Shown here piece by piece: positions 1-64,000 of a stretch of DNA of 64,000 nucleotides. The notes under the pieces are model-generated. The model made no database searches. It was not told where the DNA came from and was given only the letters and a program-made list of their open reading frames with translations. The DNA is from Alphaproteobacteria bacterium. GTDB lineage: Bacteria; Pseudomonadota; Alphaproteobacteria; UBA9219; RGZA01. The stretch spans positions 1-64,000 of the forward strand of contig JANRLI010000017.1 of the NCBI GenBank assembly GCA_033762625.1. The letters are read 5' to 3'. Numbering within the stretch: the first letter of the stretch is position 1; every line of letters starts with the position of its first letter. A program made the translations under genes and the position numbers.

Positions 1-121
1 TTTGCTGAGATGCGGTGGTGTTGGTTGTAAGGCCTGCTTTTGAAATGCGGTCAGCCGCGGTAGCCAAGCGCGAAGAAGCTGCGTTTAAACCAGCGAGTGA
101 TGACGAAATAGCATCAACCAA
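1..121 (-). CDS. Partial ORF at left edge, possibly flagellar-rod-like N-terminus
   Basis: An open frame runs from a possible TTG start at 121 off the left edge, giving about 40 residues. It reads V-D-A-I-S-S-S-L-A-G-L-N-A-A and continues with an A-A-D-R-I-S-K-A stretch. The pattern of alternating Ala, Gly, Leu and Ser resembles the N-terminal helix of flagellar rod/hook proteins (an S-L-x-G-L-x-A-A-S motif), but this is weak similarity over a short piece. The only Shine-Dalgarno-like sequence (AAGGGG) lies in the 3' arm of the hairpin that ends mscL, so the start is uncertain. It could also be a frame that is open by chance. Confidence 0.4.
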   Translation of the reverse strand, partial: MVDAISSSLAGLNAASSRLATAADRISKAGLTTNTTASQQ

Positions 122-161
122 GAAAAACCCCTTATGTGAGCCAGTAGCTTACGATAAGGGG
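121..161 (-). terminator. Rho-independent terminator of mscL
   Basis: CCCCTTA (128-134) pairs with TAAGGGG (155-161), and the stem extends inward through the partly complementary GTGAGC and GCTTAC. On the minus strand the hairpin is followed at once by a T-rich run (TTTTTCTT). It lies about 35 bases past the mscL stop codon. Confidence 0.8.
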
Positions 162-197
162 CCTTAAGACAAGTTTAACGATCGCTAAAATTTTAGG

Positions 198-623
198 TTA
201 TTTCTTTCTAATCGCATCGCGAATTTCTTCGAGCAATACTTCCTGACGGGATGGTGCAACAGGCACACCCGGTGTTGGCTTAAGCAATTTGTTAAGTGAC
301 TTAACCAGCATAAACACAACAAACGCAACAATCAGGAATTTGATGGATGAATTGATGAACAATCCATAATTAACCGTAACCGCGCCTGCATCCTGCGCAG
401 CTTTGAGCGTAGCATAGGTTGCGCCTTCCGCTGCGGGTTTAATGGTGACGAACATATTGGAAAAATCGATCCCCCCAATCAAGAGCCCGATAACTGGATT
501 GATAAGATCTTTTACCACTGAATCAACAATGCTGGTAAAGGCTGAGCCAATAATCACACCCACTGCCAGTTCAATTACGTTGCCGCGCATCGCAAATTGT
601 TTGAATTCTGTAAATATGCTCAT
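198..623 (-). CDS. mscL: Large-conductance mechanosensitive channel MscL
   Basis: Inner-membrane channel that opens under membrane tension and releases small solutes during hypo-osmotic shock. The 141-residue product has the usual family length (about 136-150). It begins with the amphipathic helix F-x-E-F-K-x-F-A-M-R-G-N, followed by the Gly/Ala/Val-rich pore helix TM1 (about residues 15-42), a periplasmic loop, TM2 (about 88-110) and the charged C-terminal helix. The start has a GGAG ribosome-binding site 8-9 bases upstream. It forms a single-gene unit with its own terminator. Family assignment is secure. Confidence 0.97.
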   Translation of the reverse strand: MSIFTEFKQFAMRGNVIELAVGVIIGSAFTSIVDSVVKDLINPVIGLLIGGIDFSNMFVTIKPAAEGATYATLKAAQDAGAVTVNYGLFINSSIKFLIVAFVVFMLVKSLNKLLKPTPGVPVAPSRQEVLLEEIRDAIRKK

Positions 624-785
624 CGTTTTTTCTCCATTTCAGTGGTGGGCTTAAGCTTCTTATGAAGCATATTGGGGTTTAATCGTCAATCGTTCACGAT
701 TGAAATTATGCACCGCACAACTGTGCATAAATATTCACATTATAATTTAATAGACGTTCCTATCCCAACATGCGAAAAATCAGTT

Positions 786-2591
786 ATGGAAAATTCGGCG
801 CTTGCAAATATTTTTGTGTTTCTTGCTGCGGCATGTATTGCTGTTCCACTGTCGAGCCGTTTCAAACTCGGTTCCGTGCTTGGTTACATTCTTGCTGGTA
901 TTTTAATCGGCCCGTTTGCGCTGAGCCTGATTACCGATACGGAAAACATCTCCCACTTTGCCGAATTCGGTGTGGTGATGATGTTATTCCTTATCGGGCT
1001 TGAGTTGGAACCATCCATCCTGTGGCGTTTACGTAAAGCGATTATTGGCCTTGGCGGATTGCAGGTTATTTTGACAACCGGCGCCTTCACAGCGATTGGC
1101 ATGGCACTGGGGCATGACTGGAAAGTTAGCCTTGCGGTGAGCATGGCACTGTCGCTTTCATCAACCGCGATTGTTCTGCAAATCTTGCAGGAAAAGAAAT
1201 TGATGCAGACCGCTATGGGAGAAAGTTCATTTGCTGTACTGCTGTTTCAGGATATTGCCGTTATTCCGATTTTGGTTGCATTGCCTTTTCTGGCTGCACA
1301 TGTGCCGGACGCGCTTACATCATCGCCCGAGTGGCTGCAAGGATATCCGGCATGGGCCCGCGCGCTAATTATTGTGGCTATCATCGGCCTGATGGTTACA
1401 GCTGGACGTAAGTTTTCACGGAGTTTTTTCCGCGTTATCGCACGGACTAACCTGCGTGAATTATTCACGGCCACCTCCCTTGCGCTTGTGATTGGCGTGA
1501 CATTATTGATGAATATGCTGGGCGTATCGCCCGCGCTTGGCGCGTTTATTGCCGGTGTGGTTCTAGCCAATTCCGAATACCGCCACACCATTGAAACCGA
1601 TATTCAGCCATTTAAAGGATTGCTGCTTGGTCTTTTCTTTATTTCCATCGGGATGGGGATTGATTTCAGCATGCTCGCCAGCGAGCCCGCAACCATTATC
1701 GGCTGCGCATTACTGCTTATCACCGTAAAGGGATTAATCCTGTATATCCTAGGCAAGTTGTTCGGCTTGTCACCGGAACATGATTCAGGATTTGCCTTTG
1801 CACTGGCGCAAGGCGGGGAATTTGCATTCGTGCTGTTCCAATTCATCGGCGGATTATCACTTGTTAGTGAGGCGCATGTACACTTTCTGAACCTAGTTGT
1901 TACGCTTTCGATGGTGGCAACGCCATTTCTGATGATGATTTACAGCAAATATGTTGTGCCGTTGTATATGAGCGTATTACCCGAGGCGACCTACGATACG
2001 ATTGATAAAAAATCACAGATCATCGTCGCAGGATTTGGACGATTTGGTCAGATTATTTCACGTTTTCTGTTGGCGCAGGGCGTTAAGGTAACTGTACTAG
2101 AAAAAGATGCCGACCAAATCGAACAGCTGCGCAAATTCGGATTTAAAGGCTATTACGGCGATGCCGCGCGCATCGATATTTTGCGTAGCGCCGGTTTGCA
2201 GGACGCCAAGATTTTGATTATCGCGGTGGACGATGAAGCAAGCTGCATGGAAATTGCGACGATTGCCAAGCGTGACTTCCCGAACGTAGCGATTTTTGCG
2301 CGGGCACGTAACCGCCGCCACGCCTATAATCTCAACAAGCTTGGCGTTGATTATTTCAAGCGCGAATTGTTTGACTCAGCGCTGAATATGGCAAGCGATA
2401 TTATGGTGTATCTTGGCCATGACAACGATGAAATGAAAGCCAAAGCAACGCTGTTCAAGAAGCATGATTTTGCAACGCTGAAAAAATCATTCGCGTTTTT
2501 TGACGATGAAGAGAAGCTGATTTTATTCGCGCGCCAGAAACGCAAAGAACTTGAAGATATTCTCCAGCAAGATATGAATTCAGGAAAATAA
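786..2591 (+). CDS. Kef-type K+/H+ antiporter (CPA2) with RCK domain
   Basis: Inner-membrane monovalent cation:proton antiporter of the CPA2/KefB-KefC type. The first about 390 residues form a bundle of hydrophobic helices and include the F-Q-D-I motif (154-157) and the S-P-A-L-G-A-F-I-A-G region (about 248-257) typical of CPA2 proteins. Residues about 410-530 are a TrkA-N/RCK Rossmann domain with the nucleotide-binding G-F-G-R-F-G at 416-421, followed by a short charged tail. The frame is open from 672, but the upstream codons encode a poorly hydrophobic, unlikely extension, so the ATG at 786 is preferred (601 residues). No separate KefF/KefG-like ancillary gene is adjacent, so glutathione gating cannot be claimed. 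Confidence 0.9.
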   Translation: MENSALANIFVFLAAACIAVPLSSRFKLGSVLGYILAGILIGPFALSLITDTENISHFAEFGVVMMLFLIGLELEPSILWRLRKAIIGLGGLQVILTTGAFTAIGMALGHDWKVSLAVSMALSLSSTAIVLQILQEKKLMQTAMGESSFAVLLFQDIAVIPILVALPFLAAHVPDALTSSPEWLQGYPAWARALIIVAIIGLMVTAGRKFSRSFFRVIARTNLRELFTATSLALVIGVTLLMNMLGVSPALGAFIAGVVLANSEYRHTIETDIQPFKGLLLGLFFISIGMGIDFSMLASEPATIIGCALLLITVKGLILYILGKLFGLSPEHDSGFAFALAQGGEFAFVLFQFIGGLSLVSEAHVHFLNLVVTLSMVATPFLMMIYSKYVVPLYMSVLPEATYDTIDKKSQIIVAGFGRFGQIISRFLLAQGVKVTVLEKDADQIEQLRKFGFKGYYGDAARIDILRSAGLQDAKILIIAVDDEASCMEIATIAKRDFPNVAIFARARNRRHAYNLNKLGVDYFKRELFDSALNMASDIMVYLGHDNDEMKAKATLFKKHDFATLKKSFAFFDDEEKLILFARQKRKELEDILQQDMNSGK

Positions 2592-2593
2592 CG

Positions 2594-3958
2594 CTATCCT
2601 GTGCGCTTGCCGTGCAGATCGTATTCATCGGTTTTGCTAATGGCGACTTTTATCATATCGCCTGCCTTGGCATCACCGATTGCGGATACATAGACGCGGC
2701 CATCAATTTCCGGCGCATCGGCGTATGAACGGCCCACACCAATTTTTTGGGATGCTTTCTTGCCATCAATTTCATCAATCAATACATCTACCGTTTGACC
2801 AACGAAGCGCTTCAAACGCTGCGTACTAATTGCCTGCTGGGTTTGCATGAAACGGTGCCAGCGTTCTTCTTTTACTTCTTCAGGAACAGCGCCTTCCAAA
2901 TCATTGGCAACTGCGCCCTTTACCGGTTCGTATTTAAAGCAACCCACACGGTCGAGCTGCGCTTCTTGCAGCCAGTTCAGCAACACTTCGAAATCTTCAT
3001 CGGTTTCACCGGGAAAACCCACGATGAACGTGGAACGTAGCACTAAATCAGGGCATGCTGCGCGCCATTCCTTAATTCGTTCCAGTGTTTTTTCCTGGTT
3101 CGCGGGACGGCACATCGCCTTGAGCACCTTCGGGCTTGCATGCTGGAATGGAATATCAAGATAGGGAAGAATTTTACGTTCCGCCATTAATGGCATCACT
3201 TCATTCACGTGGGGGTATGGATAAACGTAATGCATACGCACCCAGATGCCGAGTTCGCCAAGCGCCTTTGCCAAATCCACAAACTGCGTGCGCCATGTTT
3301 TATCGCGCCATTTACCTTCGGCATATTTGATATCTATGCCATACGCGCTGGTGTCTTGGGAAATCACCAATAATTCTTTCACGCCTGCTTTGGCAAGGCG
3401 TTCAGCTTCATGCATCACATCAGTAATATTGCGGCTAACCAGATCGCCACGCAGTGCGGGAATGATGCAGAAGCTGCAACGGTTATTGCAGCCTTCGGAA
3501 ATTTTCAAGTAAGCATAATGACGGGGCGTTAGTTTAATGCCCTGCGGCGGCAATAAATCTATATAGGGGTCATGGCTGGGGGGCACAACTTCATGCACCG
3601 CATTCACCACCGCTTCGTATTGCGCAGGGCCAGTCACATGCATAACTTTGGGGAATTTTTTAAGAATGACTTCGGGTTCCGCGCCCAAACACCCCGTGAC
3701 AATCACCTTACCGTTTTCGTTTAACGCTTCGCCAATTGCATTCAAGGACTCATCGCGCGCGCTATCAATAAATCCGCAGGTATTAACCAGAACCACATCC
3801 GCGCCCGCATACGTACCTGAAATCTCATACCCTTCGCTGCGCAGCTGGGTCAAAATGCGCTCGCTATCCACCAACGCCTTTGGACAACCAAGGCTTACGA
3901 TGCCGACTTTGGGCGAAGATTTCAGATTGGATTTTTGGGTCGTTGTCATATCAATCAT
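2594..3958 (-). CDS. rimO: Ribosomal protein uS12 methylthiotransferase RimO
   Basis: Radical-SAM enzyme that adds a methylthio group to a conserved aspartate of ribosomal protein S12, using two [4Fe-4S] clusters. The 454-residue protein has the family's three parts. The UPF0004 N-terminal domain carries cysteines at about 25, 61 and 90. The radical-SAM core has the C-x3-C-x2-C motif at 157/161/164, and a C-terminal TRAM domain follows. The [10 protein letters not shown] motif near residue 24 separates RimO from the tRNA-modifying MiaB. It is convergent with the Kef antiporter gene, with 2 bases between the stop codons. Confidence 0.96.
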
Positions 3959-3999
3959 TTGTTAAAAAATACGACTATAATAACTTTAAGCCAATTAAT

Positions 4000-5031
4000 C
4001 TATATGGCTTTACTTTCGATAAAACAGGCATCGCCGTAGGAGTAAAAGCGGTAGCCGTTTTCAATAGCATGTTGATATGCCGCATGCATGGCTTGTGTTC
4101 CTGCAAAGGCAGAAACCAACATGAACAAGGTTGATTTTGGCAGATGGAAATTAGTCATCAGCGCATCAACAATTTTAAAACGATAGCCTGGGGTAATGAA
4201 GATGGATGTATCGCCCTGCCATGGTTTCACACGGCCATCCTCTCCCGCAACGCTTTCGAGAACACGGGTAGATGTTGTACCCACCGCCACAATGCGCCCG
4301 CCCTTTTCCTTTGCGGTGTTGATTGCCGCGGCAGCTTCGGGCGTTAATTCAACCCATTCGGAATGCATGACATGCTGCGAGATATCTTCTACCTTCACGG
4401 GCTGAAAGGTGCCTGCACCCACATGCAAGGTGACGGTTACAATTGTGGCACCTTTTTCCTTGAGCTTATTCAGTAATTCATCAGTGAAATGCAGGCCAGC
4501 GGTTGGCGCAGCAACCGAACCTTCGTGTTGCGCATATACTGTTTGGTAACAGATTGCATCGTCGGCAACTTTTTCATTACGTTTGATGTAGGGCGGCAGT
4601 GGCATTAATCCATCACGCATGATTGACGCCATGATATGCTGCGCGCTGCCATCAAATTGTATGCTTGCTAAACCATTTTCGTGTTTAGCAATTACACGTG
4701 CCTTAAAATCATCGGCAAAAATAATGTCATCACCCAGATGCAATCGTTTTAAAGGGCGGGCGAAAACTTCCCAATCAGTTGGAGTGAGGCGTTTGTGAAG
4801 AAGGATTTCAACCTTCATCTCCCCCCTTCTTCCATATAATCGGGCCGGAATGACCTTGCTGTTATTCAAAACCCAGACATCACCGGGGCGGCAAAGGTCA
4901 ACAAGATCTGTTATCCGCTTATCTTCCAGATGCTTGCCTATATATAGGAGGCGCGCGCTATCCCGTGGAACAGCCGGATGCTGGGCAATAGAGCTTTCAG
5001 GAAGCTGGAAATCAAAATCCGAGAGGTTCAT
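4000..5031 (-). CDS. queA: tRNA preQ1(34) S-adenosylmethionine ribosyltransferase-isomerase QueA
   Basis: Transfers and isomerises the ribosyl moiety of SAM onto preQ1 at tRNA position 34, giving epoxyqueuosine, the penultimate queuosine step. The 343-residue length fits the family (about 340-360). Diagnostic segments include the N-terminal F-x-L-P-x-x-x-I-A-Q-x-P, the P-x-x-x-R-D-x-A-R-L motif, A-P-T-A-G-L-H-F in the centre and the C-terminal N-F-H-L-P-K-S-T-L motif. It lies just upstream of rimO on the same strand and may be co-transcribed with it. The common partner tgt is not adjacent on the visible side. Confidence 0.96.
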   Translation of the reverse strand: MNLSDFDFQLPESSIAQHPAVPRDSARLLYIGKHLEDKRITDLVDLCRPGDVWVLNNSKVIPARLYGRRGEMKVEILLHKRLTPTDWEVFARPLKRLHLGDDIIFADDFKARVIAKHENGLASIQFDGSAQHIMASIMRDGLMPLPPYIKRNEKVADDAICYQTVYAQHEGSVAAPTAGLHFTDELLNKLKEKGATIVTVTLHVGAGTFQPVKVEDISQHVMHSEWVELTPEAAAAINTAKEKGGRIVAVGTTSTRVLESVAGEDGRVKPWQGDTSIFITPGYRFKIVDALMTNFHLPKSTLFMLVSAFAGTQAMHAAYQHAIENGYRFYSYGDACFIESKAI

Positions 5032-5401
5032 CGAATATCAGGCCATAGGTAGTGATTTGGCCGATTAATAAGGGTTTTTTGGTTGATAAGATATAGTGAT
5101 GCAAAAGTGCTACAGGTGATAGGTTTTAGCACCACACTGCATGGGTTAACGAAGTGAATAAAGGGGGTAATGCGCAGTGCATGAAAAACAGTAAATTGAA
5201 AATAACCTAAAAAAACCAATAGATTGCAAGACTTTCTGCTCATGGTTTTTTAAGGCTATGCGCATAGAATGCACCTCGGAATCTGCACTTTCTTAACACG
5301 GATGCAGCCTTTACTTATGAGATAAGTTCCTATACTAAAAGCCCAAGAGATTAGTGCAGGCCGTATGGATGGCTAGGCACTTGGAAACAAAGGAGAAAAA
5401 A
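5032..5401. other. Intergenic region between divergent queA and OmpA-domain gene
   Basis: No convincing gene lies here. A 71-codon minus-strand frame (5028-5243) has no ribosome-binding site, no family resemblance and overlaps the queA start. The region should contain the promoters of both flanking genes; one candidate for the rightward gene is listed separately. Confidence 0.6.
5313..5336 (+). promoter_or_regulatory. Candidate operator plus -10 box upstream of OmpA-domain gene
   Basis: A perfect inverted repeat ACTTAT-GAG-ATAAGT (5313-5327) ends three bases before a TATACT -10-like hexamer (5331-5336), about 65 bases upstream of the ATG at 5402. A repeat in the -10/-35 spacer would be well placed to bind a repressor. 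No convincing -35 hexamer is visible, so the promoter call is tentative. Confidence 0.4.
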
Positions 5402-6004
5402 ATGCTTTCCCGTTATGCTTTTATCGGCGGTCTAGTTATCGCTTCTGTTATTTCACTTACAAGCGTTGCTGCTGATGCGCATGTGACCCAGAATGTTCTC
5501 GTTGTACGGGACGCTCGTGGTAATGCGGTGCGTAGCACCAACGGCAACTGCGTTGTCACCCGCTGGGAAGGCAATGACGGTGTTTGCGAAGGCGTTCGCC
5601 GCGAAATCGCTCTTGAAGATCGTACCGTGTACTTCAACTTCAACGACTCAACACTGACCGAAGCAGCTCAGGCTAAGCTCGACAGCCTGTTGACCATCTT
5701 GAAGTCAGACAAAGAAATCCAAAGCGTTTCAATCGTTGGTTATGCTGACCGTATCGGTTCACAAAGCTACAACCAAGCTTTGTCAAAGAAGCGCGCGCTG
5801 ACTGTTAAAGACTACTTGGCAGCTAACGGCTACACCAATGCAAGCGTGACCAAGACCCGTTGGGTTGGCAAGACCAAGCCATCAGCTAAGTGCAATGGCA
5901 AGATGGAACACAATGAACTCGTAGCTTGCCTCAGCCCAGACCGTAAGGTTGAAGTTGAAGTAAACTACATCAAAGCTAAGAAGTTCCGTAAGGGCGCTAA
6001 GTAA
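5402..6004 (+). CDS. Secreted OmpA-C-like domain protein, paralogue A
   Basis: A 200-residue exported protein. It has a signal peptide (about residues 1-26) and a short region with the cysteine motif G-x-C-V-x-T-x-W...G-x-C. From about residue 70 it has an OmpA/MotB-type peptidoglycan-associating domain (V-Y-F-N-F near the start, then I-V-G-Y-A-D-R-I-G-S and the N-Q-A-L-S-x-x-R-A segment). The ATG at 5402 follows an AAAGGAG ribosome-binding site; upstream codons of the same frame lack one. No beta-barrel precedes the OmpA domain, so it probably sits in the periplasm bound to peptidoglycan. The gene at 6599-7285 encodes a close paralogue. A strong terminator follows. Confidence 0.88.
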   Translation: MLSRYAFIGGLVIASVISLTSVAADAHVTQNVLVVRDARGNAVRSTNGNCVVTRWEGNDGVCEGVRREIALEDRTVYFNFNDSTLTEAAQAKLDSLLTILKSDKEIQSVSIVGYADRIGSQSYNQALSKKRALTVKDYLAANGYTNASVTKTRWVGKTKPSAKCNGKMEHNELVACLSPDRKVEVEVNYIKAKKFRKGAK

Positions 6005-6024
6005 TTAGCTAGCTGAACAAATAT

Positions 6025-6056
6025 AAAGGGCGGGGTTTTCCCCGCCCTTTTTTTTG
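6025..6056 (+). terminator. Rho-independent terminator after OmpA-domain gene
   Basis: A GC-rich stem GGGCGGGG / CCCCGCCC (6028-6035 with 6040-6047) is followed by an uninterrupted run of T residues. It lies about 20 bases after the stop codon. Confidence 0.95.
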
Positions 6057-6159
6057 TCTGCATGAACGACCGCTTGATAATCCTTTGTGATGACTTGCAT
6101 TTGTTAACGCATGGGTTAGTGTCATAGGTGTTAATAAACACTCTTTAGGAGCGCTCCTT

Positions 6160-6522
6160 ATGAAACCCAACTTTCTTGCTATTCCCCTCCTCCTTGTAAT
6201 GGCGGCATGCGCTAATTCTGGTGCGGATACCCGCCCGATCGTTGATCGCCCGGGTCCGAATTATGAAAAAGATCTGGCAGCGTGCCAGGCTTTGGCCAAA
6301 CAAAAAGATTATGCAAGCGGTGAAACCGCAACCAATACCGCTGTGGGCGCTGGCCTTGGCGCATTGATTGGCGGCGTGACAGGCGATTGGGCCGGTGCGG
6401 GTATTGGCGCTGGTGTTGGTGCAGCAGGCGGTCTTGGCAAGAGTGCCATCGACACCCAAAATGCACGCGGCAATATCGTGAAGAAATGCATGGTTGGCCG
6501 TGGCTACAATGTAGTTGATTAA
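6160..6522 (+). CDS. Glycine-zipper outer-membrane lipoprotein
   Basis: A 120-residue lipoprotein with a lipobox ending M-A-A-C (lipidated Cys17). Residues about 55-95 are rich in Gly and Ala in a G-x-x-x-G pattern (G-A-G-L-G-A-L-I-G-G, then G-A-G-I-G-A-G-V-G-A), the glycine-zipper motif that packs membrane-inserted helices. A pair of cysteines lies outside the zipper (about 42 and 111). The ATG follows an AGGAG ribosome-binding site. It lies between the two OmpA-domain paralogues, which suggests a shared role at the envelope. The exact function is not known. Confidence 0.85.
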   Translation: MKPNFLAIPLLLVMAACANSGADTRPIVDRPGPNYEKDLAACQALAKQKDYASGETATNTAVGAGLGALIGGVTGDWAGAGIGAGVGAAGGLGKSAIDTQNARGNIVKKCMVGRGYNVVD

Positions 6523-6542
6523 GTTCAATCTTACATCAGCAT

Positions 6543-6585
6543 AAAAAAAGCGGTGGAGCTTTAAAGCGCCACCGCTTTTATTTTA
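6543..6585. terminator. Bidirectional terminator between convergent genes
   Basis: AAAAGCGGTGG pairs with CCACCGCTTTT. A-rich and T-rich tracts on both sides give each strand a T-run after the stem. It serves the lipoprotein gene on the left and the OmpA-domain gene on the right. Confidence 0.9.
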
Positions 6586-6598
6586 AGTTGGTTCAGGT

Positions 6599-7285
6599 TT
6601 AGTGAACGGTCTCGGTTACATAAACCACTTCCACTTGAACCTTGCGGTCGGTGACCAAGCAACCAATTTTCTTGGTGCGCTTCATCTTCGTATCGCAATT
6701 GGCCGATGCCTGGCTTTCGCCAACAGCTTTCACCTTTGCTATCGATGTATTCATATAATCATGGTCATTCAGGTATTTCTGAACTGCTGCTGCGCGGCGT
6801 TCTGATAATGCCTGATTGGACGCGGTTGAGCCCATGGGGTCGGCATATCCTACGATTTCAACGCGCTGGATGTCCTTGGCACCTTTCAAGGTTGCTGCCA
6901 GGGTATCAAGCTTCTTTTGACCACCCGGGGTAATAACGGATTTTCCTGAGTCAAAATAAATGGTGCGGGCATCTTCCTTAATCACGGTACGAACAACCGG
7001 CGCTGGTGGCGGGGGCGGCGCTTTTACAACCGGGCGTGGCGGTGGAGGCGGTGCTTCATACACAACAGGGGGCGGGGGTGGCGCTTCTTTCTTAGTGCCA
7101 CAGGCATCATTTCCGGTTTGCCACTTGGTACGAACGCAGCTGCCGTCTTTGGTTTGAACCTTGTTGTCATATTTGCTGCCAACAACTTCTTGGGAAGAAA
7201 AGCCTGCGGTGGCTGGCACTGCACCCAATGCCAAGGTCAAGAGACCCGTTACGGCAAGTGTGCGGAAGAGTAAATCACGTTTCAT
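6599..7285 (-). CDS. Secreted OmpA-C-like domain protein, paralogue B, with proline-rich linker
   Basis: A 228-residue exported protein with the same plan as the 5402-6004 product. It has a signal peptide, the cysteine motif G-S-C-V-R-T-K-W...D-A-C and an OmpA/MotB-type domain (I-Y-F-D-S-G-K-S and I-V-G-Y-A-D-P-M-G-S). It differs by an inserted proline-rich linker with three runs of five prolines (about residues 66-100), which could span part of the periplasm. The ATG at 7285 is preferred over the upstream GTG at 7294 because ATAGGTG lies 6 bases before it. Both paralogues also share a C-terminal pair of cysteines and the ending D-R-K-V-x-V-E-V. Confidence 0.87.
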   Translation of the reverse strand: MKRDLLFRTLAVTGLLTLALGAVPATAGFSSQEVVGSKYDNKVQTKDGSCVRTKWQTGNDACGTKKEAPPPPPVVYEAPPPPPRPVVKAPPPPPAPVVRTVIKEDARTIYFDSGKSVITPGGQKKLDTLAATLKGAKDIQRVEIVGYADPMGSTASNQALSERRAAAVQKYLNDHDYMNTSIAKVKAVGESQASANCDTKMKRTKKIGCLVTDRKVQVEVVYVTETVH

Positions 7286-7407
7286 AAGGAACACCTATCT
7301 CGATAAGGAGTATTTCAGGGTGGGATAACGGTCACGGTATTGCGCCGCGTTTTTTAATGAGCAATCATCTAAGCCCAAACCATGGCAAAAATCTACTGGT
7401 TAAACAA

Positions 7408-8676
7408 CTACTGGGTATTGGCTGCGCCAAGCCATTTACTGAGTGATGTCAGTAATTGTTCCTTAGTTATTGGCTTTGTTATGAAATCATCCATACCCGC
7501 ATTATGGCAGCGGTCGCGGTTATCCTTCATTGCATCTGCGGTCAGCGCAATGATAGGTGTGTAGATTGATTCTGATGCTGCCAGTTGTTTGCGAATCTGT
7601 GCTGCCGCGACATACCCATCCATCAGCGGCATATGGCAATCCATAAAGATAATGTCGAAGGATTGGGTTTGGGTAATCTCGCACGCCTCCACCCCGTTAT
7701 GTGCCACAACGACGTCAAAACCATTCTTAGCCAAAATCGTTTTAAGCAGAATAAGGTTCACTTCAATATCATCAACGACAAGTGCACGTTTATTTTTATA
7801 CTGCGTTACTGGAAGCGTTTGGGGAATAGGCGTTTGAATATCCTGCTCAACACAACGCAAATAGATATCAAACGTAAAACACGATCCAGAATTCAAAACA
7901 CTTTCTACCTGTATGGATCCGCCCATTAATTCAATCAAACTGCGGCAAATCGATAGCCCAAGGCCCGTGCCCCCATATTGGCGCGTAATGGATTCATTTG
8001 CCTGCGTGAACTTTTCGAAAATCTGTGCACATTTATTTGCAGGAATACCAATACCGGTATCTTGCAATTTAAAGCAGATGCGCGCCAACCCGCCTGTAAG
8101 CTTTTCTTCCCGAATATGCAGCGAAATATAGCCTTGATGTGTAAATTTAAGTGCATTACCCAGCATATTGAACAGCACCTGACGGATACGTGTGACATCA
8201 CCAAGATAAAGCGGGCTTAATTCCCCCTGCTCCACATACACCGCCAGCCCTTTCTCTTTCGCAAGGTGCGCGAAGTTGTCCGTCACATCCGTAATGGCTG
8301 TCCCAAGATTAAAGGGCAGGGATTCCAGAACCAATTGCCCGGCTTCAATTTTCGATACATCAAGAATGTCGTTCACAAGGCCAAGCAGCACATCGCTTGA
8401 TTTGCAGATGATGTCCACCCAGCCTTTCTGTTCTGGCGTAAGCGGTGTGTCACGCAGCAAGCTGGCTATACCGATAATACCATTTAGCGGTGTACGTATT
8501 TCATGACTCATATTGGCAAGGAATTCCGATTTTGCCTTATTAGCCTTTTCTGCCTGTTCCTTGGCTTCGCTTAAGGCATGGTGCTGCTCTTCCAGCTCAT
8601 GCGTATAGATAAGCAACTGTTCGTCACATCTCGGCACCGTGGTTGTGGTACCAATCGGATTGAAATCTTGGGTCAC
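7408..8676 (-). CDS. Sensorless hybrid histidine kinase (HisKA-HATPase-REC)
   Basis: A 422-residue cytoplasmic kinase. A short coiled-coil lead (about 24-50) is followed by HisKA with phospho-acceptor His58 in [11 protein letters not shown]. The HATPase domain has N174 in the N box, D-T-G-I-G (206-210) and G-G-T-G-L-G (235-240). A receiver domain with phospho-acceptor Asp346 in F-M-D-C-H-M-P completes it. No membrane segment, PAS, GAF or other sensor domain is present, so the input must come through a partner or the coiled-coil. Translation appears to begin at GTG, with AGGAT 7 bases upstream. It is divergent from a lone receiver and an Hpt gene, suggesting a complete His-Asp-His-Asp relay. 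Confidence 0.92.
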
Positions 8677-8807
8677 AGCTTACATCCTGAGAAAAATAGA
8701 TATTCACCGACGTTAAAAAAAGTTGATGGATATTTTGATACTTTGCTGCATTTCCGAGTATGCAGCGATTTAAGCAAACTTTTTTTTTCTTGTTGCATAA
8801 TGTGTTT

Positions 8808-9308
8808 ATGACAACACAAAACCATTCATTCGAACAACTGGACGCGGATGCATCGCTTGGCTTTGATGAAAAACAGCAAACCAAGCTTGTCTGCGCTATC
8901 CGTGAGCGCTCATCCAAAAAAGGTCTGGAATCATTCGGCATCACCATACTGATTGTTGAAGATCAGGATTTTTCGCGAAAATTATTGCATGACTTACTGT
9001 CGCGTGAGTCCGTCTATAGCTGCTACGTCGCCAAGAACGCGGTAGAAGCAATGGAACTATATGCAACCCATGCTCCTGATATTGTATTGCTGGATATTAA
9101 TCTGCCGGATTTTTCAGGGCATGATATTGCATCTGTGCTGAAAAAATCAGATCCGCACAGTCATATTGTTTATATAACCGGCAGCCCGCTTCTCAAGGAC
9201 ATTCAGGCTGCACGGCAAAACAACGTGAAGGGTTTTATCGCAAAGCCTTACAGCAAGAACAAAATTCAAACTGCAATCGACCATTACGTCACATTGCATA
9301 CCAGATAG
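8808..9308 (+). CDS. Single-domain response regulator
   Basis: A 166-residue protein with a roughly 45-residue N-terminal extension followed by one receiver domain. It shows the acidic pair E51/D52, phospho-acceptor Asp96 in L-L-D-I-N-L-P, the T in Y-I-T-G and the K in I-A-K-P-Y. There is no DNA-binding or enzymatic output domain, so it probably passes phosphate on or acts by protein contact, as CheY or Spo0F does. The frame is open from 8760, but the first residues would be an odd hydrophobic leader; the ATG at 8808 is preferred. It is followed after 14 bases by the Hpt gene. Confidence 0.9.
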   Translation: MTTQNHSFEQLDADASLGFDEKQQTKLVCAIRERSSKKGLESFGITILIVEDQDFSRKLLHDLLSRESVYSCYVAKNAVEAMELYATHAPDIVLLDINLPDFSGHDIASVLKKSDPHSHIVYITGSPLLKDIQAARQNNVKGFIAKPYSKNKIQTAIDHYVTLHTR

Positions 9309-9322
9309 TAGGAAAGCGCATC

Positions 9323-9667
9323 ATGGGTAGCGTACTGGATTTACGAAATCTTCGTGACATCATTGATCATGACAAGGCTATGGAACAGCAACTGATTGTG
9401 AATTTTCATAATTGTTATCGGAATTGCATTGATGATTTAGAAAGCAGCCTTAAAAGCAACAACCCTGTGCAATGGCGAAACGCTGCCCATGCATTAAAAG
9501 GTATTGCATTCAATCTTGGCGCAGAAGAACTGGCCACGTTAAGCTTTGAAGCCGAGCTTGCAAGTGGGCAGACATTAACACAAAAAGCGCCATTACTTGC
9601 TGGACTTAAGACTGCGTACGGGCAAGTGCAGCGTGCACTAGCCGACACTTCGGAAAATCCCACCTGA
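9323..9667 (+). CDS. Histidine phosphotransfer (Hpt) domain protein
   Basis: A 114-residue all-helical protein with the Hpt motif A-A-H-A-L-K-G-I-A-F-N-L-G; His56 is the predicted phosphate carrier. A ribosome-binding site (TAGGAAAG) lies before the ATG. It is in an operon with the preceding receiver gene and divergent from the hybrid kinase. The natural reading is a relay: kinase His58, kinase Asp346, Hpt His56, receiver Asp96. The pairing is inferred from neighbourhood, not shown. Confidence 0.9.
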   Translation: MGSVLDLRNLRDIIDHDKAMEQQLIVNFHNCYRNCIDDLESSLKSNNPVQWRNAAHALKGIAFNLGAEELATLSFEAELASGQTLTQKAPLLAGLKTAYGQVQRALADTSENPT

Positions 9668-9769
9668 CTTAGACGCAACTGAGTGCTATATTCATCAGCT
9701 GCGTTGAAGTAAAGCCGCTGACAAAAGACAATTTAAACGGCGGCATCCCATAATAAAGAGGAGCCCCTT

Positions 9770-10198
9770 ATGACACTTCGTGCATTACGGATAGCTGTAT
9801 TCGTTTTAATTAGCGCTTGCCCATTCATGGCGAGCCCGACTTATGCAAAAACTTATCCGCAAGATTTGCCAACCAAAATGAATCCTGAAATTGTAACAGG
9901 AGGCGTAAGCGATCAAAGCGAAGCACAGATAAATTATATCCAACATCACTATTCCGTGAAGATTACCTTTGTAGGAATTGGCGGAATTTATCTGGATTCA
10001 ATCAACGTGACGATTGATGACAAATACCAAAACCGCATCATCAACACGACCACGGATGGCCCAATCCTGCTCGCAGACTTGAGCCCAGGCCGATATACCG
10101 TAACAGCAGAGCTTGAAGGCCATACCATCAAACAAACTATTCAAGCAAATAAGACTGGGTTGAGGCAGTACACATTGCGTTTTCCGATCGGTGAATAA
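9770..10198 (+). CDS. Exported protein with carboxypeptidase-regulatory-like fold, unknown function
   Basis: A 142-residue protein with an N-terminal signal peptide (about 1-27, ending near Y-A-K). The mature part has a beta-rich pattern, with G-P-I-L-L-A-D-L-S-P-G-R-Y-T-V-T-A-E-L-E-G and the closing K-Q-T-I-Q. This resembles the small Ig-like carboxypeptidase regulatory or PEGA-type domain that often decorates exported proteins. It has a clear ribosome-binding site (AAGAGGAG). Two hairpins follow. I do not recognise a specific family; a periplasmic or surface structural role is a guess. Confidence 0.75.
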   Translation: MTLRALRIAVFVLISACPFMASPTYAKTYPQDLPTKMNPEIVTGGVSDQSEAQINYIQHHYSVKITFVGIGGIYLDSINVTIDDKYQNRIINTTTDGPILLADLSPGRYTVTAELEGHTIKQTIQANKTGLRQYTLRFPIGE

Positions 10199-10291
10199 AT
10201 AAGGCATAGAGATGGCACTGCTCATAAATCGTAGGAAGTCCAGAAGCCAAGTAAAACCAACCTACTAAGGCGAATAAGCAATTTAAAAATT

Positions 10292-10350
10292 AATGCTTAT
10301 GGCATTAAGCATTTTATTAACAAAAGGCCGGGCTTGCGCCCGGCTTTTTT
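10292..10350 (+). terminator. Tandem hairpins ending in a strong terminator
   Basis: The first hairpin is AATGCTTA (10292-10299) with TAAGCATT (10306-10313), followed by TTTATT. The second is GCCGGGC (10327-10333) with GCCCGGC (10338-10344), followed by six T residues. The second is a textbook rho-independent terminator; the first may be a weaker one or a regulatory element. Confidence 0.88.
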
Positions 10351-10478
10351 ATATGGTTTTTATGCGCATTGATTTTTCCAGGCTACTTCCACATCGAAAA
10401 GTGATACTGCCGTTTTTGACGTGCATTCATTCGCGGAAGTAACCACTGCATTCAAATGTCTTTGTGAAGAGAGATGCC

Positions 10479-12590
10479 ATGAAACTGTTTTCAAAAAACA
10501 TAGCTGCATTAGCGCTTTTGTATTTCTTAGCCGCATTTGCTCTTCCATTACATGCGCAACAACCATCCGGTCAATGCACGATTGACCATAGCCTGCGCAC
10601 CAATACTGATAGCTTCGTGCAATGCCCTGTAAGTGACAGCAATGATGCTATACTTGAAGCAGGATTTAATGGTGTACGCCTTGATTCATCTGATGAAATC
10701 AGCAAGTCACCAATTTTTGTGCACAATATATGCAAATACGTTGATAATAATTCCGGCAGCTCGCTGTTTATTCCGTTAAAGACATCTGAAGAATGGGCTG
10801 CGTTTTTGACGCGCCCTGTAAGCGGTGTCCATTTGGCTGGATGCTGCTTGCCGCGTCCGATGGTGGTTGGCGATGTTCCAACCCCGCAAACATCATGTGA
10901 AAGCGGATGGGTATTCAAGGGCCTTGTTGATTCAGCTGACCACACGCATTTAATTGCTGAACCTGTTTCAAAATCGGCAGAGTCTGGATTTGTGCTTGCA
11001 AATAACCAAAGCGAAGACGGGTTCTATCCCGTGTTAAAGCTGCCGATGAACCGCGATGATATTTCTGCGGTTTTACCAGATAACTCGCGTCCTTCAAAAT
11101 CATACACTGCGCAATATGCGTGTTCAGGTCAGGATGACGCATTCTTGAACTTCCATATGCAGTGCGCCGGCACCAAATGGGTGACAACCAGCGCCAGCGA
11201 CGATGAAGCAGTAACAGCGCAAGCTAAGACCCAAGAAGTATCGATGGATGTTACGGCGACTACAACCCAAGAAACCACCAGCGCCAAGACAACTGCCGAT
11301 ATAAAGCCCGCAGCAACCTGTCAGACAAGTAAGCTGCGCGAATATACTAAGCCTTGCCCGAATGGTGCATCAGGATCCATCACTTACCGTGACGTTTTCA
11401 ACTCGTGCACCAAGCAGATTGAAGCACAAGTTGTCAGCCAAACCTGTGGTGGTATCACCGGCGGCACAACCGGTTGCACCGCAAGCACCCGTACACAAAC
11501 GGTAACTTGCCCAACCAATCCGGCGGGCACGATCACCACCGTGACGACGCATATCTGTGATGGTTCCAATAATGGCGCAGGTCGCGACAGCGTTAACACC
11601 ACCCGTCAGAACTGCCCGATTGGCGGCGGCACGACAGGTTGCACGCCAAGCACCAATACGCAGACACAAACCTGCCCAACCAATCCGGCGGGTACCATCA
11701 CCACGGTAACCAATCACATCTGCGATGGCACAAATAATGGCGCAGGCCGTGACCAGATTATTGTAACACGCCGCAACTGCGCAACCGGCGGTACAACAGG
11801 CTGCGTTGCATCAAGCAACACCAGTACGCAAACCTGCCCAACCAATCCGCTGGGCACCATCTCCACCATCACGGCGCATATTTGTGATGGCAGCAATGGC
11901 GGTTTAGGTCGCGACACAATTACGCAGACCCGCCAGAACTGCCCGATTGGCGGCGGCACGACTGGCTGTACCGCAACCACCAACACACAAACGGTAACCT
12001 GCCCAACCAATCCACTGGGCACCATCACGACAATTAGACGTCACATTTGCGATGGTTCGAACAATGGCGCAGGCCGTGATACGATTGATACCACCCGCCA
12101 GAACTGCCCGATTGGCGGCGGGACGACGGGCTGCACTCCATCAACCAATACCAACACAACGCCGTGCCCATCGGGACAAACGGGCAGCATCACCACCGTG
12201 ACCTCACGCGTGTGCGATGGCAGCAATAACGGTGCAGGCAGCACGACTTCAACCGTTACCAGCAACACCTGTGTAGCTGCACCACCGGGCGGCGGCACAA
12301 CCTATACCTGCAAGCCATCCGATGTGTTGACGACCAAGCCATGCCCCCAACCGAATAATGGGGGTATCATCACCGTTCGCCGTGTTAGGGTATGCGATGG
12401 CAGCAATAATGGCGCAGGAACTTCCACCGAAACGCTCTACCAAAACAACTGCGTACCCGCAGGATGTATCAAGAGCACCATCTTGAAAACCAGCACAGTT
12501 TGCCCAGGCGGTACGTTGGTCACGGCCAAGGTATATGATTCATGCACAAAGCAAGTATCGATCGAAACAATCAGCAATACGTGCAATTAA
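10479..12590 (+). CDS. Secreted cysteine-rich tandem-repeat protein
   Basis: A 703-residue exported protein. It has a signal peptide (about 1-27, ending L-H-A-Q), an N-terminal region of about 250 residues with scattered cysteines, and then repeats to the end. Six central units begin at about residue 332; four of them are 54-55 residues long and nearly identical. Each has four cysteines in the frame T-G-C ... T-C-P-T-N-P-x-G-T-I ... H-I-C-D-G-S-N-N-G-A-G-R-D ... N-C. The unit before them (from about residue 279) and the last unit (from about 663) instead carry S-C-T-K-Q and act as caps. The even cysteine count suggests intra-unit disulfides in the periplasm or outside the cell. The ATG at 10479 has GAAGAGAG upstream. 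No family is recognised; adhesin or coat-like roles are guesses. Confidence 0.85.
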   Translation: MKLFSKNIAALALLYFLAAFALPLHAQQPSGQCTIDHSLRTNTDSFVQCPVSDSNDAILEAGFNGVRLDSSDEISKSPIFVHNICKYVDNNSGSSLFIPLKTSEEWAAFLTRPVSGVHLAGCCLPRPMVVGDVPTPQTSCESGWVFKGLVDSADHTHLIAEPVSKSAESGFVLANNQSEDGFYPVLKLPMNRDDISAVLPDNSRPSKSYTAQYACSGQDDAFLNFHMQCAGTKWVTTSASDDEAVTAQAKTQEVSMDVTATTTQETTSAKTTADIKPAATCQTSKLREYTKPCPNGASGSITYRDVFNSCTKQIEAQVVSQTCGGITGGTTGCTASTRTQTVTCPTNPAGTITTVTTHICDGSNNGAGRDSVNTTRQNCPIGGGTTGCTPSTNTQTQTCPTNPAGTITTVTNHICDGTNNGAGRDQIIVTRRNCATGGTTGCVASSNTSTQTCPTNPLGTISTITAHICDGSNGGLGRDTITQTRQNCPIGGGTTGCTATTNTQTVTCPTNPLGTITTIRRHICDGSNNGAGRDTIDTTRQNCPIGGGTTGCTPSTNTNTTPCPSGQTGSITTVTSRVCDGSNNGAGSTTSTVTSNTCVAAPPGGGTTYTCKPSDVLTTKPCPQPNNGGIITVRRVRVCDGSNNGAGTSTETLYQNNCVPAGCIKSTILKTSTVCPGGTLVTAKVYDSCTKQVSIETISNTCN
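11472..12464 (+). repeat. Tandem coding repeats, period 162-165 bp
   Basis: In-frame repeat units begin at 11472, 11637, 11799, 11964 and 12129, with a more diverged sixth unit up to 12464. Unit lengths are 165, 162, 165 and 165 bases. The units are very similar at DNA level (shared strings such as TGCCCAACCAATCC), which favours copy-number change by recombination or slippage. Confidence 0.93.
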
Positions 12591-12672
12591 ACCATACCAA
12601 ATACTTATGCGTTTTTGGTATGCGACACGCATCAACCCAACGGATAAGGCTTGCAGGTTTTAACCGGGATTT

Positions 12673-13749
12673 ATGCGCGTGAAATTTGTTTCCACATTTA
12701 TTCTTTCTTTATGCTTGTCATCCTGCATTGCCGTAGCACATGCGCAGACAATCGATAATGCGGGGGGCGAGCCGCCAAAGAAGGAAACATTACAAAAACA
12801 ATTCAAGAAGCATGTTGAAGATAAACCGCGCGATGAATTTTTAACACTCACCGTTGAAAATGACTCCCTCGCATCTGGTGCAGATAGAAACTATACCAAC
12901 GGCATACGTATAAGTTGGTATGATACCGGTGATCATCCACCCGCAATCGCCAGCTTTCTTGATACTATTATTCCGGTATTTCCGGTAAATGACACAACAT
13001 CGGTTTATTATTCCGTGGGTCAGAATTTATATACGCCGCGCGAATTATCATTGACGACCCCGGACCCTAAAGACCGACCCTATGCCGGATTTCTGTATGG
13101 CTCGGTGGGCATGTCTAATGTGACCAATAATCACCAAGATAATGTGGAATTGACGGTTGGCATCGTTGGCCCCTATTCCCTTGGCAAAGAAACGCAGGAA
13201 TTTGTTCATACCTTGTTGAACGCCGCATATCCCAAAGGTTGGGGACACCAGTTAAACACCGAAGTTGGCCTGATGGCATCATGGGAGCATCTGTGGCCGG
13301 AAGCCTATACCGCAGAAATGGGTGATTTGCATTTTCGTGCTTCGCCATATATTGGCGCAACACTTGGAAACATCTATACCTACGCGAATAGCGGATTAAT
13401 GTTTCAACTGGTTCCCAAACAATATAAATGGCAAACACCACCGCTGCGTGTTCGTCCCGCCATGCCGGGGAATGGATATTTCTCTGTACCCGAAGGCGAA
13501 TTTTCATGGTCACTCTTTGCAGGCTTTGAAGGCCGCGCAGTGGGACGAAATATTTTTCTTGATGGTAATACGTTTGAAGACAGCCCATCGGTTGGCAAGA
13601 AGCCGATCGTGGGTGATGCAAATATTGGCGTAGCCTTTACGTATGGGCACGCCCAGATCAATTATACGTTGAATTGGCGCGCGCCTGAATTTTATGGACA
13701 GGATAGCGCCGATCTGTTTGGCGCAGTGAGCATCGGATACCGGTTTTAA
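12673..13749 (+). CDS. lpxR: LpxR-type outer-membrane lipid A deacylase (DUF2219 family)
   Basis: A 358-residue exported outer-membrane beta-barrel. The signal peptide (about 1-25) ends in A-H-A-Q. The mature part carries the LpxR hallmark V-E-N-D-S...D-R-N-Y-T-N-G near its start and D-R-P-Y-A-G-F about 60 residues later, and it ends with the aromatic C-terminal residue (Y-R-F) typical of barrels recognised by BAM. Known LpxR enzymes remove the 3'-acyloxyacyl chain of lipid A in a Ca2+-dependent reaction; the N-D motif matches their active-site region. Activity here is inferred from the family. The stop codon lies 11 bases before the probable left end of the integrated element. Confidence 0.85.
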   Translation: MRVKFVSTFILSLCLSSCIAVAHAQTIDNAGGEPPKKETLQKQFKKHVEDKPRDEFLTLTVENDSLASGADRNYTNGIRISWYDTGDHPPAIASFLDTIIPVFPVNDTTSVYYSVGQNLYTPRELSLTTPDPKDRPYAGFLYGSVGMSNVTNNHQDNVELTVGIVGPYSLGKETQEFVHTLLNAAYPKGWGHQLNTEVGLMASWEHLWPEAYTAEMGDLHFRASPYIGATLGNIYTYANSGLMFQLVPKQYKWQTPPLRVRPAMPGNGYFSVPEGEFSWSLFAGFEGRAVGRNIFLDGNTFEDSPSVGKKPIVGDANIGVAFTYGHAQINYTLNWRAPEFYGQDSADLFGAVSIGYRF

Positions 13750-13760
13750 ACCCATTAAAC

Positions 13761-13774
13761 TGGCGGGGGGAAAG
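13761..13774 (+). other. Candidate left attachment core (displaced tRNA-Ser 3' end)
   Basis: TGGCGGGGGGAAAG matches the 15 bases at the tRNA-Ser 3' end (20352-20366, TGGCGGAGGGGAAAG) in the same orientation except for one missing A. It sits 11 bases after the lpxR stop codon, where a convergent tRNA gene could have ended before insertion. The match is short, so it needs support from an empty-site comparison. Confidence 0.5.
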
Positions 13775-13831
13775 CAGCCGAAAGGCCGCCCCAACCGCTT
13801 GATGTAAATAGCGTTTCATAATCTCCACCAC

Positions 13832-13854
13832 AAATCTACGCATATATCTACTCG
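13832..13854 (+). repeat. Candidate left integrase arm-type sites
   Basis: Two direct copies, AAATCTACGCA (13832-13842) and ATATCTACTCG (13844-13854), have a 12-base period. They differ by one and two bases from the perfect pair near the other end of the element (20215-20237), which is in the same orientation and has the same period. Position, spacing and pairing fit arm-binding sites of a tyrosine integrase. Confidence 0.6.
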
Positions 13855-13960
13855 CGTATGCTTAGGATTTAGCTGGACGCTATACGGCAAAGCAAATAGA
13901 AAATTTGTCAGCCATTAGTTTGGTTGACTTCAACCGCCATAAAACACCAAGGACTATCAA

Positions 13961-14488
13961 ATGATACGATTATTGCTTGTTGTACTATGTCTAACCCTGA
14001 CTTCCTGTGCAGGTAGTAGCTACGTAATCCGTGAGGCTATGGAAAAGACCACTAAAGAGATTGAATCATCATGTGGCAAGTTGACTCAGAAAACAGCTTT
14101 AAAACACGTATCATGCAAAGAAGACATAACGTCTAGAAATTTGTTGGCGGCAGGGCTTCCCTTTCCACCACAACTAAGAATGCAGTATGCTAAGGTAAAG
14201 GAACTTGCCTTAGAGTATCAAAATGGTCGTATAACCCTTGATGAATACGAAGTCAAAAAATCAAAGCTTTTTGCACAATATGCAGCCGATATAGACGCTG
14301 CTGAAAAGCAAGATGCACAACTAAGACATAATCAGAACATGATGTTATTGTCTCAACAGCAAGCTCGGCAGGAAAACTTTTACGATCAGCAGATGCAACA
14401 GATACGCGACACTCAAGCCATGCAAAACAATAATATAAACTGTAGCAGCAATAAAATAGGCAGCACGGTTTATACCAACTGCCACTAG
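13961..14488 (+). CDS. Small lipoprotein with C-terminal Cys motif (element cargo)
   Basis: A 175-residue protein with a lipoprotein signal (lipobox L-T-S-C, Cys16). The middle is a long, Gln- and charge-rich helical stretch (about 75-150), likely a coiled coil. The end is N-C-S-S-N-K-I-G-S-T-V-Y-T-N-C, a short two-cysteine motif of a type seen at the ends of other small proteobacterial proteins. An AAGGA ribosome-binding site lies 7 bases before the ATG. It is the first gene inside the element and AT-rich. The function is unknown; surface modification of the host cell is a guess. Confidence 0.72.
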   Translation: MIRLLLVVLCLTLTSCAGSSYVIREAMEKTTKEIESSCGKLTQKTALKHVSCKEDITSRNLLAAGLPFPPQLRMQYAKVKELALEYQNGRITLDEYEVKKSKLFAQYAADIDAAEKQDAQLRHNQNMMLLSQQQARQENFYDQQMQQIRDTQAMQNNNINCSSNKIGSTVYTNCH

Positions 14489-14511
14489 AAAATGTCAGCA
14501 TGTACATTTTT
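14489..14511. terminator. Weak AT-rich hairpin between convergent genes
   Basis: AAAATGT (14489-14495) pairs with ACATTTT (14504-14510). It overlaps the stop region of the lipoprotein gene and precedes the end of the convergent zinc-ribbon gene. It is a possible terminator, with low stem stability. Confidence 0.35.
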
Positions 14512-14517
14512 CGTGAA

Positions 14518-15066
14518 CTAAAGAAAGTGCCATTTGCCATTAAAATAAGAAACAAAAGACTTGTTCCATGAAGCATTTGTACGTTCAAGAATGCGGTTAT
14601 AGGTTTTCCAGTGCATGCGTGGGGGCTTGAAATCCTCACTGCCGCCTATTGCCTCTAGCTTGCCCAATAACTTGAATGACAAACCTAGGCCACGCTTGCG
14701 TGGATTTTCCAACTGGCTGGCATAGCAAAGCTTCTGGCAACGCCTACAGGCGAAGCGCCTAGCGCGATAAAAAAGCCTCCCTGCCCGTCTATAACAAATC
14801 GGGCATTCAAACCACGGGCGTTTATTCCCGTAATGACAGGCTGTCCAAAGAATGACTATTGCCTGCCTGATAGGATCGCCATTGGCTGAGTAATTTAATT
14901 CAAGGCTGTTAGCAAAACGGCATACAAAGCTTATGCTTCCTGCACGGTTATCTTCATCACCCCAATACATACTACCGGAAACATATTTTTCTAAGTCAAT
15001 ATATCCCCACCGCAGTAATTTATTCATGCTTAACCCAAGTGTACTTTCAACACACAGCTTGCCCAT
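14518..15066 (-). CDS. Zinc-ribbon protein of integrative elements, unknown function
   Basis: A 182-residue protein. The centre holds R-P-W-F-E-C-P-I-C (Cys88, Cys91) and F-A-C-R-R-C (Cys107, Cys110), a four-cysteine zinc ribbon, followed by C-Y-A-S-Q and a basic region ending M-H-W-K-T-Y. From memory, similar proteins with the pattern W-F-x-C-P...C-R-x-C...Y-A-S-Q are common orphans in proteobacterial islands and prophages; no function is established to my knowledge. The ATG at 15066 is preferred because AGGGTG lies before it, over the GTG at 15075. Nucleic-acid binding is inferred from the ribbon and the basic tail. Confidence 0.75.
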   Translation of the reverse strand: MGKLCVESTLGLSMNKLLRWGYIDLEKYVSGSMYWGDEDNRAGSISFVCRFANSLELNYSANGDPIRQAIVILWTACHYGNKRPWFECPICYRRAGRLFYRARRFACRRCQKLCYASQLENPRKRGLGLSFKLLGKLEAIGGSEDFKPPRMHWKTYNRILERTNASWNKSFVSYFNGKWHFL

Positions 15067-15253
15067 GGCAATCACCCTGCACTTGATATTTTATCGAAAT
15101 CATTTGGAAAATAAAGTATGGGCCTTTGATGTTACTGTTTATTGTAGAGCATACTTTTTCCATTTTTGTCAGTGTTTTTTGTGCTTACGTCTCTGGACGT
15201 TGTGATATACCTTATAGCGAAAGCTAATTAATTAGAGTGGCGCGAGAGATAGC

Positions 15254-15559
15254 ATGTGGAATATTATCATTGTCGTAGCTTTGATAGTTGTATTGATAAA
15301 ATCATGCGGTATTGGCGATGAATGTAAATCCTATTCTGATTTTACCTGCAAAGAAATTGAAACAGCTGATTACAATGTTTACTTCTTTTTCCCAAATGGT
15401 GAAAAAGATTATCACCTTGGAAAAGTAAAAGGGCTGCCTGCTTGTGGCGATACAGCTTGGGATTATGCGGCCTCAAAAAATCTTACCTCAAACAAGGACT
15501 GGTCATATATTTGTTGTATGATTGCAAAAGGCAGCTCCTGTTATGAAAAGCACAAGTGA
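15254..15559 (+). CDS. Small membrane-anchored or exported Cys-rich protein
   Basis: A 101-residue protein with one hydrophobic N-terminal helix (about 2-16), followed by a small soluble domain with eight cysteines. These include a C-C pair (I-C-C-M) and a final C near the end, consistent with a disulfide-stabilised domain outside the cytoplasm. A GAGAGA-type ribosome-binding site is present. It lies alone between the oppositely oriented zinc-ribbon and ATPase genes and is AT-rich. I do not recognise the family. Confidence 0.65.
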   Translation: MWNIIIVVALIVVLIKSCGIGDECKSYSDFTCKEIETADYNVYFFFPNGEKDYHLGKVKGLPACGDTAWDYAASKNLTSNKDWSYICCMIAKGSSCYEKHK

Positions 15560-15632
15560 TGATACCAAGTTTTTTGCCTAATGCTTACATGCGATGCCCT
15601 TCATATTAGCCACCTTCCTTAATCCGTCGATA

Positions 15633-15656
15633 GAAACCGATTAAACCGATAAAACC
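15633..15656 (+). repeat. Iteron-like 9-nt repeats, left block
   Basis: Two adjoining copies of AAACCGAT(T/A) are followed by AAACC, just beyond the stop codon of the ATPase gene. The 24-base block matches, in inverted orientation and with 2 mismatches, a block inside the 5' end of the same gene (17445-17470). It may be an origin iteron cluster for the element's replication protein. Confidence 0.5.
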
Positions 15657-17536
15657 TACTTTACCTGTTCAACCGTCCATGCTTCCGCAGAACGGCTTCC
15701 ACTATCACGAATAAAACGAAGCCCATTCACCATGCGTCCCGAATGCCGCTGAATCCACCGCCCCAAAACACGCCGATTGATAATGCCTTTCTCGCTTGCA
15801 ATATCGTGAATGACTTCCTGCAAATCGGTATCCATGCAATTAACGGCTTGCCTTACCATTGTTGGCTTATCCCAAAAGCATCGCTGCCAATTTTGTAAAA
15901 GCGTGCCCAGCGTATCGCGGTCTGGATCATCCGCCATAGATTCATAAACAGCCGTAGCGGGGTCTGCCTGCCCCAGCCACAATAAAGGCTGACGGCAAAG
16001 ATTTGACCATTCATCAAACCCATTGAGAGCTTTGCACTTTGTCTCAGGTCGCCCCGCAACAATCCATGCGCGAATGATTGTGAGTGCCGCTGAAACATAT
16101 CGCCCGCGTTCTCGCAACACATCTTGCACCAAACGTGGATTTGTAAATGTGCGTGTGGCTGGGGTTTCACAAGTGGGGTCTAATGTGATGGTTACACATC
16201 GCCTTGTCATATCACCTACAGGGCAGACATTGTTTCCGCTTGATAAAAACAATGCGCGGGTACTAACAGTGGCGGTCTTTGAAACGCCAAGAATGCGCCC
16301 CTGTAAGTATTCAGAGGTTAATGTGGTGCAAAGGCTTTTATGCGGTACAATATTACCTGTCAGATTGTCAAACTCCACCACCGCAGGCGCAGTTAGCAAT
16401 GTTGCCAGCAAGAATTTGCGACATTCTTCATCATCCTGCGGAAAGGTAGTGGGCGCACCCCGTTGCGGGGATGCAAAGGCAATAATCAGTGAGCAAAGAT
16501 ACGATTTGCCAGAGCCAAATTGTGCAGCCTTAACATGAAACATTGGTGCACAAGTCAGGCTTGAACGTATGGCAGCGGTAAGGAAAGCACATAATCCAGC
16601 GGCCTTATCTGTGTGCTTTGCAAAGCTGAATTCTTCCAGCACGCTAAGCAATAATTTTAGTGCATTTTCTGCATCCCCCTTTGTGGGTTTTTCCGGCACA
16701 TTGAAATCCTTGGCAGCAAAAACGCCAAACATGCCCGTTTCCACATCATATCCCGCAGCGTTCCGCAATGTACCATCTGGCCTTAAATAAGGTTGCCGTG
16801 TTAGACCGTTCAATACAGGCAAGTGGCGATATTCGGGCGCATCAAGCAAAACACCTGCATGACGCGCAGGCGGGTCTATTCGGACAAATTCTTTAGAGCG
16901 TCCATCATACCTTTCCCAATTCAATGCCCCCGCTAATGCAGCAACTAAGGAAGATAGCTTTAATCCCTGCACCGTTGTTTCACGTGTGCTGGGGTCTGTG
17001 CAAACAATAACAATTAGACCACCGCGCTGATAATATTGGCTACCTTTAGCAAGTTCTTTTTCGGCTGCATTTGCTATGCGACCAATTTCACCCGCCTGCA
17101 CCCGAATAGTGGGCTTCATATGCGCTGCATTTTTTTGAATACCCAAACATTCCAAGAGCTGACTGATATGCTTATTTTTGCAATCCCCATGCTGACACTT
17201 AAAGCCACCTATCGGAAAATTATCATCTGGTTCAAAATAAGCTGTGCCTGCATCCATCGCGTCCGTGTGCTCATTAACCCACGGGCAGGTTATATCGTGC
17301 CTCCCACCGCCTAGAGGCGATTTGTAAAGGCCACGGGCTTGTAAAGCTATAAAAACAGCATTTTCGGTAGGGCTAGGAATTAAAATTTGCTCCCCACCAT
17401 CTTCCCGCTGCTTATTTTTTTGTGCCTTTTTAGATTGTCCCCTGTCGGTTATATCGGTTTTATCGGTTTCTGTGCTAGAAACAGCTAAAACTGTGATTGC
17501 GTGAACATCGTTATAAGGTTGCGTTAAATCTGACAT
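15656..17536 (-). CDS. Helicase/primase-like ATPase of the element
   Basis: A 626-residue protein. A low-complexity start (about 1-50) precedes a likely zinc-binding module with His80, Cys84, Cys114, His116 and Cys119, similar in layout to primase-associated fingers. The second half is a P-loop ATPase with Walker A Q-F-G-S-G-K-S (339-345) and a Walker B-like V-V-E-F-D-N (385-390), followed by an S-S-G-N sensor-type motif. This arrangement matches replication proteins of satellites and islands that combine DNA-binding or priming with a helicase motor. No primase catalytic acid triad is evident by eye, so helicase loader or DUF927/DUF3987-like function remains possible. Its start overlaps the end of the upstream HTH gene by 13 bases. 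Confidence 0.78.
   Translation of the reverse strand: MSDLTQPYNDVHAITVLAVSSTETDKTDITDRGQSKKAQKNKQREDGGEQILIPSPTENAVFIALQARGLYKSPLGGGRHDITCPWVNEHTDAMDAGTAYFEPDDNFPIGGFKCQHGDCKNKHISQLLECLGIQKNAAHMKPTIRVQAGEIGRIANAAEKELAKGSQYYQRGGLIVIVCTDPSTRETTVQGLKLSSLVAALAGALNWERYDGRSKEFVRIDPPARHAGVLLDAPEYRHLPVLNGLTRQPYLRPDGTLRNAAGYDVETGMFGVFAAKDFNVPEKPTKGDAENALKLLLSVLEEFSFAKHTDKAAGLCAFLTAAIRSSLTCAPMFHVKAAQFGSGKSYLCSLIIAFASPQRGAPTTFPQDDEECRKFLLATLLTAPAVVEFDNLTGNIVPHKSLCTTLTSEYLQGRILGVSKTATVSTRALFLSSGNNVCPVGDMTRRCVTITLDPTCETPATRTFTNPRLVQDVLRERGRYVSAALTIIRAWIVAGRPETKCKALNGFDEWSNLCRQPLLWLGQADPATAVYESMADDPDRDTLGTLLQNWQRCFWDKPTMVRQAVNCMDTDLQEVIHDIASEKGIINRRVLGRWIQRHSGRMVNGLRFIRDSGSRSAEAWTVEQVK
17445..17470 (-). 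repeat. Iteron-like 9-nt repeats, right block (within the ATPase gene)
   Basis: Read on the minus strand, two perfect copies of AAACCGATA are followed by a diverged third (TAACCGACA). They encode T-D-K-T-D-I-T-D near residue 23 of the ATPase. The block is the inverted counterpart of 15633-15656. Its coding frame is a low-complexity region, so DNA-level selection is plausible. Confidence 0.5.
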
Positions 17537-17946
17537 TGCAAACCTCCTGAGATAACTCGAATGATGATCTGCGTTTTCAAGAAATAACGTCCATATTTTG
17601 AAGCCCCGTGACGGCCTTTATGCGAAACACGTATGCATTCCACATCAAGCGCATATTCATGCCGGAATACGCTTACGTGCTGCGTGAGGCTTAAAATGCC
17701 AAATTTTGAAAGAGCTTCAATTCGGGTCAGGCCATTCATTTCACATTGTTTCAGGTGCATAAGTGAACGTGCCAAAGTTCCCTTAATAACATGTGTGTAT
17801 GGCGGCTCAGAACCACCACCGGATACAACAGTAATTGTTATTTTTGGCTGCTTAGCTTGATTTATTGTTGGTCTTTGAGTATATTTGGTGGGTGAAATTG
17901 AGATTGCCGCATGGTTCCCGCCTGCGGCTTTTTCTTTATCCTTCAT
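17524..17946 (-). CDS. Winged-helix/HTH-type protein of the element
   Basis: A 140-residue protein. A disordered N-terminal third is followed by a helical region with L-T-R-I-E-A-L-S-K-F-G-I-L-S-L-T-Q-H-V-S-V-F-R-H-E, typical of HTH_39-like domains that turn on a Leu-x-x-x-x-Ala-Leu-x-x-x-Gly-Ile frame. A basic beta-hairpin (K-G-R-H-G-A-S-K-Y-G-R-Y) ends it and may be the wing. The start at 17946 overlaps the end of alpA and has GGTGA upstream; an in-frame ATG at 17958 is the alternative. It is probably translated coupled to alpA and the ATPase gene. It is likely a regulator or replication accessory protein. Confidence 0.65.
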   Translation of the reverse strand: MKDKEKAAGGNHAAISISPTKYTQRPTINQAKQPKITITVVSGGGSEPPYTHVIKGTLARSLMHLKQCEMNGLTRIEALSKFGILSLTQHVSVFRHEYALDVECIRVSHKGRHGASKYGRYFLKTQIIIRVISGGLQCQI

Positions 17947-18151
17947 GGCGGTCACCATTTTTCAAACGTGAAGCTTCTATTTGTTTTTTGATCCAGTTTT
18001 GTATGGATTCGGCTTCCCAGCCCACTGCTCTGGCATTCTCTCCCAATGGGAAAGGGGCAGGGAATGTGCCTTGGGAGATTTTTAGGTAGATACTGGAATT
18101 GGATAGCCCAGTGAGCCTTTTTACTTCTGGCTTTCGTAATATCTGTAGCAT
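17936..18151 (-). CDS. AlpA-family regulator/excisionase-like protein
   Basis: A 71-residue protein of the AlpA (MerR-like HTH) family. It has the opening L-R-x-P-E-V-x-x-L-T-G-L-S-x-S-S-I-Y and the wing residues F-P-x-P-x-x-L-G, followed by V-G-W-x-x-x-x-I-x-x-W-I. AlpA proteins regulate integrase and excision genes in P4-like elements. A GGAG ribosome-binding site lies 8 bases before the ATG and falls in the right arm of a perfect inverted repeat. It heads the operon alpA-HTH-ATPase. Confidence 0.9.
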   Translation of the reverse strand: MLQILRKPEVKRLTGLSNSSIYLKISQGTFPAPFPLGENARAVGWEAESIQNWIKKQIEASRLKNGDRHEG

Positions 18152-18160
18152 GGCGTTAAC

Positions 18161-18180
18161 TCCATTAGGGTTCTAATGGA
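18161..18180 (-). promoter_or_regulatory. Perfect inverted repeat over the alpA ribosome-binding site
   Basis: TCCATTAG (18161-18168) and CTAATGGA (18173-18180) are perfect 8-base arms around a 4-base spacer. The arm nearest alpA contains the GGAG that would bind ribosomes. It could be a protein operator or an RNA hairpin that masks translation. Confidence 0.6.
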
Positions 18181-18210
18181 AGCAACGTAATATGCATGAA
18201 ATATCAATCG

Positions 18211-18243
18211 GGCGAATTCGCCAAAGATTTTAGCGAATTCGCT
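18211..18243. promoter_or_regulatory. Two tandem 12-bp palindromes upstream of alpA
   Basis: GGCGAATTCGCC (18211-18222) and AGCGAATTCGCT (18232-18243) are each perfect palindromes, with centres 21 bases apart, i.e. two helical turns. They lie between alpA and the upstream gene, 60-92 bases before the alpA start. The spacing fits cooperative binding of a dimeric repressor on one face of the DNA. Confidence 0.6.
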
Positions 18244-18887
18244 TATTTTTCTTTGCGAGCATCAGGATAATGGTTTTCCCACGCCTCTTTTATCCATTTA
18301 CCAAGGGTTTCATCATCAATTTGAATACCTGTTTTGATTATGGAATCGTGAAGCATACTGATTTTAGGTATTTTTTCTTTGATGGCAGTTTTGTAATGCG
18401 CCAAAAGAAGTCCAACAATAATTTTCATTAAGGTGGCTTTCTCTTTTGTTTGTGCCGTTAGATTCTCTCTTTTTGGCTTTATTATTTCCTGAGGTTTTTG
18501 AGAGAATGTTTTTACAGCAGTAGTGAGTTTTCGGGGAATTGAAATCCTCATTTTCTTTGCCCAAGCAATAATTTTGTATGGGGGATTATGGTATGGCACC
18601 AAGTCGTGCAGCCGACCAAAACCCACGTTTTGAATTTGTTTTGAAAGCTCGTTATGGCTCTTTATGACATCAGGTGCATAATCTGTAGCGTCATAACATT
18701 TATCCGGATTCAACCCTTTTAGTAGGGCTGCGGCTTGGTCGTCATCCCAAGTTGCCATTCTAGCCCAGTGTTTATAATCCGGCTCCATAACGTTTCTTTT
18801 GTTTACTTGTGGTGTTCGAGGAGTCGAGCCGCCTGAAATCATTATTTCTGGGAGCGGTGGGGATAATTTTTTTCTTATTATTGTCAT
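18243..18887 (-). CDS. Element protein of unknown function
   Basis: A 214-residue, strongly basic, AT-rich gene product. A disordered start is followed by H-W-A-R-M-A-T-W-D-D-D-Q-A-A-A-L-L-K-G-L-N-P, a motif in which a Trp and an Ala-Leu-Leu-x-Gly-x-x-P turn mark a short helical domain that I associate with small phage/island proteins. The C-terminal third is helical and charged. The ATG at 18887 is preferred over the frame's first start at 18953 because CTGGAG lies 6 bases before it. It lies between alpA and the integrase on the same strand. The function is not known. Confidence 0.6.
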   Translation of the reverse strand: MTIIRKKLSPPLPEIMISGGSTPRTPQVNKRNVMEPDYKHWARMATWDDDQAAALLKGLNPDKCYDATDYAPDVIKSHNELSKQIQNVGFGRLHDLVPYHNPPYKIIAWAKKMRISIPRKLTTAVKTFSQKPQEIIKPKRENLTAQTKEKATLMKIIVGLLLAHYKTAIKEKIPKISMLHDSIIKTGIQIDDETLGKWIKEAWENHYPDARKEK

Positions 18888-18971
18888 TTTTGACTCCAGA
18901 TTTTGAAATAGCAAATATTCATAGTCGCACCCCTCGCTTGCTTTCACAGGCATTCTACGTAAACGCCCCCC

Positions 18972-20195
18972 CTACCCCAGCCGTTGTTTATGGATCGGAA
19001 TGATTTTCTTATCATCGCTACTCAATCTAAGTGCATCCAAAATATCCGCATAGTCCTGCATCATCTTTTTGCGTTCCAAAAGGTATTCTGCACGGTTATA
19101 GGCCGAGCGGATTTTGTCGTTATCTTCATGTGCTAGTTGGCGTTCAATCACGTCGGGGGCATAGCTTTTTTCGTTTAAGATGGTGGAAGCAAGGGAACGA
19201 AAACCATGTCCTGTCATAAGGCCTTGGTATCCCATGCGGCGTAAAGCCATAAGCACCGCGCCATTGCTGATATGCTTACTCTTACCGCGCTGGCTATGGA
19301 ACACGTTTTGCTTTTCGCCTGTTATTTCTTGTAAGCCTCTAAGAAGGGCAATCGCTTGGCGAGACAGTGGAACAAGATGGGGACGCTTCATCTTCATGCG
19401 TTCTTTGGGGATATGCCATTCTTCCCTATCGAAGTTTATTTCATCCCACCGCGCACCTATCAACTCTCCTGTGCGTACAAAAGTAAGGGCAAGCAACTGC
19501 ATCGCTGGCTTGGTTAGGTTATCGCCCTTATAGGCTTCCATATCCTTCAACAGTTTTGGAAATTCGCTGGGATGGATGCAGGCATGATGCTTTTCTTCTG
19601 CGGTGGGCAATATGTCCCGCAAATCTGCGGCTGGGTTATTCTGACACAAACCCCGTTGCGCTGCGTACCGGAAGACTTGCCCGATAAGTTGCTTCATACG
19701 CTTGGCAGTTTCTATCGTGCCGCGCTTGCTGATTTTCTCCACAACACGCACAACATCGGGGATAGTTATTTCAATAATTGGAAACGCACCAATAATAGGA
19801 AAAACGTGCTGTTCCATGCGCTCAAGGGATTGCTTGCGGTATTTGGCGTTTAGCTTGCCGCCTTTAATTTCCATCCAATTACGGGCTATGCGCTCAAAGG
19901 TGTTTTCGCCTTCAACTGATTTGCGTAGTTTTTGGGCAGCTTTCTCACGGGTAGGATGTTTTCCTTCCGTTGCCAGTGACCGCGCCTCATCCCGTTTCTT
20001 ACGGGCTTGCTCCAAGCCAACATCAGGGAATTTACCCAAGGCCAGCATTTGCTGCTTACCGTTAAAGTAATATCGCCACCGCCACAGCTTGCCTCCTGTA
20101 GGGGCTATCTCAAGGCACAGGCCACCGTTATCAGCAACACGGTAGATTTTAGCTTTTGGCTTGAGGTTCTTGATAGCTAAGGCCGTGAGTGCCAT
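18972..20195 (-). CDS. int: Tyrosine integrase, P4/DUF4102 type
   Basis: A 407-residue site-specific recombinase. The N-terminal DUF4102 arm-binding domain (about 1-90, with A-L-G-K-F-P-D-V-G-L-E-Q-A-R) precedes a core-binding domain. The catalytic domain has Arg241 (R-T-G-E-L), His330-x-x-Arg333 (H-G-F-R), His356 and nucleophile Tyr366 (A-Y-N-R), so all key residues are present. The gene lies next to tRNA-Ser and points away from it, the usual position for enzymes that insert into tRNA 3' ends. Candidate arm sites lie 20 bases upstream of its start. Confidence 0.96.
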   Translation of the reverse strand: MALTALAIKNLKPKAKIYRVADNGGLCLEIAPTGGKLWRWRYYFNGKQQMLALGKFPDVGLEQARKKRDEARSLATEGKHPTREKAAQKLRKSVEGENTFERIARNWMEIKGGKLNAKYRKQSLERMEQHVFPIIGAFPIIEITIPDVVRVVEKISKRGTIETAKRMKQLIGQVFRYAAQRGLCQNNPAADLRDILPTAEEKHHACIHPSEFPKLLKDMEAYKGDNLTKPAMQLLALTFVRTGELIGARWDEINFDREEWHIPKERMKMKRPHLVPLSRQAIALLRGLQEITGEKQNVFHSQRGKSKHISNGAVLMALRRMGYQGLMTGHGFRSLASTILNEKSYAPDVIERQLAHEDNDKIRSAYNRAEYLLERKKMMQDYADILDALRLSSDDKKIIPIHKQRLG

Positions 20196-20214
20196 GCGTT
20201 TGAGTCCTATGGGT

Positions 20215-20237
20215 AAATCTACTCACAAATCTACTCA
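20215..20237 (+). repeat. Candidate right integrase arm-type sites
   Basis: Two perfect direct copies of AAATCTACTCA (20215-20225 and 20227-20237) have a 12-base period. They lie between the integrase start and the tRNA. The similar pair at 13832-13854 is in the same orientation at the other end of the element. Confidence 0.65.
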
Positions 20238-20301
20238 TAACTCGGCTGGATTGCAAAAAATTTCTCTGGACGGCATCAGATAGAAAAATAACTTTTTGCT
20301 T

Positions 20302-20340
20302 ATAAAAATAAAGGCATCTCAGATTTCTCTGGATGCCTTT
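20302..20340 (-). terminator. Terminator downstream of tRNA-Ser
   Basis: AAAGGCATC (20310-20318) pairs with GATGCCTTT (20332-20340), with further pairing of CAGA and TCTG inside the loop. On the minus strand it is followed by ATTTTTAT. It lies just past the tRNA and inside the element end, so the tRNA transcript now appears to end within element DNA. Confidence 0.85.
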
Positions 20341-20351
20341 GAATTTGTAAT

Positions 20352-20366
20352 TGGCGGAGGGGAAAG
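20352..20366 (+). other. Right attachment core within tRNA-Ser 3' end
   Basis: TGGCGGAGGGGAAAG is the 3' end of the tRNA gene on the opposite strand, including CCA. It is the intact partner of the near-copy at 13761-13774. Crossover within this stretch would restore a functional tRNA. Confidence 0.5.
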
Positions 20367-20441
20367 GATTTGAACCTTCGAAACCCTTGCGGGTTTAACG
20401 GTTTTCGAGACCGCCGCGATCGACCACTCTGCCACCCCTCC
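20352..20441 (-). tRNA. tRNA-Ser(CGA)
   Basis: A 90-base gene including the encoded CCA. The acceptor arms GGAGGGG and CCCCTCC pair. The anticodon loop is C-T-CGA-A-A on a five-pair stem, giving anticodon CGA for UCG codons. The T-arm has the GGTTCAAATCC consensus, and the long variable arm is typical of serine tRNAs. Its 3' end is the integration site of the adjacent element. Confidence 0.96.
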
Positions 20442-20515
20442 GCACAAAAACACATATGCGTTTCAGTTTGATAGCAGAAACAAACCAGCTGTTGAAGGGC
20501 TGATTTCTTTTGTCT

Positions 20516-21451
20516 TTATTTCTTAAGCGCAGCCGTTAATTCCGGCACGATTTGGAACAAATCGCCCACCAAACCATAATCTGCGACGTTAAAAATGGGT
20601 GCATCGGGGTCTTTGTTAATCGCAACAATCACCTTGCTGTCTTTCATACCCGCCAGATGTTGAATAGCACCGGAAATACCCACTGCTACGTACAGGTCTG
20701 GGGCAACAATTTTACCCGTCTGCCCCACTTGATAATCATTGGGGACAAAGCCTGCATCTACCGCCGCACGTGATGCACCAATCGCCCCGCCAACCACATC
20801 GGCGAGCTGTTCAAGCATTTTGAAATTTTCGCCCGAACCCAAACCGCGGCCGCCGGATATTACAACCTTTGCTGCTGTCAATTCAGGGCGCTCTGATTTG
20901 GAAACTTCGCGGCCCACAAAGCTGGAAAGGCCGGCATCTGCTGTGGCGGCAACCTTTTCAATAGCCGTATTGCCGCCTGTTGCAGGCACCGCATCAAAGG
21001 ATGTTGCGCGCACGGTGCATAGCTTTATTGCATCTGTGGATTGCACAGTAGCAATGGCATTTCCGGCATAGATTGGCCGTTTAAAAGTATCCGCGCTTTC
21101 AACCGATGAAATTTCGGAAATCGGCGCAACGTCCATTAATGCGCCGACGCGTGGCAGCAGGTTTTTACCAAAGCTGGTTGCCGCGACAAATACATGCGTA
21201 TAGTTTTTGGCAAGCTGCGCAACAAGTGGCGCTTCGTTTTCTGCCAAATCATCCTTGTATTGCGCGCCTTCGCTGACCAGCACTTTTTCAAGGCCGCTGA
21301 TTTTACCGGCCGCATCGATCACAGCTGCGCCCGCATTACACATGACAAGACCGTCAGCTGGGCAGTTTAATTTTTTTGCAGCAGCGATGGCGTGCAGCGT
21401 GGCAGATTTAACCGCAACGCCGTCATGTTCAAGAATAATAAGTGCACGCAT
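20516..21451 (-). CDS. etfA: Electron transfer flavoprotein alpha subunit
   Basis: FAD-binding subunit of the heterodimer that carries electrons from acyl-CoA and other flavoprotein dehydrogenases to ETF-ubiquinone oxidoreductase. The 311-residue length is normal. The C-terminal FAD domain shows [12 protein letters not shown], then [10 protein letters not shown] and V-G-Q-T-G-K-I-V-x-P-D-L-Y, and the [11 protein letters not shown] motif. It is one base downstream of etfB and co-transcribed. Confidence 0.97.
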
Positions 21452-21452
21452 C

Positions 21453-22202
21453 TTAAATCACCTTTGCTTCGTTTTTAAGTTTATCAACCAATGTTGCTAC
21501 ATCTGGCACTTTAATACCTGCTTTGCGGGTGCCGGGCTCATCAACGCGAAGGGTTTTGATACGTGGGGTTAAATCAACGCCCTTAGCTGCGGCATCAAAC
21601 GGTTCAATCGGCTTTTTCTTGGCCTTCATGATGTTTGGAAGTGTTGCATAACGTGGTTCGTTCAACCGTAAATCGGTTGTGATGATTGCAGGAAGTTTGA
21701 GCGATAAGGTTTCTAGACCGCCATCGACCTCACGCGTGACATTTACGCTGCCATTACCTACTTCTACTTTGGAAGCAAAGGTTGCCTGACCCCAGCCCAA
21801 TAGCGCACCAAGCATTTGTCCGACCTGATTGTTATCCCCGTCAATCGCCTGCTTACCCAAAATAACCAAATCCGGCTTTTCCTGATCGACAATCGCTTTT
21901 AATGTTTTGGCAACGCCAAGCGGTTGTGTTTCACCATCAAATACAACATGGATGCCGCGATCTGCGCCAATCGCCATAGCGGTACGCAATAAATCCTGAC
22001 ACTGGCTGGAGCCAATTGTAACGGCAATGACTTCGGTTGCCTTGCCTTTTTCTTTCAGACGCACCGCTTCTTCAACCGCGATTTCATCAAACGGATTCAT
22101 ACCCATTTTGACGTTTGCGGTTTCAACCCCGCTATTATCGGCTTTGACGCGGATTTTCACGTTGTAATCAATCACGCGCTTCACGGGAACGAGAATTTTC
22201 AT
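21453..22202 (-). CDS. etfB: Electron transfer flavoprotein beta subunit
   Basis: AMP-binding subunit of ETF. The 249-residue product has the typical [11 protein letters not shown] start, [28 protein letters not shown], and the recognition-loop region [15 protein letters not shown]. It is first of the etfB-etfA pair, with the HIG1-domain gene upstream on the same strand. Confidence 0.97.
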
Positions 22203-22224
22203 CTAAACCAACTCCATCCTTATT

Positions 22225-22425
22225 TTAAGAACCATGCTTTAAAAGCAATGCGACAGCAAAAAGGACAAGCGCAACGGCCTGCAAGCCGACGCGCCAGCGC
22301 ATCAGGCGGTTGCCGTATTTGCGGTTGAACTCCCCGCCTTTGACCATGCTGAACAGGCCGAGTACTAGCACTACCAGAACGGCAGCCATGGCAATGCCCA
22401 TGAGAATTGAAACAATTGCTGTCAT
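22225..22425 (-). CDS. HIG1-domain twin-transmembrane protein
   Basis: A 66-residue inner-membrane protein with two hydrophobic helices (about 3-27 and 45-62). They are joined by a basic loop containing K-Y-G-N-R-L-M-R-W-R-V-G-L-Q, which matches the HIG1 family signature. Members occur in many Alphaproteobacteria and are related to mitochondrial respiratory supercomplex factors. Here the gene lies 22 bases upstream of etfB, a setting consistent with respiratory electron transfer. The role itself is inferred. Confidence 0.88.
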   Translation of the reverse strand: MTAIVSILMGIAMAAVLVVLVLGLFSMVKGGEFNRKYGNRLMRWRVGLQAVALVLFAVALLLKHGS

Positions 22426-22472
22426 GTGAAGAGATATAGCAAAGGCTTTTGGGCTAGGCTATATCATTTCAT

Positions 22473-23504
22473 ATGATTGTATTGGGGATTGAAACATCAT
22501 GCGATGAGACTGCCGTAGCGGTTGTGGATAATAACCGCCGCGTTTTAGCGCATAGTTTATTATCGCAATTGGACGAACACCGCGTGTATGGCGGCGTTGT
22601 GCCTGAAATTGCTGCACGTGCACATCTGGATGCGATTGATGTGCTGACCCAAAAAACGATTCGGGATTCCGGGATAAAACTACATGACTTCGATGGAATT
22701 GCTGCAACCTGCGGCCCGGGTTTAATTGGGGGGGTAATGGTTGGCGCCATGATGGGCAAGGCATTGTCGCTTTCAACCGGTAAGCCGTTTCTTGCCGTCA
22801 ATCATTTGGAAGCGCATGCGCTGACCGCGCGTCTTACGGATGATGTTTCATTTCCTTATTTGCTACTACTGATTTCTGGTGGGCATTGCCAGTTATTGGC
22901 GGTGGAAGGTGTTGGCAAATATAAACTGTATGGCTCGACGATTGATGACGCGGTAGGTGAAGCGTTTGACAAGGTTGCCAAATTATTAGGGCTGGGATTT
23001 CCGGGTGGGCCAGCCGTTGAAGCGGCAGCAAAAACAGGTGATGCCAATAAATACGAACTGCCCTGCCCCATGCTGGGCAAACCTAATTGCGATTTTTCAT
23101 TTTCAGGTTTGAAAACGGCTGTAAGAAGCCTATCGGAACGTATTGGTGTTCTGGATGACCAGAAACGCAGCGATATTGCCGCGTGTTTCCAGCGCGTGGT
23201 GGCGGATTGCCTTAGTGACCGCGTAAAACATGCGATAGAAAAGATGATCGTGGATTATCCAAATGGAAAAACGCTGGTCGTTGCGGGCGGCGTTGCCGCC
23301 AACCAGACTCTGCGAGCCAAGCTGCAATACGTAAGTGGAAAACATGGCTTTAAACTGGTAACACCGCCGCCAGCCTTGTGCACCGATAACGGGGTCATGG
23401 TGGCTTGGGCGGGATTGGAAAAACTGCGCCTCGGCATGATTGACGGGCTTGATTTCAAACCGCGCCCTAGATGGCCTCTTTATGAAGCAACAGAAATGCT
23501 ATAA
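22473..23504 (+). CDS. tsaD: tRNA N6-adenosine threonylcarbamoyltransferase TsaD
   Basis: Transfers the threonylcarbamoyl group from threonylcarbamoyl-AMP to A37 of ANN-decoding tRNAs, acting with TsaB and TsaE. The 343-residue protein begins V-L-G-I-E-T-S-C-D-E-T and has the metal-binding H-L-E-A-H (His111, His115), the S-G-G-H region and the D-D-A-V-G-E-A-F-D-K motif of the ASKHA nucleotide-binding fold. gpsA follows after 9 bases, a common pairing. Confidence 0.97.
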   Translation: MIVLGIETSCDETAVAVVDNNRRVLAHSLLSQLDEHRVYGGVVPEIAARAHLDAIDVLTQKTIRDSGIKLHDFDGIAATCGPGLIGGVMVGAMMGKALSLSTGKPFLAVNHLEAHALTARLTDDVSFPYLLLLISGGHCQLLAVEGVGKYKLYGSTIDDAVGEAFDKVAKLLGLGFPGGPAVEAAAKTGDANKYELPCPMLGKPNCDFSFSGLKTAVRSLSERIGVLDDQKRSDIAACFQRVVADCLSDRVKHAIEKMIVDYPNGKTLVVAGGVAANQTLRAKLQYVSGKHGFKLVTPPPALCTDNGVMVAWAGLEKLRLGMIDGLDFKPRPRWPLYEATEML

Positions 23505-23513
23505 GCACTAATC

Positions 23514-24509
23514 ATGAAACCTATTCAGACAATCGGCATTTTGGGTGGCGGCGCATGGGCAACAGCATTAGCGCAAGCGATGCACATGGCGCACAAAAAA
23601 GTTATCATGTTCGCACGCAACGAAAAAGTTGTACGTGATATCAACGATACCCATATCAATTCCCACTATTTACCTGCTGTTCATATTGATGCGTCCATCA
23701 CCGCTTCGAGCGATGTAAGCGGATTAAGGCATTGCGATTCGGTGTTGCTGGCTGTCCCTGCACAATTTATCCGCGCTGAGTGTGAACGTATCAAAACACG
23801 TGTTTCAATATCGGCTTCGCTTATCATTTGTGCAAAGGGCATCGAAAGCAACACGGGCAAATTAATGGCCGATGTGGTGAAAGAAATATTTGGCGATAAC
23901 CCAATTTGCGTATTATCCGGCCCAACATTTGCCAAGGAAGTGGCACAAGGCAAACCCACCGCTGTTACCATCGCTGCCGATACATTAGATTTTGCCAAGC
24001 AATTATGCGAACAACTAAGCAGCCATTATTTCAGACCGTATGCCAGCGCAGATATTATTGGCGTTGAGCTTGCGGGCGCTTTGAAAAACGTCATAGCCAT
24101 CGGATGCGGTATGGTAATTGGAAAACATCTTGGCGAAAATGCGCGCACAGCATTTATGACCCGCGGGCTTCGTGAAATGACACGCCTTGCAGTTGCGTTG
24201 GGCGGCAAGCAGGAAACCTTGATGGGACTTGCAGGTCTTGGTGATTTGGTTTTGACATGTGGTTCTACGCAATCACGCAATATGTCGCTTGGCATGGCAT
24301 TGGGCGGCGGCGAGCGATTGGAAACCATATTAAAAAACCGCGTTTCGGTTGCCGAAGGTGTTAGCACATCGCTTGCAGCGCAATTACTCGCCAAAAAATA
24401 CCATGTCGATACACCGATTATCGATGCCGTGGTTTCCGTGCTGCATCATAACGCCGATATTGGCGCCATGATGGAACAGCTTCTCTCCCGTCCCCTTACC
24501 ACGGAGTAA
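23514..24509 (+). CDS. gpsA: Glycerol-3-phosphate dehydrogenase [NAD(P)+]
   Basis: Reduces dihydroxyacetone phosphate to sn-glycerol-3-phosphate for phospholipid synthesis. The 331-residue protein has the N-terminal dinucleotide motif G-G-G-A-W-A-T-A-L-A, the central C-V-L-S-G-P-T-F-A-K-E-V-A-x-G-x-P-T-A, and the catalytic Lys region G-A-L-K-N-V-I-A-I-G. It lies between tsaD and an EVE-domain gene in one operon. Confidence 0.97.
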   Translation: MKPIQTIGILGGGAWATALAQAMHMAHKKVIMFARNEKVVRDINDTHINSHYLPAVHIDASITASSDVSGLRHCDSVLLAVPAQFIRAECERIKTRVSISASLIICAKGIESNTGKLMADVVKEIFGDNPICVLSGPTFAKEVAQGKPTAVTIAADTLDFAKQLCEQLSSHYFRPYASADIIGVELAGALKNVIAIGCGMVIGKHLGENARTAFMTRGLREMTRLAVALGGKQETLMGLAGLGDLVLTCGSTQSRNMSLGMALGGGERLETILKNRVSVAEGVSTSLAAQLLAKKYHVDTPIIDAVVSVLHHNADIGAMMEQLLSRPLTTE

Positions 24510-24511
24510 TT

Positions 24512-24916
24512 ATGGCTTACTGGCTGATGAAATCGGAACCGGATGCTTACCCTTGGGATAAATTGGTGAAAGATGGCAAAGGCAATTGGGATGGTGTGCG
24601 GAATTACCAAGCTGCTAACAATCTGAAAGCCATGAAGAAGGGTGATAGGGCATTTTTCTATCATTCCAATGAAGGACTGGAAATTGTTGGCATTATGGAA
24701 ATTACCAAGGAAGCCCACCTTGACCCGTCGGACGAAAAAAAGCGGTTTGTGATGGTGAGCGTAAAGCCACTAAAGGCGTTAAAAAAAACCGTGACGCTGA
24801 AACAGATAAAAACAGATGCGGTTTTAAAGGGCATGGCGCTGGTCAAACAATCACGCCTTAGCGTCTCACCAGTCACCGATAAAGAATGGAAAAGGGTTTT
24901 GGAATTAGCCGCTTAA
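24512..24916 (+). CDS. EVE-domain protein
   Basis: A 134-residue PUA-like protein of the EVE family (thymocyte nuclear protein 1-like). It begins Y-W-L-M-K-S-E-P-D-A-Y and carries W-D-G-V-R-N-Y-Q-A-A-N-N-L and G-D-R-A-F-F-Y-H-S-N-E, the residues that line the modified-base pocket. EVE domains are thought to recognise modified cytosine or adenine in RNA or DNA. It follows gpsA by 2 bases. The specific ligand cannot be told from the sequence. Confidence 0.93.
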   Translation: MAYWLMKSEPDAYPWDKLVKDGKGNWDGVRNYQAANNLKAMKKGDRAFFYHSNEGLEIVGIMEITKEAHLDPSDEKKRFVMVSVKPLKALKKTVTLKQIKTDAVLKGMALVKQSRLSVSPVTDKEWKRVLELAA

Positions 24917-24932
24917 CATTAGCGCGCTTATT

Positions 24933-25169
24933 TTAACGAGCTGGGCGTTCCTGCAAGGTTGCGCCCACTTCGGTTGCTGCGCGAACAATACGTTCACCAA
25001 TGCTGCCGCAACGTGCAGCTGCTGCTGCATAGGTGGTTACTGGTGAACGGCGAATAGCAGCAATTGTTTTGTCCAAAGCAACAAGATTGGTCTGATTGGT
25101 CATTTGGACCAAGCGTTCCAATGTATCATCCGCGCCGCTTGCAAATGTTAGTTCGGTTTCGCGTGACAT
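24933..25169 (-). CDS. Small protein resembling the signalling tip of chemotaxis receptors
   Basis: A 78-residue protein. Residues about 20-40 read V-Q-M-T-N-Q-T-N-L-V-A-L-D-K-T-I-A-A-I-R, close to the I-A-x-Q-T-N-L-L-A-L-N-A-x-I-E-A-A-R hairpin tip where methyl-accepting chemotaxis proteins contact CheA and CheW. There is no membrane segment or sensor domain. GGGAGAG lies 4 bases before the ATG at 25169, so translation is credible. It could be a soluble receptor-like decoy, a relic of a receptor, or chance similarity. No chemotaxis gene is visible in the window. Confidence 0.6.
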   Translation of the reverse strand: MSRETELTFASGADDTLERLVQMTNQTNLVALDKTIAAIRRSPVTTYAAAAARCGSIGERIVRAATEVGATLQERPAR

Positions 25170-25472
25170 GTTACTCTCTCCCAAGTCGTCAGATTCTGGA
25201 CATGAATTTGTCTTTGTGATGCCAATAGTATGCCGTTGAAGTGCTAAAACGCCGTTAAAGATAACTTGCTGAATTCTTAAGCTTTTTCGGGTTTATTCAG
25301 CCAAAAAAGCGTAAAGGGTTTATTGCGGTGCACAGCCTGTTTGCGTGGGGGTATTGGATTCACACGGTTTTTTTCTGCGGTTTTCATGGATCTTGTGCAA
25401 TTACTAAAAACCTATCAAATCAGTTAAACAAATGGTTAAAGCAATCTATCCACAAGCGATTAGGTTTTTTTG
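25170..25472. other. Intergenic region upstream of acetyl-CoA synthetase gene
   Basis: About 300 bases between divergent genes. I see no credible gene or RNA. It should hold the promoters of the receptor-tip-like gene and of acs, but no convincing -35/-10 pair stands out. Confidence 0.5.
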
Positions 25473-27404
25473 ATGAGCACTTCCGATTTAATTCCTGTCA
25501 AACCTTCCATTCAAAAGCATGCGCTGGTTAGCGCTGCGGATTATCAGCGGATGTACAACCAATCGCTTGAGCAACCGGATGTATTCTGGGCAGAACAGGC
25601 CCGAAAACTGGATTGGATGAAGCCATTCACACGCGTTAAAAATACATCATTCAACAAACCTGTTTCCATTAAATGGTTTGAAGATGGCGTAATGAATGTA
25701 TCGGTTAATTGCCTAGATCGGCATTTGGAAAAACGTGCGCACCAGACCGCCCTGCTTTGGGAAAGCGATGATGGGCATTTAACGCGACACATCAGTTACC
25801 AGCAGGCGTATGACGAAACATGTAAATTGGCAAATGCACTGAAAAAGTTGGGCGTAAAGAAAGGTGACCGCGTTACGATCTATATGCCAATGATCCCTGA
25901 AGCAGCCTTTGCCATGCTGGCCTGCGCACGGATTGGCGCGGTGCATTCGGTAGTATTTGGCGGGTTTTCACCAACCAGTTTGAAAGAACGCATCCTTGAT
26001 TGCGGATCAGAAGTTGTAATTACCGCAGATGAAGGCCTGCGCGGCAGTAAAACCATTCCACTGAAGCAAAATACCGATGAAGCATTGAAAGGTTGCCCGA
26101 TTGTCAAGCATGTGGTGGTCGTCAAACGCACTGGCAATAGCGTTTCATGGAACGAACGAGACAAATGGTACCACGAGCTAATTAAAGGGGAAGCGCCCGT
26201 TTGCGCGCCAGAACCCGTCGGCAGCGAAGACCCGTTATTCATTTTATATACGTCAGGCTCCACCGGAAAACCAAAAGGCGTCTTGCATACCTGTGCGGGA
26301 TATTTGCTTTATGCATCCCTTACCCATAAATGGGTATTTGATGTACAGGAAGGCGAGGTTTATTTCTGTACAGCCGATGTGGGCTGGGTAACCGGGCATA
26401 GTTATGTGGTATATGGCCCGCTGGCCAACGGTACAACCAGTTTGATGTTTGAGGGTGTTCCGAATTATCCCGATGCGTCACGGTTCTGGCAAATTGTCGA
26501 TAAACACAAAGTGAATATATTTTATACGGCACCAACCGCTATCCGCGCGCTAATGCGTGAAGGCGATGACTTCGTAAAACAAACCAGCCGTGCATCGTTA
26601 CGTATCCTTGCCACAGTGGGCGAGCCTATCAATCCCGAGGCATGGATGTGGTATTACCGCGTCGTTGGTGATGAACGCTGCCCGATTATTGATACATGGT
26701 GGCAAACCGAAACCGGTGGGCATGCGATTACGCCGATGCCCGCTACCATTCCGCTAAAGCCAGGCTCTGCTACCCTGCCCTTCTTTGGCATCAAGCCCGT
26801 ACTGGTTGATAATGATGGCAAGGAGTTACACGGTGCAGCAGAGGGTAATTTGTGTTTGGTCGATTCATGGCCCGGACAAGCGCGTAGTTTATACGGCGAC
26901 CATGCGCGGTTTGAACAAACCTATTTCACAACCTATGCAGGAAAATACTTTACAGGCGATGGCGCACGACGTGACGGCGATGGCTATTACTGGATTACAG
27001 GCCGGGTGGATGATGTGCTGAATGTCGCGGGCCACCGTTTGGGCACTGCAGAAATCGAAAGTGCGCTAGTAGCGCACACTGCGGTTGCTGAAGCTGCCGT
27101 TGTTGGGTTCCCTCACGATATTAAAGGACAAGGAATTTATGCATTCGTGACCTTGAAAGCAGATCAGATCCCCAGCGATGCGTTGAATAAGGAACTGATT
27201 GGCCATGTGCGCAAAATAATCAGCCCAATCGCAACCCCGGATTTCATTCAATTCACCGTGGGATTACCCAAAACACGTTCAGGGAAAATTATGCGACGCA
27301 TCTTACGCAAAATTGTTTGCGGAGAAACCGATCAACTGGGTGATACATCAACGCTGGCCGACCCAAACGTGGTAGAAGATCTTTTGAAGAATAAACGTAA
27401 CTAG
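25473..27404 (+). CDS. acs: Acetyl-CoA synthetase (AMP-forming)
   Basis: Activates acetate to acetyl-CoA through acetyl-AMP. The 643-residue protein has the adenylation motif [11 protein letters not shown], the substrate-pocket motif [10 protein letters not shown], the A5-A8 segments [10 protein letters not shown] and [13 protein letters not shown], and the C-terminal [11 protein letters not shown] with the lysine that acetylation silences in this family. [10 protein letters not shown] favours acetate over the propionyl enzyme PrpE, which usually reads D-x-W-W-Q-T-E-T-G-W. The ATG at 25473 is chosen over the TTG directly before it. Confidence 0.93.
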
Positions 27405-27405
27405 T

Positions 27406-28470
27406 TTACTTCTTCTTTGGAGCGCTCCAGCTTTGCTGTTCCATATAGTTTTCAGCTAGAAAACGGTAGAAAACGCGGAAGAATTTTTCGGTTCCATCAT
27501 CACGCTCGACATTTAGAGCTGCCCATTTAGGAAAGTATTCATCCCATTTTCTTAGTTCAAGATGCACTTCATCACGAATGGATCGCACCACATTGATGGT
27601 AATGGTGTGTTCATTTACAACTTTCAGTACTTCGCGCAGCATCATATCGACTTTATTAAAGCGCTCGCCAATCAACTTTATCGCGCGGCGCATTAAATCC
27701 TGCATGCGAGTAATTTCGGCGGAAAATGCAGCTTCTTTTTTATAGGTCGTATAAAAGCTGGCGAGCTTGATAGCAATATCGTTTAGTTTATAGCTGCGTT
27801 CCCGTAATGCTTCGATATAGGTGGTTTCACGTGCAATTTCATCAACACGGTCACGTGAAACCTTCAATTCATCGAACTTCAAAAGCTGGCAAATTTTGGC
27901 ATGCGCATCCTTTACCTGACCGCGTAGTTTGGGAGTTGCGAGATTGCGTTTTAGTTGTTCCAGTGCCGGCACTTCATCACGCCGCCCCTGTATCCAGAAA
28001 ATCAATTCCATTTGTAATTTGGCAAGCGCCAATTCTTTATGGGATTCATCTACCGACCATGATGCGCTGCCATCGAGAATTTCACGCGGGATACTGTCAT
28101 TGGGACGAATTTCTTTTACGTAGCTCAATCCCTTTTGAACTTTAAGCAGCAATGCCGCATCCACCGAGTCTGGCGGGAGATTGAATTCCTGTTGTAACTT
28201 CGCAAGCTCGATGGCGACTGTGTTCTCGCCCATAGGAATGTAAAAGCATGGCATGCGGTCACTGCCGTTTAGCGCAAAACGGCAATTTTTAATTGTAAAA
28301 ATTTTATGTTTGAAGGCAAAGTGCGTACTTGCATCCAGTTCATTGTCAATTACCGCAGTCGCTACAACAGCGGCAGGTTGCGCGGACGCATCCCCTGTCT
28401 GCGGTTCAGCAGATGTTTCAGGAGACAGGGGCGGAGTTTCCGCCGTCTCAGGTGCAGGTTGCGTGTTCAT
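27406..28470 (-). CDS. Conserved helical protein of unknown function
   Basis: A 354-residue, probably cytoplasmic protein. The first about 45 residues are Pro/Ala/Glu-rich and disordered. A small beta-rich part follows (K-I-F-T-I-K-N-C-R-F-A-L-N-G, about 55-85). From about 145 the protein is largely alpha-helical and charged, with likely coiled coils. It ends in a Trp- and Lys-rich tail. No membrane span or catalytic motif is visible. It is convergent with acs, with one base between the stop codons. I do not recognise the family. Confidence 0.7.
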   Translation of the reverse strand: MNTQPAPETAETPPLSPETSAEPQTGDASAQPAAVVATAVIDNELDASTHFAFKHKIFTIKNCRFALNGSDRMPCFYIPMGENTVAIELAKLQQEFNLPPDSVDAALLLKVQKGLSYVKEIRPNDSIPREILDGSASWSVDESHKELALAKLQMELIFWIQGRRDEVPALEQLKRNLATPKLRGQVKDAHAKICQLLKFDELKVSRDRVDEIARETTYIEALRERSYKLNDIAIKLASFYTTYKKEAAFSAEITRMQDLMRRAIKLIGERFNKVDMMLREVLKVVNEHTITINVVRSIRDEVHLELRKWDEYFPKWAALNVERDDGTEKFFRVFYRFLAENYMEQQSWSAPKKK

Positions 28471-28740
28471 GCCTGTAATATGGCCTTTAAGGAGAGGCCT
28501 TTTTTATTGTGAATCCTGCTCAAAACTCTATGGGTCAGGCCTTAACAAAACCTTGAGTTTGCACAGCATTTGGCGTGTATTTTAGAGAAAGAAGCCATCT
28601 GTGTCTTTTAAAGCGGCCCTGAAACCAGGTTGAAACAACGGTGCAAACCCATGAAAAACTCTGTAAAAAAGCGTGATGTTTCAAAGTCAGTACGATAATT
28701 TATATTCAAAGTACTAACAGAGCTTAATAACAGGGTATTC

Positions 28741-30084
28741 ATGACACGGCATTTATTCGGAACCGACGGCGTACGCGGCAAAGTTAATCAAGAACCCATG
28801 ACCGCGCCGACATTGCTGAAATTGGCAATGGCCGCCGCCATGCAATTCAAGCGCGGCAATCACCGCCACCATGTCGTGATTGGAAAAGATACGCGTCTTT
28901 CCGGTTATATGATTGAACCTGCACTTACCTCCGGTTTTGTTTGCATGGGCATGGATGTAACTTTACTTGGCCCGTTACCCACACCTGCGGTTGCAATGTT
29001 GACGCGTTCGCTGCGCGCGGATTTGGGCGTGATGATTTCCGCATCCCACAATCCGTTTGATGATAATGGGATAAAACTCTTTGGACCTGACGGTAACAAG
29101 CTATCGGATGAAACTGAAATGCAGATTGAGAAATTGATGAAGAATGACTTGCAGCAGTTTTTGGCAGATCCAAAACATTTTGGTAGAGCAAAACGCCTTG
29201 ATGACGCGGCGGGTCGCTATATCGAGTTTGTAAAAAATTCATTCCCCAAAGGGTTGCGTTTGGATGGATTAAAAATCGTCATCGACTGCGCTGAAGGTGC
29301 GGCATACAAGGTAGCGCCTGCGGTATTATGGGAACTGGGCGCGGAAGTGATTTCGCTTGGAACCAAACCCGATGGCTTCAACATTAATAAAAAATGTGGC
29401 GCGGTTGCGCCCGAAGCCATGATGGAAAGCGTCGTATTGCACAATGCCGATTTAGGTATTGCGCTGGATGGTGACGCCGACCGCCTGATTTTGGCAGATG
29501 AAAAGGGTGCGCGCGTGGATGGCGACCAGATTATGGCGCTGATTGCAAAAAGCTGGAAAGATCATGGGATGCTGCGCGGTAACGGAATTGTCGCAACTGT
29601 AATGTCCAATCTGGGCCTTGAGCGCTATCTGAAAAATGAGAATATCAACCTGCACCGCGCGGCTGTTGGTGACCGTTATGTGGTGGAACAGATGGCAAAG
29701 ACCGGATGCAATCTGGGCGGCGAGCAGTCAGGGCACATTGTGATGAGCGATTTCAACACAACCGGGGATGGATTAGTTGCCGCGCTGCAAATTCTGGCGA
29801 TGCTGGTGCAAACAAAAAAGAAAGCCAGCGAAGCATTGCGGGTCTTTACGCCCGTACCGCAAAAACTAACAAATGTACGCGTAACCACCACAACTGTTCT
29901 GGAAGAAAATGATGTGAAAGATGCGATTGCACAGGCTGAAAAGCGTTTAGGCAATCAAGGGCGGCTGCTGGTGCGTAAATCGGGAACCGAGCCGCTTATC
30001 CGCGTGATGGCGGAAGGCGATGATGAAGCTCTCGTCAATAGCGTGGTCAGCGAGTTGTGCGCGTTCATTCAAAAAGCAGCCTAA
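28741..30084 (+). CDS. glmM: Phosphoglucosamine mutase
   Basis: Converts glucosamine-6-phosphate to glucosamine-1-phosphate on the way to UDP-GlcNAc for peptidoglycan and LPS. The 447-residue protein begins F-G-T-D-G-V-R-G and has the phospho-serine loop I-S-A-S-H-N-P (Ser102), the metal loop D-G-D-A-D-R and the substrate loop [11 protein letters not shown]. All four mutase signatures are intact. thiD follows after 4 bases, which suggests co-transcription. The roughly 270 bases upstream contain no recognised gene. Confidence 0.97.
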
Positions 30085-30088
30085 GGTC

Positions 30089-30871
30089 ATGAAAGGCCGT
30101 ATCCTTATCATCGCCGGTTCTGACAGCGGCGGCGGCGCGGGCATTCAAGGTGATATCAAAACCGTGAGTGCGCTGGGCGGCTATGCCATGACCGCCATTA
30201 CCGCGATTACTGTACAAAACACGTGTGAAGTGAGCGATGTACATGCTGTACCCGCGCATATTATTGCTGCGCAGATGAATGTAACACTGTCAGATATTGG
30301 CGCGGACGCGCTTAAAACAGGTATGCTACACGACGCGGAAGTGATTGAAACCATCGCCTCTGTTATTTCAAAAAAAGCTAAAACCATTCCATGCGTGGTT
30401 GACCCAGTGATGATTTCTAAAAGCGGGAATGCGTTATTGAAGGCCAATGCGGTTGCGGCACTCAAAGAAAAACTTCTGCCTCTTGCAACACTGATTACGC
30501 CAAATATTCCGGAAGCTGAAACCCTGCTGGAACGCAAGATCACTGATGTACGCAAAGCCGCACAGGAACTTGGAAGATTTAAGAGCAAGGCTGTGCTACT
30601 TAAAGGCGGACATGTGCCCGGCGATGTAATTACCGACGTACTGTGGGATGGCAGTGTACTGCATGAATGGCAAAGCCCGCGCATCCAAACGACCCATACC
30701 CATGGCACGGGGTGCACATTGGCAAGCGCGATTGCGGTTAGCCTTGGGCAAGGGTTGTCGTTAACCGATAGTGTCGCCCGGGCGCGTGAGTACGTAATTG
30801 GCGCGATTAAGAATGCGCCGGGCTACGGCAAAGGCCATGGCCCCCTCAACCACAACTGGAATCAGAGCTGA
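30089..30871 (+). CDS. thiD: Hydroxymethylpyrimidine/phosphomethylpyrimidine kinase
   Basis: Phosphorylates HMP and HMP-phosphate for thiamin synthesis. The 260-residue product starts I-L-I-I-A-G-S-D-S-G-G-G-A-G-I-Q-G-D, with T-A-I-T-V-Q-N-T, D-P-V-M-I-S-K-S-G and the anion-hole motif H-G-T-G-C-T-L-A-S-A. The ATG at 30089 has AAGG upstream and removes an unlikely extension that overlaps glmM. No other thiamin gene or TPP riboswitch is visible nearby. Confidence 0.95.
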   Translation: MKGRILIIAGSDSGGGAGIQGDIKTVSALGGYAMTAITAITVQNTCEVSDVHAVPAHIIAAQMNVTLSDIGADALKTGMLHDAEVIETIASVISKKAKTIPCVVDPVMISKSGNALLKANAVAALKEKLLPLATLITPNIPEAETLLERKITDVRKAAQELGRFKSKAVLLKGGHVPGDVITDVLWDGSVLHEWQSPRIQTTHTHGTGCTLASAIAVSLGQGLSLTDSVARAREYVIGAIKNAPGYGKGHGPLNHNWNQS

Positions 30872-30890
30872 AATTTGCTAGCATCAAACG

Positions 30891-31418
30891 ATGCAGCGAA
30901 TCACTCCACAATCATCTGTGCGTATTATCGGTCTCGACCCCGGATTAAATCATACCGGATGGGGGATTATTGATGCTGCCGGACATAGCCTGCACTATGT
31001 CGCGTGCGGACGCATTACAACAGCTGCAAAAAGCGATACGATAGGTGAGCGTCTAACCACCTTATATACAACGCTCAAAACCATACTCGACACACACATG
31101 CCGCACGAAGCCGCCGTTGAAGAAACATTTGTAAATAAAAATGCGTTATCCGCATTGAAATTGGGAATGGCGCGCGGTGTTGTCATGCTTGCGCCAGCCC
31201 ATGCCGGAATGGATGTTAGCGAATATGCCGCGAATGTCGTCAAAAAATCCATTAGCGGATATGGTCATGCTGACAAAAATCAAGTCGCACAGATGGTAAA
31301 AATGTTGATGCCTGCTGCCGAATTGCAGTCACCCGATGCAGCCGACGCATTGGCGATTGCCGTATGCCATGCGCACCACCGCGCGAGCAACCAATTACAG
31401 AATGGGATGCGCGCATGA
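30891..31418 (+). CDS. ruvC: Crossover junction endodeoxyribonuclease RuvC
   Basis: Dimeric resolvase that cuts Holliday junctions. The 175-residue protein carries the acidic catalytic residues in G-L-D-P-G (Asp16), A-A-V-E-E-T-F and S-P-D-A-A-D-A-L-A-I-A. It overlaps the ruvA start by four bases (ATGA), so translation is coupled. It heads ruvC-ruvA-ruvB. Confidence 0.96.
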   Translation: MQRITPQSSVRIIGLDPGLNHTGWGIIDAAGHSLHYVACGRITTAAKSDTIGERLTTLYTTLKTILDTHMPHEAAVEETFVNKNALSALKLGMARGVVMLAPAHAGMDVSEYAANVVKKSISGYGHADKNQVAQMVKMLMPAAELQSPDAADALAIAVCHAHHRASNQLQNGMRA

Positions 31419-32047
31419 TCGGCAAATTAACCGGCAGATTAGATGCGGTGAATGAAAATCAAGCGTTGATTGACGTGAATGGCGTTGGCTACGTAGCGTT
31501 ATGCTCGGCGCAGACATTGCGCCGTATTGGCGGAGTTGGCAGCAACGTATCACTGCTGATTGAAACGCAGGTGCGCGAAGATGCAATCACGCTGATTGGT
31601 TTTGCTGACGCAGAGGAGAAATCGGCGTTTAAGGTTTTAACCACCGTGCAGGGTGTTGGAACCAAGGTCGCGCTTTCTATTTTGTCCACTTTATCAGGCG
31701 AGCAATTATCATCGGCAATTATAAATGGTGACAAGACATTGTTATCATCCGCCGATGGTGTTGGACCAAAACTCGCGGCGCGCTTAATGACCGAATTAAA
31801 AGACAAGGTTGCACAGATTGGCGCGAGCAATGTTGCGGCGTTTCATACCACTTCCAAATCACCGATTGCTGTTCCAAACTTGGCCGGCGATGCGGTTTCA
31901 ACACTCACCAATCTTGGCTTTCGCCGTGATGAAGCCTTTGCCACTGTCATGGCCGTAATTGGTGAAGAAAAAGATATTGGTTTTGATGCCTTGGTCAAAA
32001 AATCATTGCAGGAACTTTCACCCAAACCGACCCATAAAGTCAGATGA
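31415..32047 (+). CDS. ruvA: Holliday junction branch migration protein RuvA
   Basis: Tetrameric junction-binding partner of RuvB. The 210-residue product begins [10 protein letters not shown], has two helix-hairpin-helix motifs (G-V-G-T-K-V-A-L and [10 protein letters not shown]) and a C-terminal RuvB-binding helical domain. It overlaps ruvC and ruvB by four bases at each end. The ATG at 31415 matches the conserved family start. Confidence 0.96.
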
Positions 32048-33099
32048 ACAGCCCCAACCCCATCATCCGTGCTGAAAAAATCGCCCAAGAAACTGCAAGT
32101 GAAGCAGAGCAGCAATTGCGCCCGCAGCGTTTGGCAGAATTTGTCGGGCAAAGCAGCTTGAAAAGCAATTTATCGGTGTTCATCCAAGCAGCTGCGATGC
32201 GCAAGCGCGCGCTGGACCATGTATTGCTCTATGGCCCACCAGGGCTGGGGAAAACAACGCTTGCGCAAATCATATCGCGTGAGTTGGGCGTGGGCTTTCG
32301 TGCAACATCCGGTCCGATTATCACGCGGGCGGGCGATCTTGCAGCCATTCTCACCAATTTACAGCCGCATGATGTGCTGTTTATTGACGAAATTCATCGC
32401 CTGAACCCGGCGGTTGAAGAAGTGCTGTATCCCGCTATGGAAGATTTCCAACTGGATCTGATGATCGGCGAAGGGCCTGCGGCGCGTTCGGTACGAATTG
32501 ATTTGCCGCCCTTTACACTGATTGCCGCAACAACCCGTTCGGGATTACTGACTAAACCTTTGCGTGAGCGTTTCGGCATTCCCCTGCCCTTGCAATTTTA
32601 TACCGCAGAAGAATTGCAGCAGATTGTGTTGCGCGCGGTAAACATTCAAGGGCTAAAGATTACTGATAGTGGTGCACTGGAAATAGCCAAGCGTTCACGC
32701 GCAACGCCGCGTGTTGCTGGCCGTTTGCTACAACGCGTATGTGATTTTGCAACCGTACAAGGCGCGAAAGAAATTGATGCCAAACTAGCCGATGGCGCAT
32801 TACAGAAACTGGATGTCGATGCGAAGGGATTAGATGCGATGGATAGACGCTATCTGCGTTTAATTGCTGAAAATTATAATGGCGGTCCGGTTGGTATCGA
32901 GACGATTTCTGCCGCACTATCCGAACAACGCGATGTGATTGAAGAAGTAGTTGAACCCTATTTAATCCAGCAAAGCTTTATCCAGCGCACACCGCGCGGC
33001 CGTATGGTAACAGATAACGCCTATGCGCATTTAGGCATGAAAGCGCCAAAGCGCGCGCCAGAACAAATCAGTTTATTGACAAGTAGCGATGATGAATAA
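32044..33099 (+). CDS. ruvB: Holliday junction branch migration helicase RuvB
   Basis: Hexameric AAA+ motor that drives branch migration with RuvA. The 351-residue protein has [11 protein letters not shown], Walker [11 protein letters not shown], Walker [10 protein letters not shown], sensor I A-A-T-T-R-S-G and the arginine finger region R-E-R-F-G-I. A winged-helix domain ends it. The stop codon overlaps the start region of ybgC. Confidence 0.97.
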
Positions 33100-33490
33100 A
33101 CCACATATATGGCCTGTACGCGTCTATTTTGAAGACACCGATGCCGGAAAAATTGTTTATCACGCGAATTACCTGAAATTTGCCGAGCGCGCACGCACAG
33201 AAATGTTACGCGCGATGGGCGCCGACCACAACGCGATGATCAAAGATGATGGCGCGATGTTTGTTGTAAAAAACATCAACATCGAATATCTGGCCTCCGC
33301 TGTTTTGGATGACGCGCTGGAAGTTCACACCAGCATCACTAAAATCGGCAATGCGTCACTGGTTTTACAACAAAATGTCTTGCGTAAAGGCACCCTTTTA
33401 TCCACATCCGAAGTTGTTTTGGTGTCGATTAATAAGAACGGCCAACCCTGCCGTATTCCGGCCTCAATCAGAAGTAAAATAGAGCCGTAA
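33089..33490 (+). CDS. ybgC: Tol-Pal-associated acyl-CoA thioesterase YbgC
   Basis: Hot-dog-fold thioesterase found at the head of tol-pal operons. The 133-residue protein has [17 protein letters not shown], which includes the catalytic Asp region. It overlaps the end of ruvB by 11 bases, linking the ruv and tol clusters. Two consecutive ATG codons (33089 and 33092) could serve as the start. Confidence 0.94.
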
Positions 33491-33583
33491 TAAAGCTTAA
33501 AAATAGCTATACACAAGCATTGACGCGGTAACACGCGCAAATTTAGATTAACGCCATTCACAAACCCACTTAAGGCACGAAAC

Positions 33584-34312
33584 ATGGAACAGCAAATTGT
33601 TGATCAGCTCAAACTTCCCGGCTCTGTAGCACATGTGGATATGTCGCCATTAGGGTTATTCATGCATGCCGATGGTGTTGTAAAACTCGTCATTCTTGTT
33701 CTGATTTTTTCATCCGTTTGGACATGGGCGATTATTTTGCAAAAATCATCCAAACTGAAATCATTACAGAACAAAGCCATTTTCTTTGAAGACCGTTTCT
33801 GGGCCGGTGGATCACTTGACATGCTTTATGATAAAATCAATGGCAAGATTTCTGACCCCATGAGCTCCATCTTCATTGCCGCGATGAAGGAATGGAAAGC
33901 CGCTGTTGAAAAGAACCTGACGGCAACGGCAGCGATGCGCGCAAGTTTGCTGGCACGCATTGAACGCGCGATTAACGGTACGATCGGCCGCGAATTGACC
34001 CAGATCGAAAAACACATGACATTCCTTGCATCGGTTGGTTCAGTTGCAACCTTTATTGGTCTCTTTGGTACAGTATGGGGCATCATGAACAGCTTTGCTG
34101 CGATTGCCAGCTCGCAAAACACGAGCCTTGCGGTTGTTGCACCAGGTATTGCCGAAGCATTGTTTGCAACCGCCATCGGCCTTGTTGCGGCTATTCCTGC
34201 CGTTCTTGCGTATAATAAGTTCAATAGCGAAATATCTCGCTACGCTGAACGCCTCGACCATTTTGGTAATGATTTGCTTGCCACCATGTCCCGCAATTTA
34301 GAGGATATGTAA
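33584..34312 (+). CDS. tolQ: Tol-Pal system inner-membrane protein TolQ
   Basis: Proton-channel subunit of the TolQRA motor, which drives outer-membrane constriction at division. The 242-residue protein has three membrane helices (about 23-45, 140-165 and 175-200), including F-L-A-S-V-G-S-V-A-T-F-I-G-L-F-G-T-V-W-G and the G-I-A-E-A-L-F-A-T-A-I-G-L motif shared with ExbB and MotA. The ATG follows AAGG. tolR starts one base after its stop. Confidence 0.97.
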   Translation: MEQQIVDQLKLPGSVAHVDMSPLGLFMHADGVVKLVILVLIFSSVWTWAIILQKSSKLKSLQNKAIFFEDRFWAGGSLDMLYDKINGKISDPMSSIFIAAMKEWKAAVEKNLTATAAMRASLLARIERAINGTIGRELTQIEKHMTFLASVGSVATFIGLFGTVWGIMNSFAAIASSQNTSLAVVAPGIAEALFATAIGLVAAIPAVLAYNKFNSEISRYAERLDHFGNDLLATMSRNLEDM

Positions 34313-34313
34313 T

Positions 34314-34748
34314 ATGGCAGTTCAACTGGGTGCAAAAGCTGGGCGGCGTGGACGGCGCAAAGCTGCCGCGATGAGCGAGATTAACGTCACACCTTTGGTG
34401 GACGTCATGCTCGTGCTGCTGATTATCTTCATGGTCACCGCGCCATTATTGACTGTTTCAGTGCCAGTGGATTTACCGCAAACGCAAGGACAGAATATTT
34501 CATCCGATAAAGAGCCGCTGGTTGTTACCGTAACGGCAAATGGTGATATATATCTGCAAGAAACAAAACTTGCGCTTGAGGCGCTGGTTCCGCGTTTGCA
34601 AGCCATGAAGGGAGCAAATCCCGATATGCGTATTTTCGTGCGTGGCGATAAGGGTGTTGCTTATGGCCGGATTATGGAAGCGATGGGTGCTTTATCAGCC
34701 GCGGGTTTCAAGCATGTTGCGTTGGTTGCGGATTTGCCCAAAAAATAA
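34314..34748 (+). CDS. tolR: Tol-Pal system protein TolR
   Basis: Inner-membrane partner of TolQ with a single N-terminal helix and a periplasmic domain. The 144-residue protein carries S-E-I-N-V-T-P-L-V-D-V-M-L-V-L-L-I-I-F-M, in which the Asp is the conserved proton-pathway residue shared with ExbD. It lies directly between tolQ and tolA. Confidence 0.97.
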   Translation: MAVQLGAKAGRRGRRKAAAMSEINVTPLVDVMLVLLIIFMVTAPLLTVSVPVDLPQTQGQNISSDKEPLVVTVTANGDIYLQETKLALEALVPRLQAMKGANPDMRIFVRGDKGVAYGRIMEAMGALSAAGFKHVALVADLPKK

Positions 34749-34771
34749 TTGCGAGTGGTTAGGCAAGACAG

Positions 34772-35656
34772 ATGAGAAAATGGGTCGTCGCTTCTGCGCT
34801 GCTTCATATATTAATATGCATATTGCTGTGGCTTGGCTTACCGCAATTCGCAAAGCCATTGCCGGAGCCCCCTGCGATTATCCCTGTTGAAATCGCGGAA
34901 TTAGCGCCGATTGCAACCGCCAAAAATATTGAACATCAGGAAGACCCCAAACCCGAGCCACCAAAGCCCGAGGTAAAACCGGAACCACCCAAGCCGCCGG
35001 AGCCAAAACCCGAACCGCCTAAGCCTGTGCCTGCGCCGCCAACTCCGGAGCCCAAGCCACCAACACCAGAACCAAAACCACCTGAACCCAAGCCGGAAGC
35101 CATTCTTCCTGCACCAACGCCAAAGCCCAAACCACCGGAGATGAAAAAGCCGGAACCCAAGGCCGACCCCTTATCGAGCATTTTGAAAAACGTAGCCAAG
35201 CTAAAGAACGAACCCAAGCCGGATATAAAGAAACCATCCGAAAAGCCAGCTGACAAGCCTTTGCCAGCACCAACACCCACGCCCGAGCCACAAAAAGAAC
35301 CAAAACCTGCCACATCCGCACCATCAGCACCCAATATGGCTGATAAGCTTTCAATCAGTGAGGAGGATGCATTACGCAGACAAATTTCCGGATGCTGGAA
35401 TGTTCCCGTCGGCGCGAAGGACATTGAAAACATATCGGTAGAGATTTACATTCAGGTCAATCCCGACCGCACCTTGAAAGATGCGATTGTGGTGGATCAG
35501 GCCCGCATGGGCCGTGACCCCTTCTTTAGGGCAGTTGCGGAATCAGCCTTGAGGGCCTTACGTAACCCTCGGTGCAGCCCTCTTGCTTTACCGCCCGAAA
35601 AATATCAACAATGGCAAGAAACCATTTTCAACTTTAACCCCAAGGACATGCTCTAA
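34772..35656 (+). CDS. tolA: Tol-Pal system protein TolA
   Basis: Spans the periplasm and links the TolQR motor to TolB and Pal. The 294-residue product has an N-terminal membrane anchor with the S-H/L-L-H-x-x motif (about 8-25). A long Pro/Lys/Glu-rich domain II (about 48-190) follows, and then the C-terminal domain III with G-C-W-N-V-P and the paired cysteines (Cys near 209 and 271). Domain II here is dominated by P-K-P-E-P repeats rather than the Ala/Lys/Glu helix of E. coli, as is common in Alphaproteobacteria. The gene is recognised by context and by domain III. Confidence 0.93.
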
Positions 35657-35657
35657 A

Positions 35658-36980
35658 ATGCAAATCCTCCTACGCAGCCTTTTTGTTCTCTTATGCCTTT
35701 TTGCATCACCGGCGCAGCGCGCTGAAGCAAAATTGCGCGTTGATATTACGCAAGGCGTTGCAGAGCCCATTCCTATTGCCATCACCCAAATGGGCGGCAG
35801 CGATGCAACTAGCGCAAGAGTGGGTCAAGATATTTCAAAAGTGGTCGCACAAGATTTAGAGCGTTCCGGTCTTTTCAAAGCTATTAATCCGAACAGCTTC
35901 GTACAAGATGCGGCCAGTGCGCATGCCACACCGCGCTTTCCGGATTGGCGCGTAATCAATGCGCAAGGACTGGTAACCGGCACCGTCGCGCCGCAAGGCG
36001 ATGGTCGTTTGAAAGTTGAATTCCGTTTGTGGGATGTGTTCGCCGAACAGCAAATGACCGGCATGGCTTACTTCACTGTGCCGCAAAACTGGCGCCGCAT
36101 CGCGCACATTGTTGCGGATGCTATTTATAAACGCATCACCGGCGAAGAAGGTTATTTTGATACCCGCGTTGTTTATATTTCAGAAAGCGGCGCAGAAAAC
36201 CGCCGTGCAAAACGCCTTGCGATTATGGATCAAGATGGTGAAAACCACCGCTTCCTGACCGATGGTAGAACGCTTATTCTAACCCCGCGCTTCTCGCCTA
36301 CTCTGCAAGAAATTACCTATCTTGCCTATTACAACAATAAGCCACGTGTTTATCTTTTTAATATCGACAGTGGCCGCCAAGAAGTATTGGGCGATTTCCC
36401 CGGGATGACATTTGCTCCACGCTTCTCGCCCGATGGCAAGAAGGTGGTCTTCAGCTTGATCGAAGAAGGCGGCGACAGCAATATTTTCGCAATGGATTTG
36501 CGCACGCGCCGTACCAACCGTTTGACGAACCATCCATCGATCAACACCGCGCCATCATACTCGCCGGATGGCAATCAGATTGCATTTGAATCCGACCGTG
36601 GTGGTTCGCAACAAATCTATGTAATGGGCGGCGAAGGTTCAAACCCCCACCGTATCAGTTTTGGCAGTGGCAAGTACGGCACGCCTGTATGGTCACCGCG
36701 CGGTGACTTGATTGCCTTCACCAAACAAGAAGGTGGTCAGTTCTATATTGGCGTGATGCGTCCAGATGGCAGCGGTGAACGCTTGCTTACCCAGGCATTC
36801 CATGCCGAAGGCCCCACATGGGCACCAAATGGACGTGTGTTGATGTTCTTCAAGGAACGTGGCGGCAGTGGCGGCAAGACCGCCCGTCTCTACTCGATCG
36901 ACATTACGGGTCATAATGAACGTGAAGTTGTAACCCCGCTGGATGGTTCTGATCCGGCATGGTCGCCGCTTATTCCATGA
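35658..36980 (+). CDS. tolB: Tol-Pal system beta-propeller protein TolB
   Basis: Periplasmic protein that binds Pal and TolA. The 440-residue protein has a signal peptide (about 1-24, ending A-E-A), an N-terminal alpha/beta domain and a six-bladed propeller with repeated S-P-D-G-x-x-I/V-x-F motifs. The ATG at 35658 is two bases after the tolA stop codon; an earlier in-frame start overlaps tolA and gives no signal peptide. Confidence 0.96.
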
Positions 36981-37216
36981 GCGTAATGTTCTTAATTTTG
37001 CCATGCTTTTTAGGCATTTAGGCACATTACGTAAATTTGTGTGGAGACAGGGTTACATTTTCAAAATTAAAGCCTAAGTTATTGAAGTACTTCTTTCAAA
37101 TTGATTTCAGTTTTGGCAAGAGTATGGACGAACAAAGGCTATGATTCGTAAGCCGTTTTCACGAGATTCAAAGTTACCAAAAACACCACCACCCAAAACC
37201 AACACGGAGAATAAAA

Positions 37217-37756
37217 ATGTTATTGAAGAATGGGCGTCTAAAAGTTCTTAGCCTTGTGGCTGCACTTTTGCTGGTTTCAGCATGTGAATCCACGCCCGAT
37301 GGTTCATCAGGCAGCGCAAACTCATCCGGCAGCCGTGCAGGTGGCCGTGGCGGCATTGCTGGCGTTGATGGCGGCGCATTAAAGAACCCAAATGCAAAAC
37401 CAGGATCCGTTGAAGATTTCGTTGATAACGTAGGCGACCGTGTATGGTTCGGTTTTGACTCAGCCGATGTGAACGATGAAGGCCGCGCAACTTTGGACAA
37501 GCAAGCTGCATGGCTCAAAGAATACGGTTCAGTAAGCATTACGGTTGAAGGTCACTGCGATGAGCGCGGTACACGCGAATACAACTTGGCGCTTGGCCAA
37601 AAGCGCGCTTCTTCCGTTAAGAAGTACCTTGTAGCTGCCGGCGTTCCTGCAAACCGCATTGAAACGGTTTCCTATGGTAAGGAACGTCCAGAAGCAACGG
37701 GAGACAGCGAAGAAGCATGGGCACAAAACCGCCGCGGTGTTTCTGTGATCAAATAA
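37217..37756 (+). CDS. pal: Peptidoglycan-associated lipoprotein Pal
   Basis: Outer-membrane lipoprotein that anchors the membrane to peptidoglycan. The 179-residue protein has a lipobox V-S-A-C (Cys23), a Gly/Ser-rich linker and an OmpA-like domain with V-E-G-H-C-D-E-R-G-T-R-E-Y-N and L-G-x-x-R-A. GGAGA precedes the ATG. A gap of 236 bases after tolB suggests a second promoter here. Confidence 0.96.
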   Translation: MLLKNGRLKVLSLVAALLLVSACESTPDGSSGSANSSGSRAGGRGGIAGVDGGALKNPNAKPGSVEDFVDNVGDRVWFGFDSADVNDEGRATLDKQAAWLKEYGSVSITVEGHCDERGTREYNLALGQKRASSVKKYLVAAGVPANRIETVSYGKERPEATGDSEEAWAQNRRGVSVIK

Positions 37757-37774
37757 GCTTAACGCTTAATCAAT

Positions 37775-37806
37775 TAAAAAAGGGCGCTTTATGCGCCCTT
37801 TTTCTT
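37775..37806 (+). terminator. Terminator after pal
   Basis: AAAAAAGGGCGC pairs with GCGCCCTTTTT around a short AT loop, followed by T residues. It lies between pal and cpoB, so cpoB may need its own promoter or read-through. Confidence 0.9.
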
Positions 37807-37875
37807 TGCCCGTTTTATTTTTGCCCTAATGCTGTGTAAACTGGGTTTGTTCTAATCACTTCATTGAGAATACCT

Positions 37876-38841
37876 ATGCGCCTCTCATCTTCTTTTCGTG
37901 TCACGCTTTCCGCGTTACTTGTGAGCACCTTGTGTTTTGCACTGCCCTTATCTGCTGCTCAAAATTTTAATCACGATAGTGTTGAAGAAGGCGACGCACC
38001 ACCGCCACCCGTTGCCACGCCACAAACCGCGCCAGCTGTTGGCCTTCAGGCAACTGATTTGCAGCTGCGCATGAACGCGCTTGAAAATCTGGTCCGTGGT
38101 ATGACAGGGCAAATGGAAAAGCTGACCTTTCAGGTAAACCAGCTTGCACAAACCCAGCAAAAAATTGCCGCTGACAATGATATTCGCTTTAAGGATCTGG
38201 AACAGAAAATTGCAACGCACGAAGCCAATATGAAAGGCCTTGTCGCTGCACAGCAAAATTTAGCAGCACAACAACAAGCCGCGGCAGCAGCGCCGCCGCC
38301 TGCACCTGCTCCAACACCAACTCCTGCTGTTGCACCGGAACCAGCGGAAACAGGCAAAACGCTGGATGCGCCGCAGCCAAAGGATAAAAGCAACGGCACA
38401 TTGGGCACGATTTCCAAGAACAAGGATGAACCGAATGTTGTGAAGGGCGATGATTCAACCGCGCAGGCACAATATGACGAAGCATTTAACGCATTGCGCC
38501 AAGCCAAATACGATGATGCAGAAAAAGCATTCACGGTGTTTTTGAAAAACCACCCCAAGCATCATCTGACTGAAAATGCGAAATACTGGCTTGCTGAAAC
38601 ATTCTATGTAAGAGGGAAATTTCAGGAAGCCGCTGTTTCATTTGCCGAAGCCTATCAGGAATTCCCCAAGGGCGCGAAAGCCCCGGATAATCTATTGAAA
38701 CTTTCCATGTCATTAGGGTCGATGGGCAAAAAGGCAGATGCGTGCACAACGCTTGGTGAACTTTCCAAGAAATTCCCCAGCGCAACAGCTGTGACCAAAA
38801 ACCGCGCCGAACAGCAAAAGAAAACGCTTGGCTGCTCATGA
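37876..38841 (+). CDS. cpoB: Cell division coordinator CpoB (YbgF)
   Basis: Periplasmic protein that links Tol-Pal to peptidoglycan synthesis at the septum. The 321-residue product has a signal peptide (about 1-30), an N-terminal coiled coil (about 60-125), a Pro/Ala/Thr-rich linker, and three TPR-like repeats from about 190 (Q-Y-D-E-A-F-N-A-L-R-Q-A-K-Y-D-D-A, then A-K-Y-W-L-A-E-T-F-Y). The ATG at 37876 is chosen over the TTG at 37864 on signal-peptide grounds. Confidence 0.92.
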   Translation: MRLSSSFRVTLSALLVSTLCFALPLSAAQNFNHDSVEEGDAPPPPVATPQTAPAVGLQATDLQLRMNALENLVRGMTGQMEKLTFQVNQLAQTQQKIAADNDIRFKDLEQKIATHEANMKGLVAAQQNLAAQQQAAAAAPPPAPAPTPTPAVAPEPAETGKTLDAPQPKDKSNGTLGTISKNKDEPNVVKGDDSTAQAQYDEAFNALRQAKYDDAEKAFTVFLKNHPKHHLTENAKYWLAETFYVRGKFQEAAVSFAEAYQEFPKGAKAPDNLLKLSMSLGSMGKKADACTTLGELSKKFPSATAVTKNRAEQQKKTLGCS

Positions 38842-40226
38842 GCACCACAACCGCATCATGCGAGGGTGCGTATAAGCCAAGTAATGGGCGCCATTTAAGT
38901 GCTTCAGAATTTGACGGGCTGATGCAGCATTGTGGAGCATTAGGCGCTAAACCGCATGTAGCAGTCGCTGTTTCCGGCGGGCCGGATAGCATAGCCCTTA
39001 CGCATCTTTTAAATGATTGGTTAAACCAACGTGGCGGCAAACTGTTTGCGATAACCATTGATCATCAATTACGCGCTGAATCAGCAACCGAAGCTGCGCA
39101 AGTCCATGAATGGTGCGTATCAAAAAAAATTACACACGTCACATTGAAGTGGGAAAAAGAACACGCGCCTAGTTCTGCCATCCACCAACAGGCACGCAAT
39201 GCACGTTATGAATTGTTAATGCAGGCATGCCGAAATTTAAAAATCGAACATTTATTCGTAGCGCATCATGCCGATGATCAAGCGGAAACGGTCATGATGC
39301 GTTTTTTAAAAGGCAGTGGTGTGGATGGGCTGGCGGGCATGCCCAGTTCGCGTTTGATGGATGGGATTAAACTTATCCGCCCATTGTTGCCCGTACACAA
39401 ACATAGGCTGGAAGCCACTTGTGCCATGAATGGCTGGGCATATGTACGCGATCCATCGAACGAATCAGAAGCATATTTGCGCGGACGACTACGCAATTTG
39501 GCAGGACCTTTGGCCCAAGAAGGCGTTACTACAGCGACACTTTATGAAGTGGCACGAAGCGCAGGGTTGGCGCGCGCTACACTGGAGGAAACCACCAACC
39601 AATGGCTGAAGCAATATGCCGAGGTTAGTGCGTTTGGGCATATCCAGATTGATATGAACGCGTGGAAAAGTCTTGGTGACGACATGAAGCGCCGCGTGCT
39701 TATCCGCGTGTTACTGTGCATGTCAGGAGAAGATTATCCGCCTAAGAATGCATCTATTGAAATTCTTGTGCAAAATCTTTTGTCAAAAGAAACGCCGCAT
39801 CAAACATTGTGCGGCTGCCAGATTATCATGCAGTTTGGGCTGATTAAATTTTACCGCGAGCATGCCGCATTACCAAAAGCTGCACGATTAGAAAATAATA
39901 TGCTGTGGGATAACCGGTTCAAAATTATTACTAATTCTTCACATTTGGCGTCACTAATCGATAAAAATTTATACATCGCACCCTTGGGCGCATTGGGCAG
40001 AGAATTGCTTGAAAAAATGGGGTACAAACAGGTTGCAGATTGCGCTGCGCTACACCGCGCCACATTGCCTGCTTTATATGTGGATAATCAATTGCATAGC
40101 GTGCCTGAATTTACGACAGAACAGGACGCGGCCAATAATCCTCAAGCAATTGTAAAAGCTATCTTTTTACCAAAAAGACTGCTACTGTCAGAGACCTTTA
40201 AACCATGCCCTGCACTTCTTGGTTAA
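38838..40226 (+). CDS. tilS: tRNA(Ile)-lysidine synthase
   Basis: Modifies C34 of tRNA-Ile(CAU) to lysidine. The 462-residue protein has the PP-loop S-G-G-P-D-S at 46-51 and H-H-A-D-D-Q-A-E-T-V about 95 residues later. The N-terminal core is typical, and the C-terminal part is more diverged, as usual. It overlaps cpoB by four bases (ATGA). Confidence 0.94.
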   Translation: MSTTTASCEGAYKPSNGRHLSASEFDGLMQHCGALGAKPHVAVAVSGGPDSIALTHLLNDWLNQRGGKLFAITIDHQLRAESATEAAQVHEWCVSKKITHVTLKWEKEHAPSSAIHQQARNARYELLMQACRNLKIEHLFVAHHADDQAETVMMRFLKGSGVDGLAGMPSSRLMDGIKLIRPLLPVHKHRLEATCAMNGWAYVRDPSNESEAYLRGRLRNLAGPLAQEGVTTATLYEVARSAGLARATLEETTNQWLKQYAEVSAFGHIQIDMNAWKSLGDDMKRRVLIRVLLCMSGEDYPPKNASIEILVQNLLSKETPHQTLCGCQIIMQFGLIKFYREHAALPKAARLENNMLWDNRFKIITNSSHLASLIDKNLYIAPLGALGRELLEKMGYKQVADCAALHRATLPALYVDNQLHSVPEFTTEQDAANNPQAIVKAIFLPKRLLLSETFKPCPALLG

Positions 40227-40345
40227 ACCCCATTTTTGCTGCTTCGTTTGATGTTGTTTAATCATTTATGGGCACTATATCTCTTTGAACCACACGGCTT
40301 AAACTAAACGTCCACCGATTACCCACCTAACGCTGAGGTCTTCTC

Positions 40346-42262
40346 TTGAATAATTTAGGCAAAAATATCCTGGTTCTGATTTTAATGGCTGTTGTATTCA
40401 TGGGTTTGTACAACATGTCGCAAAATCCTTCCCCTGTTGCAGCTGGTGCAAATATCCCATTTAGTGATTTCCTTGCACGCGTGGATGAAAAGAAAGTTTC
40501 CGATATCACGATTAAGGGGCAATACATCTATGGCCGCGGGGCAGATAATCAGGCATTCACAACCTATGTTCCGCCCAACACCAGCTTGACCGAAATGTTC
40601 AAGGACAAGAATGTGCGTGTCACTGCGCAGCCCGATGATGGCAACCAGCCAAGTATTTTAGGCGTGCTTATCGGCTGGTTCCCGATGCTGCTTTTAATCG
40701 GTGTGTGGATTTTCTTTATGCGCCAGATGCAATCCGGCAGCGGCAAGGCGATGGGCTTTGGCAAATCGCGCGCACGCATGCTCACCGAAAAAACCGGCAA
40801 GGTTGTATTTGAAGATGTTGCAGGCGTGGATGAAGCAAAGCAGGAACTGACCGAAATCGTCGATTTCCTTCGTGAGCCGCAAAAATTCCAGCGCCTTGGC
40901 GGTAAAATTCCAAAAGGCGTATTGTTGGTTGGCCCTCCGGGTACAGGTAAAACGCTTATTGCTCGCGCCGTTGCAGGCGAGGCTAATGTGCCGTTCTTCA
41001 CCATTTCGGGTTCTGATTTCGTTGAAATGTTTGTAGGTGTTGGCGCTGCGCGCGTACGCGACATGTTTGAACAAGGCAAAAAGAATGCCCCTTGCATTAT
41101 TTTCATCGATGAAATCGACGCATTAGGCCGCAAGCGCGGCGCAGGCGTTGGTGGTGGTAATGATGAACGCGAACAGACACTCAACCAATTGTTGGTTGAA
41201 ATGGATGGCTTTGAGGCCAATGAAGGCGTGATTTTAATCGCAGCAACCAACCGCCCCGATGTGCTTGACCCTGCGCTGCTGCGCCCGGGCCGCTTTGACC
41301 GCCAAGTGGTTGTGCCAAACCCTGATATTTCGGGCCGTGAGAAAATCCTTCGCGTTCATATGCGTAAAGTTCCATTGGCAGCTGACGTCGATGCGCGGGT
41401 AATCGCGCGTGGCACACCGGGTTTTTCGGGGGCCGATCTTGCCAACCTTGTGAATGAAGCAGCGCTGATGGCAGCGCGCCGCAACCTGAACACCATAGGT
41501 ATGGCCGAGCTGGAACATGCCAAAGATAAGGTGATGATGGGCGCAGAGCGCCGTTCCATGGTCATGACCGAAAAGGAAAAGAAGCTGACCGCCTATCACG
41601 AAGTAGGCCATGCTTTAGTTGGCCTGCATATGCCGGAGCATGACCCCTTACATAAGGTAACGATAATTCCACGTGGCCGCGCACTGGGCGTGACCATGAG
41701 CCTTCCTGAACAAGACCGTTATTCAATGTCGAAATTGCAGTTGAAGTCACAGCTGGCATCCCTGTTTGGCGGCCGCGTTGCGGAAGAACTAATCTTTGGA
41801 AGTGATCATGTAACCACTGGCGCATCGAACGATATTGAACGTGCCACCGGCTTAGCCCGGCGTATGGTGACCGAATTCGGTATGAATGAAACCTTGGGCA
41901 CGATACGCCTCAGCTCCAATGAAGAAGAAGTATTCATGGGCCATTCGGTTGCACGCCAGCAAAACGTGTCGGAAGAGACCAATCGCCGCATCGATGAAGA
42001 AGTGCGCAAACTGATTGACTGGGCCGAAGGCAAAGCACGCGAGATTCTTACCACCCACATGGAAGATTTGCATAAAGTTTCCAAGGCGCTTTTGGAATAC
42101 GAAACATTATCGGGCGATGAAGTACGTGCATTATTGCGCGGCGAAAACATCAACCGCGATAACAACAATCCGCCGCCCGCAAAGCCTGTCGCCAGCAAAT
42201 CGGGCTCTGTCCCTTCCAGCAGCACAAGCCTGCCACCCGGTATAGAAACCCAAGGTACGTAA
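40346..42262 (+). CDS. ftsH: ATP-dependent zinc metalloprotease FtsH
   Basis: Membrane-anchored AAA+ protease. The 638-residue protein has two N-terminal membrane helices (about 6-22 and 104-125), Walker A G-P-P-G-T-G-K-T (196-203), Walker [11 protein letters not shown], the second region of homology and the zinc-binding H-E-V-G-H (418-422). Translation appears to begin at TTG (40346), with GAGG about 7 bases upstream; no ATG close by gives an N-terminus of the usual form. Confidence 0.96.
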
Positions 42263-42299
42263 CCTTAGAAAGCTTTCGCCCATATATGTCGTATTATAA

Positions 42300-44339
42300 A
42301 TGACTTGGACGACTACCCTCTTTCGTTTCATTGTTGACGCGTTTCGACCGCCTTTTCGCACCACGCATTGGATGGTGCTGCTCTATGTCGTTATCTCGGC
42401 GATTTATAATCCCAACAGCCATTTTAATCATTGGACCATGCCGGACACCGATGATTACACCCGCTTTGTGCAGGTGTTTAATTGGCTGGACGGGCAAAGC
42501 TGGTTTGATATGCGCCTACCGCAACTTTATCCGCAGCATGTCATCAGCATGCACTGGGCGCGGCTGGTTGATATTCCGCTGGCAGGTCTGCTCCTTGTAT
42601 TCGAAGCCTTAAGTCACTTCTTTCAATGGGATGCGCCACGCAGCAGCTTGGCAATGCTGGTCGCGTTTGTGCTGCCCTGCATTTTGTTATTCTTCCTGCT
42701 TAAACTGGTGCGCCGTTTTGCAACCCCGCTGCTTGGCAAGGGGTATGCGGGCCTCGCCTGTTTCATGGTGCCGCTTTCTATTCAGCTCATTTTCCAGTTT
42801 TCGCCCATGCGGGTTGACCATCATGCCTATATTCTGCTGGGCGCGGGTGTTGCGTTTTATGCTCTGCAATCCATGGTATTGGGCATTCGGGAAAAACGCA
42901 TGGCGGTGCTAGCAGGCCTTGCGATTGGCCTTGCGATGTGGAATGGCGCAGAAATTCTTCCCATGCTGCTGGGGTTTTGCTTCTGCATGACCTTGCTGAT
43001 GATTGTATCAAAACGCCCGGCCTTCATTAATGGGGTGATATTTGGCGGGTCGCTGCTGACAACCAGCATCCTTGTGTTATTAGTTGCTAAAGCGCCGGCG
43101 GTGCGCTGGGCAACGGAATATGATTCCTATTCTTTCTTTCATGTGATGTTGGCCGTTTATGTAATCGCGTTCTTTGCGGCGCTGTTCATCGTCTCGCGCA
43201 TGACTAAAAGCATGCCGGTGTTGCTGACCTTTGCGCTGTTTGCCAGCATGGTTGATTTATATGTATTCCTGCTGCAATTTCCGGATTTCATCATGGGACC
43301 CTATGCAAAAGTAAATCCTCTGCTGCAGCAAGTCTTCTTCCCCAATATCCGTGAAGCGATACCGTTTTATGAAGCATGGCTGAAGCTGGGGGATAGTTTT
43401 TCATCCACACCCAATCAGGCGATTGGCGGGGCAATTTATTACCTGTCCACCCGTTTGTTTGCACCAACGATTGCGCTGATTACTAGCCTTTATCAACTAT
43501 TTAAACCACGCCAATCGCAGCGTGTGCGTAGCCTCTGGCTTCTTTATGCATTTTTCACAGTGTTTTTCACCAGCCTTGCCATGTTCTGGGAAGTGCGCCT
43601 GATTAGCTATGCGCAGTTATTAGCGATGGTGCCGCTGGTATGGCTGCTGATTAATTACCTCAAAACCCTCCCTCACCATTATTCAGGGCGCCAGTTATTC
43701 GCTTGGGAAATGTTGGTTGTTCTTTCCTTTACATTCCTTCCCACAGTGATCATTCCGGCAATTATTCAGGGCAGCAAACTAAATCCCGATATCATGTTCT
43801 ATCTAGGCAATAGCGGGCCTATGCCATGCAAGGACCGCACACAAACCATTTCATACCTGCGCGATTTGCATGATGACGAACATGTGACTGCAACCATCAT
43901 GGCGCAGATGGATTACACCCCCGAATTTATGTTTTATACCAAACACCATTTTATTGCCGCGCCCTATCATCGCAATGACCGAGGCATCACGGATATGGTG
44001 ATGTTCTTCCGCTCCACCCGCGATGATGTTGCGGCGCGTGCGATCGCCAAAAAGCTGGATTTGGATTACGTGCTAGTGTGCAAAGCGGCCTATTATGAAA
44101 GTACGCTGGATAGCGCGCCGCGCATTAAAACCACCAATCTCACGGTTTCAATGAACAAGATTGAAACACGGCCCGATGAAAAGGAGCTGGAGACATTATC
44201 GCTGGGCTACCGTATGAGTTACGATAAAATACCGACATGGCTGGAACAGGTTGTTATCCCCATGGAAACGGAATTCGCGTTGTATAAGGTAAAGCGCAAT
44301 CTGCTGGATAAACCTTCCAGCTATCCCGCCAAGAAATAA
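42300..44339 (+). CDS. STT3/GT-C-like integral membrane glycosyltransferase
   Basis: A 679-residue protein with about 12 hydrophobic helices up to about residue 490 and a soluble C-terminal part of about 170 residues. The first loop after TM1 has M-P-D-T-D-D-Y (Asp49, Asp51, Asp52), the acidic motif expected in the first extracytoplasmic loop of GT-C enzymes such as STT3/PglB. H-W-A-R-L-V-D-I-P follows. The overall plan suggests transfer of a lipid-linked sugar in the periplasm. No W-W-D-Y-G motif of true oligosaccharyltransferases is seen, so substrate and activity are open. It lies near a nucleotide-sugar and glycosyltransferase cluster. Confidence 0.75.
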   Translation: MTWTTTLFRFIVDAFRPPFRTTHWMVLLYVVISAIYNPNSHFNHWTMPDTDDYTRFVQVFNWLDGQSWFDMRLPQLYPQHVISMHWARLVDIPLAGLLLVFEALSHFFQWDAPRSSLAMLVAFVLPCILLFFLLKLVRRFATPLLGKGYAGLACFMVPLSIQLIFQFSPMRVDHHAYILLGAGVAFYALQSMVLGIREKRMAVLAGLAIGLAMWNGAEILPMLLGFCFCMTLLMIVSKRPAFINGVIFGGSLLTTSILVLLVAKAPAVRWATEYDSYSFFHVMLAVYVIAFFAALFIVSRMTKSMPVLLTFALFASMVDLYVFLLQFPDFIMGPYAKVNPLLQQVFFPNIREAIPFYEAWLKLGDSFSSTPNQAIGGAIYYLSTRLFAPTIALITSLYQLFKPRQSQRVRSLWLLYAFFTVFFTSLAMFWEVRLISYAQLLAMVPLVWLLINYLKTLPHHYSGRQLFAWEMLVVLSFTFLPTVIIPAIIQGSKLNPDIMFYLGNSGPMPCKDRTQTISYLRDLHDDEHVTATIMAQMDYTPEFMFYTKHHFIAAPYHRNDRGITDMVMFFRSTRDDVAARAIAKKLDLDYVLVCKAAYYESTLDSAPRIKTTNLTVSMNKIETRPDEKELETLSLGYRMSYDKIPTWLEQVVIPMETEFALYKVKRNLLDKPSSYPAKK

Positions 44340-44364
44340 GCATCAAACGGTAGCGCCGGAAATT

Positions 44365-45798
44365 TTAAACAGCGGCTCCGCCGACGGTCATGCCGTCAAT
44401 CTTCATGGTGGGCTGGCCTACCCCCACGGGCACGCTTTGCCCATCCTTACCGCAGGTGCCAATGCCGCCATCCAGCGCGCTATCATTCCCAACCATGCTA
44501 ATTTTTTTCAATGCATCTGCGCCGCTACCAATCAGGGTTGCGCCTTTAATCGGCGTAGTAATTTTACCACCTTCGATTTTATATGCTTCCTGTGCGGAAA
44601 ATACGAACTTACCGGAGGTAATATCCACCTGCCCGCCACCGAATTGCGCGGCGTAAATTCCGTTTTTAACCGAAGCAATGATTTCCTGCGGCGCATAGCT
44701 GCCCGACATCATATGCGTATTGGTCATGCGAGGCATGGGTTTATGCGCAAACCCTTGACGACGGCCGTTACCAGTTGAACCGGTACCCATTAAACGGCCA
44801 TTTAATCTATCTTGCATGTAGCCAACCAAGATACCGTCTTCAATCAGCACAGTGCGTTGGGTTGGTGTACCTTCATCATCTATGGTTAGTGACCCGCGTC
44901 GATTTTCAATTGCACCATCATCCACCACCGTTACGCCGGGGGCTGCCACACGGCTGCCCAGCAATGATGTGAACACGGATGTTTTTTTGCGGTTGAAATC
45001 CCCCTCTAATCCATGGCCGATGGCCTCATGCAACAATACGCCCGGCCAGCCTGGGCCAAGCACCACGGTGGTTTCACCCGCCGGTGCATCAACCGAGCGC
45101 AGATTGGTTTCTGCCATGGCAACGGCGGTATCGACCATAGGCATCCAGTATTTTGGTTCAACGAAACGTGCATAGGCTTCGCGCCCACCGCCGCCAGCCC
45201 AGCCGGATTCCTGACGCGTGCCATCGCGCATGATGACACTGACATTTAAACGCACCAAGGGGCGGATATCGGCAAGGCGTTGGCCTGAGGCGCGAATGAT
45301 TTGCACCGCCTGCCATGAGCCTGCCAGCGTCACGCTAACCTGTGACACACGCGGATCTTTACCGCGGGCATATGTATCCATCGCCTGCAATAATGCAATC
45401 TTATCTTCAAAGGCCATGGCATTTAGCGGATTAGCATCAGCATATAAGTGGCGATTGGTTTGCGCAGGATCCATCGCTGCTGTTCCTGTGCGACCTATCT
45501 TTACTGCCTGCACGGTTTGCGCAGCGCGTTTGATGGCTGCTTCATCCAATGTGGTAGCATGGGCAAGACCCGTGACATCGCCAACCACCCCGCGCAATCC
45601 AAAACCTTGCGATGTATCGGCATTGGTCATTTTTAGCTTGCCGTCATCAAACACAAAATTTTCGCTTGATACATATTCCAGAAATAACTCGCCATCATCG
45701 AGGCCTTTTAACGTATCCTGAACAAGGCGCGTGACGCGGCCTTCATCCATTCCGGAACGGTTAAAAAAGAGTTCATTGGTTTGTTGAAGGGGGTTCAT
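44365..45798 (-). CDS. tldD: Metalloprotease TldD
   Basis: Subunit of the TldD/TldE zinc protease that cleaves small peptides such as microcin precursors and CcdA. The 477-residue product has the metal-binding H-E-A-I-G-H-G-L-E-G-D and the downstream G-T-G-S-T-G-N-G and G-x-I-x-T-P-I-K-G-A-T-L-I-G motifs. Partner tldE/pmbA is not in the window. It is convergent with the GT-C-like gene and unlikely to be part of the glycan pathway. Confidence 0.95.
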   Translation of the reverse strand: MNPLQQTNELFFNRSGMDEGRVTRLVQDTLKGLDDGELFLEYVSSENFVFDDGKLKMTNADTSQGFGLRGVVGDVTGLAHATTLDEAAIKRAAQTVQAVKIGRTGTAAMDPAQTNRHLYADANPLNAMAFEDKIALLQAMDTYARGKDPRVSQVSVTLAGSWQAVQIIRASGQRLADIRPLVRLNVSVIMRDGTRQESGWAGGGGREAYARFVEPKYWMPMVDTAVAMAETNLRSVDAPAGETTVVLGPGWPGVLLHEAIGHGLEGDFNRKKTSVFTSLLGSRVAAPGVTVVDDGAIENRRGSLTIDDEGTPTQRTVLIEDGILVGYMQDRLNGRLMGTGSTGNGRRQGFAHKPMPRMTNTHMMSGSYAPQEIIASVKNGIYAAQFGGGQVDITSGKFVFSAQEAYKIEGGKITTPIKGATLIGSGADALKKISMVGNDSALDGGIGTCGKDGQSVPVGVGQPTMKIDGMTVGGAAV

Positions 45799-45908
45799 TT
45801 ATGGGGCTTTATGATTGTTGTTAATTTTTTAAATACTTATAGAATCATATAGTATTGCTTGTGCCCGCCGCAACCCCTTATCCCGGTTTTTATCGCCAAA
45901 GGTTCGTC

Positions 45909-46739
45909 ATGGATTTTGCCAAAGTACCCATCGAAAACGTGAAATCCTATTGGGATAAGCGCCCATGCAATATCCGCCATTCCACTAAGCCCGTTGGCAC
46001 CAAAGAGTATTTTGACGAGGTTGAGGCACGTAAATATTTTGTTGAACCGCATATTCCCGGGTTTGCCGAGTTTGAACGGTGGAATGGCAAAAAAGTATTG
46101 GAAATCGGCTGCGGGCTTGGCACCGACACCATCAATTTTGCCCGTGCAGGTGCGACCGTGACAGCGGTTGATCTATCAACCGAAAGTTTGAACCTTGCCA
46201 AGCAGCGTGCAGAGGTTATGGGGCTTGCCGATAAAATCACATTTTATAATTGTAACTCCGAAGAGCTAAGCAAAACAGTTCCTGTAGAAACATACGATCT
46301 TATCTATTCATTCGGCGTGTTACACCACACCCCGCATCCTGATGTTGCGCTGGCAGAAATTCGCAAATACGCCAAGCCCGGCACTGAAATTAAAATTATG
46401 ATGTATTACAAATGGTCGTGGAAAGTGTTTTGGATATTAGCGCAGGAAGGCTTCCGCTTTGATCAAACGGATGCGCTGATTGCCAAACATTCCGAAGCAC
46501 AAACGGGCTGCCCCGTAACTTATATCTATACCAAGAAAACCTTGACCGAATATGTGGAACGGCAGGGGTTTGAAGTGAAAGATATTTTTGTTGATCACAT
46601 TTTTCCGTATTTCATTCCTGATTATGTGAAATACATCTATCGCTTCGAGTGGTTTTTTGCGTGGATGCCGAAACCATTATTTCGCTGGCTTGAAAAACGC
46701 TTTGGTTGGCATGTGTGCGTAACTGCGGTTGCCCACTAA
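45909..46739 (+). CDS. SAM-dependent class I methyltransferase
   Basis: A 276-residue protein with a methyltransferase fold: motif I V-L-E-I-G-C-G-L-G-T-D (about 60-70), V-D-L-S at strand 2 and L-I-Y-S-F-G-V-L-H-H-T-P-H-P at motif III. The N-terminal segment Y-W-D-K-R-P-C-N-I-R-H and the C-terminal extension (about 180-276, Trp/Phe-rich) are typical of enzymes acting on sugars or lipids rather than nucleic acid. The ATG at 45909 has AAAGG upstream. Its stop overlaps that of the convergent epimerase gene by 4 bases. Role in glycan decoration is inferred from position. Confidence 0.82.
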   Translation: MDFAKVPIENVKSYWDKRPCNIRHSTKPVGTKEYFDEVEARKYFVEPHIPGFAEFERWNGKKVLEIGCGLGTDTINFARAGATVTAVDLSTESLNLAKQRAEVMGLADKITFYNCNSEELSKTVPVETYDLIYSFGVLHHTPHPDVALAEIRKYAKPGTEIKIMMYYKWSWKVFWILAQEGFRFDQTDALIAKHSEAQTGCPVTYIYTKKTLTEYVERQGFEVKDIFVDHIFPYFIPDYVKYIYRFEWFFAWMPKPLFRWLEKRFGWHVCVTAVAH

Positions 46740-47878
46740 ACAAACTTCTTCGCTTTATCTTCTGATTTGAACAGACCCATCGCCGGAATATCCTTGGGAA
46801 GGCCTGCCAAAGCCGACATACCCAAAGTGCCTGCATAACGGTCATCGGTTTTTTCGACAAACGCGGCCTTGCGTTCGCTCTCTGGCTTCTTCAATTCGTT
46901 ATAAATCCACGCATAGGTTTTTTCCAAACCCGTTTGCAAGGTAATACCCGGCGCCCAGCCAATTTCTTTTTTTATCTTGGTATTGTCGCTGTTACGGCCA
47001 CGTACACCTTGCGGTGCATCCAATTGGTAATTGCGTTTAAGCTTAATGCCTGCGATACCTTCGACGATGCTGACCATTTGATTAATTGTCACCAATTCAT
47101 CACTGCCCAAATTCAGCGGCACGTTGCAATCGCTCTCCATGATGCGCATGGATCCCTCCAAACAATCATCAATGTACATAAAGCTGCGGGTTTGCTCGCC
47201 ATCACCCCATATATCAATTTCGTGGTGACCGGAAATTTTGGCATTAGCGATTTTACGGCAAATGGCCGCGGGGGCTTTTTCGCGCCCACCATCATAGGTG
47301 CCTTGCGGGCCATACACATTATGGAACCGCGCAACCCGCGTGGTCATAAAATAATCTTCCATAAAATGGCGCGCCATACGTTCGGAGAACAGTTTTTCCC
47401 AGCCATAGCCATCTTCACATAACGCTGGATATGCATCTTCTTCTCGCAAGGGTGTTACGGCTGCCTGTTTTTGTTTCTCGGCATTATAAACACACGCAGA
47501 TGATGCATAGAAAAAACGATCAACCCCGCTGTCACGTGCCGCCAATAACATATTGGTGCTAATCAGCACCGATAACATGCATTCGGCCTTAAACCGTTCG
47601 ATAAACCACATGCCGCCCATATCCGCAGCAAGGTTGAACACAATCTTTGCATCCTTGCAGACATTGTAACAGGTCTGCATCTCCTTGAGATTACCTTGAC
47701 GGTTATCAATATCGTCGAAACGCTGATACCATTCGGTCAGCGGTTTTACATCAACCGCACGTATTTTTGTAAAACCTTGAGTGCGTAATCGTGCAACCAG
47801 ATGACCGCCGATGAAACCACCCGCGCCTGTAACTACGATTACATCATTTTTTGCATCTTTAGCTAAATTCACGGTCAT
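46736..47878 (-). CDS. GDP-mannose 3,5-epimerase-like SDR enzyme
   Basis: A 380-residue extended SDR epimerase. It has the NAD motif T-G-A-G-G-F-I-G, then F-N-L-A-A-D-M-G-G-M, A-S-S-A-C-V-Y with Cys129, Y158-x3-K162, and G-G-R-E-K-A-P-A-A with Lys201. These correspond to the catalytic Cys, Tyr and Lys residues of plant GDP-mannose 3,5-epimerase, and the segments G-V-R-G-R-N-S-D-N and W-G-D-G-x-Q-T-R-S-F also match it. The likely product is GDP-L-galactose and/or GDP-L-gulose. It is 1 base downstream of the dehydrogenase gene, so the two are co-transcribed. The substrate is inferred; a related bacterial epimerase is the alternative. Confidence 0.85.
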   Translation of the reverse strand: MTVNLAKDAKNDVIVVTGAGGFIGGHLVARLRTQGFTKIRAVDVKPLTEWYQRFDDIDNRQGNLKEMQTCYNVCKDAKIVFNLAADMGGMWFIERFKAECMLSVLISTNMLLAARDSGVDRFFYASSACVYNAEKQKQAAVTPLREEDAYPALCEDGYGWEKLFSERMARHFMEDYFMTTRVARFHNVYGPQGTYDGGREKAPAAICRKIANAKISGHHEIDIWGDGEQTRSFMYIDDCLEGSMRIMESDCNVPLNLGSDELVTINQMVSIVEGIAGIKLKRNYQLDAPQGVRGRNSDNTKIKKEIGWAPGITLQTGLEKTYAWIYNELKKPESERKAAFVEKTDDRYAGTLGMSALAGLPKDIPAMGLFKSEDKAKKFV

Positions 47879-47879
47879 C

Positions 47880-49217
47880 TTATCCTGCCTTTTTCTTTAC
47901 AAAACTGTTGCCGCGGCCAAGTGCCAGCAATACAGCCTTCTTTCCAAATTTGTTCGGGTCATATATGCGCCAGCAATCGAAAATCACCAACGGATTTTTG
48001 CGCTTACCAATAGTGAGCTTGCGATATTCGTGTTGCGCATTCATCACCAGCAACACATCCACTTTTGCGCCAAGCGTTTTAATGTCAGGAACAACCGACA
48101 CTTTGTCATTTAACGCTGCTTTTGCTGCTTTTGCGGCAAGCGGGTCGGTAATCGATACCTTATAGCCATTGCGCAGCAATTGCGCGGCAAGCGCCATACC
48201 CGCGCTGCGTTCAATTACGGGCGTATCTGGTTTATACGACATGCCGGCAATACCGATATGCGCGCCGGACGGAAACATTTTCTCAATGCGCTTATTCAAA
48301 CGCTCTGTTTGATAATCATTGATGCGGTCAGTCGCAAAGGATAAATCAACCCGCGCACCCAATTTGCGCGCCATCATCGATAACGCGATGTTGTCTCGCG
48401 GAAAGCAGGGGCCACCATAAGCCACCGCCCCTTTAAGATATTTTTTGCCGATACGGCTGTCAGCGCCGACGGCCGCTGTCACTACATCCACATCTGCGCC
48501 GGGCAAGCGTTCGCAAATATCAGTGAGCATATTCGCATAAGAAATTTTAGCGGTGACAAAGGTGTTAATCGAGAGTTTAGTAAGTTCGGCGTTCACACAG
48601 TTCATACGGTGCAAAATGGTGTCCTTGCCGCACACTTTTTTGTAGATATCGCCGACGGTTTTGCCTGACCGCGCATCGGATTCGCCAATTAAAATAAAGT
48701 CAGGATCAAGCATATCGCCAATCACACTGCCCAGCGCGATAAATTCAGGATTATAGCAATACCCGATGCTATCGCCCACAATCTTGCCGGTCGCTTTCTC
48801 AATCGTCTCGCGGATAATACTATCGCTAGAGCCGGGCATTACCGTAGATGTGACCACAATAATATGCCGTGTTTTTTTCTTTTTAATGGCCGGCCCCATT
48901 TCCTTTATCGCACTAAGCACAAAGGCGTTATTGAATACACCATCTTTGCCAGAAGGGGTCGGCACGATGATGAACGTGACATCGGAATTCAGAACCGCCT
49001 CTTCCATATTCATTGTGGCGCGCAAACGGGCGCGACCTTTTTTGATGAATTCCTGTAATTGCGGTTCCGGCACAGGGGCTATGCCGCCATTAATAGCCAT
49101 GACGAATTTTTTATTCTTATCAACCGCAGTTACGCGATAGCCCTTGGCGGCCATGACCGCAGCAAAGGGAGAGCCAAGCTTTCCAAGGCCAATAACGGAA
49201 AGAGATAGAGAAGACAT
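47880..49217 (-). CDS. UDP-glucose/GDP-mannose dehydrogenase family protein
   Basis: A 445-residue NAD-dependent sugar-nucleotide 6-dehydrogenase. It has G-L-G-K-L-G-S (10-16) at the dinucleotide site, T-S-T-V-M-P-G-S, Y-N-P-E-F-I-A-L-G and the catalytic Cys271 in G-G-P-C-F-P-R-D-N. The family oxidises UDP-glucose, UDP-GlcNAc/ManNAc or GDP-mannose to uronic acids. Co-transcription with the GDP-mannose epimerase homologue makes a GDP-sugar substrate plausible but unproven. It lies downstream of two glycosyltransferase genes on the same strand. Confidence 0.88.
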   Translation of the reverse strand: MSSLSLSVIGLGKLGSPFAAVMAAKGYRVTAVDKNKKFVMAINGGIAPVPEPQLQEFIKKGRARLRATMNMEEAVLNSDVTFIIVPTPSGKDGVFNNAFVLSAIKEMGPAIKKKKTRHIIVVTSTVMPGSSDSIIRETIEKATGKIVGDSIGYCYNPEFIALGSVIGDMLDPDFILIGESDARSGKTVGDIYKKVCGKDTILHRMNCVNAELTKLSINTFVTAKISYANMLTDICERLPGADVDVVTAAVGADSRIGKKYLKGAVAYGGPCFPRDNIALSMMARKLGARVDLSFATDRINDYQTERLNKRIEKMFPSGAHIGIAGMSYKPDTPVIERSAGMALAAQLLRNGYKVSITDPLAAKAAKAALNDKVSVVPDIKTLGAKVDVLLVMNAQHEYRKLTIGKRKNPLVIFDCWRIYDPNKFGKKAVLLALGRGNSFVKKKAG

Positions 49218-49301
49218 TACGAAATACGCTCCAGAAATAACGAATTTAGAATTGTGTCGTTAAACGGGGCTGGATGCAAGAATTAGCAAGTGATTTGCAC
49301 G

Positions 49302-50810
49302 TTATTTGGCCTTTTTTGCACCGACATAGCCGTGGCGGATTCGTGTGCCAAACGGTGTTTCCTGCATATTGGTATAGGCTTGCAACAAGCGGCACATCTC
49401 GAACTGGTTACCATTGGTTACAATGAATTTTCGCGGCGCATGGGTAGGAATTGGAACGCGCTGCTGTTCCAGTTGCAACATGGTTTCCATAATTTTGATG
49501 AGCTGCTCATTGTGTTCTTTATCAACCTGAAAATCTTCGCCGCGCCATTCCTTATAACCAGCTATAAAAATGGTACATTGCGCGTCCGCTTCTTCCGGCG
49601 AAACACATTGTAAGTCAGCAAGGCCTGATTTTTGAGCAAATTCGGCCTGTTGTTCGCGGCCAATAAGCAAGATTTTTCCGGTAAAACCCAGCTGCTTCCA
49701 TACTTCAACAAATGCACCAAACTGTTCGGTGCTATAGCCCATATAGCCTGCAACATGATCACGGTGGAACGGATAAAGAATATCCGCAAGATAGGGCTTG
49801 AGATGTTCAGGCGGGCACGGCACCCAATCACCCGAATAATTCGGAAAATGATATGGTTCTTTTGCGGCTGTCGGACAAAGCGAATTTAATGCGGCGAGCA
49901 CATCAGTTTTGCGCTTATCGGTTAAACGAACCTCCTCAAGTTTTTCATTGACCAAGCCCCATGTATCACGCTGCTCCGGTACATCGGGGCGTACGATTTG
50001 ATGCACAACCTCATCCCAGGAGTTCGATTTGCGGCCCGCGCCATGCGCAATACTTTGTGTGCGGGTATGGTTGCAATGCCAACCTGCCAACCATTTATCT
50101 GCCGATAAGGTCTCGCCGTATTTGATATAAAAGCGTTTGCATAAATTGCTGTCCATGTGCCAACCAAGGTTATAACGCTCATCAAACCCGTCCATCGCAA
50201 AAATATCCTTGCGCAGGAATAGCTGGAAATCACCCGGCGCATCAAAGAGCGCAAACTCCCCACGTTCAAGTATTTCATTGATGTGATATCGCATGCCCCA
50301 TTCCTTCATGAGGCGGATATTTTCTTTGGGGTTGCTGCGGGCGAGCCCTTCCCATAATAAATCGGGCATTTCATAACGCGGCAGTTCATAAAACCCGTCT
50401 GGCAAGTCACGTACCACATCGGATAACGACTTGCTGTCATCATGCATGGCAAAAACCATGTCGGTATTGGTGCATAACATCCAGCGGTTATTCGGATTGC
50501 TGGCCCGAAACGCCACATTGCGCGACACAGGTTCCAGCGCAACCAAATCCGTTTGGGATTTAAAGTATTTGTTATGGTGCTTGGGGCGCACGCGAATGAT
50601 GCGCAGCATGGATTTACAACGCGGCGTCAGCGTATCGGCAATCGCTTCAGGGAATGTAATGAAATCATCAGGCGTGTTGTAATCCACAAATATGATTTCA
50701 TCGTCCTTATCGGTCAACACTTCGGCAATGCAGTTCAAGCTGATGGCCGCACGTTTATGCAGATTATAACCATGACTATCATTGCGACCGTACAGAATGA
50801 CTGAGATCAT
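49302..50810 (-). CDS. Two-part glycosyltransferase (GT-A type)
   Basis: A 502-residue protein. The first about 280 residues look like a GT-A (family 2-like) transferase: a short beta strand with V-I-L-Y-G-R-N-D, D-E-I-I-F-V-D-Y-N-T, and the nucleotide-sugar metal motif N-T-D-M-V-F, with an R-N-x-A preceding it. The C-terminal about 200 residues have a separate Rossmann-like part (K-I-L-L-I-G-R-E-Q-Q) of unclear function. Its start overlaps the upstream gene by 4 bases. No membrane segment is seen. Confidence 0.78.
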   Translation of the reverse strand: MISVILYGRNDSHGYNLHKRAAISLNCIAEVLTDKDDEIIFVDYNTPDDFITFPEAIADTLTPRCKSMLRIIRVRPKHHNKYFKSQTDLVALEPVSRNVAFRASNPNNRWMLCTNTDMVFAMHDDSKSLSDVVRDLPDGFYELPRYEMPDLLWEGLARSNPKENIRLMKEWGMRYHINEILERGEFALFDAPGDFQLFLRKDIFAMDGFDERYNLGWHMDSNLCKRFYIKYGETLSADKWLAGWHCNHTRTQSIAHGAGRKSNSWDEVVHQIVRPDVPEQRDTWGLVNEKLEEVRLTDKRKTDVLAALNSLCPTAAKEPYHFPNYSGDWVPCPPEHLKPYLADILYPFHRDHVAGYMGYSTEQFGAFVEVWKQLGFTGKILLIGREQQAEFAQKSGLADLQCVSPEEADAQCTIFIAGYKEWRGEDFQVDKEHNEQLIKIMETMLQLEQQRVPIPTHAPRKFIVTNGNQFEMCRLLQAYTNMQETPFGTRIRHGYVGAKKAK

Positions 50811-52906
50811 TTCATCAATTCCTCAATACGCTTACGCAACCGTGCGCCAGTAACTTCAGGATTATAATTGGCCGCAATATGCGCCTGCCCTGCCTTGGCA
50901 AGGTTTGCGGCAAAAGCCTTATCTTCCACAACACGCTGCATGGCTTTGGTTGCCTGTGCAAGATCAGGGTCGAGCCATTGATGGCCTTTTTCCTGATCAA
51001 GGAATTTATAGGCATCATAGACAATACTGCACTCCACTGCATCGACCAGTAATGCGGTTTTAACATTTGCAAAATCGGCAGTACCGGAACCTTTCGTTAC
51101 GATAACAGGCTTGCCCAATAGCATGGATTCCATAATCGTTCGTCCATAGGCAGAGGAACGATGCAAGCTGACATAACAATCAGCCAGATTGAGGAAGGAC
51201 GCCATTTCCACATCCGAGTAATTATTGTGATAAAGGATAATGCGCGTATCTTTTTGCGCTGCTTCCTGCAATTTATGGCGAGCAGCATGTTCTTTCGGCG
51301 CATTTCCTTTTTCAATATTGCGTGTTTTAATAAGTAACCGCACATCAGGATTATTCGGAAATGCACGCTGAAACGCAGCAACAACGGCAAGCGGGTTCTT
51401 GCGCGCCATTAAATCAAAACAATCAAACGCAGTAACAAATACAAACACATCATTCGGCAGACCGTATGTTTTGCGTGATATATCTGGGCTGGGCTGCATG
51501 ACCGTGACAGGGTATGGCATAACATGTACGGGCTTGCTGGTTGCTACTGCAAATACCGATTTTACATATTCACTGGGAACCCATATTTCATCGAGCAAAT
51601 CAAGACCAGCGCGATGCGCGCGGGGTAGCTTGCTGGTCTCCCATGTGCAATAGCCGATATTGGTGCGACCATTCATGGTTGAAAGGCCCTGCGATAGCAT
51701 TACATCGGCGCACTTGCTGGCATCCACCGCAAAAATATTCAATTTGCCCCATGGCGAGGTAATTAAGTTATTTGCCTTCACAATGCCAAGATAGGGTTCA
51801 TAGGGCGGCAACAACGTGGTCATCGATACCTGCGCGGTTTGAATGGCCTGTATCAAACGGCGCGTAATACTATTAAAAGTTGCGTTGGTTTCGCCAACAT
51901 CAATCAGGTTTACCCATGCTTTACCGGTGTCCTGCGGCAGCGCAGGTTCATCTTCCATAATATATTTCTTACGTGCCTTGGTATCACCCGCTAAAAATAT
52001 AGGCGGCTTTTGCAGCAACCCAAACTGGGATGCCAATGCTAGATGATGCTCTCCAACCGATTTTGGCAAGGGCAGCGTTGCAAATGCGCCATTGTAAAAA
52101 CGCTTTATATAATCGGTAACCTGGCTTGGATTTTTCCAACCCGCCACATCGCCCATTCCGGCAAGACGAAGTACTTCGTAAATTAGCCCCGTTGCATGTA
52201 CATTATTCATATCGCTGGGGAATAATGGCCCGTTGAGGTATTTGACCAGTTGCGGAGAAAATAACCGCAAATCAATTTCGGTCATTTGCACAAGCATTAA
52301 AAAGCGCATGAAAAAAGTGATACGCGCCATCGCATCAGCGGGAGCAAAAGGAACTTCGGGTATAAAATCACGCCACACTTGTGCCATGCCACGGGATAAC
52401 GGCAGTGCTGGTTCATGCGGCGAGCGTGCGCAGGGATAATCCTGCGCTAAATAATCAAATACGGCATCGGGAAGCAGGCGCGATGGCAAATTCATGCCTA
52501 CATAATATTTACCTGCAACCTCGGTATATAAATCTTCGATACCTTTTTTGGTTTTGATATCGCATAGACGGTCAAACGGCGTAACATAATTGGCAATCAG
52601 CCACAGTAAATTGGTAATCGGCAATGGATAATTGCCGGGCGCGGGCTGATTAAGCCATTTCAATAAATCTTCGGTCAATAAAACCGTATTAAGCGCACCG
52701 CCATCACGGCCAAAACGGCGGTGCAGATAATCAAACAACAAACCGCTATGGCGCATTTGTTTTTCAACATCAGTCAGCTTGTAATCTGAATCGGCTATTG
52801 TGAATGCCTTTTGCTGCAAGGGCACATGCAGATAGGCTGGCAGTTCCGCTTCGTTCGAAGGCTTGGACATGCGTTGGAATAGCGAAAGATTTTTATCTGG
52901 AGTCAC
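50807..52906 (-). CDS. Large glycosyltransferase with GT4-type C-terminal half
   Basis: A 699-residue protein. The C-terminal half (about 350-699) follows the GT-B family 4 pattern: Y-C-T-W-E-T-S-K-L-P, D-E-I-W-V-P-S-E-Y-V-K, K-P-V-H-V-M-P-Y-P, and later Y-V-S-L-H-R-S-S-A-Y-G and E-S-M-L-L-G-K-P-V-I-V-T. The N-terminal about 330 residues are helical and not recognised; they may position the acceptor. Translation starts at GTG. It heads the operon with the GT-A enzyme, dehydrogenase and epimerase, so these four probably build one glycan. Confidence 0.8.
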   Translation of the reverse strand: MTPDKNLSLFQRMSKPSNEAELPAYLHVPLQQKAFTIADSDYKLTDVEKQMRHSGLLFDYLHRRFGRDGGALNTVLLTEDLLKWLNQPAPGNYPLPITNLLWLIANYVTPFDRLCDIKTKKGIEDLYTEVAGKYYVGMNLPSRLLPDAVFDYLAQDYPCARSPHEPALPLSRGMAQVWRDFIPEVPFAPADAMARITFFMRFLMLVQMTEIDLRLFSPQLVKYLNGPLFPSDMNNVHATGLIYEVLRLAGMGDVAGWKNPSQVTDYIKRFYNGAFATLPLPKSVGEHHLALASQFGLLQKPPIFLAGDTKARKKYIMEDEPALPQDTGKAWVNLIDVGETNATFNSITRRLIQAIQTAQVSMTTLLPPYEPYLGIVKANNLITSPWGKLNIFAVDASKCADVMLSQGLSTMNGRTNIGYCTWETSKLPRAHRAGLDLLDEIWVPSEYVKSVFAVATSKPVHVMPYPVTVMQPSPDISRKTYGLPNDVFVFVTAFDCFDLMARKNPLAVVAAFQRAFPNNPDVRLLIKTRNIEKGNAPKEHAARHKLQEAAQKDTRIILYHNNYSDVEMASFLNLADCYVSLHRSSAYGRTIMESMLLGKPVIVTKGSGTADFANVKTALLVDAVECSIVYDAYKFLDQEKGHQWLDPDLAQATKAMQRVVEDKAFAANLAKAGQAHIAANYNPEVTGARLRKRIEELMK

Positions 52907-52989
52907 GAAAGGATTGTCTCTTGGTTCAGGCGGATAGCCCTGAAGGATAAGAGAAAAAAGCCACTACGTATAGAGTCTCAAAAACTGCG

Positions 52990-54525
52990 TTACGGGTTGG
53001 TTTTCTTGGCAGAATCAACGGTTGCAGTTTCTGGGGCTACTACTGGAGTTGCGGTTTGCATATCTTTCGTACTCCATGAACCGCCCAGCGCGCGGATAAG
53101 CTGCACGGTGGCTACGTAACGACCACCAAGGACCTGTACTTCGCCACGCTCAGCGGCAAGTAGTGAGCGCTGCGCATCGATAAATTCCAGATAGCTGATA
53201 TAGCCATTTTCGTAACGCGTCTTGGCAATCGAGAATGCTTTGCGCGCCGCGCGAACCCCTTCGGCTTGTGCTTCGGCTTCACCTTTGAGATAACGCAGTC
53301 CACTCAGCTGGTCTTCAACTTCCTTAAACGCAACCAACACACTTTGGCGGTAATTGGCAACGGCTTCTTGAAATTCCGCTTTGCTCAACGCAAGGTTGGA
53401 GAAATTACGACCTGCATCAAAGATAGGTGCAGTCAGCATAGTGCCAACGAGCGGTCCCAATAGCCATGTGCGGCTTGACCAGTCAAAGAGCTGGCCCAGT
53501 TGGTTGGATTGGAACCCGCCCGACGCCGTGAGGTTAAGCACTGGCCAGAAAGCGGCACGGGCAACCCCAATGCGTTCATTTGCTGCTGCCATTTGCTTTT
53601 GCGCAGCTTGAATATCCGGGCGGCGCTGAAGCAATTCCGATGGTACGCCCGCAGGAACAACAGGCGGAACACCGGAAATGGCATTCTTTTTCATATTCAA
53701 TTTGGCGGGCGGCTTACCCAGCAATAATGCAAGGTTATGTTCGGCTTCGGCGCGCCGTCTGCCTACTTCCAAACTTTCGGACTTGGTTTGCGCAAGCTCG
53801 GCTTCAGCGCGCGTAACGTCAAGTTCGCTGACATCACCGATTTTTAAACTGCGCTTGGTCAAATCGCGGGTTTCTTCGCGAAGCTTTTGCGTGGTATTTA
53901 AAATTTCCTGTTCGCGGTCAAGTGAACGCAGGGCATAATAGGCCTGCGCGACATCTGCTTCGAGCGATAGCATCGCAGCATGATAGGCTGCCTCGGCACT
54001 TGCAGCACTCAATTCTGCTGAATTCGATGCAGCGCGATTACCACCAAACAAATCCGCTTCATATGAAACCGTGCCCGAAGCCGTATAGGTATAGGTGGTT
54101 TTTGACATGCTGCCATGGGGTAAGCCAAGCGAAACGGCTGATGGCTGACCAATTGTTGGACCAGCACCCACATCAAGGCGCGGGAATAATGTACTATCTG
54201 CAATTCCTGAACGCGCGCGTGCCTGTTCGAGGCGGGCTTTTGCTGCTTCGAGTGTTGGGTTTTGCTGTTTTGCTTCTGCGATCAGTTCATCCAGTTGCTT
54301 GTCATTAAATACATACCACCATGGCCCGCCCGCCAATAAATCAGTGCGTGCGGGTGCCCACGCACCATCCGCAATTTTTTCGTTGGATGCTGGTGCCTTT
54401 GCAGCTTCCTTGAATGCTTCGGGTGTTTGCGTATCGGGCATCACCAAATCAGGTGCGAGGGTGCAGCTTGCGAGCAGCAAGGAAGAAACGGTGACGATAA
54501 TTCTATTCATGGCTACCTTATTCAT
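52990..54525 (-). CDS. Outer-membrane efflux lipoprotein of RND pump (NodT/OprM family)
   Basis: A TolC-like exit duct of about 511 residues. The signal ends in the lipobox L-A-S-C and the protein continues L-A-P-D as in OprM-type lipoproteins. Two repeated helical OEP domains follow. The start is ambiguous: the ATG at 54525 has AAGGGG upstream, and the ATG at 54510 has TAAGG upstream; both give a good lipoprotein signal. The first overlaps the RND stop codon. It is the last gene of the adaptor-pump-duct operon. Confidence 0.92.
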   Translation of the reverse strand: MNKVAMNRIIVTVSSLLLASCTLAPDLVMPDTQTPEAFKEAAKAPASNEKIADGAWAPARTDLLAGGPWWYVFNDKQLDELIAEAKQQNPTLEAAKARLEQARARSGIADSTLFPRLDVGAGPTIGQPSAVSLGLPHGSMSKTTYTYTASGTVSYEADLFGGNRAASNSAELSAASAEAAYHAAMLSLEADVAQAYYALRSLDREQEILNTTQKLREETRDLTKRSLKIGDVSELDVTRAEAELAQTKSESLEVGRRRAEAEHNLALLLGKPPAKLNMKKNAISGVPPVVPAGVPSELLQRRPDIQAAQKQMAAANERIGVARAAFWPVLNLTASGGFQSNQLGQLFDWSSRTWLLGPLVGTMLTAPIFDAGRNFSNLALSKAEFQEAVANYRQSVLVAFKEVEDQLSGLRYLKGEAEAQAEGVRAARKAFSIAKTRYENGYISYLEFIDAQRSLLAAERGEVQVLGGRYVATVQLIRALGGSWSTKDMQTATPVVAPETATVDSAKKTNP

Positions 54526-57500
54526 GGTGGGCCCCTTGCTGCGGGATTTGTTTTTTATTGCGCGTCGCCAGCTGACGAATGAGAACATAAAATACCGGCG
54601 TAAGGAACAGGCCAAAGAAGGTTACACCCAGCATTCCCGAAAACACAGCAACGCCCATATCACGGCGCATTTCTGCACCAGCGCCAGTGGAAGTTGCCAG
54701 GGGAATTACCCCCATAATAAAGGCAAAGGATGTCATCAAAATCGGGCGCAGGCGCAAATGGCAGGCTTCAATCGCTGCATCGACAATGCTGCGGCCTTGA
54801 ATTTCCAATTCGCGCGCGAACTCAACAATCAAAATCGAGTTTTTACACGACAGCCCCACCAGGACGATAAACCCAATTTGGGTAAAAATGTTATTCTCCT
54901 TGCCCATAATCCACACACCTGTAATAGCGCAAAGAAGACACATCGGAACAATCAAGATAACGGCAAGCGGCAGACTGATGCTTTCGTATTGCGCGGCGAG
55001 CACAAAGAAAACGAACAACACACACAGTGGGAAGACAAGCAATGCCGTGTTGCCAGCAAGAATTTGCTGATAGGTTAAATCTGTCCACTCATAACTCATG
55101 CCCTTTGGCAAGGTTTCCTTGAGAATGCGTTCGATTTCTTCCTGCGCCTGACCCGATGAAACGCCGCGTGCCGGCCCGCCATTCAGGTCAGCAGAACGGA
55201 ATGCGTTATAACGCATGGCGCGATCAGGACCGTAAGTTTCCTTTACATTTACCATCGCACCAAGCGGCACCATTTCATTGTTATAATTACGCACTTTAAG
55301 CTGCAAAATATCTTCAGGATGCGCGCGGAACGGCGCATCGGCCTGTGCGACCACGCGGAAGGTACGACCAAATTTATTGAAGTCGTTGATATACAGTGAA
55401 CCCAGATAAATCTGCATGGTGTTGAATACTTCGGTCAGCGGAATACCCAGCTGTTTGGCTTTCGCGCGGTTTACTTCGGTATCCAGCTGCGGCACGTTGA
55501 TCTGGTAGGAACTGAACACGCTCCATGGATCCAATAAATTGGACATGCGGGCCTTATTCTGCACCTGCATCATGACATTATTCAATTCATCATATCCGGC
55601 ATCGCCGCGATCTTCGATTTGCAATTTAAATCCGCCGATTGTACCAAGGCCCGATACAGGTGGCGGCGGGAAAATAGCGGTGAACGCATCTTTAATGCCT
55701 GCATATTTCTGCGTGAGTGATGCGGCAATCGCAGCGCCTGATAAATTTGGCGACATACGTTCTTCAAACGGTTTCAGGGTTGTAAACACGATACCGGCAT
55801 TCGGGCTGTTGCTAAACCCCGCAATTGATAAACCAGGAAACGCAACCGAGCTTTCAACGCCGGGCTCTTTTAATGCAATTTCAGACATGGTGCGGATAAC
55901 TTCTTCGCTGCGTTCAAGCGATGCGCCACCGGGCAACTGCGCGAATGCAACAAGATATTGCTTGTCTTGCGATGGCACATACCCCGCAGGGACCATGCCG
56001 AATAACAAGAACGTGGCAGCAATCAAGCCACCATAAATCATCATCGCAATGCTTTTACGTCCTAGAATTTTGGCAACACCGTGTGAATAATTATTAGAAC
56101 TGGCGCGGAAAAATTTGTTGAACCAGCTAAAGAAGGGGCCGAACAACTTATCCATGGCCTTGGTGAGCGCGTCCTTTGGCGCATCATGGCTCTTGAGCAA
56201 CAATGCCGCCAGCGCTGGCGATAAAGTGAGAGAGTTAAACGCAGAAATAACCGTAGAGATGGTAATGGTAAGCGCAAACTGGCGATAGAACTGGCCCGTA
56301 AGACCACTGATAAATGCGATAGGAATAAACACGGCACACAGCACGAGCGCGATGGCAATAATCGGCCCACTCACCTCTTTCATCGCTTGAAATGCGGCAT
56401 CACGCGGCTTAAGTCCGTTTTCAATATTTCGTTCGACGTTTTCAACCACCACAATCGCGTCATCCACCACAATCCCAATCGACAACACAAGCCCGAACAG
56501 TGATAGCGCATTAATCGAGAAGCCAAACAAATGCATGAAGGCAAATGTCCCGATAATAGAAATCGGTACAGCCAATAGCGGAATGATGGATGCGCGCCAT
56601 GTTTGCAAAAAGATAATGACCACAAGCACCACCAGAGCCACAGCTTCGAGCAATGTATGAATAACTTTTTCAATCGATTGGCGAACGAATACGGTGGGGT
56701 CGTACACGATGCTGTAATCAACGCCTTCGGGGAAATCCTTTTTCAATTCTTCCATCATCGCGCGGATGCGGTCAGAGATTTCAATCGCGTTTGCGCCGGG
56801 GCTTTGGAAAATAGGTACCGCAACAGCAGGTTTGTTGTTCAGCAATGACCGCAGCGAATATTCCGAAGCACCCAGTTCAAGGCGTGCCACGTCTTTTAAT
56901 TGCGTAATGGAACCATCCTGCCCTGCTTTTAAAATAATATCCCCGAATTCCTCCACGGTTTGTAAACGGCCCTGCGCATTCACGGGCAATTCAAAATGCA
57001 CATCTTTCGCAGCGGGCGAACCACCGATGATACCTGCCGCAACCTGAATATTCTGTTCGCGAATGGCATTTACAACATCGCTGGCGTTCAAACCACGGGC
57101 GGCGACCTTTTGCGGATCAAGCCAGACGCGCATCGCATAGTCACCCGCGCCGAATAACAATGCCTGCCCCACACCTTCTATACGCGCCAAACGGTCTTTG
57201 ACATTAAGCAGCGCGTAATTGCGCAGATACAGCATATCATAGCGGTCGTTGGGGGAAAATAAGTGCACCACCAATGTCAGGTCGGGAGAGCTTTTTGCAG
57301 ACGTCACACCAATGGTGCGCACAACATCGGGAAGGCGCGGCAATGCCTGCGAAATTCTGTTTTGCACCAATTGCTGCGCTTTATCCGCATCGGAACCCAG
57401 CTTGAACGTAACGGTAATATTCACATTACCGTCAGTTGTAGCTTGCGATGACATGTACAGCATGTCTTCAACGCCGTTAATGGCTTCTTCAAGTGGAGCA

Positions 57501-57691
57501 GCAACGGTTTCAGCAATAACTTTGGGGTTCGCGCCCGGATAAGCAGCGCGCACCACAACCGATGGCGGCGCAACTTCCGGATATTCGGAAATGGGCATCA
57601 ACGGGAGCGAAATCAGCCCTGCAATAAAGATGAAAAGCGATAAAACCGAAGCAAGAATGGGTTTATCAATAAACGTGTTGGAGATATTCAT
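54518..57691 (-). CDS. RND multidrug efflux permease (HAE1/AcrB family)
   Basis: A 1057-residue inner-membrane proton-driven pump, the usual length. It begins F-I-D-K-P-I-L-A-S-V-L-S-L, contains the conserved G-I-V-V-D-D-A-I-V-V-V-E-N in TM4 with the proton-relay Asp pair, and has two periplasmic porter domains and twelve predicted helices. Such pumps export hydrophobic drugs, detergents and toxic metabolites. The substrate range cannot be told from sequence. It is in an operon with its adaptor (12 bases upstream) and outer-membrane duct. Confidence 0.96.
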   Translation of the reverse strand: MNISNTFIDKPILASVLSLFIFIAGLISLPLMPISEYPEVAPPSVVVRAAYPGANPKVIAETVAAPLEEAINGVEDMLYMSSQATTDGNVNITVTFKLGSDADKAQQLVQNRISQALPRLPDVVRTIGVTSAKSSPDLTLVVHLFSPNDRYDMLYLRNYALLNVKDRLARIEGVGQALLFGAGDYAMRVWLDPQKVAARGLNASDVVNAIREQNIQVAAGIIGGSPAAKDVHFELPVNAQGRLQTVEEFGDIILKAGQDGSITQLKDVARLELGASEYSLRSLLNNKPAVAVPIFQSPGANAIEISDRIRAMMEELKKDFPEGVDYSIVYDPTVFVRQSIEKVIHTLLEAVALVVLVVIIFLQTWRASIIPLLAVPISIIGTFAFMHLFGFSINALSLFGLVLSIGIVVDDAIVVVENVERNIENGLKPRDAAFQAMKEVSGPIIAIALVLCAVFIPIAFISGLTGQFYRQFALTITISTVISAFNSLTLSPALAALLLKSHDAPKDALTKAMDKLFGPFFSWFNKFFRASSNNYSHGVAKILGRKSIAMMIYGGLIAATFLLFGMVPAGYVPSQDKQYLVAFAQLPGGASLERSEEVIRTMSEIALKEPGVESSVAFPGLSIAGFSNSPNAGIVFTTLKPFEERMSPNLSGAAIAASLTQKYAGIKDAFTAIFPPPPVSGLGTIGGFKLQIEDRGDAGYDELNNVMMQVQNKARMSNLLDPWSVFSSYQINVPQLDTEVNRAKAKQLGIPLTEVFNTMQIYLGSLYINDFNKFGRTFRVVAQADAPFRAHPEDILQLKVRNYNNEMVPLGAMVNVKETYGPDRAMRYNAFRSADLNGGPARGVSSGQAQEEIERILKETLPKGMSYEWTDLTYQQILAGNTALLVFPLCVLFVFFVLAAQYESISLPLAVILIVPMCLLCAITGVWIMGKENNIFTQIGFIVLVGLSCKNSILIVEFARELEIQGRSIVDAAIEACHLRLRPILMTSFAFIMGVIPLATSTGAGAEMRRDMGVAVFSGMLGVTFFGLFLTPVFYVLIRQLATRNKKQIPQQGAHHE

Positions 57692-57703
57692 AAACTGCTC
57701 TGG

Positions 57704-59035
57704 CTACTCGGGTTTCTTTGGCTGATCAACGCTTGATGGAATATCCTGAACTTTAATCGGTTCTTTTTCGGCAGGGATAAGCACAGGTACGTCATCTTTT
57801 TTTGCTTCGCTAGGTCTTACATCAGGTTTTACTTCCGGCTTTGCTTCGGCAGGCTGCGCGACTGGAGTGCCGGAATTTGCTGTTGGCGAAGCTTCCGTCT
57901 GCATATCCACCAAATCGGGGGTTACCGGCGCACCGGGGCGAACGCGCATCAGGCCGTTGACAATCACCTTATCGCCAGCTTTCAAGCCGCTGTTCACTAC
58001 GCGAAGACCATCGACGATGGAACCTAAGGTGACTTCGCGGTACTCCGCCATGTTCTTGTCATTCACAACGAATACGTATTTTTTACTTTGGTCAGTACCG
58101 ATTGCCTTTTCGCTAATTAGCAAACGCGTTTCAGCCCGCGGTGTGCCAAGTTTCACGCGCGCGAACAGGCCAGGCACCAATTTGCCATCGGCGTTATCAT
58201 TAATTGCGCGAACACGAATGGTTCCAGAGGACACATTCAACTGGTTGTCAAACGAGTGGATGGTTGCAGAAATGGGAGTGTCTTTTTGATTAGCCAGACC
58301 AACTTGAACCGGGATTTGTTTCAACGCATCGGCAGGGTAATGCTGGATATGGGAAAGGAAGGTTTGTTCGTCCACCTCAAAGCTGATGTAAATCGGGGAA
58401 AGCGCAACAATACGGGCCAAAACCGGGGCAGAACCGCCAGCGTTCACCGTATTGCCTTCGGTGATTTCAGCGCGGCCAATCTTCCCAGAAATAGGGGCAA
58501 CAACATCAGTATATTCCATATTTAAGCGGGTTGCTTCCACAGCGCCCTTGGCTGCACGCATATTACCTTCGGCAATACGAAGCGCACTTGCGCGTTCGTC
58601 ATATTCCCGTTTTGAAATCGCCTTGGTTGCCATTAAATTCTTGGCGCGGGCAATTTCCTGCTTTGCATTTACGAGCGCTGACTCTGCAGCGGCAAGTGTG
58701 CCTGTTAAACGGTCATACTCGGCTTTGTAAGGGCGCGGGTCGATTGTAAATAGGATCTCACCTTTTTTAACCATCGCGCCGTCTTGGAAATGCACCTTTT
58801 CAATGGTGCCGGAAACTTTTGGTTTTACTTCAACTGCATCCATTGCTTCGATGCGGCCAGAAAACTCACTCCACTCAATCACATCTTTTTCCAATACCGC
58901 GGCCATCGTAATAGGCGGCGGTGGAGGCATGGCGGGGGGGCCTTCGGCATGCGCGACAAACAGTCGCGCACTGGAAATTACTCCAATAATTACAATAGCA
59001 AACAAAAATAGATTTTTTCGATTGAATACAACCAT
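57704..59035 (-). CDS. RND periplasmic adaptor (AcrA/MexA family)
   Basis: A 443-residue membrane-fusion protein. It has an N-terminal anchor or signal (about 6-28), a lipoyl half-motif V-E-V-K-P-K-V-S-G-T-I-E-K-V-H-F, a helical hairpin and beta-barrel domains with N-T-V-N-A-G. The last about 65 residues form an unusual Pro/Glu/Lys-rich tail beyond the normal end of the family. The ATG at 59035 follows TTGGAGA, and the frame upstream of it runs through the promoter region and is rejected. First gene of the efflux operon. Confidence 0.93.
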   Translation of the reverse strand: MVVFNRKNLFLFAIVIIGVISSARLFVAHAEGPPAMPPPPPITMAAVLEKDVIEWSEFSGRIEAMDAVEVKPKVSGTIEKVHFQDGAMVKKGEILFTIDPRPYKAEYDRLTGTLAAAESALVNAKQEIARAKNLMATKAISKREYDERASALRIAEGNMRAAKGAVEATRLNMEYTDVVAPISGKIGRAEITEGNTVNAGGSAPVLARIVALSPIYISFEVDEQTFLSHIQHYPADALKQIPVQVGLANQKDTPISATIHSFDNQLNVSSGTIRVRAINDNADGKLVPGLFARVKLGTPRAETRLLISEKAIGTDQSKKYVFVVNDKNMAEYREVTLGSIVDGLRVVNSGLKAGDKVIVNGLMRVRPGAPVTPDLVDMQTEASPTANSGTPVAQPAEAKPEVKPDVRPSEAKKDDVPVLIPAEKEPIKVQDIPSSVDQPKKPE

Positions 59036-59059
59036 TAGTTTCTCCAAAATGAGATACAA

Positions 59060-59089
59060 TATATAGAGGGTGTTGACTAGGCAGTCAAC
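59060..59089 (-). promoter_or_regulatory. Efflux operon promoter with overlapping TetR-type operator
   Basis: On the minus strand TTGACT (59088-59083), a 17-base spacer and TATATA (59065-59060) form a near-consensus promoter about 25 bases before the adaptor start. The perfect inverted repeat GTTGACTAGGCAGTCAAC (59072-59089; 7-base arms, 4-base spacer) covers the whole -35 element. A repressor bound there would block RNA polymerase directly. It also lies about 35 bases before the divergent tetR-like gene, allowing autoregulation. Confidence 0.75.
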
Positions 59090-59123
59090 CCAACCTAAAT
59101 GATAACCTGAAAACAGTTTTACG

Positions 59124-59738
59124 ATGGCACAACCTAGCACAGCAACGCATAGCGCCGATACGCGCACAAGATTACTGGAAGCAGCCCATACACTTATATG
59201 GCAGAACAGCTATAGCGGCGTAAGTGTTGATGATATTTGCCGCCGCGCAAATGTTAACAAAGGTAGCTTCTACCATTTCTTCCCAAGCAAAAATTCATTG
59301 GCTATTGCAGCGCTGGACGACCACTGGCAACAAATCGAACCCGAAATTAAAAAGATTCTCTCAGCACAAGCGAAGCCAAAAGAAAAAATCAAGATGCTGA
59401 GCCAGTTTATCTACGATCAGCAGAAAGAAAAATTTGATGCAATCGGCCATGTATGCGGCTGCCCCTACGCATCGCTTGGCAGTGAAATGAGCATGCAGGA
59501 TGAAACGCTGCGCCAAGCGGTTGAACGCAAACTCGAAAATGCAACACTGTTTCTGGAACAAATTTTGCGTGAAGCTGTATCACTCAATATTATTGAAGAT
59601 CACCAGATTAAAGAAAAAGCACGCGAGATGGATGTATTTATTATTGGCATCATGACCACCGCACGTGTGCGCAATAACCTTGACTTGTTCAAGGGCGATC
59701 TGGAAACCGGCCTGCTGCGTATTGCAGGCATGAAGTAA
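59124..59738 (+). CDS. TetR/AcrR-family repressor of the RND operon
   Basis: A 204-residue regulator with an N-terminal HTH (about 28-60: Y-S-G-V-S-V-D-D-I-C-R-R-A-N-V-N-K-G-S-F-Y-H-F-F-P-S-K) and a helical ligand-binding domain. C-G-C-P at 111-114 falls where related regulators have their G-C-L-x-G-N motif, so a thiol-based sensing step is possible. It is divergent from the efflux operon and separated from it by the palindromic operator. Repression of the pump is inferred from arrangement. Confidence 0.9.
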   Translation: MAQPSTATHSADTRTRLLEAAHTLIWQNSYSGVSVDDICRRANVNKGSFYHFFPSKNSLAIAALDDHWQQIEPEIKKILSAQAKPKEKIKMLSQFIYDQQKEKFDAIGHVCGCPYASLGSEMSMQDETLRQAVERKLENATLFLEQILREAVSLNIIEDHQIKEKAREMDVFIIGIMTTARVRNNLDLFKGDLETGLLRIAGMK

Positions 59739-59746
59739 TCATAACA

Positions 59747-60652
59747 TCAGCGATTTGGTAAGTGCATCAGTGGGAGTGCTTTCCTGGTTTCATCCGGCAT
59801 TGGCTTGATGTTGTTTGCGGCAACCGTTAGAAAGCTGGCGCACACCAAAATCACGATACAACCGCCAGTAATACTTAGCAGTCCATGCGCCAGATGCATT
59901 TTGTGCTCGGATTTTTTGATAAAACCCAGTGCCATGTTTTTAGATTTAACCGTAATTACAGCCAGAATGCTGGTGGTTAGCGCAGTACCAATCGCCATTG
60001 CAAAAATCGCAAAAATGCCCGGCAATACAACGCCCATGATGCAGGCAAGGAACAGCAATAACACCGCACCCGTGCAAGGGCGGATACCAATCGAAATAAT
60101 AATAGCGATGATGGATGGCAAATCATGCTTCTTTTCCAGCTTTGCCATTTCTGGCCCATGCGCATGACCGCAATGCTCATCATGATGGTGATGATTGCAA
60201 TGCACGTGATGGTGGTGCTTGGACTTAGATAGCGCAAATAATTCTTTTGCGCCGCGTATAATCAAGCCCATGCCCAACAAGCTCAAGATCCCGTAACTTA
60301 CAATCTCAAGCATGGACACAACATATTCAGCCTGCGCACGCGCAAGGTTGAGGATGTAGAAAAAACTAATAACAACCGTGATCGCAACCAGCGCCTGCAT
60401 CAGCGATGACAAGAGCACAATAACCAACCCGCGCTTCAAACTGTTTTCATTGGCCAGCATGTAGCTGGATACAATCACCTTTCCATGCCCAGGACCTATT
60501 GCATGGAATGCACCGTATAGAAACCCGACCAACATCAGACTGAAGGTGGATAACAGTGCGCCACCTTTAATCATCTGCAAATCATTGATTATCGTATCAT
60601 GAAAGATGCGCTGGCCATCCTGAATGACCTGAACAATGTCGGTTATTTGCAT
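59747..60652 (-). CDS. zevB: NicO-family membrane protein, ZevB-like
   Basis: A 301-residue inner-membrane protein of the NicO/RcnA metal transporter superfamily. It has about six or seven helices, including G-A-F-H-A-I-G-P-G-H-G-K in an early helix and I-R-P-C-T-G-A in a later one. A cytoplasmic-type loop (about 145-172) is very rich in His. The ATG lies inside the end of the DUF1007 gene (10-base overlap). The DUF1007+NicO pair matches ZevA-ZevB, described as a zinc acquisition system in Haemophilus influenzae. Nickel or cobalt transport is the alternative, but the adjacent Zur and Znu genes favour zinc. Confidence 0.83.
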   Translation of the reverse strand: MQITDIVQVIQDGQRIFHDTIINDLQMIKGGALLSTFSLMLVGFLYGAFHAIGPGHGKVIVSSYMLANENSLKRGLVIVLLSSLMQALVAITVVISFFYILNLARAQAEYVVSMLEIVSYGILSLLGMGLIIRGAKELFALSKSKHHHHVHCNHHHHDEHCGHAHGPEMAKLEKKHDLPSIIAIIISIGIRPCTGAVLLLFLACIMGVVLPGIFAIFAMAIGTALTTSILAVITVKSKNMALGFIKKSEHKMHLAHGLLSITGGCIVILVCASFLTVAANNIKPMPDETRKALPLMHLPNR

Positions 60653-61296
60653 GTGATGGTAACCTTTTCAGCAAAGGAATAGCCAAAATCTTTTGGTGCG
60701 GTGGCTTTTTTATCGAGCGCTGCGGCGGATGCAATTAAATTTATATCAACGGCTGGGTGGGCAATTTCAAAATTGCAGTTTTTGGGCGCGGGTCCTTCGA
60801 AATGTACAGGTTCTTTTTCGTAATGCCCCATATCGATGTAATAGGTCGGGTCATAAATGCGGTAGGTAAGCTTTTGTTTATTGGCATCGAATGGTTCAGC
60901 AAAGGGCAGCGTAAAATCAATCGCAATTTGATCATGTTCCAAATACGAATCCATCGCAGAGAGTTCGCCAAAAGCCAGTTTTTTATCACCATCCATTTCT
61001 ACAACAGTGAAATAATTAAATTCCTTAAGGCCTTTCAGGTTTTCACGGGCGAGCTCCATCAGCTCGTCTTTGTCGAGCTTGCCATTATGATTGGGATCAA
61101 AATCCTGCAACGCAAAAGCAGTGTACATCTTATCAAACAGCCAATGCTCCTTCATGGCGATGATCTGCCCTTTATCATTGAATACAAAGGCAGTTTTCAT
61201 CGATATCCACGCATGCGGGTGCGCAGATAACGGACAGGGGAGCACAAAAACAACAAGCAAAAGTATAATACGTATCAAGCTTGGCATTCGCGGCAT
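60643..61296 (-). CDS. zevA: DUF1007 periplasmic metal-binding protein, ZevA-like
   Basis: A 217-residue exported protein. The signal peptide (about 1-25) is followed by H-P-H-A-W-I, a short His motif at the mature N-terminus that could bind metal and is typical of DUF1007. Residues about 67-78 form a canonical EF-hand loop (D-P-N-H-N-G-K-L-D-K-D-E). It overlaps the zur stop by 22 bases upstream and zevB by 10 bases downstream, so zur-zevA-zevB is one operon. An in-frame ATG three codons later could also be the start. Zinc delivery to ZevB is inferred from the H. influenzae system. Confidence 0.82.
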   Translation of the reverse strand: MPRMPSLIRIILLLVVFVLPCPLSAHPHAWISMKTAFVFNDKGQIIAMKEHWLFDKMYTAFALQDFDPNHNGKLDKDELMELARENLKGLKEFNYFTVVEMDGDKKLAFGELSAMDSYLEHDQIAIDFTLPFAEPFDANKQKLTYRIYDPTYYIDMGHYEKEPVHFEGPAPKNCNFEIAHPAVDINLIASAAALDKKATAPKDFGYSFAEKVTITCK

Positions 61297-61748
61297 GTTC
61301 CATGAATTTCCAGCACATGATGCTGCGGGGTAAACCCAAGCGATATCGCATTTTTATCAAGGCGACGCACAGCAACATCATCATGCAATTCAGCGGTAGC
61401 GCCGCAACCGTTACAGAGCATCAATACGTGCTGATGCTGTTCGTCCACATGTTCACAAAGTATAAAGGCATTTTGGCTTTCCAGTTTTACCACCACACCC
61501 AGCGACACCAAAAAATCAAGACAACGATAAATGCTGGCAGGTTCGATTTTCTTTTCGTTAGCTTTTTCTTTTTGGCTATTCAGTTTATCGCGCAAATCAT
61601 AAGCGCCGATAGGATTGGTTTGCTGCAAGAGCAAATTTAATACATCAAGGCGCAACTCCGTCATGCGCTCACCCCGCGCTTTCACGCGGTCAGTAACCAC
61701 GGCAATAAAATGCTGCTTATTGCGTTTATGCTTGTGATGCTTGCTCAT
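61275..61748 (-). CDS. zur: Zur-type Fur-family zinc regulator
   Basis: A 157-residue Fur-family repressor. It has a winged-helix domain (about 28-85, with E-P-A-S-I-Y-R-C-L-D-F-L) and a dimerisation domain with the structural zinc cysteines C-N-G-C (112, 115) and C-R-E-C (152, 155). C98-E-H and the H-Q-H cluster are candidates for the sensing site. An N-terminal tail M-S-K-H-H-K-H-K is unusually His/Lys-rich. The position between zevAB and divergent znuCBA identifies it as Zur rather than iron-responsive Fur. It should repress both transcription units when zinc is sufficient. Confidence 0.88.
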   Translation of the reverse strand: MSKHHKHKRNKQHFIAVVTDRVKARGERMTELRLDVLNLLLQQTNPIGAYDLRDKLNSQKEKANEKKIEPASIYRCLDFLVSLGVVVKLESQNAFILCEHVDEQHQHVLMLCNGCGATAELHDDVAVRRLDKNAISLGFTPQHHVLEIHGTCRECQA

Positions 61749-61778
61749 ACGGCCTTCCTAGATCTTAATTGTGTCTAG

Positions 61779-61822
61779 ATTATATCCGTTAACATACAAA
61801 ATTAAAATGATATATTGTATCA
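61779..61822. promoter_or_regulatory. Divergent zur/znu promoters with candidate Zur box
   Basis: Rightward: TTAACA (61789-61794), 16 bases and TATATT (61811-61816). Leftward: a perfect TATAAT (61784-61779) about 30 bases before the zur start, with a poor -35. The near-palindrome TGATATATTGTATCA (61808-61822; 7-base arms, one mismatch) covers the rightward -10 and lies just upstream of the leftward promoter. It is AT-rich like alphaproteobacterial Zur boxes but does not match a strict consensus. Confidence 0.55.
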
Positions 61823-61849
61823 ATAAGAAAACCGTGCTACCACCATGCC

Positions 61850-61966
61850 ATGGCACATCGCGCATCACATTTTAAACCAATCCCAACCGCCCTTTCTGCT
61901 TCAGCACTCACCCGCCTTTTATGGATGGCATGGCTGCTGGTAGGTATCTGGGCACTGGTGGGCTAA
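61850..61966 (+). CDS. Small membrane peptide ORF abutting znuC
   Basis: A 38-codon frame with a basic, His-containing start and a hydrophobic C-terminal helix (L-L-W-M-A-W-L-L-V-G-I-W-A-L-V-G). Its TAA is immediately followed by the znuC ATG, and GGTGGG near its end serves as the znuC ribbon-binding Shine-Dalgarno sequence. No clear ribosome-binding site precedes its own ATG. It may be a leader peptide or a small membrane subunit, or chance. Confidence 0.4.
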   Translation: MAHRASHFKPIPTALSASALTRLLWMAWLLVGIWALVG

Positions 61967-62719
61967 ATGGGAATTCAGATTAAAAATATCACCGCCGGTT
62001 ATGACCGCCACCCCGCCATCCACCATGTTTCAGGCACATTTAGCAGTGGTAGTTTAACGGCTGTGATTGGGCCAAATGGTTCTGGCAAAAGCACGCTGCT
62101 AAAAACTATTGCCGGTTTTATCAAACCCATGTCAGGCGAATTGAATTTTACCGAAGCAAATAAAAAACGCATCGGCTACTTGCCGCAGATTGCGGAGATT
62201 GACCGCACTTTCCCGCTTTCGGTTTACGATGTAGTGATGATGGGGCATTGGCCAAGCTGCGGCAATTTTGGAAGTGTTTCTTTAAAGCAACGCGAGCAGG
62301 CATTAGCTGCGCTAGACGAAGTTGGCATGGAAGCATTCGCGCAGCGTTCAATCGGCGCATTATCATCAGGGCAATTTCAACGCGTGCTCTTCGCACGGCT
62401 AATGTTACAAAATGCGGATATTCTTTTATTAGATGAACCATTTTCCGCGATAGATACACGCACCGCGCATGATTTGCTGCATTTGATCGAAGCCTGGCAT
62501 AAAAAGGGCAAAACAGTTTTAACGGTGTTGCATGATATGGAGCAGGTAAAACACCATTTCCCCGAAACGCTTATTCTAGCGCGAGAAATCGTTGCATGGG
62601 GCCCAACCGCCACGGCATTAACTGATAAACATTTGGCATCTGCGCAGGAATTATCGCAACACTGGCATGATGATGCGGTGGCCTGCCGCCGTGATACAAT
62701 GAGTGATGAGGCAGCGTGA
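61967..62719 (+). CDS. znuC: Zinc ABC transporter ATP-binding protein ZnuC
   Basis: A 250-residue ABC ATPase. Walker A is G-P-N-G-S-G-K-S-T, the signature L-S-S-G-Q-F-Q-R, Walker B D-I-L-L-L-D-E-P, and the switch histidine lies in L-H-D-M. It is of the metal (ZnuC/MntB) subfamily. It overlaps znuB by one base (TGATG) or four if the GTG is used. Zinc rather than manganese specificity is inferred from zur and the His-rich binding protein. Confidence 0.93.
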   Translation: MGIQIKNITAGYDRHPAIHHVSGTFSSGSLTAVIGPNGSGKSTLLKTIAGFIKPMSGELNFTEANKKRIGYLPQIAEIDRTFPLSVYDVVMMGHWPSCGNFGSVSLKQREQALAALDEVGMEAFAQRSIGALSSGQFQRVLFARLMLQNADILLLDEPFSAIDTRTAHDLLHLIEAWHKKGKTVLTVLHDMEQVKHHFPETLILAREIVAWGPTATALTDKHLASAQELSQHWHDDAVACRRDTMSDEAA

Positions 62720-63591
62720 TGGAGCTTATCAACACCATTATCAGTCCTTTTGCTGATTACGTATTCATGCGCCGCGCACTTATCGGCTGCATTATTTTAT
62801 CCCTTGGCGCCGGGCCGCTAGGTGTACTGCTTATTTTACGCCGTATGAGTTTAATGGGCGAAGCCATGTCGCACGCCGTATTGCCCGGCATTGCCGCTGG
62901 ATTTTTAATTGGCGGCTTATCGGTGCCATTAATGGGCCTTGGCGGTCTAATCGCCGGTATTCTTGTTGCACTATGCGTTGGGATTGTTACCCGTACCACC
63001 ATCTTGCGTGAAGATGCGAACCTTGCTGCGTTCTACCTGATTGCACTGGCTTTGGGTGTGCTACTGATTTCACTGCACGGCAACACCATTGATTTGGTGC
63101 ATCTGTTATTCGGGTCGGTACTTGCGATTGATAAGACTTCCTTGCAATTAATGGCAGGCGTAACCAGTGTGACGCTCGTTTTATTTACGCTATTTTATCG
63201 CCCTATTCTTACTGAAGCTTTTGACCCTATTTTCATGCGCTCGGTGAACCGGTTCGGTTCCTTGTATCATTTGCTTTTTCTTGTCCTGGTCGTAATCAAC
63301 CTGATTGCGGGGTTTCAGGCCCTGGGCACACTCATGGCAGTTGGATTAATGATGCTGCCCGCAGCTGCTGCGCGGTTTTGGGCACGGCATTTCCTATCCC
63401 TATCACTCACCGCATGCGGAATTGGAATTTGTTCAGGCTTTATTGGCCTGCTTGTTTCCTATTATGAAAATGTTCCTTCGGGCCCTGCGATTATTCTGAC
63501 CGCCGGATGCGTTTATATTGCTTCACTCTTGTTCGGGCGATATGGCAGCGTCCGGGCACGATATTACCCTGCCAAGCATCTTGAAAACTGA
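62719..63591 (+). CDS. znuB: Zinc ABC transporter permease ZnuB
   Basis: A 290-residue integral membrane permease of the ABC-3 family with about eight helices. It has M-G-E-A-M-S-H-A-V-L-P-G and the C-terminal G-T-L-M-A-V-G-L-M-M-L-P-A-A-A-A-R, both diagnostic for this family. The ATG at 62719 overlaps the znuC stop codon; a GTG directly before it is the alternative start. znuA follows after 16 bases. Confidence 0.94.
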   Translation: MELINTIISPFADYVFMRRALIGCIILSLGAGPLGVLLILRRMSLMGEAMSHAVLPGIAAGFLIGGLSVPLMGLGGLIAGILVALCVGIVTRTTILREDANLAAFYLIALALGVLLISLHGNTIDLVHLLFGSVLAIDKTSLQLMAGVTSVTLVLFTLFYRPILTEAFDPIFMRSVNRFGSLYHLLFLVLVVINLIAGFQALGTLMAVGLMMLPAAAARFWARHFLSLSLTACGIGICSGFIGLLVSYYENVPSGPAIILTAGCVYIASLLFGRYGSVRARYYPAKHLEN

Positions 63592-63607
63592 CCACAAGGA
63601 TAAGCAC

Positions 63608-64000
63608 ATGCGCAAGCTCCTCGCCGCAATATCCATAGCTATGTCTATAGTTTCCCTTCCCTTGCACGCGGCGCCACTAAAAGTTGTCGCCAGCTTTTCT
63701 ATTCTTGGCGATATGGTCAAGCAGGTTGGCGGCGATTTAATTGAAGTCGAGACGCTGGTTGGCCCAGATGGCGATGCGCATGTATTCCAGCCCACACCCG
63801 CCGATGGAAAAAAAGTTGCCCGCGCATCTATCGTATTCATCAATGGGCTTGGCTTTGAAGGATGGATTGAACGCCTAGTTAAATCAGCTGATTACAAAGG
63901 CAAACTCGTAACAGTAAGCACAGGCTTAAACCATACACGCACCATGACTGAGGAAGAAGACGAGCATGACCACGGGCATGGACACAAACATGGAACTGCT
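63608..64000 (+). CDS. znuA: Zinc-binding periplasmic protein ZnuA (partial, runs off right edge)
   Basis: The first 131 codons of a metal-binding solute receptor. It has a signal peptide (about 1-22), V-V-A-S-F-S-I-L-G-D-M-V-K-Q-V-G-G, D-A-H-V-F-Q-P-T-P-A-D with the first metal-binding His, and a His/Asp/Glu-rich loop beginning at about residue 117 (E-E-E-D-E-H-D-H-G-H-G-H-K-H), a hallmark of zinc-type cluster A-I receptors. AAGGA precedes the ATG. The rest lies beyond the window. Confidence 0.94.
   Translation, partial: MRKLLAAISIAMSIVSLPLHAAPLKVVASFSILGDMVKQVGGDLIEVETLVGPDGDAHVFQPTPADGKKVARASIVFINGLGFEGWIERLVKSADYKGKLVTVSTGLNHTRTMTEEEDEHDHGHGHKHGTA

Follow-up and report, generated by a model that had tools for sequence, protein, structure and literature searches.

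A reduced member of an int-alpA-rep element family at tRNA-Ser(CGA), with inverted iteron arms at both ends of rep

The 6.6-kb integrative element described here occupies positions 13761 to 20366 of the window (the whole analysed stretch of 64,000 nucleotides, from a genome of 2.23 Mb in 26 contigs), where it is located at a tRNA-Ser(CGA) gene. It belongs, in reduced form, to a large family of elements with an int-alpA-rep backbone. This family is apparently undescribed; no description of it, or of the split arms around its rep gene, was found in the text of the open-access literature. It is likely that the element is excised by AlpA and Int, is replicated by Rep from a split origin and depends on a helper for its transfer, with the exported proteins as passengers. 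Most of the known satellites come from a few well-studied genera; the int-alpA-rep family is present in many environmental bacteria, with defence systems carried on a backbone of three genes. As a sequence signature, the inverted iteron arms allow such elements to be detected in raw genomes, and they raise the question of how a D5/PriRep-type helicase starts replication when about 2 kb separates the presumed origin halves, one on each side of its gene. The copy in this element, being without the primase, poses the further question of whether the helicase half suffices.

The element, its ends and its genes

A single tRNA is found by ARAGORN, the tRNA-Ser(CGA) at 20352-20441 (minus strand), which is the target gene and is restored by the insertion. 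Its 3' end forms attR (TGGCGGAGGGGAAAG, 20352-20366, plus strand), and a copy that is one base shorter forms attL (TGGCGGGGGGAAAG, 13761-13774, plus strand). Taken alone, this 14/15-nt repeat, with its one-base difference, would be weak evidence for the ends. The left outer flank, TAAACTGGCGG, also adjoins the tRNA in two genomes of the same genus, G001 and G002: the sequence outside attL is ATTAAACTGGCGG, the tRNA border in both genomes is AATAAACTGGCGG, and TAAAC is common to them, as would be the case if the former flank of the tRNA had stayed with the left repeat. In addition, a 24-nt double site, AAATCTACKCAYAWATCTACTCRY, is present just inside both ends, at 13832-13855 (AAATCTACGCATATATCTACTCGC, plus strand) and at 20215-20238 (AAATCTACTCACAAATCTACTCAT, plus strand), with no other copy in the window and none expected in 100 shuffles when up to three mismatches are allowed. 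The pattern is derived from its own two sites, and the evidence therefore lies in their likeness, uniqueness and placement; by these properties they look like integrase arm sites. The shared outer flank and the unique matching pair strengthen the boundaries, which, short of an empty site, are well supported. The proposal of the first-pass annotation that an element is located at tRNA-Ser(CGA) is thus confirmed by the tRNA call, the end repeat, the shared flank and the arm-type pair. The chromosomal genes on either side encode LpxR (12673-13749) and EtfA (20516-21451).

Rep is absent from both same-genus genomes. In G001, the order is EtfA, tRNA-Ser, 5.7 kb of other genes and then the LpxR 3' end, such that the flanks of the element are found around other DNA; this insert encodes a SWIM-type protein and a Dps-like protein (both named by eye) and two proteins with a match to a candidate defence system. 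In G002, the tRNA and a 58-nt repeat of it enclose the genes of a D12 methyltransferase and a PD-Lambda-5-like protein. These comparisons point to the tRNA-Ser site as an integration hotspot. An uninterrupted attB (LpxR-TTAAACTGGCGGAGGGGAAAG-tRNA) is found in neither G001 nor G002, both of which hold other DNA beside the tRNA. LpxR was considered as a universal left flank, which holds in G001 and is rejected by G002, where LpxR is located elsewhere. A search for the excised circle found no circular, terminally redundant contigs.

A minus-strand run of int, p236, alpA, HTH144 and rep extends leftwards from the tRNA 3' end, and beyond rep are ZnR185 (minus strand) and then the genes of two exported proteins (plus strand). 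The tyrosine integrase (18972-20195, minus strand; 407 aa) has the Arm-DNA-bind_3, Phage_int_M and Phage_integrase domains. The adjoining p236 (18243-18953, minus strand) is a conserved protein with a homologue in an element of Legionella adelaidensis. The excisionase/regulator AlpA (17936-18151, minus strand; 71 aa) matches its family at E 4e-14, and the winged-helix protein HTH144 (Pfam HTH_91; 17524-17958, minus strand; 144 aa), encoded between alpA and rep, has a homologue that precedes rep in the family locus L091. The zinc-ribbon protein ZnR185 (14518-15075, minus strand; 185 aa) has homologues 3' of rep in part of the family; its match to the IS1595 type is weak (E 0.05), it is without the conserved MGGxGSGR start of its family, tblastn finds no match to it in plasmids, and its predicted structure is too weak for fold comparison. 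The small exported protein exp101 (15254-15559, plus strand) and exp175 (13961-14488, plus strand), a predicted lipoprotein/exported protein, have no relatives among the int-alpA-rep family loci, and are considered passengers. A defence role for these two proteins receives no support from PADLOC. No Pfam family is found for p236, exp101 or Rep.

The gene content listed by the first-pass annotation (integrase, AlpA, HTH regulator, zinc-finger/P-loop Rep, zinc-ribbon protein and two exported proteins) is reproduced, and no capsid, terminase, relaxase or transfer gene is found inside the element, as had also been stated. Its description as minimal is apt, all the more as Rep also is without the primase domain that nearly all of its relatives keep.

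The Rep protein and the int-alpA-rep family

Rep (15656-17536, minus strand; 626 aa, referred to as Rep626) has zinc-finger-like Cys/His motifs and a P-loop motif and matches PHROG 29234 at 3e-90, with no Pfam match up to E 0.1. The structure model, calculated from an alignment in which one plasmid-collection row was left out, has a pLDDT of 85, with residues 1-48 being disordered. Foldseek matches this model to the C-terminal region of the NrS-1 polymerase, the SaPI5 primase-helicase, PriRep1 and the poxvirus D5/E5 proteins, with E-values of about 1e-6 to 1e-8, TM-scores of 0.3-0.5 and sequence identities of 9-13%. From the predicted structure the fold class is clear, being a D5/SF3-type helicase of the SaPI PriRep / NrS-1 kind; close kinship to SaPI5 primase-helicase, PriRep1, NrS-1 or D5 is not. 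The earlier view that the replication protein is unlike that of known systems is therefore not upheld.

In the relatives of Rep, a region of about 200 further residues close to the N terminus contains conserved LDD and GK residues. This domain is probably a RepB-type primase, as suggested by its NCBI name and a sub-threshold Pfam match, and no trace of it is found anywhere in the window. In four family loci (L116, L124, L133 and L152), two Rep halves are encoded in separate frames, and three further Rep relatives that look short are cut off by contig ends. As the primase domain is missing, it is possible that the replication of the element is defective.

Scans of genome and viral contigs with the single Rep sequence gave no match, whereas an alignment query found close relatives at at least 115 loci in five phyla (Pseudomonadota, Nitrospirota, Acidobacteriota, Verrucomicrobiota and Fibrobacterota), of which 80 loci were kept; many are binned metagenome contigs, so that the host of any single case is uncertain. 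Two further genomes from the order encode homologues with 61-67% identity, as does a MOBH plasmid of Legionella adelaidensis. The element on this plasmid reads int, FRG protein, p236 homologue, alpA, rep, ZnR185 homologue, and thus shares the succession int-p236-alpA-rep-ZnR with the element studied here. The alpA gene directly precedes rep in 52 of the 71 loci with enough upstream DNA, int is found on one side of rep in 33 of 46 testable loci, and a ZnR185 homologue follows rep in 15 of 67. At nine loci (with G014 counted twice, as L041 and L101), the module is bounded on both sides by tRNA 3'-end repeats, giving elements of 7 to 17 kb, whose limits are placed by sequence repeats, short or long (tRNA-Glu, 56 nt; Asn, 47; Lys, 49; His, 51; Arg, 52; Ser, 27, 16 and 14; Tyr, 15). 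The 14- and 16-nt tRNA-Ser repeats resemble the short repeat of the element studied here.

The family cargo varies, including type I and type III restriction proteins, an FRG protein and Cas9-CRISPR; in G009, a Cas9-Cas1-Cas2 set and CRISPR-like repeats are located between int and alpA, and the far end of this element is not located. Conserved gene order with variable cargo, which the first-pass annotation had named as supporting evidence, is thus seen for int-alpA-rep in many genomes. The element itself shares with the family the Rep homologue, the upstream alpA (here with HTH144 in between), the nearby int and the composite iteron arms that bracket rep as an inverted pair; the N-terminal RepB-type primase domain of Rep is absent.

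Inverted iteron arms at the two ends of rep

The longest inverted repeat of the region is formed by 15632-15659 and 17444-17471 (89% complementary), and its arms consist of AAACCGAY units at both ends of rep. The 5' arm (AAACCGATAAAACCGATATAACCGAC, 17444-17471, minus strand) lies inside the first rep codons, and the 3' arm (AAACCGATTAAACCGATAAAACCTAC, 15632-15659, plus strand), which is inverted with respect to it, lies at the rep stop codon. The triple iteron unit has exactly two copies in the 2.23-Mb genome, both at rep. The arms are 1.8 kb apart in this element and up to 2.7 kb apart in its relatives. About two-thirds of the relatives have a composite site, being TGACAsTTTt followed by (RAAACCGAY)2-3, at the start of rep and, inverted, at its end; in the 3' arm of this element the outer TGACA part is degenerate. 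Where the outer motif is present, its spacing from the iterons is preferentially 29 bp (28 of 32 and 27 of 35 sites).

Of 92 loci, 63 have the motif ACNGAYAAAACNGAY close to the start of rep, with few exceptions on the rep strand, and 61 have it close to the end of rep, with few exceptions on the opposite strand; the background elsewhere is 0.12 per kb, and a few of these 92 loci duplicate each other. A motif-free comparison, in which the 5' region was locally aligned with the reverse complement of the 3' region, agrees with this count: all 20 shuffles are beaten in 61 of 93 reps, compared with 12 of 93 in direct orientation and 15 of 198 other large ORFs. Only two of the control ORFs score 30 or more, both of which are antisense to rep. 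Within the motif, the lysine codons are AAA in 62 of 62 cases (52% in the rest of the gene) and the threonine codons are ACC in 90% (42% in the rest). This codon bias, together with the position of several 3' arms of relatives at or beyond the rep stop codon, indicates that the motif is kept as DNA and not as protein. A more distant Rep clade has a different unit, RAAGGCGGY, at both rep ends, so that the two arms change together. The number of iteron units ranges from two to eight. On average, there is no AT-rich opening region beside the arms.

Related arrangements are found on plasmids. Methylobacterium plasmid pMt-1, with a Rep that is 33% identical, has the same composite site (TGACAGTT, a spacer, and GAAAC + AAACCCC units) in two inverted copies that are separated by 91 bp and directly follow rep, and two small Psychrobacter plasmids have inverted repeats behind rep, one with an AT-rich stretch between them. 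Phage P4, too, requires two iteron sites that lie apart from each other, ori and crr. From these inverted pairs and the iteron sets near rep of the phage-inducible chromosomal islands (PICIs), we infer by analogy that the arms are half-sites of an origin that is split on either side of rep. Alternatively, the arms could be operator sites, cassette ends or an element for mRNA 5'-3' pairing. This is improbable: it would agree with the arms flanking a single gene and with the pairing in L146 and L147, which reaches far past the iterons, but in pMt-1 the same composite site follows rep directly as a classic inverted pair, the unit number varies as it does for iterons, and the distant clade has its own unit at both ends. 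The start codon of rep is located outside the 5' site; this argues against a cassette end, and on this ground the reading of the arms as transposon ends was rejected.

When 2.9 million viral contigs were scanned for three perfect units without regard to rep, eleven loci were found, including an element-like contig (L146/L167). At five others of these viral loci (four being one phage lineage), a distant Rep relative ends within about 150 bp of the units, which have the same inverted orientation, and in three members of the lineage there are terminase-like genes beyond, as read by eye. The presence of the same iterons in tailed phages is a hint, and no more than that, of common descent or of a helper relation.

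Relation to known satellites and mode of spread

In its backbone, the family works like the phage-inducible chromosomal minimalist islands (PICMI) of Vibrionaceae or like P4, but it lacks features by which each of these groups is defined. PICMI are similar in size (about 6 kb), in the order int, gene adjoining int, alpA, gene, replication protein, in having short direct end repeats and in the absence of capsid genes (PMC10803314), and the tyrosine integrase and AlpA occurring side by side, as required for PICMI, are present here. However, PICMI integrate beside fis and not in tRNA-Ser(CGA), they have a DUF3987 (PF13148) or DUF5906 (PF19263) primase, neither of which is found in Rep626, and their phage dependence is demonstrated, whereas that of this element is putative (PMC10803314). 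The P4-like satellites share with it the integrase, AlpA, a replication protein of the primase-helicase class, tRNA-type integration and variable defence cargo, but Psu, Sid, delta and epsilon are absent here by Pfam and PHROG comparison, and Rep has no match to the alpha-protein family PF03288 and is missing the primase domain (PMC8628076). In the Gram-negative PICIs there are also int, alpA, pri-rep and two iteron sets as the origin; these sets surround an AT-rich stretch 3' of rep, whereas in this element one inverted set is present at each rep end, and it has no packaging or interference gene (PMC6092414). The tmRNA islands of Pseudomonas that are moved by a jumbo phage (I55 and its kin) are similar in having a tyrosine integrase, AlpA, 14-bp direct repeats, defence cargo and no transfer genes, but they are larger and have YqaJ, RadC and Gp2-like core genes, and the text of that paper mentions no primase (PMC12595487). 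Relaxases, which are a criterion for integrative mobilisable elements, have no family represented among the proteins of this element.

In the proposed life cycle, AlpA and Int would excise the element as a circle, and the D5-like helicase Rep would bind both inverted arms and open the origin. Priming would be by a host or helper primase, as the primase domain of Rep itself is gone. No transfer gene is encoded, and transfer must depend on something else, possibly a phage particle or a conjugative system of a helper; the exported proteins would be passenger genes. The more general claim is supported, namely that this is a small tRNA-integrated element which encodes functions for its own replication and integration/excision but no transfer gene, and the label satellite is plausible. 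Neither a helper nor a packaging gene nor a relaxase was found for it. In the genome, one terminase is found with PF03237, in a cluster that by its gene order reads as gene-transfer-agent-like, VirB4/TrbE was not found in the genome, and on this basis no resident helper is evident.

Whether the element is a true phage satellite, of which an infecting phage turns on alpA and packages the DNA as in PICMI, is close to an even question, with the balance slightly against. The backbone order int-X-alpA-Y-rep is that of PICMI, relatives carry defence cargo, and some tailed phages have the same iterons beside a distant Rep, three of them near terminase-like genes; on the other hand, no helper, cos/pac site, packaging or capsid-remodelling gene is found, the attP junction is absent from the viral contigs and there is no evident resident prophage. 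The broader proposal, a new multi-phylum family of helper-dependent satellites with a split inverted origin embracing rep and with iterons shared with tailed phages as potential helpers, is put forward tentatively. Conjugative mobilisation in trans (IME-like, with an oriT and no relaxase), or passive spread with plasmids, is unlikely: the relative on the MOBH plasmid and the absence of any phage gene from the element would fit it, and the absence of a relaxase, and of VirB4/TrbE from the genome, would not. It is also rather doubtful that this is a decaying copy, left unable to replicate or move by loss of the primase domain. This loss, the attL that is one base short and the missing MGGxGSGR start of ZnR185 are in agreement with decay, but Int, AlpA, p236, HTH144 and the helicase are all open and full-length, the tRNA is intact and the iteron arms have kept their complementarity.

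Cargo and sites of other elements

The related element of genome G009 (L057:6086-19703, on contig G009:C71), located at tRNA-Ala(GGC), holds Cas9, Cas1 and Cas2 together with CRISPR-like repeats in the interval between the integrase and alpA genes, and this cargo is a complete adaptive immunity locus. Two more elements in the taxonomic order of the source genome are found at tRNA-Met (L061:10400-14900 and L062:10500-15240), and each combines an integrase with a prim-pol-like protein and a very distantly related helicase.

In the same-genus genome G002 (L038:1-3400, on contig G002:C30), the tRNA-Ser equivalent to that of the window is adjoined by a different insertion, which encodes a D12 methyltransferase and a PD-Lambda-5-like protein and is accompanied by a 58-nt tRNA repeat. 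About six 79-bp tandem repeats, having a tRNA 5' fragment inside, also adjoin this tRNA-Ser.

Iterons in viral contigs

In four viral, tailed-phage contigs (L166, L168, L169 and L175), iterons of the element type are located immediately past a distant Rep relative, and genes resembling terminase subunits adjoin them. The viral contig L146 (7,075 bp) has, besides the iterons at rep, additional inward-facing clusters near each contig end.

Other features of the source genome

The sole terminase match found in the source genome sits in a gene-transfer-agent-like cluster (G000:C11, ~80-96 kb; L157 and L158). In the window, the 165-bp Cys-rich and Thr-rich coding repeats in tandem at 11499-12283 belong to an exported protein of 708 aa, adjoining LpxR.
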